Under the pieces are notes generated by a model. The model ran no database searches, had not been told where the DNA came from, and worked only from the letters and a program-made list of their open reading frames with translations. DNA of 50,864 nt, from assembly GCA_002718895.1 (NCBI GenBank), contig PBGD01000003.1, positions 1-50,864 on the forward strand, in the 5' to 3' direction. The DNA is from Flavobacteriales bacterium (lineage in GTDB: Bacteria > Bacteroidota > Bacteroidia > Flavobacteriales > TMED113). The number at the start of each line of letters is the position of its first letter. Positions within the stretch are counted from its first letter, which is position 1. A program made the position numbers and the translations under genes. Of this stretch, positions 1-50,864 are shown in pieces.

Positions 1-1641
1 GGTACTGCTCAAATTGAAATTACTGACGAAAATCAATTGTTTCAAATTGCTTGGTTTGATTGTGAAGGCACCCTTCTTGAAAATGATGATGATTATGAAA
101 ACACAATTACAAATTTATGCATAGGACAATATTATGCGGAATTACTACTTCAGGATGGATCAAAAGAAAAAATATGTTTTGAATACTCTGACAATTTATT
201 CTTTTCCATTAATTTAGAAAGCATTAATCATGACTTATGTATTAATGATAATATAACTGATAATTCTATTGAAGTATTAATAGCTGACCCTGACCTACAA
301 GATTTAAATGCATTTTCATTTCAATGGCAAAATGCTAATCAAGATATAGTGAGTAATGAACAAATACTAACAAATGTTCCAATTGGTGAATATTATTTAT
401 TTGTAACTGATGAATTTGGGTGTCAAGATGTTGAGGGTCCATTTGAACTCAATGAACCTGATGAAATTGTTGTTTCTAATATTGAATTATTAGAATATAG
501 TGGTGGATTCAACATATCATGTCCAGAAAATTCTACTTCTTATGAAGATGATGGACAAGTTTCATTTATTATAGAGGGAGGAATTCCATTTAATCCAAAC
601 GAGCCATTTGATTTTAATAATAATGAATTAATTATACCAGTTTTAGATGGTGATGAATACTTTGAATATCTTCTAAGTAATGATAATGTAACTAGCTTTC
701 CAGGTCAGATACCAATCAACAATGGTATTTTTAATGCAACAATCTCATCTTTACCTCCTGGAGAAAATATTATTCAAATTATTGATCAAGCTAATTGTTC
801 ATATGAAATAATTATAAACTTAGATTCTCAACCAGAACCTTTCGTCGCGATAGTAGATAACGTTCAAGATGTTACCTGTTACAATGAATCTGATGGTTCT
901 ATTAATATTACAGTTACTGGTGGGACTACTGATGTTTCAAATGGCTATACATATAATTGGATGGCATCGAATGGAAGTAACCTTTCAAATCAAGAAGATT
1001 TATTAAATCTTTCTGGCGGACAATATAGTCTTTTATCAGTCATCGATGACAATGGTTGCGTTTTCGAACCTAATATAGTAATTGATATATATGAACCTCC
1101 GCCATATGAAATTGAATCTACAGTTAATGACCCCTTATGTTATGATGAAAGTGGATGGGTAGAATTTACAGTATCTGGATCTAATACAGGTGGATACCAA
1201 TATACAATAGAAGATACTGTTAATGAATTTGTGCAATCTAATACTAATGAATATAATCCTGTAGATACTATCTTTCTTGTTCAAGGCCAATACTCATTTG
1301 TATTTATAGATTCTAAAGGTTGTCTATCAGAAAATATAGATATAGATATTGAGCCTAGATATGAAGACTGCTTACTAATTCCAACTCTATTTAGTCCAAA
1401 TGCTGATGGAGTAAATGATGTGTGGGAAATTGGCGGAATTGAAAACTATCCAAATGCACAAATAACTGTATATAATAGATGGGGGCAGATTGTTTTTGAA
1501 TCCAATAGTAATTACAATGATAATAGATGGGATGGAACACTAAGAGGGGAACCACTACCTTTTGCAGTATATTATTATACTATTAATCCTATCAATGAAT
1601 ATGGAAAAACATATCAAGGTGGAGTAACTATAAAACGTTAA
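1..1641 (+). CDS. T9SS type B sorting-domain protein with SprB-like repeats (5' end missing)
   Basis: The frame is open from the first base, so the N-terminus and signal peptide lie outside the window; 546 codons are visible. Several degenerate repeats of about 80-100 residues each begin with a CxxxxxGS/D-type strand and close on a DxxGC-type turn (DEFGC, DDNGC, DSKGC), the pattern of SprB/CHU_C adhesin repeats. The last ~90 residues (from about 458) contain FSPNADGVND, VYNRWGQIVFES and WDG, which is the gliding-motility-associated C-terminal (type B) sorting domain. The protein should be exported by the type IX secretion system to the cell surface and act in adhesion or gliding; the exact role is inferred. 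The next gene, a PorP/SprF protein that starts immediately after the stop codon, is the usual partner for export of type B substrates. A TTG at 37 is not the true start. Confidence 0.9.
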   Translation, partial: GTAQIEITDENQLFQIAWFDCEGTLLENDDDYENTITNLCIGQYYAELLLQDGSKEKICFEYSDNLFFSINLESINHDLCINDNITDNSIEVLIADPDLQDLNAFSFQWQNANQDIVSNEQILTNVPIGEYYLFVTDEFGCQDVEGPFELNEPDEIVVSNIELLEYSGGFNISCPENSTSYEDDGQVSFIIEGGIPFNPNEPFDFNNNELIIPVLDGDEYFEYLLSNDNVTSFPGQIPINNGIFNATISSLPPGENIIQIIDQANCSYEIIINLDSQPEPFVAIVDNVQDVTCYNESDGSINITVTGGTTDVSNGYTYNWMASNGSNLSNQEDLLNLSGGQYSLLSVIDDNGCVFEPNIVIDIYEPPPYEIESTVNDPLCYDESGWVEFTVSGSNTGGYQYTIEDTVNEFVQSNTNEYNPVDTIFLVQGQYSFVFIDSKGCLSENIDIDIEPRYEDCLLIPTLFSPNADGVNDVWEIGGIENYPNAQITVYNRWGQIVFESNSNYNDNRWDGTLRGEPLPFAVYYYTINPINEYGKTYQGGVTIKR

Positions 1642-2673
1642 ATGAAAAAGATGAAAAAATATATATTAATACTATTTATTTGTAGCTTTTTTACATTTAA
1701 TTTTAAAGGCAATGCACAGGCACTTCCTATTAATAGTCAATATGTATTTAATCAATACTTAATTAATGCAGCTTATGGTGGGACATACCTATTCACTCCA
1801 ATTGTAATTAATCACCGAAACCAATGGGTAGGTTTTGGTGAATCAGCACCTCAAACATCTTCTATTTCTATGCATAGTTCAATTGGAGAAAGAAGTGGTA
1901 TGGGATTATATATTATTAGTGATGAAACCTTCCCAATTTCTCGTTCACAAACTCAACTAAGCTATAGCTATCACTCAGTACTTAAAAACAAACTAGTCCT
2001 GTCAATGGCCCTAAGTGGAACATGGAATATTCATCAATTTTCTTATCAAGAAGGAATAACTTATTCAGAAATGGAAAATGGAATTACTGATTTAGTAAAT
2101 AGCGAAAATGAAACTGAAAGCGTTGCTGATATGAATTTTGGTCTGATGCTATTTAATGACAACTTTGACATTGGAATTAGCATAAGAAACTTAATGGCGA
2201 AAGAGCCTATTGACGTTAATATAGAAGATCAAATCAAAAGAGTTCGTTATATATTACTACATGGATCATATATGGTGAGTAATCCAAATAGTGCAATTGG
2301 AATCATTCCATCATTTGTAATGAGAAAAATGGGTATTGCAACATATAATTCTGTTTATGAGTTTGATTTTAACTGCAAATTAGTCTACCGGAATAATATT
2401 TGGACTGGATTCTCATATAGAACACATGAAAAAACTTTCGCCACACTTTTAGGATTTAATACTCAAAAATTATTTATAGGATGGAGTTATGAAATTGGAA
2501 GCTCTGGACTAGCATCATATCATCATGGTAGCCATAATATAGCAATTGGATTAAAGATTATTGGTAAAAATGCACGAGCAGTGAGAAATCAAACACCATT
2601 ATACATGAATTTAGATTCAGAATGGAAAAAAATTAGATTCTTTAATACAAGGCAACATAAATCTGGAAAATAA
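1642..2673 (+). CDS. PorP/SprF family type IX secretion membrane protein
   Basis: The 343-residue protein starts with a signal peptide (Lys-rich start, hydrophobic stretch to about residue 22, then GNAQA). The mature part opens with the family hallmark: NSQYVFNQYLINAAYGG around residues 31-46, followed by HRNQWVGF. This is the 14-strand outer-membrane barrel family of PorP and SprF, which is needed for secretion and surface attachment of T9SS type B substrates. The ATG directly follows the stop codon of the upstream sorting-domain protein, so the two are almost certainly one transcript and a substrate/partner pair. An in-frame ATG three codons later (1651) is an alternative start. The family call is firm; which substrate it serves is inferred from adjacency. 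Confidence 0.92.
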   Translation: MKKMKKYILILFICSFFTFNFKGNAQALPINSQYVFNQYLINAAYGGTYLFTPIVINHRNQWVGFGESAPQTSSISMHSSIGERSGMGLYIISDETFPISRSQTQLSYSYHSVLKNKLVLSMALSGTWNIHQFSYQEGITYSEMENGITDLVNSENETESVADMNFGLMLFNDNFDIGISIRNLMAKEPIDVNIEDQIKRVRYILLHGSYMVSNPNSAIGIIPSFVMRKMGIATYNSVYEFDFNCKLVYRNNIWTGFSYRTHEKTFATLLGFNTQKLFIGWSYEIGSSGLASYHHGSHNIAIGLKIIGKNARAVRNQTPLYMNLDSEWKKIRFFNTRQHKSGK

Positions 2674-2677
2674 TTAT

Positions 2678-3379
2678 ATGAAAAATTATGTTTTTGATAT
2701 TGATGGAACATTAACTCCAAGTAGATTACCTATTGAAAAAAAATTTGAAACATTTTTTTTGGATTGGATGAATGGAAAAAATGTTTACTTAGTAACAGGA
2801 TCTGATAAAGAAAAAACTGTAGAACAAGTAGGTGAAAAAATTTGGTCATCTGTCAAGAGGGTATACCAAAGTTGTGGGAATCAAGTGTTTGAAAATGGGA
2901 AATTGATAAAACAAATAGAGTTTCATCTTGATGAAAAAATGGAATTTTTACTTAATAATTTTCTAGCATCCTCTAATTGGACAGAAAAATTTGGAAACCA
3001 TTTTGAACAAAGAGTTGGTTTAGTAAATTTTTCCATTATTGGTCGAAACTGCACCCAAGACAAAAGAGAGCAATATTACCAATGGGATTTAATTAATCAA
3101 GAAAGAATTCGAATATGTAAAACACTAATGCATAAGTTTCCAGATATTGAAGCATCAGTCGGAGGTGAAATTAGTATTGACATTCATGAAAAAGGCAAAA
3201 ACAAAGCACAAATTTTAGATGAAATAGAAGGTGAGATTTATTTCTTTGGAGACAAAATGGATAAGGGAGGTAATGATTACCCAATAGCACATAGATTAGA
3301 ACTTGAAAAAAGAGAACATAAACTTTTTAAAGTTAATAGTCCCACTGAAACATGGAATTTGTTAAAGGAACTAAACTAA
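2678..3379 (+). CDS. Eukaryotic-type phosphomannomutase-like HAD protein
   Basis: This 233-residue protein resembles the HAD-fold phosphomannomutase family (PMM1/PMM2, yeast Sec53) rather than the bacterial ManB/AlgC type. Visible features are DIDGTLTP at 7-14 (nucleophile D7, acid/base D9), VTGS at 39-42, VNFSIIGR at 117-124 (R124 matches the phosphate-binding arginine of the PMM IGR motif), and FFGDK plus GGNDYPI at 189-203 (metal-binding D192 and D200). It is only slightly shorter than human PMM2. The probable reaction is mannose-6-phosphate to mannose-1-phosphate, for GDP-mannose and surface glycans. It starts four bases after the PorP/SprF gene, and its end overlaps sucC on the other strand by 9 nt. 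A sugar phosphatase with the same fold cannot be excluded. Confidence 0.8.
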   Translation: MKNYVFDIDGTLTPSRLPIEKKFETFFLDWMNGKNVYLVTGSDKEKTVEQVGEKIWSSVKRVYQSCGNQVFENGKLIKQIEFHLDEKMEFLLNNFLASSNWTEKFGNHFEQRVGLVNFSIIGRNCTQDKREQYYQWDLINQERIRICKTLMHKFPDIEASVGGEISIDIHEKGKNKAQILDEIEGEIYFFGDKMDKGGNDYPIAHRLELEKREHKLFKVNSPTETWNLLKELN

Positions 3380-4564
3380 CAACACATCGCGAACTCTATC
3401 TGCAGCAGATTGTAATGAAACTGCAGAAATAACCTGTAAACCACTATTATCGATAATTTCCTTAGCTTCTTTTGCATTTGTGCCTTGCAAACGCACTATT
3501 ATTGGAACATTAATAGAACCTATATTTTTATATGCTTGTACAATTCCCTCTGCGACTCTATCACATCTAACTATACCTCCAAAAATATTTACTAAGATTG
3601 CAGTAACATTTTTATCCTCCAAAATAATTCTAAAAGCAGATTCAACACGTTTAGCATCAGCAGTACCACCTACATCTAAAAAGTTTGCAGGGTTTCCGCC
3701 AGATAACTTGATAATGTCCATAGTCGCCATAGCTAAACCTGCACCATTAACAATGCAGCCAACATTACCATCTAACTTAACATAGCTAAGACCTAAAGAA
3801 CTTGCATATAATTCAGAAGGATCTTCTTCTTTTTCATCTCTATAATCTAAAAAATCTTTGTGTCTAAATAACGCATTATCATCAATAGTAACCTTCGCAT
3901 CTACAGCAATAATTTTATTGTCAGAAGTTTTTAAAACTGGATTTATCTCAAATAAAGACGCATCAGATTCTATGTATGCGGTATATAAATTCTTCACAAA
4001 TACACACATATTTTCAAATGCTTCATTTTGAAGTTGAAGATTCTTAGCAATTAATTTACATTGTTCTTGAGTCAAACCTATATCAGGATTTATATGCTCA
4101 GTGAAAATTTTTTCAGGAGTTTCTTCAGCAACTTTTTCAATTTCTACACCACCCTCAGTAGAGTACATTATCATATTTTTATGTGCAGCTCTATCTAGTA
4201 ATACAGAAATATAGATTTCTTCAATTTCATTTTCACCTGGATAATATACATCTTCAGCTATAAAGATTTTATTAACTTTTTTACCTTCTTTAGAAGTTTG
4301 AGGTGTGATCAACATCATACCTAAAATATTTTTAGAATGATATTCAACTTCATCAATATTTTTAGCAAGCTTTACTCCTCCTCCTTTTCCCCTACCCCCT
4401 GCATGAATTTGAGCTTTAACAATAAAACATGGTGTATTTGTCTCATCAAATAATCTTTTAGCATTTTCTATAGATTGACTTACTGTTTCTGACACATAGC
4501 CTCTTTGAACTCTAACGCCATGATTTGATAAAATTTCTTTTCCTTGATATTCGTGTAAATTCAT
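3371..4564 (-). CDS. sucC: Succinyl-CoA synthetase beta subunit (ADP-forming)
   Basis: The 397-residue protein starts MNLHEYQGKEIL, the standard SucC N-terminus. An in-frame ATG seven codons upstream (4585) is rejected because it lies inside the -7 promoter element at 4583-4590. The ATP-grasp domain holds the glycine-rich AGGRGKGGGVKLA and FEINPV. The C-terminal CoA-ligase domain holds FLDVGG and the loop ILVNIFGGIVRCD. With SucD it converts succinyl-CoA, phosphate and ADP into succinate, CoA and ATP in the TCA cycle. No sucD is in the window, as is common in Bacteroidota. The stop codon overlaps the end of the phosphomannomutase-like gene, so no intrinsic terminator fits between them. Confidence 0.96.
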   Translation of the reverse strand: MNLHEYQGKEILSNHGVRVQRGYVSETVSQSIENAKRLFDETNTPCFIVKAQIHAGGRGKGGGVKLAKNIDEVEYHSKNILGMMLITPQTSKEGKKVNKIFIAEDVYYPGENEIEEIYISVLLDRAAHKNMIMYSTEGGVEIEKVAEETPEKIFTEHINPDIGLTQEQCKLIAKNLQLQNEAFENMCVFVKNLYTAYIESDASLFEINPVLKTSDNKIIAVDAKVTIDDNALFRHKDFLDYRDEKEEDPSELYASSLGLSYVKLDGNVGCIVNGAGLAMATMDIIKLSGGNPANFLDVGGTADAKRVESAFRIILEDKNVTAILVNIFGGIVRCDRVAEGIVQAYKNIGSINVPIIVRLQGTNAKEAKEIIDNSGLQVISAVSLQSAADRVRDVLLV

Positions 4565-4582
4565 AAAATAAAATATTGAATT

Positions 4583-4590
4583 CAAAAATA
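4583..4590 (-). promoter_or_regulatory. sucC promoter -7 element
   Basis: On the minus strand this reads TATTTTTG, an exact match to the Bacteroidota sigma-A -7 consensus TAnnTTTG. A TTTG (4615-4618) lies 24 bases upstream as a possible -33 element. The G is 18 bases before the ATG at 4564, giving a short leader of about 13 bases. It overlaps the upstream in-frame ATG and so supports the downstream start. Confidence 0.65.
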
Positions 4591-4636
4591 AACTAATGTT
4601 TAAAAAAATAAAAACAAATCATTTATTAAAATCAAT

Positions 4637-4644
4637 TATCTTTG
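4637..4644 (+). promoter_or_regulatory. DUF5916 gene promoter -7 element (leaderless geometry)
   Basis: TATCTTTG is an exact TAnnTTTG match and stands only five bases before the GTG start at 4650. Since transcription normally begins a few bases after this element, the mRNA probably begins at or next to the start codon. No clear -33 TTTG was found at the usual distance. Confidence 0.6.
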
Positions 4645-4649
4645 ACTAA

Positions 4650-7154
4650 GTGAAGCATTTAACATTTTTTTACATTGTATTTCCATTTATTTTAATCTCA
4701 CAAGCAGAAAAAAAAGAGGTGTTTGCTAAAAGAATTACTGAAAAAGTAACAATAGATGGCAAACTCAATGAAAGTTTTTGGAGTGATATTCAACCAGCTA
4801 AAGATTTTCAAATGATTCAACCTATTAATGGAAAGTTTGAACGATCAAATCAAAAAACTGAAGTAAAATTTGCATATGATGATCAAGCCATATACATTGG
4901 AGCTAGCTTAAATGACTTTGGAGCTGGATATGACAAAAATCAAATTGGTCCTGGAATTATGAGACAACTTGGGCCTCGAGATGTAGAAGGTAAAAGTGTT
5001 GACCTATTTGGTGTTTTTTTAAATCCATTCAATGATGGCATTAATGAATTTAGTTTTCTTGTATCAGCTGCAGGAGTTCAAATAGACAAAAGAATTGTAC
5101 TCACTACAAATGGATATATTGAAGATGTTAATTGGGATGCTGTTTGGGAAAGTGATGTAACTATATATCAAGATGGGTGGTTTGTAGAGATAAAAATCCC
5201 ATATTCTGCAATTAGATTTCCAAATAAGGAAATCCAAGAATGGGGAATAAATATTTACAGAGAACTAAGAAGATTTAGAGAAGAATATTCATGGAGTGTC
5301 ATAGACCTTAAAAAAAAACACATTGGAAAACAAAGTGGAATATTAAAAGGTATTAAGAATATTTCACCTCCAATAAGATTATCACTTACACCCTACCTAT
5401 CCTCAGTATTTACTGACAATTTATCCAACTTTAACTATAGCGGAGGGGTTGATTTAAAGTATGGATTCAATCTACCATTTGCCAAAGAAAATGTTAATCT
5501 AACATTAGACATGATCCTACTACCAGAATTCCAACAAACAGAATTTGATCCATTAGTTCTAAATATGAGTCCATTTGAAACGCAGTATGATGAAAAGAGA
5601 AGTTTTTTCACAGAAGGAACAGAATTATTTAAAAAAGGCGATCTTTTTTACTCTAGAAGAATTGGTGGAACTCCCCTCCCGACTCAATTAGACTCTCATG
5701 AAATTGCTACTTTTGAACCTGAAAATACTAGATTATTTAATGCAACTAAAATTTCAGGAAGAACTCAAGATGGATGGGGAGTAGGACTTTTTAATGGCAT
5801 CACTAGAAATACTTATGCACAAATTCAAGATACAATTACACTTATTGAAAGAGAGCAATTGATTGAACCTGTAACAAATTATAATATGTTTGTAATTGAC
5901 AAAAGCTTTAATCAAAATTCATTCATCACATTATTAAACACAAATGTTACAAGAAAAAATAATTTTAGAAATGCACATGTTGTAGGAATCTTAGGATCTG
6001 TGACAAATAAAAAAAATACCCACTCATATGACGGTAGCATCAAGGGAAGTCTTATCAAAGATAGTGGGAATTCCACATCAGGTTTTTCAACATTCTTCAA
6101 TTTTCAAAAAATTAACGGAAACTTGAGATACAGTTTGCAAAATTATATTGAAAGTGATCAATATGATATTAATGATATGGGTTTCTTATATCAAAATAAT
6201 GAGGTTAATACAGAGTTAAATTTGATTTATGAACTTTTCTCAGAGGATGAACAATTTTCTAAAAAACTAAATATAAAAAGTGGTAAATTCAGTTTAGGTC
6301 TAGAACACAAATCCCTTTACAAACCATTATCTTACAATGAATTAATAATAAAAATCGGTGGACAAATAATGAATAAAAAACATTTGTTTATGCGACTGCA
6401 ATCTAGATATTTTTTTGAAGAAAATGACTACTTTGAATCCAGAGTAAATAATCAACTTTTTATTAGACCTCCCTCTTTCAAAATTAGTTATTATACTTCT
6501 AGTAATTTTAACAAACCTGTATCTTTAAATACTTCTATTTCATACAAACAACGTTTAAATGAAAATTATAAAATTTGGGAGAACTATAATAATAATCTAT
6601 TATATACAAGAATAAATCCAAGGTTTAGAATTAATGATCATGCATTCATACAATATATTCTAGCTATCGAAGCTGAAAAAAATGAATTTGGATGGATAGA
6701 TGAGCTAGAAAATAACATTCCCTTATTTAGTAGAAGAGACCGCAAAATGTTTACAAATAAATTCATACTAGAATATACATTTAATCCCAAAATATATTTA
6801 AAAATGATTACTAGACATTATTGGTCTACAATAGATAATAAAGAGTTTTATAACATAAGTACTAATGGACAACTATCTTACTTTGAAGATCAAAATTTGT
6901 CTGACCTAAATATTAATTTTAATACATGGAACTTAGATTTAAGTTTTTCTTGGGAATACCATCCTGGTTCATATTTGTCAGTTTTATGGCAAAATAAACT
7001 AACTAAACAAACCAGTTCAGTTGAAAGAATATTTTTTAATAATTTAAATTCTTTCTTTGAAAATCCAACTAATAACATCTTTTCAATAAAGTTAACTTAT
7101 TATCTAGACTACATTCAACTTAAAACTTTTAAAAAAAATGATAGAAATAAATAA
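4650..7154 (+). CDS. DUF5916 outer-membrane protein with CBM9-like N-terminal domain
   Basis: The 834-residue protein begins with GTG and has a short signal peptide (about residues 1-19). Residues ~25-230 look like the CBM9-like sandwich of DUF5916 proteins: ITEKVTIDGKLNESFW, then KFAYDDQAIYIGA and NEFSFLVSAAGVQ. The remainder alternates short hydrophobic strands with polar turns and aromatic residues, as in an outer-membrane beta-barrel, which fits the DUF5916 family; the last strands end close to the C-terminus. The function is not established; a role in binding or uptake of carbohydrate or other surface ligands is a guess from the N-terminal fold. The final 17 bases overlap the start of the LolD-type ATPase gene, suggesting coupled translation. 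The GTG choice is backed by the perfect -7 element five bases upstream. Confidence 0.85.
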   Translation: MKHLTFFYIVFPFILISQAEKKEVFAKRITEKVTIDGKLNESFWSDIQPAKDFQMIQPINGKFERSNQKTEVKFAYDDQAIYIGASLNDFGAGYDKNQIGPGIMRQLGPRDVEGKSVDLFGVFLNPFNDGINEFSFLVSAAGVQIDKRIVLTTNGYIEDVNWDAVWESDVTIYQDGWFVEIKIPYSAIRFPNKEIQEWGINIYRELRRFREEYSWSVIDLKKKHIGKQSGILKGIKNISPPIRLSLTPYLSSVFTDNLSNFNYSGGVDLKYGFNLPFAKENVNLTLDMILLPEFQQTEFDPLVLNMSPFETQYDEKRSFFTEGTELFKKGDLFYSRRIGGTPLPTQLDSHEIATFEPENTRLFNATKISGRTQDGWGVGLFNGITRNTYAQIQDTITLIEREQLIEPVTNYNMFVIDKSFNQNSFITLLNTNVTRKNNFRNAHVVGILGSVTNKKNTHSYDGSIKGSLIKDSGNSTSGFSTFFNFQKINGNLRYSLQNYIESDQYDINDMGFLYQNNEVNTELNLIYELFSEDEQFSKKLNIKSGKFSLGLEHKSLYKPLSYNELIIKIGGQIMNKKHLFMRLQSRYFFEENDYFESRVNNQLFIRPPSFKISYYTSSNFNKPVSLNTSISYKQRLNENYKIWENYNNNLLYTRINPRFRINDHAFIQYILAIEAEKNEFGWIDELENNIPLFSRRDRKMFTNKFILEYTFNPKIYLKMITRHYWSTIDNKEFYNISTNGQLSYFEDQNLSDLNINFNTWNLDLSFSWEYHPGSYLSVLWQNKLTKQTSSVERIFFNNLNSFFENPTNNIFSIKLTYYLDYIQLKTFKKNDRNK

Positions 7155-7794
7155 TTTATATAAATCTTTTGACAAACAACAAGTTTTAACAAATGTAAAT
7201 TTACACATAAAAAAAAATGAGATGGTAGCTATCCAAGGGCCATCAGGGGCAGGTAAAACTACTTTACTCAAATCAATTGGACTATTGGATACCATAAATG
7301 GTGGAAATATATTATTTAATGGTAAAGATATAACTAAATATAATCATACAGAAGCCTGTAAATTTAGAAATCAAAAAATCGGATTTGTTTTCCAATTTCA
7401 TAATTTATTGCCTGAATTTAATGCAATAGAAAATATATGCATTCCTGCATTAATCAATAAAACAAAAAGTATTATTGCAGAGGGTAAAGCAAAAGAAATT
7501 ATGAGAAATTTAGACATTATTGATAAAAAATATTCAAAACCCTCCGAACTTTCTGGTGGGGAACAGCAACGTGTCGCTATTGCTAGGGCATTAATTAATT
7601 CTCCTGAAATTATTTTAGCTGATGAACCTACAGGCAATCTTGATTCTAAGCAATCAATGAAAATGTTTGAACTTTTTAACAAAATTTCTAAAGACTTAAA
7701 AACCACATTCATTATAATTACTCATAATAACAAATTAGCTAATATGTGTAATCGAATAATAAAAATTCATGATGGTAAAATTCTTAAATCTTAA
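7138..7794 (+). CDS. LolD-type ABC transporter ATP-binding protein
   Basis: A complete 218-residue ABC ATPase: Walker A GPSGAGKT at 34-41, Q-loop at FQF 85-87, signature LSGGEQQR at 138-145, Walker B with DEPTGNLD at 162-169 and H-loop H196. The DEPTGNLD form and the sequence after the Q-loop ([13 protein letters not shown]) are typical of the MacB/LolD/FtsE group, with LolD the closest. LolD powers release of lipoproteins from the inner membrane by LolCE. No permease gene is nearby, so the partner must be encoded elsewhere, which is usual for LolD in Bacteroidota. It overlaps the DUF5916 gene by 17 bases. The precise transport role is inferred from family resemblance. Confidence 0.85.
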
Positions 7795-7817
7795 ATCTTT
7801 TTAATAATAAAATGATT

Positions 7818-7825
7818 TATTTTTG
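7818..7825 (+). promoter_or_regulatory. BatA-type gene promoter -7 element (leaderless geometry)
   Basis: TATTTTTG is an exact TAnnTTTG match, five bases before the GTG start at 7831. The spacing is the same as at the DUF5916 gene. No -33 TTTG is obvious. Confidence 0.55.
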
Positions 7826-7830
7826 CAAAA

Positions 7831-9840
7831 GTGGAATTTCTTAATCCGTCTTTTTTTATTTTTCTTTTATTATTGGTTATACCAATAATAATTCACTTAT
7901 TTAATTTTAGACAATATCAAAAAATTTACTTCAGCAGTACATTTTTTTTAAAAAATTTAAAAGAACAAAGCAAAACAATAAAAAATATAAGGAAGTGGCT
8001 GATTCTTCTAAATAGACTCTTAATTCTTTCATCATTAGTTATTGCATTTTCATTGCCAATTATTAAAAATCAACAAAATAATCAAAAATCAGATGTAATT
8101 AGTTTTTATATAGATAACTCATATAGTATGAGTAGAATAGATAATCAAAATAATGACTTACTTAAAAACTCGAAATTAAATGTAAAGAAAATTATCACTT
8201 CACTAGAACCATCGCAAAAAGTTTTAATCATAACAAATGATTTTGAACCTAAACACCAAAAATTATATTTTCCTCATGAAGCAATTGCAATCATTGATTC
8301 TATTAAATTTTCTTCCAAATCACTTAAACTTGAAAATATATTCAGAAAAAATGAGCAATTCGCAGATACGATGCAAAATAACAGCCTATATTTATTTTCA
8401 GATTTTCAAAAAGGAAAAAGCTCTCAGGACCTAACATTAAATAAAAAATATAAAATAAAAATTGCCATCTTAGAATCTAATAACAACCTAAATATAAGTA
8501 TAGACTCTTGTTACTTTAAACATCCTATAAGAGAACGAAATCAGCTTGAAAATATGTTGGTCAAAATCACCAACCATGGTCCAGAAGATATTACGTCAAA
8601 AGCTACATTATTTATTGATGATGCAATTAAAGCCAATTATGACATAGAAATTCCTGCATTTTCTTCTGTAACTGAAAAAATGCACTATATAAATCCTGAA
8701 AATAAAAATTTTGTTAATGGCTATATTGAGATTGAAGATTCATCTATGGAGTTTGATAATAAATTATATTTTTCTTATTCATTACAAAATAAGATCCCTG
8801 TAGCAGCAATTACAGATGAAAAACTTTCTAAGTATTTAGAAAATATATTTACGGATTCAATATTTATATTAAATACATATAAAGTACATCAAATTGATTA
8901 TAATCAAATTGCTAAAAACAATTTAGTAGTTTTAGATCAACTTAAGAAAATACCCAATGAAATACTTCCAACATTAAGAGATGTTTTAAATAATGGCAAT
9001 AATATACTTATGTTTCCTAACAATGAATCTGACATAAGAAATTATAACAATATCTTAGAGAATCTGAATGGTCCAAAGTTAACTAAATGGACTAATCAAA
9101 AAAATGAAATTGGTTTAATAAATTATAATCATCCTATTTTTGATAATGTTTTTAAACAAAGAACAAAAAAAATTATATTCCCTAAAGTAAAATATTACTT
9201 CAAATTAAATAATAATTTTAAGAATCAATATTTTGAAATTTTACAATTTTTAAATGGAGAATTATTCTTTGGTGAATATATTTACGGTAAAGGCAGCTTA
9301 TATATTGGATGTAGTGATTTGAATATAGATAATAATAATTTTGCTAAGAATGGTCTATTTATACCAATAATTTACAACACAGCACTAATAGATAATAATT
9401 TAGCTAAATTGTATCATTTTCTTGAAAAAGAAACAATAATTGAGAATAATAAAATCAATTTTGATGATCAAGTCAAATTAGTTAATCACAATAATTTTTA
9501 TTTAATTGCTCAAACCCTTTCATCTCCTCAAAAAACACTCATTAATTTTGGAAACAATATTGAAGAAGCCGGAAATTATGATTTAATACTTCATGATAAG
9601 TTTTTAGAACCTATTTCTTTTAACTTTCAAAGAAATGAAAGTAAAATGCAATTCAATAATTTAACTGAAATAAAAAAATTATTTGAAAAAACTAATTATC
9701 AAATTTTAGATTTAAATCAAAATCAATTAAGTGTAGATTATTCAGAAAATAATAAAAATAAAAACTTAGCACATATATTTATTATTATCTCAATAATATT
9801 AATGATAATTGAACTAATTTTACTAAGAAGATGGAATTAA
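7831..9840 (+). CDS. BatA-domain membrane protein with VWA-like region
   Basis: The 669-residue protein begins with the aerotolerance-type BatA N-terminus: FLNPSFFIFLLLLVIPIIIHLFNFR (membrane segment ~6-25), YFSSTFFLKNLKEQSK, and a second membrane segment around 58-76. A von Willebrand A-like region follows, with a MIDAS-type DNSYSMS near residue 94. A middle region resembles CARDB/glutamine-amidotransferase-like folds, and the C-terminus has a last membrane helix before LLRRWN. Members of this family sit in the inner membrane with the bulk in the periplasm. The biochemical function is unknown; the name comes from Bat proteins linked to aerotolerance. The coding end overlaps the dihydroorotase-like gene by 10 bases, a gene pair found repeatedly in Bacteroidota. 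The start is GTG, supported by the promoter just upstream. Confidence 0.85.
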   Translation: MEFLNPSFFIFLLLLVIPIIIHLFNFRQYQKIYFSSTFFLKNLKEQSKTIKNIRKWLILLNRLLILSSLVIAFSLPIIKNQQNNQKSDVISFYIDNSYSMSRIDNQNNDLLKNSKLNVKKIITSLEPSQKVLIITNDFEPKHQKLYFPHEAIAIIDSIKFSSKSLKLENIFRKNEQFADTMQNNSLYLFSDFQKGKSSQDLTLNKKYKIKIAILESNNNLNISIDSCYFKHPIRERNQLENMLVKITNHGPEDITSKATLFIDDAIKANYDIEIPAFSSVTEKMHYINPENKNFVNGYIEIEDSSMEFDNKLYFSYSLQNKIPVAAITDEKLSKYLENIFTDSIFILNTYKVHQIDYNQIAKNNLVVLDQLKKIPNEILPTLRDVLNNGNNILMFPNNESDIRNYNNILENLNGPKLTKWTNQKNEIGLINYNHPIFDNVFKQRTKKIIFPKVKYYFKLNNNFKNQYFEILQFLNGELFFGEYIYGKGSLYIGCSDLNIDNNNFAKNGLFIPIIYNTALIDNNLAKLYHFLEKETIIENNKINFDDQVKLVNHNNFYLIAQTLSSPQKTLINFGNNIEEAGNYDLILHDKFLEPISFNFQRNESKMQFNNLTEIKKLFEKTNYQILDLNQNQLSVDYSENNKNKNLAHIFIIISIILMIIELILLRRWN

Positions 9841-11114
9841 AAAACAACATTATTATTCGAAATGCTAAAATTATTGATGTTAATTCAAAACATCATAATT
9901 CAAAAAAAGATGTTTTAATTATCAATGGAATTATTAAAGAAATAAAAAAAAATATTGAATTTGAATTACCTTACTTCGAAATCAAAAAAAATAACTTACA
10001 TATCTCCCCAGGTTGGATAGATTTACATACAAGATTAGGAGAACCAGGTTTAGAACATAGAGAAACTATAATCACTGGTCTCAAATCTGCTGCTGATGGA
10101 GGTTTTACCAGTGTGGTAGTGATGCCTAATACAAATCCACCAGTAGATAAAAAAAGTGAAGTTATTTTCTTATTAAAAGAGGGAGCAGATAATATAGTTG
10201 AAGTCCTACCTACTGGATGTGTTACTGAAAAATGTCAACAAAAAAAGATTAGTGAGATGTATGATATGCACTTACATGGTGCAATTGCATTTACTGATGA
10301 CAAAAAAAATATCCAAAATGCAAAACTGATGTCAATAGCTTTAGAATATGTAAAAAATTTTAAAGGCTTAATTATGACCACCAACCTTGATAATAACTTT
10401 AACAAAAATGGCCAAATAAATGAAGGTGTTGTCAGTACTGAACTGGGTTTAGAACCATCACCGGAATTATCAGAAGATCTTATGGTAATGCGGAATCTAA
10501 AATTATTGGAGTACACAAATTCTAAATTACATCTATCAACAATTTCCACAAAAAATAGTTTAAGACAAATTAAAGCAGCAAAAACAAAAAAATTAAAAGT
10601 TTCATCTGACGTAGCAGCACATCAATTAATTTTAAATGATGAATCACTTCGTAATTTTGATACCAATTTAAAAGTTATGCCTCCGTTAAGAGATGAATTA
10701 ACTAGAAAAGCTCTAATTAAAGGGATAAAAGATGGTATAATTGATGCCATTTCATCAGATCATAGCCCTATAGAAATAGAATCTAAAAAATGTGAATTTA
10801 ATAAAGCCGAATTTGGAATTATTGGTTTAGAAACAGTGTTTCCAATTACAAATACTATTTTAAAAGATGATTTAAAATTAGAAGAAATTATCCAACTAAT
10901 TAGTTCAAACCCCAGACAAATCCTTGGCATCAAACAACCTATTATTATAGAAAATCAAAAAGCTAATATTACTCTATTTGATCCAGACCTAAAGTGGTAT
11001 TACCAAGAAGATGACATTCAATCATTGTCCAAAAACAGTCCTTTTATAAATCATCAATTTACAGGTAAAAGTTTAGGAATTATTAACAAGGGAGATGTAT
11101 ATATTAAAGAATAA
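9831..11114 (+). CDS. pyrC: Dihydroorotase-like amidohydrolase, metal ligands missing
   Basis: The 427-residue protein aligns by motif with class I dihydroorotase (COG0044): GWIDLHTRLGEPG at 61-73, VVMPNTNPPVD at 97-106, GAIAFTDD at 150-157, SSDHSP at 308-313 and FGIIGLETVFP at 328-338. Active enzymes need an HxH pair, but here it reads H66-T-R68. The HAED segment reads TTNLDNN near 183-189, and the HVST histidine is replaced in LSTIST (235-240). Asp310 is kept. Such proteins in Bacteroidota are usually annotated as dihydroorotase of the pyrimidine pathway, but the lost ligands suggest a non-catalytic PyrC' or a different chemistry. Codon use and length are intact, so it is not a decaying gene. 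It overlaps the gene upstream by 10 nt and the DUF5723 gene downstream by 11 nt. Confidence 0.8.
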   Translation: MELKNNIIIRNAKIIDVNSKHHNSKKDVLIINGIIKEIKKNIEFELPYFEIKKNNLHISPGWIDLHTRLGEPGLEHRETIITGLKSAADGGFTSVVVMPNTNPPVDKKSEVIFLLKEGADNIVEVLPTGCVTEKCQQKKISEMYDMHLHGAIAFTDDKKNIQNAKLMSIALEYVKNFKGLIMTTNLDNNFNKNGQINEGVVSTELGLEPSPELSEDLMVMRNLKLLEYTNSKLHLSTISTKNSLRQIKAAKTKKLKVSSDVAAHQLILNDESLRNFDTNLKVMPPLRDELTRKALIKGIKDGIIDAISSDHSPIEIESKKCEFNKAEFGIIGLETVFPITNTILKDDLKLEEIIQLISSNPRQILGIKQPIIIENQKANITLFDPDLKWYYQEDDIQSLSKNSPFINHQFTGKSLGIINKGDVYIKE

Positions 11115-12381
11115 GTAAAAATTCAACTCCTAATCCTGCATGCATTTTATCAGAAAATTTAGTAAAAAGATTAATAATATTATCAAAATACAAATTAGTG
11201 ACAAAACTATCTCTCCATTGCTTGTTAACTAATAATGAAAAATTAACCCTACTGAATTTATTCACTGAATATACTGGTGCCAGTGTTAATTTTGAGGACT
11301 TAAAGTACGTTTTATATACAATAGAAAATGTTGAAAAAGGCTGAGAAATTTTGAGATTTTGAAAATGATAATTTAAGGATATTTGATTTTTTCTAAAATC
11401 ATTAAATTTATAAACTAAACCCATATTAGTTTCATATGGTAAATATCGTCTTGATTTAATACTGGTAATTTTATTTATTGAAAAAACATCTACTACAGAA
11501 TCATATATATTTGTAAAACCATCTAAAATATTATCATCAATACTATAATCTAATCCATTAAATAAATAATTTCCACTAGAAATAAATTGATTTTCATTCC
11601 ATTGTATAAAACCTAAATCAGATATAGAAGAGTAAATTGAGATATTTTTTGTCAAGTGATATTTTAGTGACAAATCTAGAGCAAGCCCTAAATTTGAAAT
11701 AAATCCTATATCTTCAGTATAGTATGCATTGAAATCAGAGTTAACTAAAGTAGTAAAAGGAGTATTATTACTAATACTATTTTCAGCAGAGAATATTGAA
11801 GTTCGTCCAGCTTCAAATCCAAAAGAAGCAATACCATTAAGAAGTTTTAGTTTGGCTGAAACAAAAGTTTTATTAATTGTACGTGAATAACCAAAATACC
11901 ATTCTAAATAATTATAAGCTTTAATATTATTATTTGAAAGGGAAATCTCTTGATCTAGATATTGATAATTACCATTTAAAATTAAAGATATAAATTGATT
12001 AGAAAAACCACCCTGCAATAAGAATTTATGATTTAATCCAAAAGAATAATTAATATATTTTTTTCTCTTTAAATAATAAAATAATTGATTATTCATATCC
12101 ATATGATGAAAAGATAATTGTGACATATTGTTCATATAGATAGATGGATTAAAAAATAAGATGCTATTTTTTTTATATATAAAATCACTTATTCTAGGTT
12201 TAGAGTATAAATCTAATTGAAAAGATATAAAAGGAACCTTTAAAAAACTGACTGCACTACTATCTAAGTCTACACTAAATTCTGGTAACGGTAGGTCTAA
12301 ATTATGTACTAGATAGCCATCAAGTTGAGCAAATGATTGAAATGAGAAGATTATTATAACAAATTGTAAAAAATTTCTCAT
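11104..12381 (-). CDS. DUF5723 family outer-membrane protein
   Basis: The 425-residue protein has a signal peptide ending in SFQSFAQ (residues ~1-18). It continues as alternating beta-strand-like segments with many Asn, Phe and Tyr, containing the family-type features ISFQLDLYSKPRISDF, LNGIASFGFEAG and LALDLSLKYHLTKNISIYSSISDLG, and a final aromatic strand ending in LLIL. This fits DUF5723, a Bacteroidota family predicted to form outer-membrane barrels and related in pattern to PorP/SprF-like proteins. No function is established. It lies 7 bases after the large lipoprotein gene and is likely co-transcribed with it. Its end overlaps the convergent dihydroorotase-like gene by 11 nt. Confidence 0.8.
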   Translation of the reverse strand: MRNFLQFVIIIFSFQSFAQLDGYLVHNLDLPLPEFSVDLDSSAVSFLKVPFISFQLDLYSKPRISDFIYKKNSILFFNPSIYMNNMSQLSFHHMDMNNQLFYYLKRKKYINYSFGLNHKFLLQGGFSNQFISLILNGNYQYLDQEISLSNNNIKAYNYLEWYFGYSRTINKTFVSAKLKLLNGIASFGFEAGRTSIFSAENSISNNTPFTTLVNSDFNAYYTEDIGFISNLGLALDLSLKYHLTKNISIYSSISDLGFIQWNENQFISSGNYLFNGLDYSIDDNILDGFTNIYDSVVDVFSINKITSIKSRRYLPYETNMGLVYKFNDFRKNQISLNYHFQNLKISQPFSTFSIVYKTYFKSSKLTLAPVYSVNKFSRVNFSLLVNKQWRDSFVTNLYFDNIINLFTKFSDKMHAGLGVEFLLIL

Positions 12382-12388
12382 TATAAAA

Positions 12389-14512
12389 TTAATTTAAATC
12401 AATTTGAGTTTCTACTCCCAATTTTAAAACACATGCTTGATCGGAAAAAATTTTGACAAATTGATTTTCTTGAATATAATTTGATGAACTTAAAGTAACA
12501 TCTATGATAATTTGATTAGTATTTAAAAAACTACTTATTTCTTTATTTGTCAAAGGCACAAAACCCGAGTTTAAAGTAGGTGATACAACATAACCTTCTT
12601 GATTTACTTCTGCAGGTTCAAAAATATTATCTTCTGAATTAATACCAATAAATTGAATCGTATCAAGGTTTTCACCATCAATATTTAGTGAATCACGTAA
12701 AACTAAATCAAACTCCGTACCTAGAGGAAACCCATTTATAAAGTTGTAATGCAGAATTATTCTTTTAATTTTAGAAATATCATCATATTTTATTTCATCA
12801 ATTTTAATGGTATCTCTTAAACTAATATTAGCTGCATTAACACTTAAAGGAAAATCTAATTCAAAACCTAAAAATAGTGCACTTTCTTTAGTAAGAAAAT
12901 TTATATTTCCATCATTTATTATGGATGCTTCTGCTTGATATTCTAAAGTTTTGGGTGGAAGTTCAATTATATCACCAATTACATCTTTTCCATAAATCCA
13001 TTGCATCAAAATACTTTCCCCTTGAATATTAGCTCTATCTATCATAGTATCAATTTCAAAGAAAGCCATAGCACCATCTTCTGCATAGGCATATAGTTGC
13101 CCATTTACATTTGCTCCAATACCAAGTGAATTAGAAATATTTATAGTTAAACTAGGATCTTCAAGTTTCAAACCACTATCAAAATCCTCCAATAAAGATA
13201 GATCTATATTTACCACACCACTTCCTAAATCAAAATTATACGTATCAAAATATCCATCAATATAATCAACTTCTAAATTAGAAAAAGAAAAACTAAACTC
13301 AACAAAATCTGTAGGATTGAGTTCAATAGGAAATTCAGAATTAATAATAATTTCTGCAGAAATTGGTATGAAATTATATTCTTGATTAGGATTAGTAGTT
13401 AAATCTAGCTCCAAATTTGATATATCGATTGAACCTACACTATTAGTACTTAATTGTAATGGTTCTGTTGTAAATATTTGACCATTTTGAGTAGCACTTG
13501 GAATACTAAATTTTAGTTTTAAATCCGTGTTAATTGATGAGTTAATAGAATAATTAATCTGGCCGTTTGATAATTCAATATTATGTATTTGATGACTAGC
13601 ATCATCATCGAGATCTAATTCAACAAATTGTTCACCAACATCAAATACCTGATTATTGAAAGGCATAGTAATAGAGTAAACATTAATATCTGTGATAGAA
13701 AAATTCATTTCTAAACCAGACTCTGGATTAAATGGAAGTTCACCAGCGCTGAGTAATTGAGGAGAAAACTCTAAATTTAGAATATCTAATTCTATTTCAT
13801 TTGAAACTATTTTATTTGATAAATCAATAGAGACATCGTTACTACTATTAGAAAATAAATCAGTAAATGAAACTGTTGCTATAATTTCTGATGTAATTGA
13901 ATTTATAATTGCAACTTCAAGAGCATCAATGTTAAGTGGTAAATTGTTTTCTATTTCAAAATTTAAAAAACCATTTTCAAAATAGATTGATTGAAATTCA
14001 TTTATAACAAATGACAAATCAACTCCAGCAAAATCACTTTCATCAATATTATTAAATAATGAGCCTTGTATATCAGCGTAAAATGGAGATGGGACAATGG
14101 AATTTTCAAAAAGCACATCAATAAGTGCACTAACCAATGGCTCATTACTGTATTCTATGAAAAGATCTCCTAAAAGGAAATTATAACTATAATTAAAATC
14201 ACTAATATCTAAATCAGATAAAAGGAACTGTTCTTCAAAAGAAATCTCATCTTGAATACTGACAAATGATTGTGCTTCCAATTTAAATAATGAATCATCT
14301 CTAAAAGCTAATCTAATAAAGTTATCATCGTCATATATTGTATTTTCTTGTTCAGGTATTAGATTACCAATTGTTATAGTACTATTAATTAAGGGTGCTA
14401 CTAATTCTGGGGACCAATTGTCATTTTCTAACTCTATATTTTCTATATTACATGATAAAAAAAATAGTAATACAACTAAAATAGAAACATTTATGTTTAA
14501 TAACTTGGACAT
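12389..14512 (-). CDS. Large lipoprotein, beta-rich, unknown function
   Basis: The 707-residue protein has a lipoprotein signal peptide with lipobox FLSC (Cys21 predicted to be lipidated). The mature protein is acidic, rich in Asn, Asp, Ile and Ser, and almost wholly made of alternating polar/hydrophobic strands, without obvious helices. Recurrent segments such as SINITDINVYS, FSFSNLEVDYIDGYFD and SLTISNS-like stretches (around 330-480) suggest several tandem beta-sandwich modules. I do not recognise a named domain. It should be anchored to the outer membrane. It precedes the DUF5723 barrel gene by 7 nt in the same direction, so the two are probably functional partners: a surface or periplasmic lipoprotein with its barrel. 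No cleavage motifs, catalytic residues or T9SS tail are visible. Confidence 0.75.
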   Translation of the reverse strand: MSKLLNINVSILVVLLFFLSCNIENIELENDNWSPELVAPLINSTITIGNLIPEQENTIYDDDNFIRLAFRDDSLFKLEAQSFVSIQDEISFEEQFLLSDLDISDFNYSYNFLLGDLFIEYSNEPLVSALIDVLFENSIVPSPFYADIQGSLFNNIDESDFAGVDLSFVINEFQSIYFENGFLNFEIENNLPLNIDALEVAIINSITSEIIATVSFTDLFSNSSNDVSIDLSNKIVSNEIELDILNLEFSPQLLSAGELPFNPESGLEMNFSITDINVYSITMPFNNQVFDVGEQFVELDLDDDASHQIHNIELSNGQINYSINSSINTDLKLKFSIPSATQNGQIFTTEPLQLSTNSVGSIDISNLELDLTTNPNQEYNFIPISAEIIINSEFPIELNPTDFVEFSFSFSNLEVDYIDGYFDTYNFDLGSGVVNIDLSLLEDFDSGLKLEDPSLTINISNSLGIGANVNGQLYAYAEDGAMAFFEIDTMIDRANIQGESILMQWIYGKDVIGDIIELPPKTLEYQAEASIINDGNINFLTKESALFLGFELDFPLSVNAANISLRDTIKIDEIKYDDISKIKRIILHYNFINGFPLGTEFDLVLRDSLNIDGENLDTIQFIGINSEDNIFEPAEVNQEGYVVSPTLNSGFVPLTNKEISSFLNTNQIIIDVTLSSSNYIQENQFVKIFSDQACVLKLGVETQIDLN

Positions 14513-14591
14513 AGATTAGATAAAATTAATAACTTAATTGAAAGCTATAAACGCTATATAACTACTTAAATATATTACTAAAACTTTAAAT

Positions 14592-15395
14592 ATGTTAAAT
14601 TTTGATAAAATTAAAAAATCCAAAAAATTAATACTAATAGCTGGACCTTGTGTTATTGAAAATGAAAAAACAACGTTTGAAATTGCTAAAAAATTAAAAA
14701 TTATTTCTAATAAATTTGAAATTCCTTTCATATTTAAAGCCTCTTATCAAAAAGCAAATAGAACAAAATGGAATTCTTACTCAGGTCCTGGAATAGATAA
14801 GGGTCTTGAGATACTCAAAAAAATTAAAGATGACTTACATCTTGCGCTCACAACAGACGTACATAGTGTAAATGACGTGAAGAAAGTTAATAAGATTATT
14901 GACATCATACAAATCCCGGCTTTTTTATCTAGACAAACTGATATTCTAGTAGCTGCTGCAAAAACTAATAAAATAATTAATGTAAAGAAAGCACCTTTTC
15001 TATCTGGAGAATCATGTAAATTTATTTTACAAAAAATAAATAAATCTGGCAATCTAAATACTATAATCACTGAACGTGGTAACTCTTTTGGTTATCATAA
15101 TTTAATTGTTGATATGAGAAACATACCTATTATTAAGAAAAATAATGTTCCCGTAATAATTGATGCAACTCATTCTAACCAAAAACCTAATCAAAAAACA
15201 GGCAAATCTGGAGGAACACCAAAATTTATAGAAACAATAGCATGTGCCGGTATAGCATCTGGAGCTGATGGTGTGTTTGTAGAAACACATCCCAATCCTT
15301 CATTATCTTTATCAGACGGATCAAATATGTTGAAAATCGATAAGTTAGAACCATTAATTGAAAAATTAATTGCTATTAAAAAAATTATCAATTAA
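14592..15395 (+). CDS. kdsA: 3-deoxy-8-phosphooctulonate synthase
   Basis: This 267-residue cytosolic enzyme condenses phosphoenolpyruvate with arabinose-5-phosphate to give Kdo-8-phosphate, for the lipopolysaccharide inner core. Visible family motifs are IAGPCVIEN near the N-terminus, FKASYQKANRT, PGIDKGLEIL, TDVHS, IQIPAFLSRQTD, VKKAPFLSG, the ERGNSFGYHNLIVDMR segment, DATHSNQKP, and ADGVFVETHP. Length is close to the E. coli enzyme. The lysine of FKASY and the KxPFLSG lysine are present. The common C in front of the ITERG segment is replaced by Asn-Thr-Ile, which suggests a metal-independent form. It stands divergent to the lipoprotein gene. Its stop codon overlaps that of the convergent MBL-fold gene by 4 bases. 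Confidence 0.93.
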   Translation: MLNFDKIKKSKKLILIAGPCVIENEKTTFEIAKKLKIISNKFEIPFIFKASYQKANRTKWNSYSGPGIDKGLEILKKIKDDLHLALTTDVHSVNDVKKVNKIIDIIQIPAFLSRQTDILVAAAKTNKIINVKKAPFLSGESCKFILQKINKSGNLNTIITERGNSFGYHNLIVDMRNIPIIKKNNVPVIIDATHSNQKPNQKTGKSGGTPKFIETIACAGIASGADGVFVETHPNPSLSLSDGSNMLKIDKLEPLIEKLIAIKKIIN

Positions 15396-16162
15396 ACAGA
15401 AATTGATAATCCATCATAAGCTAAAAAAATATTTTCAGGCAACTCTTCTTTAACTTTTCGATGCAGTCCCATATTATGACTGATATGTGTTAAATATGAT
15501 TTTTTTGGTTTTAATTCATTGATTAATAAGAGTGAATCTTTTAAATTAAAATGAGAAACATGCTTTTTCCTCTGTAACGAATTAACTATTAAAATGTCCA
15601 GATTAAGAAGCTTTTTCTTTTCTTCTGAAGAAATAAAACTTGCATCTGTTATGTATGCTAATTTACCAACTCTATATCCTAAAATTGGTAAGATACCATG
15701 ATTTACTCTAATTGGTTGAATTGATAAATTCTCAATTTTAAAAGGGTGATTTTTAATTACATTTAAATTAAACTCAGGTTTTCCTGGGTAATGTGTGTCA
15801 GAAAAAATATAATTATAATCGTTTTCTAAAGAACTGCGCACACTTGATTCACAGTATAAATTTATCGGAGACCTATTCATATAATAAATAGGTCTCAGAT
15901 CATCTAAACCTGAAGTATGATCCCTATGGAAATGGGTAAATAATATGTGATCAATTTTTGAAACATTTAATTTTAATGCTTGTTGTCTAAAATCCGGACC
16001 AATATCAATTAAAATGTTTAAATCGTTTATTGACAATAGAAGAGAACTCCGCAACCGCTTATCACGAATATCTAGTGATTTACAAACAATACAACTACAC
16101 CCAATTATTGGCACTCCCTGAGAAGTGCCAGTACCTAAAAAAATTGCATTTAACTTATGCAT
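15392..16162 (-). CDS. PhnP-like MBL-fold metal-dependent hydrolase
   Basis: The 256-residue protein carries the metallo-beta-lactamase signature THFHRDH at 76-82 and further metal-ligand candidates H155 and D173. The N-terminal FLGTGTSQGVP with C22, C24 and C27 matches the PhnP-type structural zinc site (CxCxxC). Its closest named relative by motif is PhnP (cyclic phosphodiesterase) and the RNase Z-like group. The presumed activity is hydrolysis of a phosphodiester, with the substrate unknown. No phn genes are in the window, so a role in phosphonate degradation is unlikely here. It converges on kdsA with overlapping stop codons and is divergent from the 484-residue protein gene. Confidence 0.85.
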   Translation of the reverse strand: MHKLNAIFLGTGTSQGVPIIGCSCIVCKSLDIRDKRLRSSLLLSINDLNILIDIGPDFRQQALKLNVSKIDHILFTHFHRDHTSGLDDLRPIYYMNRSPINLYCESSVRSSLENDYNYIFSDTHYPGKPEFNLNVIKNHPFKIENLSIQPIRVNHGILPILGYRVGKLAYITDASFISSEEKKKLLNLDILIVNSLQRKKHVSHFNLKDSLLLINELKPKKSYLTHISHNMGLHRKVKEELPENIFLAYDGLSISV

Positions 16163-16179
16163 TCAATAAATTTAATTTT

Positions 16180-16212
16180 TTTGTTCTTTTTTAACAAACT
16201 AACATAAATTTG
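16180..16212 (+). promoter_or_regulatory. Promoter of the 484-residue protein gene
   Basis: A TTTG at 16180-16183 (-33) and a perfect TAnnTTTG (TAAATTTG) at 16205-16212 (-7) are separated by 21 bases, close to the Bacteroidota consensus. The ATG follows 20 bases after the G, leaving a leader of about 15 bases. Confidence 0.7.
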
Positions 16213-16232
16213 TATTATAAAAATAAATCATA

Positions 16233-17687
16233 ATGGAAAAAGTAGTTATTCTAAGTCCCGAGCAAAAAGCATTAAACATTAATTTAAATGAACACATATA
16301 TGGCACATTTTCAGAAATTGGAGCTGGTCAAGAAGTAGTTCGATACTTTTTTAGATCTGGAGGTGCATCTGGCACAATTGCTAAAGCAATGTCTGCATAT
16401 GATATGAATGTGAGTGATGCAATCTATGGAAAGGAAAATAGTGGAAGATATGTCTGTGAATCGAGATTAAAAAAAATGATTGACAGAGAATATTTACTAT
16501 TAGAAGAACGTCTATCTAGAAAAAAATATCCCAAAAAATATTTTTTTTCATTTGCAAATACTATTACAACTACTAAGTATAACCAAGAACAAGATCCCAT
16601 GGAACAAGAACCTGGTCATGGCTGGATGGGAGTTAGATTTCAATTATCTGAAAATGAACCCCCAAATGATGTTATTATTCACATTAGGTTACATGAAAAT
16701 AAAGCAAGGCTTCAGCAAGAAACTGTGGGAGTCTTGGGTGTAAATCTAATGTTTGCATGCTTTTACCACTACAATGAAACAGAACACTTTATTAAAAGTC
16801 TATATGATAATTTAAGTCGTAAACAAGTTGAAATAGATATGGTTCAAATGAATGGTCATTGTTTTCAGCAAATAGATAACAGAATCTTAAGCTTAATGTT
16901 AGTTAAAAACGGAATGACAGAAGCAGTGATTTTTGGTCCAGATGGTCAAAATCTACAGCCATCAGATGTATTGTACAAAAAAAATATATTAACTCTTAGA
17001 GGGAGTTTTAGGCCTGTGACCAAAGTTAATATAGACATGATCAAAAACGGACTTAATGAATTTGTTAAGGAAGAAAAAGTGTCTGAAAAAAATCTACAAG
17101 TGTTATTTGAAATAACATTAAATAATTTAAAATCTGAGGGAGATATTAATGAAAAGGATTTTATTGACAGAGTTGATATATTATGTTCTATTGGCCAAAC
17201 TGTTATGATTTCTAACTATCAAAGATATTATAAGTTATTAGACTATTTTGGTCGTTTTACAAATGAAAGACTTGGAGTTATTTTAGGAGTTACAAATTTA
17301 CAAGAAATTTTCGACCCAAAATTTTACAGACACTTAAATGGAGGTATTTTAGAGGGTATTGGAAAAATGTTTAATAGAGATATAAAAGTGTATGTATATC
17401 CTTATAAACCTGACAAAAAAAGTGAATTAAAAAATACTCAAAACTTAAAAATACAACCAAGAATCAAACCACTTTATGACTTTTTCTTATTCAATAAAAA
17501 AATAATAGATCTAACAAATTTTAATACAGAATATTTAAATATTTTCTCCGCTAAGGTACTTAACATGATTAAAGAAAATACTGAGGGTTGGGAGCAAATG
17601 GTTCCAACTTACGTAGATAATATAATCAAAGAAAGAGCTTTATTTAAAAATCAAAAAAATAAAAAGCTTAAAAAAGCAACTAATTGA
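16233..17687 (+). CDS. Conserved cytoplasmic protein of unknown function
   Basis: The 484-residue protein has no signal peptide and no membrane segment. It has dense, enzyme-like conserved-looking stretches in its first 180 residues: IYGTFSEIGAGQEVVR at 22-37, SGGASGTIAKAMSAYDM at 42-58, SGRYVCESRLKKM at 70-82, HGWMGVRFQ at 129-137 and QQETVGVLGVNL at 161-172. The C-terminal third ends in a Lys/Asn-rich tail. As far as I recall, relatives are widespread and carry inconsistent database names, sometimes TonB-dependent receptor, which this sequence cannot be, as it lacks an export signal, plug and barrel. The substrate, cofactor and pathway are unknown. It has its own clean promoter, so it is a single-gene unit. 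Its last 37 bases overlap the convergent DoxX-like gene. Confidence 0.85.
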   Translation: MEKVVILSPEQKALNINLNEHIYGTFSEIGAGQEVVRYFFRSGGASGTIAKAMSAYDMNVSDAIYGKENSGRYVCESRLKKMIDREYLLLEERLSRKKYPKKYFFSFANTITTTKYNQEQDPMEQEPGHGWMGVRFQLSENEPPNDVIIHIRLHENKARLQQETVGVLGVNLMFACFYHYNETEHFIKSLYDNLSRKQVEIDMVQMNGHCFQQIDNRILSLMLVKNGMTEAVIFGPDGQNLQPSDVLYKKNILTLRGSFRPVTKVNIDMIKNGLNEFVKEEKVSEKNLQVLFEITLNNLKSEGDINEKDFIDRVDILCSIGQTVMISNYQRYYKLLDYFGRFTNERLGVILGVTNLQEIFDPKFYRHLNGGILEGIGKMFNRDIKVYVYPYKPDKKSELKNTQNLKIQPRIKPLYDFFLFNKKIIDLTNFNTEYLNIFSAKVLNMIKENTEGWEQMVPTYVDNIIKERALFKNQKNKKLKKATN

Positions 17688-18052
17688 TAAATAACAATAT
17701 TAGCAGCCCCTTCATAATCTTTCGCAATTCGTTGACCCAAAAAAAGACAAGATAATGTAATATTGGACAATACTATGCCATAGAAAATTAAATTATAAGC
17801 AAGAAAATTGTCACATAGTAATAGAATGCAACAGCCAACAGCCAACACTAATCCTGTAAAACATTCTAGAAACATAATAGTATTTAATAAAATGTTAATA
17901 TGATTCTTGAAAAAAGTTTTAGAGAAATGATTATTTAAGAATGACAAGTTAGCTTTAAAATCTATTATTTTATCAATACCAGACTGCAAGAATAAAATAG
18001 AGAAAAAAATAGAAATAAAAAGCAGAGGTACAAAATCCGGAAAAATAATCAT
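17651..18052 (-). CDS. DoxX-like integral membrane protein
   Basis: The 133-residue protein has four predicted membrane helices (about 8-26, 53-72, 74-96, 115-133). The first helix holds the DoxX-type pattern FLQSGIDKIIDF, and a short amphipathic linker (KANLSFLNNHF) follows. DoxX-family proteins are small inner-membrane proteins linked to redox or thiol metabolism in some organisms, but no catalytic residues are recognisable and the role here is unknown. It overlaps the 3' end of the 484-residue protein gene by 37 bases on the opposite strand, and it diverges from parA. Confidence 0.75.
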   Translation of the reverse strand: MIIFPDFVPLLFISIFFSILFLQSGIDKIIDFKANLSFLNNHFSKTFFKNHINILLNTIMFLECFTGLVLAVGCCILLLCDNFLAYNLIFYGIVLSNITLSCLFLGQRIAKDYEGAANIVIYQLVAFLSFLFF

Positions 18053-18142
18053 AGCAAATAGTTTTTACTTAATTGTTAAAAATTATTCATAAAATAATTC
18101 ATTTTTTTTATTTGAAAAAATAAAAATTCATGATATTAGGAT

Positions 18143-18150
18143 TAAATTTT
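18143..18150 (+). promoter_or_regulatory. Possible parA -7 element
   Basis: TAAATTTT matches TAnnTTTG at all but the final base and lies seven bases before the parA ATG. A TTTG occurs at 18111-18114, but its 28-base spacing is too long for a standard -33 element. Weak evidence. Confidence 0.3.
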
Positions 18151-18157
18151 TTTTCGT

Positions 18158-18949
18158 ATGGGAAAAGTGGTTTCAATTGTCAATCAAAAAGGGGGTGTTG
18201 GAAAAACAACTACATCTGTTAATTTATCAGCAAGTTTAGGTGTGTTAGAAAAGAAAGTTCTTCTTATTGATGCAGATCCACAAGCCAACTCTACTTCTGC
18301 ACTAGGAATAGATTTAGATATTAAACAAGAAAAAAAAACTATATATGAAATAATTGAGCATAGTATTAAAATTGATGAGGGAATTATAAAAACTGATTCG
18401 CCAAATCTTGAAATTATACCATCAAGTATTGATTTAGTAGGAGCAGAAATAGAGTTAGTTGATCAACCCAAAAGAGAAAAAATGCTCGCAAGTCAAATTG
18501 AATTAATTAAAAATAATTATGATTTCATCATAATTGACTGTCCACCATCTTTAGGTCTAATAACATTGAATTGCTTATGTGCATCTGACTCCGTCATTAT
18601 ACCTATTCAGTGCGAATACTTTGCACTTGAAGGACTTGGAAAATTACTACATACTATTCGAAAAATTCAAAATTTACATAATAATAATCTTGAAATTGAA
18701 GGCTTATTACTAACGATGTATGACTCAAGACTTAGGTTGTCAAATAATGTAATTGAAGAGGTAAATATGCATTTTGAAGATATAGTATTCAGCACAATCA
18801 TTCAAAGAAATGTGAGACTAAGTGAAGCTACTGGGCATGGAAAAAGTATCATTAGGTATGATGCCAATTGTAGAGGAGCGATAAACTATTTAAATTTGGC
18901 TAAAGAATTTATTGAGAAAAATGAATTGATTCCCAATGAAAGAAAATAA
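18158..18949 (+). CDS. parA: Chromosome partition ATPase ParA/Soj
   Basis: The 263-residue protein has a deviant Walker A KGGVGKTT at 11-18 next to the N-terminus, LLIDADPQANST with the Walker A' aspartate, and the Walker B segment FIIIDCPPSLG. It lacks an N-terminal helix-turn-helix, so it is of the Soj/ParA2-like chromosomal type. ParA binds DNA as an ATP dimer and moves ParB-parS complexes to segregate chromosome origins. It is the first gene of a six-gene operon with parB, DUF5683, dapB, lepB and wbqC, and overlaps parB by 14 bases. No parS (TGTTTCACGTGAAACA-like) site was seen in the window. Confidence 0.96.
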   Translation: MGKVVSIVNQKGGVGKTTTSVNLSASLGVLEKKVLLIDADPQANSTSALGIDLDIKQEKKTIYEIIEHSIKIDEGIIKTDSPNLEIIPSSIDLVGAEIELVDQPKREKMLASQIELIKNNYDFIIIDCPPSLGLITLNCLCASDSVIIPIQCEYFALEGLGKLLHTIRKIQNLHNNNLEIEGLLLTMYDSRLRLSNNVIEEVNMHFEDIVFSTIIQRNVRLSEATGHGKSIIRYDANCRGAINYLNLAKEFIEKNELIPNERK

Positions 18950-19796
18950 TAAACAAAATCGATTAGGCAGAGGACTATCCTCTATTTTTAATAAAAAACA
19001 AGAACCTTCAAATAAGAATATTAGTTTGGTGGACATAAACCTAATTGAAAAAAATCCATTTCAACCTAGATTAAAAATTGCTGACAAAGAATTAAAAGAA
19101 CTTACAAAATCAATTAAAACATATGGGTTAATTCAACCTATTACAGTTAGGAGCAAAGGGAATTGTTATGAGCTAGTTTCAGGAGAAAGAAGATTAAGAG
19201 CTTCCTTACTAGCTGGTTTAACGAAAATTCCTGTTTTTTTAAGGCAAGTTGAAAATAATCAAATGCGTGAAGTTGCTTTAGTAGAAAATATTCAAAGAGA
19301 AGACCTAGATCCTATTGAAGTAGCACTGAGTCTCAATCTTTTAATTAATGAACACCAATATACCCAGGAAAAACTTGGTGAAAAAATTGGTAAAAGTAGA
19401 TCGTCAGTAAGTAATTTTTTGAGGCTTTTAAAACTAGATCCAATTATTCAAGCTGGAATAAGAGACAAAATGATTAGTCTAGGTCATGCTAAAGCAATTT
19501 TAAATGTATTAGACAAAGAATTACAATTACAAATTTATCACCAAATTATTGAACAAAAAATGTCAGTTCGTGAAACAGAATCGTTAGTTCAAAAAAAGAA
19601 AAACATAAGTTTTAAATCAAAATATAAATCAAAGATTATATTATCTAATCACTTTCAAAAAATTCAAAGTAATCTGAGTGATTTTTTTAATGAAGAAGTT
19701 AGTTTAAAAATAGCTAAGAATGGAAAAGGAAAAATAGAAATACCATTTAAATCTGAAAAAAAATTAAATGAAATCATTAAATTGTTACAGTCTTAA
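18936..19796 (+). CDS. parB: Chromosome partition protein ParB/Spo0J
   Basis: The 286-residue protein opens with the classic RLGRGLSSIF segment (9-18). The CTP-binding and clamp-forming N-domain includes PFQPR (41-45), GLIQPITVR, SGERRLRA (82-89) and ENIQRED (117-123). A helix-turn-helix covers ~140-165 (YTQEKLGEKIGKSRSSVSNFLRLL), followed by a basic linker and a dimerisation tail. It binds parS sites near the origin, loads as a CTP-dependent sliding clamp and recruits SMC. It overlaps parA by 14 and the DUF5683 gene by 29 bases. Confidence 0.96.
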   Translation: MKENNKQNRLGRGLSSIFNKKQEPSNKNISLVDINLIEKNPFQPRLKIADKELKELTKSIKTYGLIQPITVRSKGNCYELVSGERRLRASLLAGLTKIPVFLRQVENNQMREVALVENIQREDLDPIEVALSLNLLINEHQYTQEKLGEKIGKSRSSVSNFLRLLKLDPIIQAGIRDKMISLGHAKAILNVLDKELQLQIYHQIIEQKMSVRETESLVQKKKNISFKSKYKSKIILSNHFQKIQSNLSDFFNEEVSLKIAKNGKGKIEIPFKSEKKLNEIIKLLQS

Positions 19797-20298
19797 AACA
19801 TTTATATTTAGCATCATTGTGTGCATCTACTTACCATCTAATTGTCAAAATAGTAGTATAAATTATAATAACACTGCAACTATTCTGTCTTCCGCATGTC
19901 CAGGATTAGGACAGATCTACAACAAAAAATATTGGAAGGTACCTTTAATCTATGCAGCTCTTGGTACAACAATGTATTATTATATAGACAATAATGAAAA
20001 ATACCAAGAATATAAATTAGCTTATATTGCAAGAAACGATAATGATCCAAATACATTAGATAATTTCCTAGATTATTCTTCGGCCAACCTAGTTACACTT
20101 AAAGACTATTACAGAAACTCTAGAGATGCTGCAATGTTTTTATTTATACTTACATACTTTTTGAATATTGTTGATGCTTCAGTAGACACACACTTTTTAA
20201 ACTACAATCTTAACGATGACTTATCTATTAATTTAAAACCTGGGATATTTGACGATCTTTCTGAGCAAATTAATGTAAGTTTAAAGTATAATTTTTGA
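19768..20298 (+). CDS. DUF5683 family small membrane protein
   Basis: The 176-residue protein has a hydrophobic N-terminus (signal peptide-like to about residue 26). The family-type core follows: ILSSACPGLGQIYNKKYWK then PLIYAALGTTMYYYIDNNEKY, with a second hydrophobic helix around residues 119-134 (MFLFILTYFLNIVDASVD). DUF5683 proteins always seem to sit between parB and dapB in Bacteroidota, but no function is known. The context suggests an envelope role. The predicted start overlaps parB by 29 bases, so the true start could be somewhat downstream, although no later ATG would keep the signal segment. Confidence 0.85.
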   Translation: MKSLNCYSLKTFIFSIIVCIYLPSNCQNSSINYNNTATILSSACPGLGQIYNKKYWKVPLIYAALGTTMYYYIDNNEKYQEYKLAYIARNDNDPNTLDNFLDYSSANLVTLKDYYRNSRDAAMFLFILTYFLNIVDASVDTHFLNYNLNDDLSINLKPGIFDDLSEQINVSLKYNF

Positions 20299-20299
20299 A

Positions 20300-20983
20300 A
20301 TGAAAATAGCAATTATAGGATACGGTAAAATGGGTAGAGAAATCGAGTCGATTTGTCATAACAAAGGCTACTCTATTAACTTAAAAATTAATTCTCAAAA
20401 TACTCATTTATTAAATAAACACAACTTATCCAAGGTTGATGTAGCAATTGATTTTTCTACGCCAGATGTTGCTCTAAATAATATATTGCTTTGCTTAAAT
20501 AATAACATACCTGTCGTTTCAGGAACTACAGGATGGCTGAAATCATTGCCCATAGTCAAACAAACATGTCAACTACAAAAAGGATCATTTTTACATTCAT
20601 CTAATTTTAGTATTGGTATGAATATTTTTATTGAAACATTAGAGAAAATAAGTGCGCTAATTCAATCATCTAAATACATGATTGAAATTGAAGAAATACA
20701 TCATAATTCAAAAAAAGATTCACCCAGTGGCACAGCATTATTAATTAAAGATAGGATTAATAATCACCTAGCTAAAACTGCCAACATCCCAATTAAATCA
20801 AAAAGAATTGGCGAGAATTATGGAGAACACAAAGTGATTATGTCATCAAAAAATGAAACAATCCAACTTTCTCATAAAGCTCATAAAAGAATTGGTTTTG
20901 CAAAAGGCAGTATATTAGCTGCAGAATTTATTTTAAATAGAACTGGGTTCTTTACAATGAAAGACTTAATAAATAATTTATAA
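20300..20983 (+). CDS. dapB: 4-hydroxy-tetrahydrodipicolinate reductase
   Basis: The 227-residue protein begins with a Rossmann nucleotide-binding loop, IIGYGKMGREIE (5-16). It also contains DFSTPDVAL, VVSGTTGW, and the catalytic segment EEIHHNSKKDSPSGTA with its HH pair, the lysine and the PSGT phosphate-type loop. It is shorter than the E. coli enzyme (273), as is common in Bacteroidota. It reduces the DapA product with NAD(P)H on the lysine/meso-diaminopimelate route, supplying peptidoglycan precursors. It starts two bases after the DUF5683 gene and precedes lepB by three. Confidence 0.94.
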   Translation: MKIAIIGYGKMGREIESICHNKGYSINLKINSQNTHLLNKHNLSKVDVAIDFSTPDVALNNILLCLNNNIPVVSGTTGWLKSLPIVKQTCQLQKGSFLHSSNFSIGMNIFIETLEKISALIQSSKYMIEIEEIHHNSKKDSPSGTALLIKDRINNHLAKTANIPIKSKRIGENYGEHKVIMSSKNETIQLSHKAHKRIGFAKGSILAAEFILNRTGFFTMKDLINNL

Positions 20984-20986
20984 AAT

Positions 20987-22675
20987 ATGTTTATTGTAAC
21001 CTTAACAATTTTTATCTTATCAATATATCTAGCTTACTTTAAAAAGCAACCATCCCAAAAAATAATTTATGGCTTGTTATTCTTGGGTTTTTTTATCTTT
21101 TTAATTTGTCCAATTCAATACGTGAAACAATATTTTATTTTTTTAATTATTTTATACCTCTCATCCCTCTATATTAAAATTATATACAACTGGATATATA
21201 AAATAATTAAATCACTAGAAGATAGAAAGAAATTCATAACCTGTTTTTTATACATATTTTTATTTTCAATTGCATTAAAACTAATAATTAGTATCACTAA
21301 TCTTAGTGGAATTAAATGGTTATATTTTTTAAATTTTTTTGTTTTAGACTATTACTACTTTAATTTTATTAATTGGAAAAATTCTACATACACAAAAAAA
21401 GAAAATTCAAAACAAAATGAATGGGAAGAAAGTATAACATTTGCAATATTTGCAGCTACATTAATCCATGTCTTCTTTATTCAACCCTTTACAATACCTA
21501 CTTCCTCAATGGAAAAAAGTATGTTAGTAGGTGACTTCTTATTAGTAAGCAAAATGAATTATGGAGCTAATATTCCCAACACTCCCTTTTTTCTACCATT
21601 CATGCATCAAAAAATTCCCGGGACAGAAAATACTCCTTCATATTTAAAAAATATTCAACTTGGCTATAACAGGCTTCCTGGTTTCCAGCAAATTAAAAAT
21701 AATGATATCGTTGTATTTAATTTTCCTGCAGATACCTTAAGAGACGATATTCCTTTTGATAAAAAAATGAATTATGTGAAGAGATGTGTAGGAATTAGTG
21801 GTGACACAATAGAGCTTAAAAATAAAAGTATTTATATTAATGGAATAAAAGATATAGAAAATATACCAACTCAGTTTCAGTACATTATAACACCTCGTGA
21901 CAGCATATATGTTAGTCCTAAAATAGTATTCAGTTTAGAACAAACACTACTTGAAAATGATATAGAAACATATATTCAATATGTTTCTAAAAGAGGATAC
22001 GAAAATCCAATTAAAATTACACAGAGAGGCAAATTAGAAAAAAGTGTTGGTCCAGTTAAAAATAGTGGCATCTTCATTACATTCATGACAATGCAAGAAA
22101 AAAAAGTTATTGAATCAAAAATTAACAAATGGTTTAATATAAAAGAAGAACAAAAAACGAATAAAAACTTGTTTCCTAAAAGTCTTAAAAAAACATGGAC
22201 AATTGATGACTTTGGACCAATTTATATACCCAAAAAGGGAGACATTCTAGCACTTAATCAGAATAATATACACTTTTATAAGAAACTAATAGCAGAATAT
22301 GAGAATAATGATCTTTTAATTAGTGAAGACAATACTCAATTTCATATTAATGGTGAATTAACAAGTAAATACCAAGTAAAAATGAATTATTATTGGATGA
22401 TGGGTGACAATAGACACAACTCTGAAGATTCTAGAATTTGGGGATTTGTTCCTGAAGATCATATCGTTGGAAAGCCCATTTTCACATGGCTTAGCTTAAA
22501 CTACAATGCAATTCATAAAAAAGGTATTAAAAATAAACTTGGTATTATTAGGTGGAATAAGTTATTTACTACAATTCATGGGAAAAAAAATGAAAAGTCA
22601 TATTTTCTTCATTTTTTAATTATTCTAATGTTACCTACATTAATTAGATGGACTAGAAGAAAATTGCTATCATAA
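20987..22675 (+). CDS. lepB: Signal peptidase I, long Bacteroidota form
   Basis: The 562-residue protein is well above the ~320 residues of E. coli LepB. The first ~150 residues hold four to five hydrophobic segments. The catalytic serine lies in PTSSMEKSML (S174), and the general-base lysine in NYVKRCVGISGD (K265). The third conserved box GDNRHNSEDSR lies at 473-483, so the catalytic domain is split by an insertion of about 200 residues between the lysine and GDN boxes. A membrane segment is also present near the C-terminus (FLHFLIILMLPTLI). The enzyme cleaves signal peptides of exported proteins at the periplasmic face. It follows dapB by three bases and precedes wbqC by four. Confidence 0.94.
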   Translation: MFIVTLTIFILSIYLAYFKKQPSQKIIYGLLFLGFFIFLICPIQYVKQYFIFLIILYLSSLYIKIIYNWIYKIIKSLEDRKKFITCFLYIFLFSIALKLIISITNLSGIKWLYFLNFFVLDYYYFNFINWKNSTYTKKENSKQNEWEESITFAIFAATLIHVFFIQPFTIPTSSMEKSMLVGDFLLVSKMNYGANIPNTPFFLPFMHQKIPGTENTPSYLKNIQLGYNRLPGFQQIKNNDIVVFNFPADTLRDDIPFDKKMNYVKRCVGISGDTIELKNKSIYINGIKDIENIPTQFQYIITPRDSIYVSPKIVFSLEQTLLENDIETYIQYVSKRGYENPIKITQRGKLEKSVGPVKNSGIFITFMTMQEKKVIESKINKWFNIKEEQKTNKNLFPKSLKKTWTIDDFGPIYIPKKGDILALNQNNIHFYKKLIAEYENNDLLISEDNTQFHINGELTSKYQVKMNYYWMMGDNRHNSEDSRIWGFVPEDHIVGKPIFTWLSLNYNAIHKKGIKNKLGIIRWNKLFTTIHGKKNEKSYFLHFLIILMLPTLIRWTRRKLLS

Positions 22676-22679
22676 AAAA

Positions 22680-23309
22680 ATGAACATAGTTTTTTCCACA
22701 AGCTACTTTCCTAATATTGAATATGTTAGAAAAACACTTTTTAGTTCAAATATATATATTGAAAACTATGAATTCTACGAAAGACATAGTTATAGAAATA
22801 AAACACAAATATTAGGTGCCAATGGTATTATATTATTAACTGTGCCTATAAAAAAATGTAAATCCAATACAATTATTAATAAAATTGAAATTGCAGATCA
22901 AAAATGGCAAACTAATCACATCAAAAGTATTAAATCCGCATATGGATCTGCTCCATACTTTATCCATTATTTTCCAGAAATACAAAACATAATAAATACA
23001 AAACATAAATATTTAATTGATTTAAATAATCATATATTAAATTACATATACAAAGTATTTAACATAAATATCACAATCCATCAAACAAAGTCATACGAGA
23101 ATCAAATGGTTTGCTACGACAAAGACTTTAGATTCCAAAGGATTAAGGAAAATAATTTAAAAAAAATACCCCCTTATCAGCAAGTACTATTTAATCATAA
23201 GAATAAAATAAAACATGTTTCTTTTTTCCATAATTTAAGTTGTTTAGATATTTTATTTAATCTTGGACCAAATACTCACAAGTACTTACAAGATTTGAAA
23301 ATAAAGTGA
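22680..23309 (+). CDS. WbqC family protein
   Basis: The 209-residue protein matches the WbqC pattern: FSTSYFPNIEYVRKTLF at the start, FYERHSYRNKTQILGANGIILLTVPI, IADQKWQTNHIKSIKSAYG with a conserved-looking lysine-tryptophan region, and PYFIHYFPEI. WbqC-like proteins occur in glycan biosynthesis clusters, and their enzymatic role is unsettled. Here it is the last gene of the parA-parB-DUF5683-dapB-lepB-wbqC operon, an order seen repeatedly in Bacteroidota. There is no signal peptide. Confidence 0.88.
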   Translation: MNIVFSTSYFPNIEYVRKTLFSSNIYIENYEFYERHSYRNKTQILGANGIILLTVPIKKCKSNTIINKIEIADQKWQTNHIKSIKSAYGSAPYFIHYFPEIQNIINTKHKYLIDLNNHILNYIYKVFNINITIHQTKSYENQMVCYDKDFRFQRIKENNLKKIPPYQQVLFNHKNKIKHVSFFHNLSCLDILFNLGPNTHKYLQDLKIK

Positions 23310-23310
23310 T

Positions 23311-23318
23311 TATATTTA
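23311..23318 (+). promoter_or_regulatory. Possible -7 element of the carboxylase gene (leaderless geometry)
   Basis: TATATTTA matches TAnnTTTG at all but the last base and ends six bases before the ATG at 23325, the same geometry as the stronger leaderless candidates. Confidence 0.35.
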
Positions 23319-23324
23319 TAATTT

Positions 23325-24962
23325 ATGAGTAAAAATATTGACATAAATTTCAATAAAAACGAAGATAATATGAAACTTCTAGTTTCTTCATTAAAACAAA
23401 AGAAGCAAAAAATAGAAGAGGGGGGAGGTGTGAAAAATATTCGTAAACAACATGAAAAAGGAAAATTAACCGCTAGGGAAAGACTTATTAAAATATTTGA
23501 TTCAGATTCAATTATAATTGACATTGGCACATTTGCTGCAGATGGTATGTATTTGGATTATGGGGGGTGTCCATCCGCAGGGGTCATTATTCAAATTGGA
23601 TATATAAATCAAAGAATTTGTATTGTTGTTGCAAATGACTCTACTGTGAAATCTGGTGCATGGTTCCCTATGACTGCAAAAAAAAATCTTCGTGCTCAAG
23701 AAATATGTATGAAAAATTATATCCCAATAATATATTTAGTGGATAGTGCTGGAGTATTTCTGCCTCTTCAAGATGAAATTTTTCCTGATAAAGAGCATTT
23801 TGGTAGACAATTTAGAAATAATGCTAAAATATCTGCTATGGGTATTCCTCAGATATCATCTATTATGGGAAGTTGTGTAGCTGGGGGAGCATATTTGCCG
23901 ATAATGTGTGATGAAGCATTAATTGTAGAAAAAACAGGGAGTGTTTTCTTAGCAGGTTCACATTTAGTTAAAGCAGCGATTGGGGAAGATGTAGACAATG
24001 AAAAGTTGGGAGGTGCTAATACACATTGTAACATTTCTGGAGTAACTGACTATAAATGTAAAAATGAAAATGAAGCTATTAAAATTATTAGGGAATTAGT
24101 ATCAAATATAGAGGATAAAAAAAACAACTCTTTTTCAAGAATAAAAAGCAAAAATCCTATTAAAAATATTGAAGAAATATATGGTATTTTACCTAAAGAC
24201 AGAGACAAACCATATAACATGAAACATGTGTTGGAGAGAATTACAGATGATAGTTATTTAAGAGAGTATAAAGCAGATTATGGCAAAACACTAATATGTG
24301 GATATGCAAGAATAGATGGATGGTCCGTAGGTATAATCGCTAACCAAAGAAAAATTGTGAAAAATGGAAAAGGGGAAATGCAATTAGGTGGTGTGATATA
24401 CTCTGACTCAGCTGATAAAGCTGCTAGATTTATTATGAATTGTAATCAAAAGGGTATTCCTTTATTGTTTATTCAAGATGTAAATGGATTCATGGTTGGA
24501 TCAAGAGCTGAAGAAAACGGGATTATCAAGGATGGTGCAAAAATGGTTAATGCAATGGCAAATAGTACTGTTCCAAAATTCACATTAATTATCGGTAATT
24601 CTTATGGTGCAGGCAATTATGCTATGTGTGGTAAAGCATATGATCCAGATTTAATTCTAGCATGGCCGACTGCACAAATTGCAGTAATGGGTGGTGATCA
24701 AGCAGCCAAAGTTCTACTAAATTTAGAAGAAAATAAATTAAAAAAAAATAATCAAATTTTAAAAAAAAGTGATAAATCTAATCTATTGAAGAAGATTAAG
24801 GAGAAATATAACTCTCAAATGCAACCCTACTATGCTGCTTCAAGACTATGGATAGATGAAATTATTGATCCAAAGGATACAAGAAAATTTATTTCAATGG
24901 GTATAGAAATGGCCAATAATAATAATAGAAAAGAATTCAAAACGGGTGTTCTTCAAACTTAA
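23325..24962 (+). CDS. Acyl-CoA carboxylase carboxyltransferase (beta) subunit
   Basis: The 545-residue protein is of the biotin-dependent carboxyltransferase family. It contains GKLTARERLIKIFD, FLPLQDEIFPDKEHFGRQF (methylcrotonyl-CoA carboxylase-type), GSCVAGGAYLP, and FIQDVNGFMVGSRAE, plus the C-terminal GGDQAAKVL and PYYAASRLWIDEIIDP. It transfers carboxyl from carboxybiotin to an acyl-CoA (3-methylcrotonyl-CoA in leucine breakdown, or a propionyl-/geranyl-type substrate). No biotin carboxylase or carrier gene is next to it, so the alpha subunit must lie elsewhere. The family call is firm; the substrate is inferred from the MCC-like LQDEIFPDKEHFG motif. Its end precedes thrS by 37 bases. 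Confidence 0.9.
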   Translation: MSKNIDINFNKNEDNMKLLVSSLKQKKQKIEEGGGVKNIRKQHEKGKLTARERLIKIFDSDSIIIDIGTFAADGMYLDYGGCPSAGVIIQIGYINQRICIVVANDSTVKSGAWFPMTAKKNLRAQEICMKNYIPIIYLVDSAGVFLPLQDEIFPDKEHFGRQFRNNAKISAMGIPQISSIMGSCVAGGAYLPIMCDEALIVEKTGSVFLAGSHLVKAAIGEDVDNEKLGGANTHCNISGVTDYKCKNENEAIKIIRELVSNIEDKKNNSFSRIKSKNPIKNIEEIYGILPKDRDKPYNMKHVLERITDDSYLREYKADYGKTLICGYARIDGWSVGIIANQRKIVKNGKGEMQLGGVIYSDSADKAARFIMNCNQKGIPLLFIQDVNGFMVGSRAEENGIIKDGAKMVNAMANSTVPKFTLIIGNSYGAGNYAMCGKAYDPDLILAWPTAQIAVMGGDQAAKVLLNLEENKLKKNNQILKKSDKSNLLKKIKEKYNSQMQPYYAASRLWIDEIIDPKDTRKFISMGIEMANNNNRKEFKTGVLQT

Positions 24963-24981
24963 TTTTAAAATCATAAAAAAA

Positions 24982-24989
24982 TAATTTTA
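24982..24989 (+). promoter_or_regulatory. Possible thrS -7 element
   Basis: TAATTTTA matches TAnnTTTG at all but the last base and ends ten bases before the thrS GTG. Weak evidence. Confidence 0.25.
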
Positions 24990-24999
24990 TTTCAAAAAA

Positions 25000-26949
25000 G
25001 TGGTTCAAATTAAATTTCCAGATAATACAGTTAAAAAATTCCAGCAAGGAATTACTCCATATGAAATTGCGAAAAATATCAGTCATGGGCTAGCTAGGAA
25101 TATACTTATAGCAAAGGTTAATGGTAAAATTGTTGACACAAATCAATCAATTCATTCAAAAAATATCGTAGATATTGAATTAATTACCTGGGAACATGAT
25201 TTGGGGAAAAAAGTAATGTGGCATTCAAGTGCTCATGTAATGGCCGAAGCAATTCAATTCTTTTATCCAAAGGCTAAATTTACAATTGGTCCCCCAATTG
25301 AGAACGGATTTTATTATGATATAGATTTTTCAAAAAATGACACTTTTTCATCTGAAGATTTTTCTAAGATAGAAAATAAAATGATCGAAATTGCGAAACA
25401 AAAAAAAGAGTTTATTGTTTCAAAAATATCAAAAAAAGAGGCATTAAATTATTATATAAAAAAAGAAAATCAATATAAAATAGAATTAATTAATGATTTA
25501 AAAGATGGTGAAATAACTTTCTACCAACAAGGAAATTTTACAGATTTATGCAAGGGACCACATATACCCAATACTGGATTTATTAAAGCTATCAAATTAA
25601 TGAATGTAGCAGGTGCATATTGGAAAGGCGATGAAAAAAATAAACAATTGACAAGAATATATGGAATATCATTTCCTAAGAAAAAATATCTAGATGAATA
25701 CATAATTAATTTAGAAGAAGCTAGAAAAAGAGATCACAGAAAAATTGGTAAAGATATGTCATTGTTCACTTTTTCAAATAAGGTTGGACAAGGACTTCCT
25801 ATGTGGCTGCCTAAAGGAACTTATCTAAGAGATAGACTCATTCAATTCATGCAAAAAAAACAAGAAGATCTTGGATACCTTCCTGTTGTTACTCCTCATA
25901 TTGGCTCTAAGGAATTATATGTTTGTTCAGGACATTATGAAAAATATGGTGAAGATTCATTTCAACCCATTAAGACTCCAAATGAAAACGAAGAATTTTT
26001 CTTGAAACCAATGAATTGCCCTCATCATTGCGAAATTTATAAATCAGAACCTAGATCATATAAAGATTTGCCAATTAGATTAGCTGAGTTTGGGACAGTG
26101 TATAGATATGAACAAAGTGGTGAACTTCACGGACTAACCAGAGTAAGAGGCTTTACTCAAGATGATGCACATATTTTTGCAATGCCTGAACAAGTCCAAA
26201 GTGAATTTGAGGCAGTCATAGAATTAGTTCTAGAAGTATTAGATTCAATGGGATTTAAAAATTATACAGCTCAAATTTCACTTAGAGATAAAATAAATCA
26301 AGATAAATATATTGGCAATAAATCTAATTGGGACCTAGCTGAAAAAGCAATTATTCAATCTACTAAAAATAAAGGACTTAAAACTGTGATAGAACATGGT
26401 GAGGCTGCATTTTATGGCCCAAAGCTTGATTTTATGATTAAAGATGCATTAGGCAGAAATTGGCAACTTGGAACTATACAAGTTGATTATAATTTACCTG
26501 AACGTTTTAATTTAAAATATAAAGGACAGGATGATAAAATGTATCAACCTGTTATGATACATAGAGCTCCCTTTGGTTCTCTTGAAAGATTTATCGCACT
26601 CTTGATTGAACATACTGGTGGAAATTTTCCACTATGGCTGACTCCAGATCAAGTAATTATTCTGCCAATAAGTAAAAAATATAACGAATACTCAAATAAA
26701 CTTTTAAAATCACTGAAAAATTACGATATTCGCGGCCATGTTGATGATAGAAATGAAACAACTGGAAAGAAGATAAGAGAAGCTGAGTTAAAAAAAATTC
26801 CATTTATGTTAATTATTGGAGAAAAAGAAATATCTAATAATTTATTATCAATACGTGAACATGGTGGAAAAAATTTAGGAGAAATGACAATAGTTGATTT
26901 TGTAGAATTAATTTCAACTAAAATTTCATCAGAGCTTAAAAAGAAATAG
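25000..26949 (+). CDS. thrS: Threonyl-tRNA synthetase
   Basis: The 649-residue cytosolic class II aminoacyl-tRNA synthetase starts with GTG. Domains in order: TGS (1-~62), second additional editing domain containing HSSAHVMAEA and DLCKGPHIP (zinc/editing residues), catalytic core with FLKPMNCPHHCEIY (metal-binding Cys), RLAEFGTVYRYEQSGELHGL (motif 2) and APFGSLERFIALLIEH (motif 3), and the anticodon-binding domain from ~545. It charges tRNA-Thr. It heads the unit thrS-infC-rpmI-rplT, with only short gaps, so translation factors and ribosomal proteins are co-expressed with it. The GTG start is the only one that gives the normal TGS beginning. Confidence 0.96.
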   Translation: MVQIKFPDNTVKKFQQGITPYEIAKNISHGLARNILIAKVNGKIVDTNQSIHSKNIVDIELITWEHDLGKKVMWHSSAHVMAEAIQFFYPKAKFTIGPPIENGFYYDIDFSKNDTFSSEDFSKIENKMIEIAKQKKEFIVSKISKKEALNYYIKKENQYKIELINDLKDGEITFYQQGNFTDLCKGPHIPNTGFIKAIKLMNVAGAYWKGDEKNKQLTRIYGISFPKKKYLDEYIINLEEARKRDHRKIGKDMSLFTFSNKVGQGLPMWLPKGTYLRDRLIQFMQKKQEDLGYLPVVTPHIGSKELYVCSGHYEKYGEDSFQPIKTPNENEEFFLKPMNCPHHCEIYKSEPRSYKDLPIRLAEFGTVYRYEQSGELHGLTRVRGFTQDDAHIFAMPEQVQSEFEAVIELVLEVLDSMGFKNYTAQISLRDKINQDKYIGNKSNWDLAEKAIIQSTKNKGLKTVIEHGEAAFYGPKLDFMIKDALGRNWQLGTIQVDYNLPERFNLKYKGQDDKMYQPVMIHRAPFGSLERFIALLIEHTGGNFPLWLTPDQVIILPISKKYNEYSNKLLKSLKNYDIRGHVDDRNETTGKKIREAELKKIPFMLIIGEKEISNNLLSIREHGGKNLGEMTIVDFVELISTKISSELKKK

Positions 26950-26973
26950 TATTAATTATAAAAATTATTAATT

Positions 26974-27534
26974 ATAGCAATAAAAAGAAGACATAAAGGA
27001 AGAAAGCCTTGGAGGGTTAAAAAAGAAAACCCTCATAAAATTAATAGTTTCATTCAAGCTAGTACGATTAGATTAGTCGGTGATAATGTAGAAAATAAGG
27101 TTTGTTTAAAACAAGAGGGGTTAAAAATAGCAGAATCTCTCGGACTTGATCTAGTAGAAATCTCTGCAAAATCAAACCCACCAGTTTGCAAAATTATTAA
27201 TTATAATAAATTCCTTTATAACCAGAAGAAGAAACAAAAAGAGATTAAATCTAAAACTGCTAAAATTATTATGAAAGAAATTAGATTTGGTCCAAATACT
27301 GAAGAACATGATTATCAATTTAAACTCAATCATGCTAAAAAGTTTTTAGAAGATGGCTGTAAATTGAAAGCTTATGTTTTTTTTAAAGGTAGATCTATTA
27401 TACATAAAGAGAGAGGTGAAATTTTACTACTTAAATTAGCTCAAGACTTAGAAAAAATTGCAAAAGTTGATGATATGCCAAAATTAGAAGGTAAAAAAAT
27501 GATTATTATGTTATCATCTTTAGTTAAAAAATAA
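26974..27534 (+). CDS. infC: Translation initiation factor IF-3 with non-ATG start
   Basis: The frame upstream of the internal ATG at 27271 stays open back to a stop at 26959-26961. It encodes the full N-terminal half of IF-3: [53 protein letters not shown] and the KKKQKE linker. The C-terminal half holds [16 protein letters not shown]-type sequence and [10 protein letters not shown]. The full protein is about 186 residues, normal for the family. No ATG, GTG or TTG exists at the right place, so the likely start is ATA at 26974 (or ATT at 26971); rare start codons are known for infC (AUU in E. coli), where IF-3 represses its own translation. It keeps free 30S subunits apart and proofreads initiation. 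It sits between thrS and rpmI. Confidence 0.88.
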
Positions 27535-27549
27535 TAAAAAGAAAGAATT

Positions 27550-27747
27550 ATGCCAAAAATGAAAACTAACTCCAGTGCTAAAAAAAGATTTTCTACTACA
27601 AGCACAGGGAAAATTAAGCGAAAACATGCATTTAAAAGCCACATTTTAACAAAAAAAACTACAAAACAAAAACGTAGATTAACTCATACTGGCTTAGTGC
27701 ATAAATCAGATGTTAATAACATAAAACAACAGTTATCAATTAAATAA
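27550..27747 (+). CDS. rpmI: 50S ribosomal protein L35 (bL35)
   Basis: The 65-residue basic protein begins [14 protein letters not shown], the standard L35 start, and continues with the [13 protein letters not shown] segment and a Lys/Arg-rich middle. It is a small late-assembly protein of the large ribosomal subunit. An AAAGAA-type purine stretch lies a few bases upstream of the ATG. It is 15 bases downstream of infC and 74 bases upstream of rplT. Confidence 0.95.
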
Positions 27748-27762
27748 TAAAGTAATAACTAT

Positions 27763-27806
27763 GTAATCAGTAAAAATAAAAGTATCCGCAAGGGGTCACT
27801 GCTTAC
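27763..27806 (+). ncRNA. Possible structured leader element before rplT
   Basis: The 74-base gap between rpmI and rplT contains GTAATCAGT (27763-27771) facing ACTGCTTAC (27798-27806), which can pair as two four-base-pair helices around one mismatch. Between them, TCC-GCAA-GGG can form a small hairpin capped by a GNRA (GCAA) tetraloop. The segment stands out as G/C-richer than the surrounding AT-rich DNA. L20 is known to autoregulate its operon through an RNA that mimics its rRNA site, so this may be such a site. That role is inferred, and only the pairing is seen. Confidence 0.35.
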
Positions 27807-27821
27807 AAAAAAATAAAAATT

Positions 27822-28175
27822 ATGCCAAGATCAGTTAATTCAGTTGCTTCTAAAGCTAGAAGAAAAAAAATTTTAAAACAAGCTAAAGGATACTTTGGAA
27901 GAAGAAAAAATGTATATACAGTAGCAAAAAATGCTGTTGAAAAAGGACTCTCATATGCATACAGAGATAGAAAAGTTAATAAACGTAATTTCCGATCTCT
28001 ATGGATTCAACGTATAAATGCAGGTGTCAGAGAATATGGATTATCATACTCTGAGTTTATGAATTTAGTTAAGAAAAAAAATATTAACCTTAACAGAAAA
28101 GTATTAGCAGACTTAGCTATGCATCATAAAGAAATTTTTGAATCTATAATTCAAAAAATAAAAAAAGATTCTTAG
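27822..28175 (+). CDS. rplT: 50S ribosomal protein L20 (bL20)
   Basis: The 117-residue basic protein begins with [20 protein letters not shown] and contains [11 protein letters not shown] and [37 protein letters not shown], typical L20. It binds 23S rRNA and is needed early in large-subunit assembly; in other bacteria it represses its operon. It is the last gene of thrS-infC-rpmI-rplT. Its stop codon is four bases before the end of the convergent TPR lipoprotein gene, so no separate terminator hairpin lies between them. Confidence 0.96.
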
Positions 28176-28179
28176 TATA

Positions 28180-29157
28180 CTATTTACTTAAAGCCTCAAT
28201 TGCCGGCAAATATGAAGGATCTAATAATAAGCAATTTTTCCAATCACTTATTGCTCGCTCCTTGTCATTTATAATTTCAAATAAATATGCCCTTGCATGG
28301 TATGCAATTAAAAAAGAACTATCTAACAAAATCGCCTTAGAAAAATAGTCAATTGAAATAATATAATCCTTAACCTGCATAGCACAAAAACCCATATTAT
28401 AATATAAATACTTGTTTGTAGAATCTAATTTAGCAGCTTTTGTATAATAATTGATTGCATTTTTATAATTATGGATATCCTGAAAAAACTTAGCATAATT
28501 ATAAAGTGTTTGAGTATTATTAGGATATAAATCCATTAATTGATCAAAATATTTTTTTGCTAATAATGAGTCAAATTGAATATTTAATTTTGAAGTATCA
28601 CTGTGAATTATGGAATATAATGATAAAATATCTTGACTTAGGGTATCTTGACTTAAGATATTTAAATATTTAATGGCATCATTATAAAATTTGAGTTCTT
28701 TTAAATATACTATTAAAGATAAATCTAATCTACCTTGATTTAATAATGCAAGTGTATCAATCATTGAAGCACAATCTTGATCTCTCACTATACATAGTAA
28801 TTCGGTTAACTTTTGTCTGCATTCTATATTATTTGGGTCAATTTTTAAACATCTTTGCCAACTTTCTTTTGAAACTCTTGTTTGGTTTAACTCAAAATAA
28901 ATATCTCCCCTATTGAGCAAAATTCCAATATCATTTTTAAATAAAAAGAAAGCATTATCAATATCTTTTTTTGCTAAGTAAATACTATTATTTTCCAAAT
29001 AATAAGAAGCTCTTTGATTTAGCAACATAAAGTTAGTAGAGTCTGATTCTAATAAAAATGACAATGAATCTACATATGATTTAATGGGCTTATCTAAGCG
29101 ATGATTACAACTTATTAAAAATAAAATAAAGTAAAATAATATTATTATTTTTTTCAT
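28180..29157 (-). CDS. TPR-repeat lipoprotein
   Basis: The 325-residue protein has a lipoprotein signal (LFLISC, Cys17). It is followed by about six helical pair repeats of ~34 residues, including TKAAKLDSTNKYLYYNMGF, FSKAILLDSSFLIAYHARAY and ISDWKNCLLLDPSYLPAIEA, which fit the tetratricopeptide consensus (Pro/Ala/Gly/Tyr at the usual places). It should sit on a membrane facing the periplasm as a protein-interaction scaffold. No partner is evident. It lies three bases downstream of recA in the same direction and ends four bases from rplT. Confidence 0.85.
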   Translation of the reverse strand: MKKIIILFYFILFLISCNHRLDKPIKSYVDSLSFLLESDSTNFMLLNQRASYYLENNSIYLAKKDIDNAFFLFKNDIGILLNRGDIYFELNQTRVSKESWQRCLKIDPNNIECRQKLTELLCIVRDQDCASMIDTLALLNQGRLDLSLIVYLKELKFYNDAIKYLNILSQDTLSQDILSLYSIIHSDTSKLNIQFDSLLAKKYFDQLMDLYPNNTQTLYNYAKFFQDIHNYKNAINYYTKAAKLDSTNKYLYYNMGFCAMQVKDYIISIDYFSKAILLDSSFLIAYHARAYLFEIINDKERAISDWKNCLLLDPSYLPAIEALSK

Positions 29158-29160
29158 TGT

Positions 29161-30156
29161 CTAATTGACAAATTGGGCCTTTATTTTTTGCTCTAACTCT
29201 TTAGATAATTCAATATTATCTATTAATAATTTTTTTACAGATTCCCTGCCCTGTCCTAATTTAGTGCCATTATAACTAAACCATGATCCACTTTTATCAA
29301 TGATATTTTGCTCTACACCCATATCTATGATTTCTCCAACTTTAGAAATTCCTTGACCATACATAATGTCAAATTGAGCATTTCTAAATGGAGGGGCAAC
29401 TTTGTTTTTCACTATTTTCACTCTAGTTCTATTACCTATAGTTTGATCACCATCTTTAATTTGTGTACTTCTTCTAATATCAATTCTTACTGAAGAATAG
29501 AACTTTAGAGCATTTCCTCCTGTAGTTGTTTCTGGACTGCCAAACATTACACCGATTTTATCTCTTAATTGATTAATAAAAACACAAATACAACCTGATT
29601 TACTTATAGTAGCAGTCATTTTTCTTAAAGCTTGAGACATTAATCTAGCTTGAAGACCCATTTTAGAATCTCCCATTTCTCCTTCAATTTCACTTTTGGG
29701 GGTAAGCGCAGCTACAGAATCAATAACTAAAATATCAATAGCTGAAGATCTAATTAGATTATCGGCAATTTCTAAAGCTTGCTCACCACAATCAGGTTGC
29801 GAAATAAGTAAGTTTTCTATGTCAACACCTAATTTTTCAGCATAAAATCTATCAAAAGCATGTTCAGCATCAATAAAAGCAGCAATACCACCATTTTTTT
29901 GCGCTTCTGCTATGGCATGTAATGTTAAAGTTGTTTTACCAGATGATTCAGGTCCATATATTTCAATTATTCTGCCTTTTGGCAAACCTCCTACACCTAA
30001 TGCTAAATCTATACCTATTGAACCCGTGGAAATTGATTCTACATCTATAACTGGAGCATCACCTAATTTCATAATAGTTCCTTTTCCGTAAGTTTTTTCA
30101 ATTTTCTCCATTGTTAAGGCAAGTGCCTTTTTTTTAGCATCTAATTCTTTACTCAT
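29161..30156 (-). CDS. recA: Recombinase RecA
   Basis: The 331-residue cytosolic protein has Walker A GPESSGKT at 68-75, [10 protein letters not shown], the Walker B-type LVIDSVAAL and [18 protein letters not shown] (L1/multimerisation region), then the [32 protein letters not shown] segment in the L2/core region. It forms filaments on single-stranded DNA, drives strand exchange and stimulates LexA-type self-cleavage. It follows bcp by three bases and precedes the TPR lipoprotein by three. The acidic C-terminal tail common in other bacteria is short or absent here. No LexA box was recognised upstream. Confidence 0.97.
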
Positions 30157-30159
30157 AAT

Positions 30160-30624
30160 TTAATTATTATATGATTCTAATATTTGTGAACTGTGTTTAG
30201 CTGTATCTACTTTGTGAAAAATTTTTTCTATTATCTTATCTTGGTTAATAATAAAAGTTGTTCTATGAACACCTTCATATTCTCTACCCATAAATTTTTT
30301 TTGACCAAAAACACCGTATTCTTTACATATTTTTTTATCAACGTCTGCAATCAAATCAAAAGATAAATTATATTTTTTTATAAATTTCATGTGAGAAAGC
30401 TCATTGTCTGGACTTACACCAATAACTCTAAAACCATTTTTAGTTAATTCACTATAACTCTCTGACAAACTGCAAGCTTGCTTAGTACAACCAGGTGTGT
30501 TATCTTTTGGGTAAAAATATAGGATCAATTTATTATTAACGCAACCTGATAATGAAATTAAATTACCGATTTGGTTTTTTCCTTCAAAATTGGGTGCTTT
30601 GTCGCCAATTTTTAAATGTGTCAT
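30160..30624 (-). CDS. bcp: Thioredoxin-dependent thiol peroxidase (BCP type)
   Basis: The 154-residue peroxiredoxin begins MTHLKIGDKAPNFEG. The peroxidatic cysteine C46 lies in DNTPGCTKQAC, and C51 follows five residues later as in atypical two-Cys BCP. The C-terminal REYEGVHRTTFIIN region is typical. It reduces peroxides using thioredoxin. An ATG two codons upstream (30630) is possible, but the start at 30624 gives the 18-23-base spacing to the -7 element seen at other genes here. It has a separate promoter inside the nth-bcp gap, and runs on into recA. Confidence 0.93.
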   Translation of the reverse strand: MTHLKIGDKAPNFEGKNQIGNLISLSGCVNNKLILYFYPKDNTPGCTKQACSLSESYSELTKNGFRVIGVSPDNELSHMKFIKKYNLSFDLIADVDKKICKEYGVFGQKKFMGREYEGVHRTTFIINQDKIIEKIFHKVDTAKHSSQILESYNN

Positions 30625-30645
30625 AAGCATGATAATTTATTAAAT

Positions 30646-30677
30646 CAAATGTAATAAATCAATACAATAAATATCAA
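30646..30677 (-). promoter_or_regulatory. bcp promoter
   Basis: On the minus strand an exact TAnnTTTG (TACATTTG) lies at 30646-30653, with an ATTG-type -33 element (TTG at 30675-30677) 21 bases upstream. It overlaps the 3' end of nth, so bcp and recA can be transcribed independently of the genes before them. Confidence 0.6.
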
Positions 30678-31309
30678 TTAAATAAAGATTTTCTACCAAT
30701 AATACTGCAAATTGGACATTTATTAGGATAGTGATTTCTAGCAGGACAATATTCTCTACCAAAATAAATCATCTGTAAATGTAATTTGCCCCATAAATTT
30801 TTTGGAAAAAAATCCTTACAAGATCTTTCTGTTTGGACAACATTTTTACCATTACTAATTCCCCACCTATAACTTAATCTATGAATATGTGTATCAACCG
30901 GGAATGCGGGAACATTGAACGCTTGAGACATAACAACTGAAGCAGTTTTGTGGCCTACACCAGGTAATGATTCTAAATCATCAAAAGTAGATGGCACAAT
31001 AGATTTGTACGAATCAATTATTATTTTGGACAACTGGCTAATTGCTCTGGCTTTTTGTGGAGATAAACCACAAGGCTTAATGATTTGTTGTATTCTTTCA
31101 ACTGGAACTAGTGCCATATCCTCTGGATTATCAGCTAAATTAAAAAGTTCTGGAGTCACCTTATTTACACGAGCATCTGTACATCTTGCTGATAAGAGAA
31201 CAGCAACTAACAAGGTGTATGGATCCTTATGAGCTAAGGGTACTGCTGGCTCTCCATACAATCTCTCTAATTGATTAATAATAAATTTAGATTTCTTAGT
31301 TTTATTCAA
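30674..31309 (-). CDS. nth: Endonuclease III, iron-sulfur cluster cysteines degenerate
   Basis: The 211-residue protein has the helix-hairpin-helix LPGVGHKTA at 115-123 with catalytic K121, and VDTHIHR with catalytic D139. It removes oxidised pyrimidines and cleaves the abasic strand in base-excision repair. E. coli Nth holds a 4Fe-4S cluster through C-x6-C-x2-C-x5-C. Here only C188, C198 and C201 remain at the end, with spacing C-x9-C-x2-C and no fourth cysteine before the C-terminus at 211. The cluster is probably absent or altered. The rest of the fold looks intact, so the gene is not a pseudogene. It follows a small ORF by 23 bases and precedes bcp. Confidence 0.92.
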   Translation of the reverse strand: MNKTKKSKFIINQLERLYGEPAVPLAHKDPYTLLVAVLLSARCTDARVNKVTPELFNLADNPEDMALVPVERIQQIIKPCGLSPQKARAISQLSKIIIDSYKSIVPSTFDDLESLPGVGHKTASVVMSQAFNVPAFPVDTHIHRLSYRWGISNGKNVVQTERSCKDFFPKNLWGKLHLQMIYFGREYCPARNHYPNKCPICSIIGRKSLFN

Positions 31310-31332
31310 AATAAAATTGACAGATTTTCAAA

Positions 31333-31524
31333 TTAATTTAGTAATAAATTTTCATCTCTTCCATATACAAATAATGTTTTGGAGTAATTAATGAGATGAT
31401 CATTTGAATCATTTACTGAATTAAAATAGATTAGTTTATCTAAGTATTTAATCTCAGAATCTAAAAATTTTTTTAATAAAAATTTATTATTTTTCTTTAA
31501 ATAAGTAAAGTTATTCATAAGCAT
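31333..31524 (-). CDS. Small hypothetical protein between sigma factor and nth
   Basis: A 63-codon frame rich in Lys, Asn and Leu, with no signal peptide or membrane helix. The start may be the first ATG or the one two codons later. It lies in the same direction as the sigma factor gene (59 bases upstream) and nth (23 bases downstream), so it could be part of that transcript. No family is recognised. AT-rich DNA yields spurious frames of this length, so it may not be real. Confidence 0.4.
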   Translation of the reverse strand: MLMNNFTYLKKNNKFLLKKFLDSEIKYLDKLIYFNSVNDSNDHLINYSKTLFVYGRDENLLLN

Positions 31525-31583
31525 TATAGAAATTGGTTTTATATAGATGCTTAACGAAAAAAAAGCTTATTTATTTTAAAAAT

Positions 31584-32171
31584 TTAATCAACTGACAGAA
31601 CAACACCTTCTCTTTGGATAATTTTTCTAATATTTATTAATGCATATCTCATCCTCCCTAATGCTGTATTAATACTTATGTTACAATTTTCAGCGATTTC
31701 ACTGAAACTCATATTGGAATAATAACGTAACTGTAAAACCTTTTGTTGATTAACTGGTAATTTATCTATAATATTTTTCAAATCAATTAAAATTCTATCT
31801 TGAATCATTTTGTGTTCTTTGCTTTCTTCTCCATCTTTTATTAGGTCAAAAATATTAAACTGATCATTGGATCTTACTAAACGAGATTTTTTATTATATC
31901 TAAAATAATCCATTGATAAATTATAAGCTATTCGCATAACCCATGGTAAAAACTTTCCTTCTTCGTTATATTTTCCACTTTTTAAAGTTCTGATTACTTT
32001 AAAAAAGGTTTCTTGAAAAATATCATCTGCTTGAGATTTATCACGAACTTTAGAAAAGATGAAAGAGATGATTTTTGTTTTATGTCTATTAACCAACTGG
32101 TTTAGGGCATATTCATCGCCCGACAAATATTGTTTGATCAAATTTTGATCAGTTAAATCTTTAATATACAT
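31584..32171 (-). CDS. ECF-type sigma-70 factor
   Basis: The 195-residue protein has a region 2 DNA-opening and core-binding segment, DIFQETFFKVIRTLKSGKY then FLPWVMRIAYNLSMDYFR. Its region 4 helix-turn-helix is LPVNQQKVLQLRYYSNMSFSEIAENCNISINTALGRMRYAL. Region 3 is missing, as is standard for extracytoplasmic-function sigma factors. It directs RNA polymerase to a stress or housekeeping regulon; the inducer is unknown. No anti-sigma factor gene is adjacent. A purine-rich AAAGGA stands just before the ATG, unusual for a phylum that mostly lacks Shine-Dalgarno sites. Confidence 0.93.
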   Translation of the reverse strand: MYIKDLTDQNLIKQYLSGDEYALNQLVNRHKTKIISFIFSKVRDKSQADDIFQETFFKVIRTLKSGKYNEEGKFLPWVMRIAYNLSMDYFRYNKKSRLVRSNDQFNIFDLIKDGEESKEHKMIQDRILIDLKNIIDKLPVNQQKVLQLRYYSNMSFSEIAENCNISINTALGRMRYALINIRKIIQREGVVLSVD

Positions 32172-32294
32172 ATCCTTTTATTTAATAATTAATAAGTAGA
32201 TATGTATCAATAGGCAGTTAGATTTAAATTTATTAAGCTAATATACTGAAAAAATTTAATATAAATTTTCAAGTTCAAATTAAGAAATAAAATT

Positions 32295-32312
32295 ATTTAT
32301 AAATTTATAAAT
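32295..32312. repeat. 18-base palindrome abutting a start codon
   Basis: ATTTATAAATTTATAAAT is a perfect palindrome that ends at the base before the ATG at 32313. It includes TAAATTTA (32300-32307), one base off the TAnnTTTG -7 element and five bases before the ATG. It may be an operator overlapping a leaderless promoter, or chance in AT-rich DNA. Confidence 0.4.
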
Positions 32313-32558
32313 ATGATTATGAAAATTTTAATTACTGGATATTGTATATTATTTGTAGCTATAATTGCTAATACTATAGCAAATACAATGCAATTGTATA
32401 CATGGTATAACTTTATAGAAGATATAATGAAAAATAATTTTAAAGATGTACTATGTTCACTAAATCTATTTAAAATAATATGGCTATTCCTTATTTATCC
32501 ATTTTGTCTATCTATAGGCTATAAATTAGGTGAAGAAATTCATAAAATAATATTCTAG
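32313..32558 (+). CDS. Small two-helix membrane protein, unknown function
   Basis: An 81-residue protein with two predicted membrane helices (about residues 4-22 and 53-70) joined by an amphipathic loop containing YTWYNFIEDIMKNNF and FKDVLCSLNLFKIIW. I do not recognise a named family, though small proteins of this layout recur in flavobacteria. It lies six bases upstream of uvrA in the same direction and may share its mRNA. It diverges from the sigma factor gene across 141 bases. The first two codons offer an alternative start (MKILI). Confidence 0.6.
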   Translation: MIMKILITGYCILFVAIIANTIANTMQLYTWYNFIEDIMKNNFKDVLCSLNLFKIIWLFLIYPFCLSIGYKLGEEIHKIIF

Positions 32559-32564
32559 TCAAAA

Positions 32565-35297
32565 ATGAAGAGCAACGAATATATTATAATTAAAGGAGCG
32601 AAAAGTAATAATCTTAAAAATATTTCAATTAAAATACCCAAAAATAAACTGGTGGTAATTACTGGTGTTTCTGGATCAGGCAAATCAACTTTAGCATATG
32701 ATACAATATATGCTGAATCGGAACGTAGATATGTTGAAAGTTTATCTTCATATGCAAGACAGTTTTTAAGAAAACACAATAAACCCAAATTTGATGAAAT
32801 TAAAGGTTTATCACCTTCAATTTCTATTAAAGCACGTACTAGCATAAATAATCCGAGATCTACAGTAGGTACAATTACAGATATATATCACTATTTAACA
32901 CTTCTTTATGAAAGAATGGGTGTAATCATTTCACCAATTTCTGGTAAAGAGGTCAAAAGAAATAACTTTGAAGATTTTAAAAATTACATATATACTTTTT
33001 CAAAAGGATTTAAATACATAGTTTGTTGTGAAATAAAAAAATCTCAGCTAGATTATTTTTATTCAATGGGATATTCTAGATTAATAATCAATTCAAAAAT
33101 GATTTCAATTGATAAAATCATTTCAAGTAAAAAAAAATATAAAAAAATACTATTGATTATTGACAGACTTGTATTTAATAATAAAACAGAAGACCTAAGT
33201 CTGCTTAATAACACTTACTCAAAGGGCATGGAATTAGGCAATGATCAAATTTATATATATGATTCAAATTTTGCATTACTTAAAATATTTAATAAAAAAC
33301 TGGAAATGGATAATATTGTTTTTCAGGAACCTACAAGACAAATGTTTAATTTTAATAATGCATATGGAGCATGTGAAAAATGTCAGGGACATGGAGATAT
33401 AATTGATTTAGATGAGGATAAAATAATTCCATATAAAGAACTAAGTTTTAATAAATATGCAGTCCACCCATGGAAGAGCGAAAGTATGAGTAAGTGGAAA
33501 AACCAATTTATTTTAAAATCTAAACTTTTTAAATTTCCTCTTGACAAACCTTACAAGAATTTATCCAATGATGAAAAGAATTTATTGTGGAATGGCAATC
33601 AAAAGGTTAAGGGAATAAGAGATTTCTTTAATTTATTAGAAAAAAAATCTTACAAAATTCAATATCGAGTAATGTTATCTAAATATCGCGGAAAAACAAA
33701 ATGTGATGCTTGTAATGGAAGCAGGTTAAAAGAAAATTGTAAATACATATTCATTAATAACATCAATATCAATAATCTAATAAACCTTGAGATACCACAA
33801 CTATTTAAGTTTATAAACAAGATGGATCTTTTAAAAGACAAATCTGCTATTACAAATACTATAATTACCGAAATAAAACAACGAATAGATACACTCATTA
33901 ATTTAGGACTTGGATACTTAACACTTAACAGAAAATCTAGTTCACTTTCAGGTGGGGAAATGCAGAGGATTAATATTGCAAAATCAATTGGAAGTGTCTT
34001 GGTCGGGTCACTATATATATTAGATGAGCCAACAATTGGATTACATCCCAAAGATACTAACAAATTAATTAATACATTAATTAAGCTTAAAGATCAAGGA
34101 AACTCTGTTATTGTAGTAGAACATGACAAACAAATTATGAAAAGAGCAGATCATCTCATTGACCTAGGTCCCTGGGCAGGAGAAAGGGGAGGACAAATCG
34201 TCTATGAAGGTCCTTCAAATAATAAATTAGAAACAAGCTTAACACTTGACTATATACATAATAGAAAAAAAATAAAAAGAAATAATCAAAAAAGGAGGAT
34301 TCAGTATTTTTTAAGCTTAACAGGTGTTGAAAAAAATAACCTTAACGGAGTTAAGGTCCATATTCCATTAAAAGTTTTAACAGCCATTACTGGTTTGAGT
34401 GGAGCAGGAAAAACTACATTACTTAAAGATGTAATTTTTCCAGCAATTAAGAGAGAATTAAAAGATTTTTCATTTAAAAAACCTAAATATGATAAACTTA
34501 AAATTGACTTAAATAAAATTGCAAATATTGAATTCATTGATCAAAATTCAATAAAAAAATCTTCGAAATCAACTCCAATAACATATATTAAAGCATTTAA
34601 AAACATTAGAGAACTATTTGCAAGTCAAAAAAAAGCTCAACTAAACAGTTTAAATCCTAAGCACTTTTCTTTTAATACGAAAGGTGGAAGATGTGAAAAA
34701 TGTAAAGGATTAGGTTATTTATTAGTAGAAATGCAGTTTTTAGCAGACATGAAATTAGAATGTAGGCACTGTTTAGGAACTAGATACACTAAAGAAATTT
34801 TATCTATTAAATTTAAAAATAAATCTATTCATGATATTTTAAATATGACAATTGATCAAGCATTTATTTTTTTTCAAAACCATAACTATGATATAATTGC
34901 TTCCAAACTAATACCATTAAAAAACGTTGGACTAGGTTATATAAGACTAGGGCAAACAATTAATACATTTAGTTCAGGGGAATTACAAAGATTAAAATTA
35001 GCTTCTTTCATAAACGAAAAACAAAAAAATTCTATTTTAATTTTTGATGAACCTAGTAAAGGTTTACATTTTCATGATGTTCAAATATTAATTGATGCAC
35101 TTCAAATTTTGGTTAACGCTGGAAATACAATAATAGTTATAGAACACAATACTGACATAATTAAAAATTCAGATTGGGTAATTGATATGGGTCCAGATAG
35201 TGGGGATAAAGGCGGAAAAATTATTTTCTCTGGATTACCTCAAGACTTACAAAAAGAAAACTCTCATACCGGTCTTGCATTAAAAGACGAGTACTAA
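32565..35297 (+). CDS. uvrA: Excinuclease ABC subunit A
   Basis: The 910-residue protein has two ABC ATPase halves. Half 1 has Walker A GVSGSGKS (34-41) and signature LSGGEMQR with the LDEPTIGLH Walker B. Half 2 has Walker A GLSGAGKT (610-617) and signature FSSGELQR with FDEPSKGLH. Zinc-type CxxC pairs are at C270/C273, C380/C383, C710/C713 and C733/C736. The cysteine-containing segment that follows LLYxRxG in most UvrA reads SPISGKEV and has no cysteines, as I recall for other Bacteroidota UvrA proteins. The UvrA dimer finds bulky lesions and loads UvrB in nucleotide excision repair. It could instead be one of several UvrA paralogs. It ends one base from the convergent exporter gene. Confidence 0.9.
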   Translation: MKSNEYIIIKGAKSNNLKNISIKIPKNKLVVITGVSGSGKSTLAYDTIYAESERRYVESLSSYARQFLRKHNKPKFDEIKGLSPSISIKARTSINNPRSTVGTITDIYHYLTLLYERMGVIISPISGKEVKRNNFEDFKNYIYTFSKGFKYIVCCEIKKSQLDYFYSMGYSRLIINSKMISIDKIISSKKKYKKILLIIDRLVFNNKTEDLSLLNNTYSKGMELGNDQIYIYDSNFALLKIFNKKLEMDNIVFQEPTRQMFNFNNAYGACEKCQGHGDIIDLDEDKIIPYKELSFNKYAVHPWKSESMSKWKNQFILKSKLFKFPLDKPYKNLSNDEKNLLWNGNQKVKGIRDFFNLLEKKSYKIQYRVMLSKYRGKTKCDACNGSRLKENCKYIFINNININNLINLEIPQLFKFINKMDLLKDKSAITNTIITEIKQRIDTLINLGLGYLTLNRKSSSLSGGEMQRINIAKSIGSVLVGSLYILDEPTIGLHPKDTNKLINTLIKLKDQGNSVIVVEHDKQIMKRADHLIDLGPWAGERGGQIVYEGPSNNKLETSLTLDYIHNRKKIKRNNQKRRIQYFLSLTGVEKNNLNGVKVHIPLKVLTAITGLSGAGKTTLLKDVIFPAIKRELKDFSFKKPKYDKLKIDLNKIANIEFIDQNSIKKSSKSTPITYIKAFKNIRELFASQKKAQLNSLNPKHFSFNTKGGRCEKCKGLGYLLVEMQFLADMKLECRHCLGTRYTKEILSIKFKNKSIHDILNMTIDQAFIFFQNHNYDIIASKLIPLKNVGLGYIRLGQTINTFSSGELQRLKLASFINEKQKNSILIFDEPSKGLHFHDVQILIDALQILVNAGNTIIVIEHNTDIIKNSDWVIDMGPDSGDKGGKIIFSGLPQDLQKENSHTGLALKDEY

Positions 35298-35298
35298 A

Positions 35299-37041
35299 CT
35301 AAATCCTAGTAAATTGTTTTTTATAGTAATCGGAATACTTTTTATTTAAATTCATTAATTGTTGATGAGATCCAGATTCAATTATATTTCCATCTTCTAA
35401 AACAATTATTTGATCTGAACATTCAATAGTGGACAACCTATGGGCTATAATAATAGATGTCCTATTTTTAGTGATATTTTTTATTGCTTTTTGTATCAAT
35501 TCTTCTGTAACAGGATCCATCGAGGATGTAGCTTCATCTAAAATAAAATAAGAAGGATTAGCTAAATAGGTTCTAAGAAAAGATACTAATTGTTTTTCAC
35601 CCTCAGAAAGACCTGCACCCCTTTCTCCAATTTGATAATCATATTTTTCAGGAAACTTATTAATAAAATCCTCAATACCAATATCATGAACTGCTTCATA
35701 AACTGTTTCATCAGAAATATTATTAAAAAACTTAATATTGTTCATTAAAGTATCAGCTAAGAAAAAAGAATCCTGCAAAACAACACCTAAATTTTTTCTC
35801 AAAACACTTGTAGGTATTTGATTAAGATCAAGATTATTTATAGAGATACTACCCGACTGAATTTTATACCACTTCATTAGCAAATTAAGAATTGTAGTTT
35901 TACCAGAACCAGTAGGTCCAATTATGGCAACTGTACTATTCAATGGAATATCAAAACTTATTTTTGTTAAAACAGGTTCGTTTTTTCTGTAAAAGAAAGA
36001 TACATCTTTAAAACTAATTGATCCTTCTAGTTTTTCGAATTTATATTCAATTAACTCATTTTTTTCTTCTTCCTTTGATTGATCGATGAGACTAAAGACT
36101 CTTGATGAAGCAACCAAACCCATTTGTAATACATTAAATCGATCAGCAATAGCTCTAAGTGGTCTAAATAACATGTTAATAAACAAAATGAAAGCTATAA
36201 TTTGGCCTACAGACAAATTATTATCATATACAATAGAAAGAGATCCATACCAAACAACAAGTCCCATGACAATTGCAGAAAAAACATCAACAATTGGTAA
36301 AAAAATAGAAAAATAAAGAACAGTTTTAATATGAGCATCTCTATGACGCGAATTTAATTCCTTAAATTTACTAAACTCTTCCTCTTCTTTGGAAAATAAC
36401 TGAACAACACTCATACCGACAATATGTTCAAACAGAAAAATATTCAGTTTAGCTACATATTTTCGAATATCCTGAAAAGCACTGTGCATAAAAGACTGAA
36501 ATTTAAATGTCAGAAATATTAGTAATGGTAAAAAAAATAAACTTATTAATGCTAACTCCCAACTTACTATAAACATGCACAAAATAACAAGTATCATTTT
36601 AAACACGTCACCAAACACAACTAATAGACCTTGCGAAAAAATTGAAGCAATAGACTCCATATCTGAAATTACACGAGTAATTAATTTGCCAGTTGAATTT
36701 TGATCAAAATAACTAATCCTAAAACTTAAAATTTTGGTAAACAAATGTACTCTAAGATTTTGTATTATTTTTTGTGATAAGAAATTAGACTTATATATAA
36801 AAATATATTGTAAAAAAGCTTCTATAAATAATAGAAAGAGTAAGATCGACATAATAATTAATAAACCCAACGAATCGTTATTAGAAATATAATTATCAAA
36901 AGCAAATTGAATTAGAATTGGCCTTAAAGCTGATAAAACACCAAAAAATATAGAGGTAAGAATTGTAATTATAAATATATTTTTGTAGGGTCTTACAAAT
37001 TTTAACAGTCTGTACAATAATTTTAAATCAATTGTCTTCAA
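35299..37041 (-). CDS. MsbA-like ABC exporter (fused permease and ATPase)
   Basis: The 580-residue half-transporter has a six-helix ABC transmembrane type-1 region (~20-310). The ATPase domain follows with GPTGSGKTT Walker A, Q-loop VLQDSFFLAD, signature LSEGEKQL, FILDEATSSMD Walker B and IIIAHRLST. The GEKQL form of the signature is common in Bacteroidota. It probably works as a homodimer exporting lipids or lipid-linked compounds, or a drug-like substrate; the substrate is not decidable. The start overlaps the end of truA by 14 bases, so the two are co-transcribed. Its 3' end is one base from uvrA. Confidence 0.92.
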   Translation of the reverse strand: MKTIDLKLLYRLLKFVRPYKNIFIITILTSIFFGVLSALRPILIQFAFDNYISNNDSLGLLIIMSILLFLLFIEAFLQYIFIYKSNFLSQKIIQNLRVHLFTKILSFRISYFDQNSTGKLITRVISDMESIASIFSQGLLVVFGDVFKMILVILCMFIVSWELALISLFFLPLLIFLTFKFQSFMHSAFQDIRKYVAKLNIFLFEHIVGMSVVQLFSKEEEEFSKFKELNSRHRDAHIKTVLYFSIFLPIVDVFSAIVMGLVVWYGSLSIVYDNNLSVGQIIAFILFINMLFRPLRAIADRFNVLQMGLVASSRVFSLIDQSKEEEKNELIEYKFEKLEGSISFKDVSFFYRKNEPVLTKISFDIPLNSTVAIIGPTGSGKTTILNLLMKWYKIQSGSISINNLDLNQIPTSVLRKNLGVVLQDSFFLADTLMNNIKFFNNISDETVYEAVHDIGIEDFINKFPEKYDYQIGERGAGLSEGEKQLVSFLRTYLANPSYFILDEATSSMDPVTEELIQKAIKNITKNRTSIIIAHRLSTIECSDQIIVLEDGNIIESGSHQQLMNLNKKYSDYYKKQFTRI

Positions 37042-37792
37042 TACTATATTTTTTTGGGTATTTTACATTTACTAAATGTAATCCACATGCGGGTACAGAA
37101 TATGTAAATTTACAATTATTTTCATTATTTAAATAAGATTCTAAATCAGTTAATGTTATTTTATTTAAACCTAAATAAATAAGTGAACCAACAATTGAAC
37201 GAACCATATTATGTAAAAATCTATTGGCAGTTATAGAAAATACTAATACTTCTTTTTTCTGAATCCAAGAAGTTGAATGAACTATACAAATATTATTACT
37301 ACATTTAGTCTTTGAGAAATTACTAAAATTATGAGTGCCAATAAAAATTTTAGCTCCATCATTAATTTTCTGAAAATCAATATTATTATATAAAAAATAT
37401 GATCTTTTATATAAGAAAGGATCTTTAAAATTTGAAATCCAATATTCATATCTACGTGAAATTGCAGAAAATCTTGCATGAAAATTATTTGAAATTGGTC
37501 GAACGTAGTGTATTGAAATATCAGGAGACAAAAATCTATTTAATTTGTATGACAGATGATCACAATCTAATTCATGTAAATAATCAAAATGAGCAAAAAA
37601 ATTGATAGCATGTACTCCAGCGTCTGTTCTTCCAGCACCTACGATTAAAGAAATTTCATTATTTAATAGAAACTTTAAACAATGCATAATTGATCCTTGT
37701 ATACTTGATGCATTACTTTGTATTTGCCAACCAGAGTAATTTGTTCCTACGTATGAGATTTTTAATAAGTATCTTTTTTGAAAATCTTTCAT
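37028..37792 (-). CDS. truA: tRNA pseudouridine synthase A
   Basis: The 254-residue protein begins MKDFQKRYLLKISYVGTNYSGWQ, the normal TruA start; an upstream in-frame ATG (37834) is rejected because it adds 14 residues not found in the family. Catalytic D57 lies in VGAGRTDAGVHA (51-62). Further matches are HARFSAISRRYEYWI and ANRFLHNMVRSIVG. It converts uridines 38-40 of the tRNA anticodon arm into pseudouridine. It overlaps the exporter gene by 14 bases and diverges from the phosphodiesterase gene. Confidence 0.93.
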   Translation of the reverse strand: MKDFQKRYLLKISYVGTNYSGWQIQSNASSIQGSIMHCLKFLLNNEISLIVGAGRTDAGVHAINFFAHFDYLHELDCDHLSYKLNRFLSPDISIHYVRPISNNFHARFSAISRRYEYWISNFKDPFLYKRSYFLYNNIDFQKINDGAKIFIGTHNFSNFSKTKCSNNICIVHSTSWIQKKEVLVFSITANRFLHNMVRSIVGSLIYLGLNKITLTDLESYLNNENNCKFTYSVPACGLHLVNVKYPKKYSIEDN

Positions 37793-37851
37793 GAATCTAA
37801 TTAAATGACATAAATAATGATAAATTAGAATCAATAATTATAACATTAAAT

Positions 37852-38370
37852 ATGAAAAGAATTGCTATCATTTCTGACACTCATGGATATTTAGATAATC
37901 AAATTATGAAAAAATTCAATTCATGTGATGAAATATGGCACGCTGGAGACTTTGGATATAATGATAAAATTGATGGATTTATCAAAGATTATAAGGTGAA
38001 AGGAGTTTATGGAAACATAGATGGTCATCAAATAAGAAATTTATATCCGAAAATTAATAAGTTTATATACGAAGGAATAAAAGTACTCATGACTCATATT
38101 GGGGGTTATCCTAAAAAGTATAATACTCAAATAAGGGAGGAAATTAGATTATATAAACCAGATTTATTTATTTCGGGGCATTCTCATATATTAAAAGTAA
38201 TTTATGATAATAAATATAATGTACTTCACATAAACCCTGGAGCAGCTGGGAAAGAGGGTTTTCACCAAATAAGAACATTAGTCATTTTACAAATCAAAAA
38301 TAAAGAAATGCTAAATATTGAAGTTATTGAATTGGGTCATAAAACAACTAAATTCACCTCAATCGATTAA
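37852..38370 (+). CDS. YfcE/MJ0936-type metallophosphodiesterase
   Basis: The 172-residue protein has the calcineurin-like motifs in order: ISDTHGYLD (D9, H11), WHAGDFG, GVYGNIDG, MTHIGGYP and FISGHSHILK, then the conserved HINPGAAG. It is a compact binuclear-metal phosphodiesterase of COG0622, and members cleave simple phosphodiesters; the natural substrate is unknown. Its last 17 bases overlap the convergent DUF4293 gene. Confidence 0.9.
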   Translation: MKRIAIISDTHGYLDNQIMKKFNSCDEIWHAGDFGYNDKIDGFIKDYKVKGVYGNIDGHQIRNLYPKINKFIYEGIKVLMTHIGGYPKKYNTQIREEIRLYKPDLFISGHSHILKVIYDNKYNVLHINPGAAGKEGFHQIRTLVILQIKNKEMLNIEVIELGHKTTKFTSID

Positions 38371-38824
38371 TGGATTTTATCAAATTTTCATCTTGTTTAA
38401 TTTTTTTTAAAGAAGAATACAATAAATAAAAGCAAATAAGAGGATTTAAAATAGCAGCATATAAAAAAAACTCAATTAATTTTGAATCTATTATGTTCAA
38501 TAAATAAAAAAATGAAATAGAAAAATAATAACTAGAATAAAGAAACATAAGAAAACTTAAATAAACTAAAAATTGATTAAATCTAATTTGAATTAATCTA
38601 TTCTTAAAAAAGAAAATAGTAAATAAAGAAAGAATTGAAATTGATAAAGGAATGAAACTTGTTATATTAAATAAAAAATCAGATGTAAAAAAATTGGAAT
38701 TAAGAGAAATTGATTGCACAAAGAAACCGAATCCCTTTTCATACCATTGATAACCAAAAAACCAGTAAATGAAATAAAATAAAGATGCCAAAAAAAGATA
38801 TAATGACTGAATACGTTGAATCAT
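38354..38824 (-). CDS. DUF4293 family four-helix membrane protein
   Basis: The 156-residue protein opens with MIQRIQSLYLFLASLFYFIY, the DUF4293 hallmark, and has four predicted membrane helices (about 6-24, 46-70, 83-105, 112-137) with a charged C-terminal tail. The function is unknown. DUF4293 genes commonly lie next to rho in Bacteroidota, as here, divergent across 150 bases. That arrangement suggests shared regulation, but no direct link is shown. Confidence 0.85.
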   Translation of the reverse strand: MIQRIQSLYLFLASLFYFIYWFFGYQWYEKGFGFFVQSISLNSNFFTSDFLFNITSFIPLSISILSLFTIFFFKNRLIQIRFNQFLVYLSFLMFLYSSYYFSISFFYLLNIIDSKLIEFFLYAAILNPLICFYLLYSSLKKIKQDENLIKSINRLR

Positions 38825-38974
38825 ATATTTAGATTTTTTTTTGCAATATAGATAATTATTAAAAAATTGTTGTATAATTGCAGTGCTATTATCCTAATAA
38901 GCCACATTTGAAATTCCCTAGAACTTTATTAAAAAAATGGTTATTACATCTTCGGCAAAATAAAAATATTATTT

Positions 38975-40417
38975 ATGTATGACATATTAGAATTGAAAAA
39001 GAAAAAACTTCAAGATTTACAAGATATTGCTGATAAATTAGAAGTTCCAGATTTTAAAAATCACAAAAAATTAGATTTGATCTATCAAATTTTAGATAAG
39101 CAAGCAATTGCTCCAACTTCATCTAAGACAAAAGATCTTTCAAATAAATCTAAATTAAAAAAGAAAACCATAATCAATAAAGAAGAAAATAAACAAAACA
39201 TAAAAAAAAATGTAAACAATAATCCGTCTAATGAAAAAAAAGAGGATTATTCGATGACAAAAAATAAAGCAGATAAACAGATTAAAACCATAGAATATAA
39301 GTTTGAATCTGAAGTTGTTGGTGAAGGTGTTTTAGAAAAAATGCCTGATGGCTATGGCTTTTTAAGATCATCTGATTATAATTATTTAAATTCTCCAGAC
39401 GACATATATGTTTCTCAATCACAAATTAAACTATTTGGTCTAAAGACAGGAGACACAATATCAGGTGAAATAAGACCACCCAAAGAAGGAGAAAAATACT
39501 TTCCTCTAGTAAAAGTTTTAAAAATTAACAATCTGGATCCAAATATAGTTAGAGATAGAGTTGCTTTTGAACATAAAACACCACTGTTTCCTGATGAAAA
39601 ATTTAAAATAGTTGAAAGTAATTCAACAATTTCTACAAGAATGATTGATTTATTTTCTCCAATTGGAAAAGGCCAAAGAGGTTTAATTGTAGCTCAACCC
39701 AAAACTGGTAAAACAGTCCTACTGAAAGAGGTCGCAAATGCAATTGCTGCTAATCACCCAGAAGTATACCAAATTGTTCTATTAATTGATGAAAGACCTG
39801 AAGAAGTCACTGATATGGCTAGAACAGTAGCTGGCGAAGTAATTGCATCAACTTTTGATGAACCTGCAGAACGTCATGTAAGAGTAGCAAATATAGTTCT
39901 TGAAAAAGCTAAAAGGATGGTTGAATGTGGACATGATGTGGTAATATTATTAGATTCAATTACTAGGTTGGCGCGTGCATATAATACAGTAGCACCTGCT
40001 TCAGGAAAAATTTTATCAGGTGGAATTGATGCTAATGCACTACATAAACCAAAACGTTTTTTTGGATCAGCTAGAAATATAGAAAATGGAGGATCATTGA
40101 CAATTATTGCTACCGCGTTAGTTGAAACAGGGTCAAAAATGGATGAAGTAATTTTTGAAGAGTTTAAAGGAACTGGTAATATGGAAATGCAACTAGATAG
40201 AAGTATTTCTAATAGAAGAATATATCCTGCAATTGATTTAATTAACTCAGGAACTAGAAGAGATGACTTGTTAATTAGTAAAGAAAAACTTCAAAGAATG
40301 TGGATTCTTAGAAAACATCTGGCCGATATGAAGCCTATTGAAGCTATGGAATTTATAAAAGATCGTCTTGCAAACACAATAAACAATGATGAATTTTTAA
40401 TTTCAATGAATAGTTAA
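38975..40417 (+). CDS. rho: Transcription termination factor Rho
   Basis: The 480-residue RNA-dependent helicase has a Rho_N helical domain (1-43), a Lys/Asn/Ser-rich disordered linker (~47-105), then the cold-shock RNA-binding domain with [15 protein letters not shown]. The motor domain has PKTGKT at 242-247 (Walker A), [13 protein letters not shown], and [16 protein letters not shown], plus the Q-loop and R-loop segment. It is shorter than many Bacteroidota Rho proteins, which carry a larger basic insertion. It terminates untranslated transcripts. The 150-base upstream gap could hold an attenuator leader; a TATAATTG at 38873-38880 is a one-mismatch -7 candidate. The stop overlaps mpl by 4 bases. 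Confidence 0.96.
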
Positions 40418-41748
40418 GTTTTAAATAATTCTAACAAATCTATACCTGAAATATTACCAGAACTCATAATTAATAAATTCAAGTTTTCTAAATCTATTTT
40501 TTCCAACTTCTTTTTTAAATCTAAAGGACGTTCGATTATATACACTAATGAATGATTAATGCTATTTCTAATTAAACTGGCAGATAAATTGTTTTGTAAT
40601 TTATTAGAATTTAAATCTACATATATCCATACTTCGTTTGATTTTTTAAAAGCATTCTCATATTGAGGTATAAATTCTTTGTTTAAACTACTAAAAGTAT
40701 AAAGTTCAAAACATGATATCAGATAACGTTCTGGATATAACTCCTTTACAGCATTAATTGTAGCTAAAACCTTGGATGGTGAATGAGCAAAGTCAAAATA
40801 AATTGAACTTGATTCACCTTTTTTTATTAAACTTAATCTTTTATATGCAGCACGATATTTTGAAATAGAATTATAAAACTGATCACAACTTAAACCTAAT
40901 TCTAAACATACACCCAAAGCAGCATTTATATTATATAAATTATGTTTGCCAAAAACATGTAATTTAATAATTTGATTATTCTGAATCAGACAACATTGAT
41001 GATTATTTATTTTATAATTTGGTAAAAAATATGGAATATGCTTTTCAGAACGAGTTAAATAATTAGACAAAAAATTATCATCACCACAGTAAAAAATTTT
41101 TCCGCAATTATCTACAACTTGACGTATAATATTTTTAAAAGCAGTCTCATATGATTCCAACGTAGGAAAAACGTTGATGTGGTCCCAAGAAACACCAGAA
41201 ACAACTAAAATATCTGGTTTATAATGCATAAACTTAGGCCTTTTATCAATGTAAGATGAGAAATACTCATCACCCTCAACTAAAAGAATATTATTTTTTT
41301 TAAGACTTACTAAGTTTTTAAAAGACTGGTTTGAAGCCCCTAAGAGATAATCTACTTCAATATTATTATCACTAAGTACATGAAGGATCATTGAAGTAAT
41401 TGTTGTCTTTCCATGACTACCAGCAATAACAATTCTCTTTTTGTATTTGTGATAGTTAGATATAAATTCTGGAAAAGATAAAATTGGCAATTGAATTTTT
41501 TGGGCTTTATTTAATTCTGGATTATTTTTTTTTGCATGCATACCAAGAAGAACTAAATCAATTTCTGAATGAATTTTATCTGGGAACCATCCTGTCTCTT
41601 CAGGTAACAAACCATATTCTAATAATCTTTTTCGAGACGGATCATATATATTGTCATCTGATCCACTGATATGATGCCCCTGCTTTTTTAATTCTATGGC
41701 AAGACTATGCATAATTACACCGCCAATAGCAATAAAATGTATTCTCAT
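40414..41748 (-). CDS. mpl: UDP-N-acetylmuramate:L-Ala-gamma-D-Glu-meso-DAP ligase
   Basis: The 444-residue Mur-ligase-fold protein starts with [10 protein letters not shown] and has [18 protein letters not shown]. The ATP loop is GSHGKTT at 110-116, and [12 protein letters not shown] then SWDHINVFP are typical for the Mpl branch rather than MurC. Mpl attaches recycled cell-wall tripeptide to UDP-MurNAc in the cytosol. In Bacteroidota it is often annotated simply as peptidoglycan synthetase. It converges with rho, with stop codons overlapping by 4 bases, and diverges from the MBL-fold gene across 45 bases. Confidence 0.88.
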
Positions 41749-41770
41749 TTTAAATAATTAATAAATCGTA

Positions 41771-41778
41771 TATATTTA
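41771..41778 (+). promoter_or_regulatory. Possible -7 element of the MBL-fold gene
   Basis: TATATTTA matches TAnnTTTG at all but the last base and ends 15 bases before the ATG at 41794. Confidence 0.3.
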
Positions 41779-41793
41779 CAATATACTACGATT

Positions 41794-42630
41794 ATGAAAA
41801 TACATGTAATAAATACAGGAAACTTTAAACTTGATGGTGGAGCAATGTTTGGTGTTGTACCTAAGACACTATGGTCTAAAACTAATCCTGCTGATGAAAA
41901 TAATATGTGTTCATGGGCAATGAGATGCTTATTAATTGAAAATAAAAATGAAAAAATTTTAATTGACACTGGTATTGGAAATAAACAGAGTGAAAAGTTT
42001 TTCAATTTTTTTTATCTCCATGGAAAAGATTCTTTAATAGGATCTCTAAAAAAAATCAAAATAACCCCCGAAGAAATTACTCATGTTTTTTTTACACACT
42101 TACATTTTGATCATTGTGGAGGTGCTATTATTAAAAAAAATAAAACTTTAAAGTTATTATTTTCAAATGCCCGTCACATTTCAAATAAAATGCATTGGGA
42201 ATTAGCAAACAATCCAAATAAAAGAGAAAAAGCATCTTTTTTAAAAGAAAATTTTTCTCTTATTTCAAAAAAAAACAAACTAGATTTTATAAAAGAAGGT
42301 CCCTTTTTAAAGGATTTAGACGTTAAATTTTTTCATGGCCATACAGCTGGTCAAATGATACCAATTATTAATTATAATAGTCAAAAAGTTGTCTTTATGG
42401 CTGACCTTCTTCCTTCTATTGGACATATTCCTTTACCATATGTAATGGGGTATGACACACAACCATTAATTACATTAAAAGAAAAAAAACAATTTTTAGA
42501 AGAAGCAGCTGAAGAAAAATATATTCTTTTTTTACAACATGATTATGTATATGAATGTTGTACAGTTAAAAAAGGAAATAAAGGAATAGAGCTAGATAAA
42601 TGTGGAAAACTATGTGACTTTTTAAATTAA
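41794..42630 (+). CDS. MBL-fold metallo-hydrolase (lactonase-like)
   Basis: The 278-residue protein carries THLHFDH at 101-107 and the downstream FHGHTAGQM histidine plus MADLLPS aspartate, a full binuclear metal set. The N-terminal GGAMFGVVPKTLW and the LLIENKNEKILIDTGIG region resemble the lactonase/AttM-like and glyoxalase II-like branch. No signal peptide is present, so it is cytosolic. The substrate is not known; quorum-signal lactone hydrolysis is only one possibility. The coding end overlaps the convergent DUF6438 gene by 4 bases. Confidence 0.85.
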   Translation: MKIHVINTGNFKLDGGAMFGVVPKTLWSKTNPADENNMCSWAMRCLLIENKNEKILIDTGIGNKQSEKFFNFFYLHGKDSLIGSLKKIKITPEEITHVFFTHLHFDHCGGAIIKKNKTLKLLFSNARHISNKMHWELANNPNKREKASFLKENFSLISKKNKLDFIKEGPFLKDLDVKFFHGHTAGQMIPIINYNSQKVVFMADLLPSIGHIPLPYVMGYDTQPLITLKEKKQFLEEAAEEKYILFLQHDYVYECCTVKKGNKGIELDKCGKLCDFLN

Positions 42631-43067
42631 TTATTGCATTTAAGCCAATTGTCATTTGACTCAACATAATGATCAATTAGCTTATAAATTTTCTCTAAAT
42701 CTTTAGGTCCCTTAAAGCGATCAATTATTTTCTTTTCTTGATTTTTATATTTAAATTCTGTAATTATCGATTGAACATCGCTTACATTAGCATCATACAA
42801 ACTGTCTAATTCAAAATAATTAACTTCGTTAATTAATTTTAAAAGTTCATTGAGCTGACTAATTGAAATGTGAAATTGAAAACAACCTGTTTTTTCCACA
42901 AACATTTTACCTTCGTAAATAATTAAACCATTATCAAACAATCTCAATTGATACTGAGGACAGGTGCCATAGCAAGCAGTTTTAGTTAAAGAAAAAATAG
43001 GTTGATCCAAACTGGGTTGAGAAAAAAAAAAGGAAGTTAAAATATAATAAAAAAGTACAAAACTCAT
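42627..43067 (-). CDS. DUF6438 domain protein
   Basis: The 146-residue protein has a short signal-like N-terminus. The DUF6438 core follows: SLTKTACYGTCPQYQLRLFDNG, IIYEGKMFVEKTG, and FELDSLYDANVSDVQS. The CxxTCP-type cysteines suggest an exported, possibly disulfide-bonded protein. The function is unknown. It overlaps yidC by one base (TAATG), which indicates translational coupling, and is the last gene of pyrG-yidC-DUF6438. Confidence 0.8.
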   Translation of the reverse strand: MSFVLFYYILTSFFFSQPSLDQPIFSLTKTACYGTCPQYQLRLFDNGLIIYEGKMFVEKTGCFQFHISISQLNELLKLINEVNYFELDSLYDANVSDVQSIITEFKYKNQEKKIIDRFKGPKDLEKIYKLIDHYVESNDNWLKCNN

Positions 43068-44782
43068 TATTTATTTTTTTTAGCCATTTCTTCTAATTTC
43101 ATTTGAAATTTAGATTTTTTTAAAACTTTCTTTTTATTAGCTTGTAGAGTAGAATATAGTTTATCATCATCTATACCTCTTCGAATAATTAGCTGTTGCA
43201 TAAAGGTAATTATGTTAGCCAAAAAATAGTAATAACTTAAAGCTGCTGAATAATTATTCATCACTAATAAGAAAATAACAGGCATCATATACATGACATA
43301 CTTCATTTGAGGCATTTGAGCGCTAGATGAAATTTGATTTGAATACATCATTTGTAAAACAGTTGCTAAAGTCATAAGTAAAGCAAATAAACTAATGTGA
43401 TCACCATACAAGGGTATACTGAAACCAAAATCTAACACTGAATCATAAGTAGACAAATCATCTGCCCATAAAAAAGGTTGTTGTCTTAATTCAATTGAGG
43501 CAGGAAAAAATCTAAATAAAGCTATTAGGATCGGCATTTGAAAAAGAAGGGGTAAACAACCTCCCAATGGATTCACACCAGTTTTTCTATATAGATTCAT
43601 TTGTGCTTGCTGTTTTTGTAATGGGTCTTTAAATTTTTCATTTAAAGCATCTATTTCAGGTTTCAATACCCTCATTTTAGCCATAGATATATATGAACTT
43701 CTTGTTGGCCAATAAAGAATAATTTTGATAACAATAGCAATTATTAAAATAATAATACCATAATTTAATCCTAATGTTTCTAAAAAATTAAACATTGGAA
43801 TAACTAGGAATTTATTTACCCAACCAAACACAAATTTACCTAGGGGAACTAGTGATTCGAATCCCTTATCATAGGATTTTAAAAGCGAGTACTGATTGGG
43901 TAAAAAATAAAAGTCGAAAAAATAATTATTACTTTCATTATCATAATCTATTGAAAATTCTGAACTAAGTCTTTTTACAAATTTATCAGAACTGGGAGTT
44001 TCAGTTGATAAAATTACATCACGAAAATGATTTTCTGAATTAATCACAGTAGAAAAAAACTGTTGTTTATGAGCAATCCAAATGGGATTATTAATATTTT
44101 TCTCACCGTCTTTCATTAAAGACATTTGTTTAGAAGAAGAATTATTAAACGAATAGTTTATAGTGGTAGTATTACGTTCATTGTTAATGTTTTTTTCTAA
44201 TTGATTTATATTTTGAGAAAAAGTAAATTTATGTGGTTCAATGTAAACATTACCGTTTTCTGTTTGAACATTAAATTTTAAATTATAACTATTAGAATCT
44301 AGATGATAGATGAATTTTATCTTATTCTGATTTATATCCTTATAAACAAATGCAATTCTATTAAGATCTTCCTCTACATCAGTAAAAACTAAATTTTTTG
44401 TGTGAATCTTTAGATCTTTTAAAAAAAACGAAAAATCAAAATCTAACTCCTTAATGATTTTAAGAGGTTGTGAATCGTGAGTGAAATATTTTTTCAAAAT
44501 AACTTCTTTAATTGCTCCACCCAGATTAGAAAATTTAATAATTATATTTTCATTTGAAATAGAGTATAATTCCTCTTTGATATCTTGATTAACAATTAAA
44601 TTATGGCTGTCGGTAATTTCTGGTTTAATCTTGAGTTGTGTTTGTTTCTTTGGAGCAGATTCGTTCAACACAGAATCATTAATTTTTTCGTCAGGAATTT
44701 GATTTATATTAAACCACATCAATAATCCAAAAATTAAAAAAATACCAATAAAAAAATTAATATCTAAACCTTTTTCTTCCAT
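43067..44782 (-). CDS. yidC: Membrane protein insertase YidC
   Basis: The 571-residue protein has an N-terminal membrane helix (~8-24), a large periplasmic beta-sandwich domain to about 340, and the 60KD insertase core with five membrane helices. Core matches include YWPTRSSYISMAKMRVLKPE, GVNPLGGCLPLLFQMPILIALF and MPQMKYVMYMMPVIFLLVM. A basic C-terminal tail is present, suited to ribosome contact. It inserts inner-membrane proteins alone or with SecYEG. It starts one base after pyrG and overlaps DUF6438 by one base, so the three form one operon. Confidence 0.96.
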   Translation of the reverse strand: MEEKGLDINFFIGIFLIFGLLMWFNINQIPDEKINDSVLNESAPKKQTQLKIKPEITDSHNLIVNQDIKEELYSISNENIIIKFSNLGGAIKEVILKKYFTHDSQPLKIIKELDFDFSFFLKDLKIHTKNLVFTDVEEDLNRIAFVYKDINQNKIKFIYHLDSNSYNLKFNVQTENGNVYIEPHKFTFSQNINQLEKNINNERNTTTINYSFNNSSSKQMSLMKDGEKNINNPIWIAHKQQFFSTVINSENHFRDVILSTETPSSDKFVKRLSSEFSIDYDNESNNYFFDFYFLPNQYSLLKSYDKGFESLVPLGKFVFGWVNKFLVIPMFNFLETLGLNYGIIILIIAIVIKIILYWPTRSSYISMAKMRVLKPEIDALNEKFKDPLQKQQAQMNLYRKTGVNPLGGCLPLLFQMPILIALFRFFPASIELRQQPFLWADDLSTYDSVLDFGFSIPLYGDHISLFALLMTLATVLQMMYSNQISSSAQMPQMKYVMYMMPVIFLLVMNNYSAALSYYYFLANIITFMQQLIIRRGIDDDKLYSTLQANKKKVLKKSKFQMKLEEMAKKNK

Positions 44783-44783
44783 A

Positions 44784-46436
<1,653 letters not shown>

Positions 46437-46449
46437 TCAATTATGTTAT

Positions 46450-48762
46450 TTAAAATGACCAATTGATTCCTAAACTTGGCATAATGGGTAATTGATTAAC
46501 TCGTACAGCATTAATTCTATTGTAATAGAAAATATTATCTCTATCATATAGATTTGTTACACCAAAAGAAATTTCTAAATGATTATTAGAATTAAATTTA
46601 AATATTCTCTTAATTGACAAGTCTAATCTATGGTATTCAGGTAGTCTTCCAGTATTTAAATCAGCATACAAAACACCTAATTCTCCATTTAAAGTATATA
46701 TATCAGTATTAGCTCCATTATTTAAATTAATATTTTCATAATAACCTTTTGTTTTAGTAAATGGGAAACCCGAACCGTAGTTCCATCTCAAACTAAGTTC
46801 CCAATTTTTCTTTGAATCAATTAAATAAGATAAAAGCAAGTTAACATTATGTCTTCTGTCATAATGTGGATAATAAATCGATTCTTCATCCTCTCTATTA
46901 ATTATGCCATAAGAATAAACAGTCCATAAATTTATTCTATCAGAATTATATTTAATCAAAAAATCTAAACCTTTAGCTAAACCCTTTTCAATAATAAATA
47001 TCTTCTTTTGATAATCTGGAACATCTTCAAATTCAGGTGTGTCAGTATAAATTTGATTATTATTCTGTGAAATGAGTTGTGAAAAATCTTTAATATATCC
47101 TTCAATATTTATGTCAATTTTTGCACCTAAATCATATTCAAATCCAAGCAAAAAATGAGTAGCTTTTTGGAGGGAGGATTCAACAACTTCCCCTTGAAAA
47201 GTAGTTGGCAAACTAGTAGTGCTAGATAAAAAACCAGAAAATAAGTTAATAACATTACGCTCACTTGTACTAGACATCAAGTTTTGTGAAAACAAACCAA
47301 AAGAACTTTTAAGTCGAATTCTTTCTGTTAAATTATATTTTAAACCAGCCCTTGGCTCTAAAGAAGTTTCACCTAAAGAAGTGTAATTTTGGAGTCTTAA
47401 ACTAGGCTCTAAAATAAGACGTCCATTTCCATTATTAAATTTGTAGTTAACATAAGCTGCAAATTCTGTTGAATGATCTTCATGCTCAATCAAGGTATTT
47501 GCTGAATTTCTAAATAAGAGTTCTGTTGTATATCCAAGTAATTCTGCACCATATTTCAATTCATGTTTCTTTGAAATGAAGTAAAAAAAATCTAAACCAA
47601 CATTAAATCCATCAACTATACTTGAATTAAGAGGCTCTTCATGATTTTGTTGATTAATTTCATAATTAGAATACGCTAATTTTCCTTCGATTAACATCTT
47701 AGCTGAAGATGGAACTAAAATTAAATTAGATCCAAAACCATAGGTAGTCCAATTCAAATTAGTAATATTCTGATAATCTACATCATCATTAAATCCAAAA
47801 CCATAAATATTTAATTTACTTCCTGTTTTTCCTGAAAAAGACATTTTACCATAAATATCTAAAAAAGAATAAGGTAAGTCTGTATCATTTAAATATGAGT
47901 AGATAGATTTAGAAGTTATATCTAAGTAAGATTTTTTAGCACTTAAAAGAAATGAATTGGAAATATCATTTTTTGATTTTATAATAGGTCCTTCTAACAA
48001 CAATTTAGAACTAAATGTATTACCTGATATTTTTCCTGCTAAACGTTTTTTATTTCCATCTCTTGTCTTAATATCCATTATTGAAGATATTCTTCCACCA
48101 TATTGAGCTCCAAAACCACCAGTATAGATGTCAGCCTTTTTTATTATATCTGTATCGAAAACAGAGAAAAAGCCTATTGAATGAAAAGGACTATATACAA
48201 CCATTCCATCAAGTAAAACTTTATTATGAATAGGTGCCCCTCCTCTAATATAAATTTGACCTCCCTGATCACCGGTAAATACCACTCCAGGTAAGACTTG
48301 TAAAAATTGAGCTAAATCTGGTTCTCCCCCTATACTAGGCAACTTATTAATTGTTTTACTTGTTAATTTAACGACTCCGGTATTAACTTGAGTTTTCATT
48401 TCATCTCTAGCTGCATTAATGGTAATGTTGTCTAGCTGAAGAGATTCGGTAGTCAAAAAACACTTTTTAGTTATTACTTGAATTTCATTATTTAATTCAA
48501 AGTCAATAAAGTAATCTTTATAACCTATGAAACTCACTTGAAGTTTATACTTTCCATAAGGAATATCCGAAATAATAAAATAACCATTATCGTCTGTAGA
48601 AGTACCAAAATCGGTGCCAGAGACAAAAACATTTGCAAATATAACTACCTCTTCAGATGCTTCCTCATAGACAAAACCTCTAATTGTTCCAGTTTGCGAA
48701 AAGGTAAACATGGAAAAAAAATATAAGAAAATAAAATATTTTAATACATCGAGATTATTCAT
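46450..48762 (-). CDS. TonB-dependent receptor with carboxypeptidase-like domain
   Basis: The 770-residue protein has a signal peptide ending near FTFSQ. A carboxypeptidase-regulatory-like domain follows (~28-105: GTIRGFVYEEASEEVV, YFIISDIPYGKYKLQVSFIGY), and then a plug domain (INAARDEMKTQVNTGVVKL, QGGQIYIRGGAPIHNKVLLDGMVVYSP). The rest is an outer-membrane barrel ending in SLGINWSF. It should import a ligand across the outer membrane with TonB energy; the ligand is unknown and no SusD partner is nearby. An apparent upstream start at 48771 is a TTG inside the -7 element and is rejected; ATG 48762 gives a proper signal peptide. It is downstream of holA. Confidence 0.9.
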   Translation of the reverse strand: MNNLDVLKYFIFLYFFSMFTFSQTGTIRGFVYEEASEEVVIFANVFVSGTDFGTSTDDNGYFIISDIPYGKYKLQVSFIGYKDYFIDFELNNEIQVITKKCFLTTESLQLDNITINAARDEMKTQVNTGVVKLTSKTINKLPSIGGEPDLAQFLQVLPGVVFTGDQGGQIYIRGGAPIHNKVLLDGMVVYSPFHSIGFFSVFDTDIIKKADIYTGGFGAQYGGRISSIMDIKTRDGNKKRLAGKISGNTFSSKLLLEGPIIKSKNDISNSFLLSAKKSYLDITSKSIYSYLNDTDLPYSFLDIYGKMSFSGKTGSKLNIYGFGFNDDVDYQNITNLNWTTYGFGSNLILVPSSAKMLIEGKLAYSNYEINQQNHEEPLNSSIVDGFNVGLDFFYFISKKHELKYGAELLGYTTELLFRNSANTLIEHEDHSTEFAAYVNYKFNNGNGRLILEPSLRLQNYTSLGETSLEPRAGLKYNLTERIRLKSSFGLFSQNLMSSTSERNVINLFSGFLSSTTSLPTTFQGEVVESSLQKATHFLLGFEYDLGAKIDINIEGYIKDFSQLISQNNNQIYTDTPEFEDVPDYQKKIFIIEKGLAKGLDFLIKYNSDRINLWTVYSYGIINREDEESIYYPHYDRRHNVNLLLSYLIDSKKNWELSLRWNYGSGFPFTKTKGYYENINLNNGANTDIYTLNGELGVLYADLNTGRLPEYHRLDLSIKRIFKFNSNNHLEISFGVTNLYDRDNIFYYNRINAVRVNQLPIMPSLGINWSF

Positions 48763-48768
48763 AGCACA

Positions 48769-48776
48769 CAAATATA
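48769..48776 (-). promoter_or_regulatory. TonB-dependent receptor promoter -7 element (leaderless geometry)
   Basis: On the minus strand TATATTTG is an exact TAnnTTTG match, ending six bases before the ATG at 48762. A TTTG lies 24 bases upstream (48801-48804) as a possible -33 element. The transcript probably begins at or near the start codon. Confidence 0.6.
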
Positions 48777-48818
48777 TTATAACCTTTTAAATAAAAACAT
48801 CAAATGAAGAGAAATATA

Positions 48819-49817
48819 TTATGATATGATTTTCAATAGCAAATCTTTAATAAAATCTGGTTTAGCACTACCAACTATGCCTTTAAATTTTAAATCGGCA
48901 CTTTTTAATTCTGCAATAACTAAAACACATTTATCAAACGAATAATTATTTAATGCTATTTTGTATTCTTTTAAAAAAAAAGGATGAATTTTCAAAGCTC
49001 CACTTATAAATTTATCCGGCTTTCCATAAAGAGAATGCATAATTAATAATTTGGAAAAAAAAGAAAACACAAGACCTATCAATGGTTGAGGCCGAAAGTT
49101 AGTAGTATTTGAAAGAAAATACTCTACAATAGCAATTACTTTTTTGTTATTTTTTTTTGCAAGAGCACTTTGAAGTTCAAAATTATTATATTCACGATGT
49201 ATACCAATATGGTTTTGGACATCCGACAATGTAATTTTAGATGAATTTATAATTTCAGTTAATTTTTTAATTGCATTTGATATTTTTGACAAATTATTTC
49301 CTAAAGAATCTACTAATAAAGCTTCTGCTTTTTTTTCAATTTCTAAATTGAAACTATTTAAATAATTAGATATCCATAAACCTATTTGATTCTCATACAT
49401 TTTTTTAAACTCATATAACGAACCACATTTATCAATTAGCTTGACCCATTTTTTTCTACGATCTATTTTTTTTTTAAAATTATTTTTAAAACATATTATA
49501 AAAATGGAACTCTTTACTGGTTTTAAGAAGTACTTTTCTAGTTCTTGAATATTTTCAAGTTCTTGTGCCTCTCTAAGAAGGATTAATTGTTTAGAACCAA
49601 TTATTGGATATGATTTTAATATATTCATTAAAGAAAAAACATCTGTATCTTTTCCGTAAAATATTTTTTGATTAAACATTTGTTCTTCGTCTGGAATTGT
49701 GTACTTGAGAAAACATGTATCGATTTCATCAATAAAAAAATGTTCGTCGCCAAATAATAAGTAATTCGACGAAATATTTTGTTTTTTTATACTTTCTAAT
49801 AATTGATGAATTGACAT
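48819..49817 (-). CDS. holA: DNA polymerase III delta subunit
   Basis: The 332-residue protein has the HolA-type N-terminus with NYLLFGDEHFFIDEI (the dipeptide-binding P-loop-like region is degenerate, as in all delta subunits). It also has MNILKSYPIIGSKQLILLREAQEL, a middle helical region with LLVDSLGNNLSKISNAIKKL, and a C-terminal helical collar domain (ALAKKNNKKVIAIVEYFLS). It is the clamp-loader wrench that opens the beta sliding clamp. It diverges from the nuclease-domain gene across 51 bases that contain two palindromes. Confidence 0.88.
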   Translation of the reverse strand: MSIHQLLESIKKQNISSNYLLFGDEHFFIDEIDTCFLKYTIPDEEQMFNQKIFYGKDTDVFSLMNILKSYPIIGSKQLILLREAQELENIQELEKYFLKPVKSSIFIICFKNNFKKKIDRRKKWVKLIDKCGSLYEFKKMYENQIGLWISNYLNSFNLEIEKKAEALLVDSLGNNLSKISNAIKKLTEIINSSKITLSDVQNHIGIHREYNNFELQSALAKKNNKKVIAIVEYFLSNTTNFRPQPLIGLVFSFFSKLLIMHSLYGKPDKFISGALKIHPFFLKEYKIALNNYSFDKCVLVIAELKSADLKFKGIVGSAKPDFIKDLLLKIIS

Positions 49818-49820
49818 AAG

Positions 49821-49849
49821 AATTATTTAAATAATTACTTAATTTAAGT
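49821..49849. repeat. Back-to-back palindromes between holA and the nuclease-domain gene
   Basis: AATTATTTAAATAATT (49821-49836) is a perfect 16-base palindrome. It abuts ACTTAATTTAAGT (49837-49849), a palindrome around one central base. They fill the middle of the 51-base divergent gap. They could be operator half-sites or cruciform-prone sequence, or chance in AT-rich DNA. Confidence 0.45.
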
Positions 49850-49868
49850 ATTAAATTATATATATATA

Positions 49869-50282
49869 ATGAAATTAAAAACATTTAATAATAAAGAATA
49901 TATTTTTGATCAAGTAAGAAAAAAATATGTTGTAAATCAACCAGAAGAATGGGTGAGACAAAATACAATCTCTTATTTAAATGAAAAAAAAGGATATCCA
50001 ATATCTCTAATGGCAATTGAAAAAAAAATTGATAAAACATCCAAAAAAAGATGTGATATAATCTGCTATAATCCTAAAAAGGAACCTTTGATTCTAATTG
50101 AGTGTAAATCTCAAAATTTAAAATTAAATGAAAACACAATCAATCAAAGTATTAACTATTATAAAATGATAAAGGCAAAATTTATACTTATCACTAATGG
50201 AACACACCATTTTTGTTTTAAAATAAAAAATGAAGAAGTTATTTTTTTAAAAAATATTCCTACATATTTAGATATTAAATAA
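49869..50282 (+). CDS. Stand-alone HsdR N-terminal-like nuclease domain
   Basis: The 137-residue protein matches the HSDR_N_2 domain: EEWVRQNTISYL near residue 27, and a PD-(D/E)xK core with D63 (RCDIICYN) and LIECK (E78, K80), followed by a beta hairpin and ILITNGTHHFCF. The residues needed for metal-dependent cleavage are present. It lacks helicase, methylase and specificity partners, so it is not a restriction system. Genes of this kind frequently lie next to holA in Bacteroidota, suggesting a housekeeping DNA role. The function is inferred from fold only. Confidence 0.82.
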   Translation: MKLKTFNNKEYIFDQVRKKYVVNQPEEWVRQNTISYLNEKKGYPISLMAIEKKIDKTSKKRCDIICYNPKKEPLILIECKSQNLKLNENTINQSINYYKMIKAKFILITNGTHHFCFKIKNEEVIFLKNIPTYLDIK

Positions 50283-50324
50283 TGTTATAAAATATCAACA
50301 TTTCTATATATCAAAGATTACTTA

Positions 50325-50864
50325 TTATAGTTTTGATGAATGCTCAGTAAAACATAAGTACAAACTAGCAGTAGCTAAACTAACAATAGGAATAGCAACT
50401 AACAACCCCACAAAAAGTGCAAGAAAACCAATAAGAAATACTAAAAAAGTGACAAATAAAAAGGCTATAAGATTCCACTCATTACCCTTGGTTAATTTCC
50501 AACTTTTCAAAATAGCTTGATCAAAACTGATTGACTCATCAACGACTATATACTGAGCAAACATTAATCTAGAGGCAAGATAAATCCCCGGTATTATCAA
50601 ACAAAGTGTACCTACTATTACAATAATGCCACATAAAATAGATACAAATAGATAATGTATGAATTTTTGTAAGTCTAGGCTAATTAAATTATTAATAGTC
50701 ACCAATTGGCCCCTCATATAGTTGATTGACATTAAAACAATAGCAGCAGAAAAATACATGCTTATTATTGTAAATAAAAACATAAAAGGTGGGGAAAAAC
50801 TACTTGCTGGAGATCCTATTGCAACTGAAAACAATGAAACTGATATCCAAAATATAGAATATTC
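50325..50864 (-). CDS. Glycine-rich multi-pass membrane protein (N-terminus missing)
   Basis: The frame remains open to the window edge, so the real start lies beyond it; an internal TTG at 50834 is not the start. About 179 codons are visible. Three to four hydrophobic helices are seen, including CGIIVIVGTLCLIIPGIYLA, then a short amphipathic segment AILKSWKLTKGNEW, and LIAFLFVTFLVFLIG. The IPGIYLASRLMFAQYIVVDE stretch and the LTKGNEWN motif resemble the DUF975 / glycerophosphoryl-diester-phosphodiesterase-membrane-domain type. No function can be assigned. Confidence 0.65.
   Translation of the reverse strand, partial: EYSIFWISVSLFSVAIGSPASSFSPPFMFLFTIISMYFSAAIVLMSINYMRGQLVTINNLISLDLQKFIHYLFVSILCGIIVIVGTLCLIIPGIYLASRLMFAQYIVVDESISFDQAILKSWKLTKGNEWNLIAFLFVTFLVFLIGFLALFVGLLVAIPIVSLATASLYLCFTEHSSKL

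Follow-up and report, generated by a model that had tools for sequence, protein, structure and literature searches.

Promoter elements four to seven bases before start codons predict a leaderless class of mRNAs in a Flavobacteriales genome

Promoter elements and genes in the window

The stretch of DNA analysed here (the window, 50,864 nucleotides) makes up the beginning of a 93-kb contig from a Flavobacteriales bacterium whose assembly totals 1,343,137 bases, and is 85% complete and 4.5% contaminated. Three of its genes, encoding a DUF5916 protein, a BatA-type protein and a TonB-dependent receptor, carry an exact TAnnTTTG element directly ahead of the start codon (Table 1). We use "gap" throughout for the number of bases between the last base of TAnnTTTG and the start codon. 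A sequence-only reading of the window had reported these elements at gaps of 5, 5 and 6, and we confirmed all three. It also held that three such hits are more than chance would give; in shuffled sequence, gaps 5-6 are occupied 2.4 times per 1173 genes, or about 0.1 times per 47 window genes, which bears this out.

The same reading listed one-mismatch copies (TAnnTTTA) at a gap of 6 before 23325 and 5 before 32313. Both are there, but the list was incomplete, as it missed a copy at a gap of 4 before the MBL-fold hydrolase (ATG 16162). This last copy, TAAATTTA, is kept together with its gap of 4 in the orthologue from the related genome G004. The other two are weak, since TATATTTA before the carboxyl transferase at 23325 is not conserved in the G004 orthologue, and the start of the DUF7672 gene is ambiguous (32313 or 32319). 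The remaining exact elements had been placed 18-23 bases from their starts, which is roughly right; we find gaps of 15, 18, 20, 23 and 37 upstream of window genes.

The sucC gene (leadered, gap 18) and the DUF5916 gene (leaderless geometry, gap 5) diverge from a single 85-base intergenic region and form a natural paired comparison of both modes.

Table 1. Promoter elements in the window and the genes with predicted leaderless or near-leaderless starts.
Feature	Position	Strand	Detail
-7 element TATCTTTG	4637..4644	+	5 bases before GTG 4650
DUF5916 gene, signal peptide, GTG start, predicted leaderless	4650..7154	+	PF19313 E=3e-173
-7 element TATTTTTG	7818..7825	+	5 bases before GTG 7831
BatA-type gene, GTG start, predicted leaderless	7831..9840	+	PF07584 aligned from residue 1
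-7 element TATATTTG	48769..48776	-	6 bases before ATG 48762
TonB-dependent receptor (CarbopepD_reg_2, Plug), ATG start, predicted near-leaderless	46450..48762	-	signal-peptide start
One-mismatch element TAAATTTA	16167..16174	-	4 bases before ATG 16162 (MBL-fold hydrolase)
One-mismatch element TATATTTA	23311..23318	+	6 bases before ATG 23325 (carboxyl transferase)
One-mismatch element TAAATTTA	32300..32307	+	5 bases before ATG 32313 (DUF7672)
Contrast, leadered element TATTTTTG	4583..4590	-	18 bases before sucC ATG 4564
Contrast, leadered element TAAATTTG	16205..16212	+	20 bases before ATG 16233
Contrast, leadered element TACTTTTG	46415..46422	-	23 bases before CTP synthase ATG 46391

A discrete short-gap peak across the genome

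We scanned the whole assembly (1173 predicted genes, GC ~29%), taking gene starts from our own Markov gene finder, which ignores upstream sequence, and setting the chance level with 500 dinucleotide-shuffled versions of these genes' upstream regions. Exact TAnnTTTG elements occur at gaps 4-7 before 31 genes, against a shuffle mean of 4.8 and a maximum of 12, with 13, 8, 6 and 4 genes at gaps 4, 5, 6 and 7, respectively. Counting the spacing genome-wide against shuffled sequence had been proposed beforehand, and over gaps 4-6 it gives 27 genes vs 3.6, a number reached in 0 of 500 shuffles. The expected peak at 5-6 bases was therefore partly right: a short-gap peak exists, but its true range is 4-7, with the maximum at 4. 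Gaps 8-13 are at chance level (6 genes vs 7.0 in shuffles), followed by a broad leadered peak at gaps 18-34 (112 genes vs about 20 expected). Of the genes that have an exact element no more than 40 bases away, about one fifth belong to the short-gap class. The peak remains without three GC-outlier contigs (29 genes vs 6 at gaps 8-13). For TAnnTTTA the background is about 6.5 per position and the excess lies mainly at gap 4 (18 seen); with such a background, single TAnnTTTA matches are individually weak.

One divergent pair elsewhere in the assembly (G000:C19:59898-62102) has leaderless geometry at both promoters (gaps 5 and 4) within a 57-base intergenic region. Its members are a gene for a short RbfA-like protein, judged by eye (GTG 60233, - strand), and an ABC-transporter-like gene (ATG 60291, + strand). 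Contig G000:C1 has 39.6% GC within the 29% GC assembly and carries what by eye is a second thrS-like gene (the window thrS lies at 25000); this contig is probably contamination. We found no 16S 3' end in the assembly.

Promoter character of the elements

Genome-wide, TAnnTTTG is enriched above chance at gene starts, and the elements of both peaks resemble promoters in their composition. G seldom follows the element directly (0/31 in the short-gap set and 5/120 in the leadered set vs 211/911 for intragenic copies; p=6e-4 and 7e-8, respectively), and G is also avoided at the variable positions of the element. The DNA upstream of the elements in both peaks is more AT-rich than that around intragenic copies. 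No enrichment of a TTG/TTTG at -33 was seen in the leaderless set or in the leadered one, which counts against the promoter reading; this signal is weak in F. johnsoniae too (PMC6847099), so it does not discriminate. In that species, transcription starts 4-5 nt after the -7 element (PMC6847099). Given this distance, gaps of 4-5 would correspond to leaders of 0-1 nt, and gaps of 6-7 to leaders of at most 3 nt.

Start codons and GTG use

Start codons in the exact short-gap set are ATG in 25 cases and GTG in six, all six of the latter at gaps 4-5. The sequence-only reading had remarked that two of its three exact cases use GTG. In this genome, GTG is indeed over-represented in the short-gap class (6/31 vs 45/1142, p=0.0016), but the remark does not extend further: small samples of relatives held no GTG among the exact short-gap elements, and a family-wide count of the GTGAA pattern gave no clear excess (48 at gaps 4-5 vs 41 at gaps 10-11). 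GTG enrichment is not supported as a general rule, as it was not replicated in the sampled relatives or family-wide, and we treat it as a lead only.

Conservation in orthologues

The DUF5916 gene is preceded by TATCTTTG at gap 5 in its six nearest genomes, its own included, which span four genera. Three of these six use GTG, and the orthologues L177 and L190 have GTG at the same spacing. L177 (G003:C7:9833-12331) has one internal in-frame TAA, reflecting either a pseudogene or a sequence error. More distant DUF5916 genes of the same family (L180-L184) have TATATTTA at a gap of 8-9, a spacing that is rare elsewhere. For BatA, 15 orthologues drawn from six other families of the order carry TAnnTTTG at a gap of 6-7; within its own family, two genomes have TAnnTTTG at gap 7 and four others TAnnTTTA at gap 5. 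The element was absent from all four f3 orthologues of BatA examined.

For the TonB-dependent receptor, gaps of 5-8 are found in 9 of 11 orthologues from the same family (19-22 in the other two), while in other families 4 of 5 orthologues have gaps of 16-29. As the short gaps lie within the family and the leadered gaps in other families, its promoter seems to have moved from a leadered to a near-leaderless position within the family. Among reciprocal best hits with G004, the short-gap geometry (last base G or A) was common to 8/14, against 14/242 (p=1.7e-6). This conservation in orthologues supports a function for the predicted leaderless geometry.

The DUF5916 and BatA genes are near neighbours, and their order is kept across several families (window 4650-11114; G004:C11, G021:C2 and G024:C1). 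In the window, a LolD-like ABC ATPase gene lies between them and a dihydroorotase gene follows, an arrangement that suggests a functional cluster.

Distribution across the order, class and phylum

We sampled up to 400 kb each from G021 (family f11), G004 (f1) and G055 (f3, a large genome). G021 has 13 genes at a gap of exactly 4, none at 5-6 and three at 7. G004 has six exact short-gap genes in addition to a TAnnTTTA peak (25 at gaps 4-7, 13 over gaps 8-13), while G055 has only three short-gap genes vs 54 at gaps 18-34. As a share of element-bearing genes, the short-gap class amounts to about 20% in this genome, about one quarter in the f11 sample and about 4% in the large-genome relative from f3.

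Across the order, we counted the pattern TANNTTTG-N-ATGAA in 89 genomes, with 4209 matches at gaps 4-7, 2850 at 9-12 and 4459 at 20-23. Not every ATG in such pattern counts is a start, so only the differences between counts carry weight. The short-gap excess is strongest in f11 and f8. By the same count it is absent from f16, with genomes of 0.3-0.6 Mb, and from the small-genome families f9, f10 and f12, so genome size alone is insufficient as an explanation. The excess recurs in other orders of the class (487 vs 281) but is lacking in other classes of the phylum, included as a negative control (1247 vs 1224, a ratio of 1.02). An excess limited to the class is as expected if the geometry depends on the Bacteroidia sigma factor.

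Interpretation and alternative explanations

From the observed peak, its specificity and its conservation, we infer where transcription starts and how translation begins. Very probably, the short-gap elements belong to ordinary primary-sigma promoters of the Bacteroidia (sigma-ABfr type), in which TAnnTTTG lies 4-7 bases before the start codon. RNA polymerase would start on the start codon or up to three bases before it, and the resulting mRNA would be leaderless or have a leader of 0-3 nt. Ribosomes would need to initiate at an AUG or GUG lying at the 5' terminus, with neither a Shine-Dalgarno sequence nor an A-rich leader ahead of it. Provided the usual TSS distance holds, the promoter box excludes any leader longer than 3 nt, and gaps of 6-7 leave space for one of 1-3 nt. 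In this genome, such promoters form a discrete minority class. The near-empty zone at gaps 8-13 sets them apart from those of leadered genes, whose elements lie some 14 bases or more from the start, and, being so sparsely occupied, suggests that leaders some 4-9 nt long are disfavoured. The leaderless reading of the window is supported by the genome-wide peak taken together with the F. johnsoniae TSS distance and the conservation in orthologues.

In an AT-rich genome, a motif so short and AT-rich could match by chance. By composition, about 100 copies are expected in the window, where 79 occur, and single one-mismatch matches are near background. However, none of the 500 shuffles reached the 31 genes seen against 4.8 expected. 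Seven rearranged motifs gave no comparable short-gap peak genome-wide, internal in-frame ATGs used as decoys gave no peak (5 matches at gaps 4-7 among 1408 ATGs), and the geometry is conserved across families. Chance is thus refuted for the class and scarcely credible as the explanation, although it is a possible source of individual one-mismatch copies. The called starts could also be wrong, with the true starts lying downstream behind normal leaders, and downstream coding scores are indeed close for the TonB-dependent receptor and BatA. This is highly improbable: the alignment of BatA to PF07584 begins at its first residue, which fixes its GTG start, the DUF5916 protein and the TonB-dependent receptor begin with signal peptides at the called starts, and the orthologues of BatA and DUF5916 align from residue 1. 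Further, the peak remains when only unambiguous starts with a large score margin are kept (19 genes vs 5 at gaps 8-13).

The promoters could be real, yet most protein be made from longer transcripts that begin at upstream promoters, leaving leaderless RNA a minor product. BatA, which starts 36 bases after the co-directional LolD-like gene, in the DUF5916 cluster conserved in relatives, would suit such an arrangement, and with this gene so placed, leadered read-through transcripts may coexist there. For 16 of the 31 genes with leaderless geometry, however, the preceding gene is divergent and hence offers no sense read-through; DUF5916 itself is divergent to sucC. Upstream promoters as the main source of protein seem very improbable, and leaderless or near-leaderless mRNA from the short-gap promoters is the reading we prefer.

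Relation to known leaderless systems

In Mycobacterium, leaderless genes carry their promoter box immediately ahead of the start codon, which is either ATG or GTG. That system differs from the present one in its sigma factor and box, its high GC and its larger share of genes (PMC4633059, PMC3898074). In other bacteria, leaderless initiation proceeds via a ribosome-bound initiator tRNA that recognises the 5' AUG (summarised in PMC10783764). Leaderless mRNAs are also already known in flavobacteria, and the kind is not new: in F. psychrophilum they are 5.5% of mapped mRNAs (PMC9723704), the same phenomenon as here, although shown there by TSS mapping and predicted here from sequence. The leadered primary-sigma promoters of F. 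johnsoniae and Bacteroides share the -7 element, the avoidance of G inside it and the lack of a Shine-Dalgarno sequence with those described here. However, 87% of leaders in F. johnsoniae are longer than 10 nt, and only 3.7% of 5' UTRs in B. theta are shorter than 10 nt, in contrast to the separate peak at 4-7 bases in this genome (PMC6847099, PMC7366714). What we add is a discrete, conserved spacing class and its dependence on lineage; a literature search covering few subscription journals found no earlier account of the spacing class, its conservation in orthologues or its lineage dependence.

Zheng et al. (2011) likewise inferred leaderless genes from a TA-led promoter box near the start. 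Searching for Pribnow-like signals, they found leaderless genes in 1/37 Bacteroidetes/Chlorobi genomes (2.4%), and conceded a possible underestimate for this group (PMC3160421). Later work on gene starts described Bacteroidetes/Chlorobi ribosome binding sites as AT-rich and non-canonical. Judging by promoter spacing, the predicted leaderless arrangement is commoner than earlier genome surveys suggested.

Bacteroidota are a standard case of bacteria that have kept leaders while losing the use of Shine-Dalgarno sequences, and work on gene starts treats their genomes as non-SD and leadered. For several small-genome families of the order (f8, f11 and, to a lesser extent, f1), we see an even chance of a different picture. 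Translation there would begin in one of two discrete modes, either leaderless or behind a leader of roughly 10 nt upwards, and selection would act against intermediate lengths. Leaderless starts would come close to leadered ones in frequency, and promoters would have changed from leadered to leaderless during evolution, as seems to be the case for the TonB-dependent receptor. As the class can be read from sequence and varies between families, it offers a route to studying leaderless starts on such ribosomes. It also predicts transcription start sites to within a few bases, and aids the assignment of start codons, GTG among them, in the genomes of many uncultured organisms.
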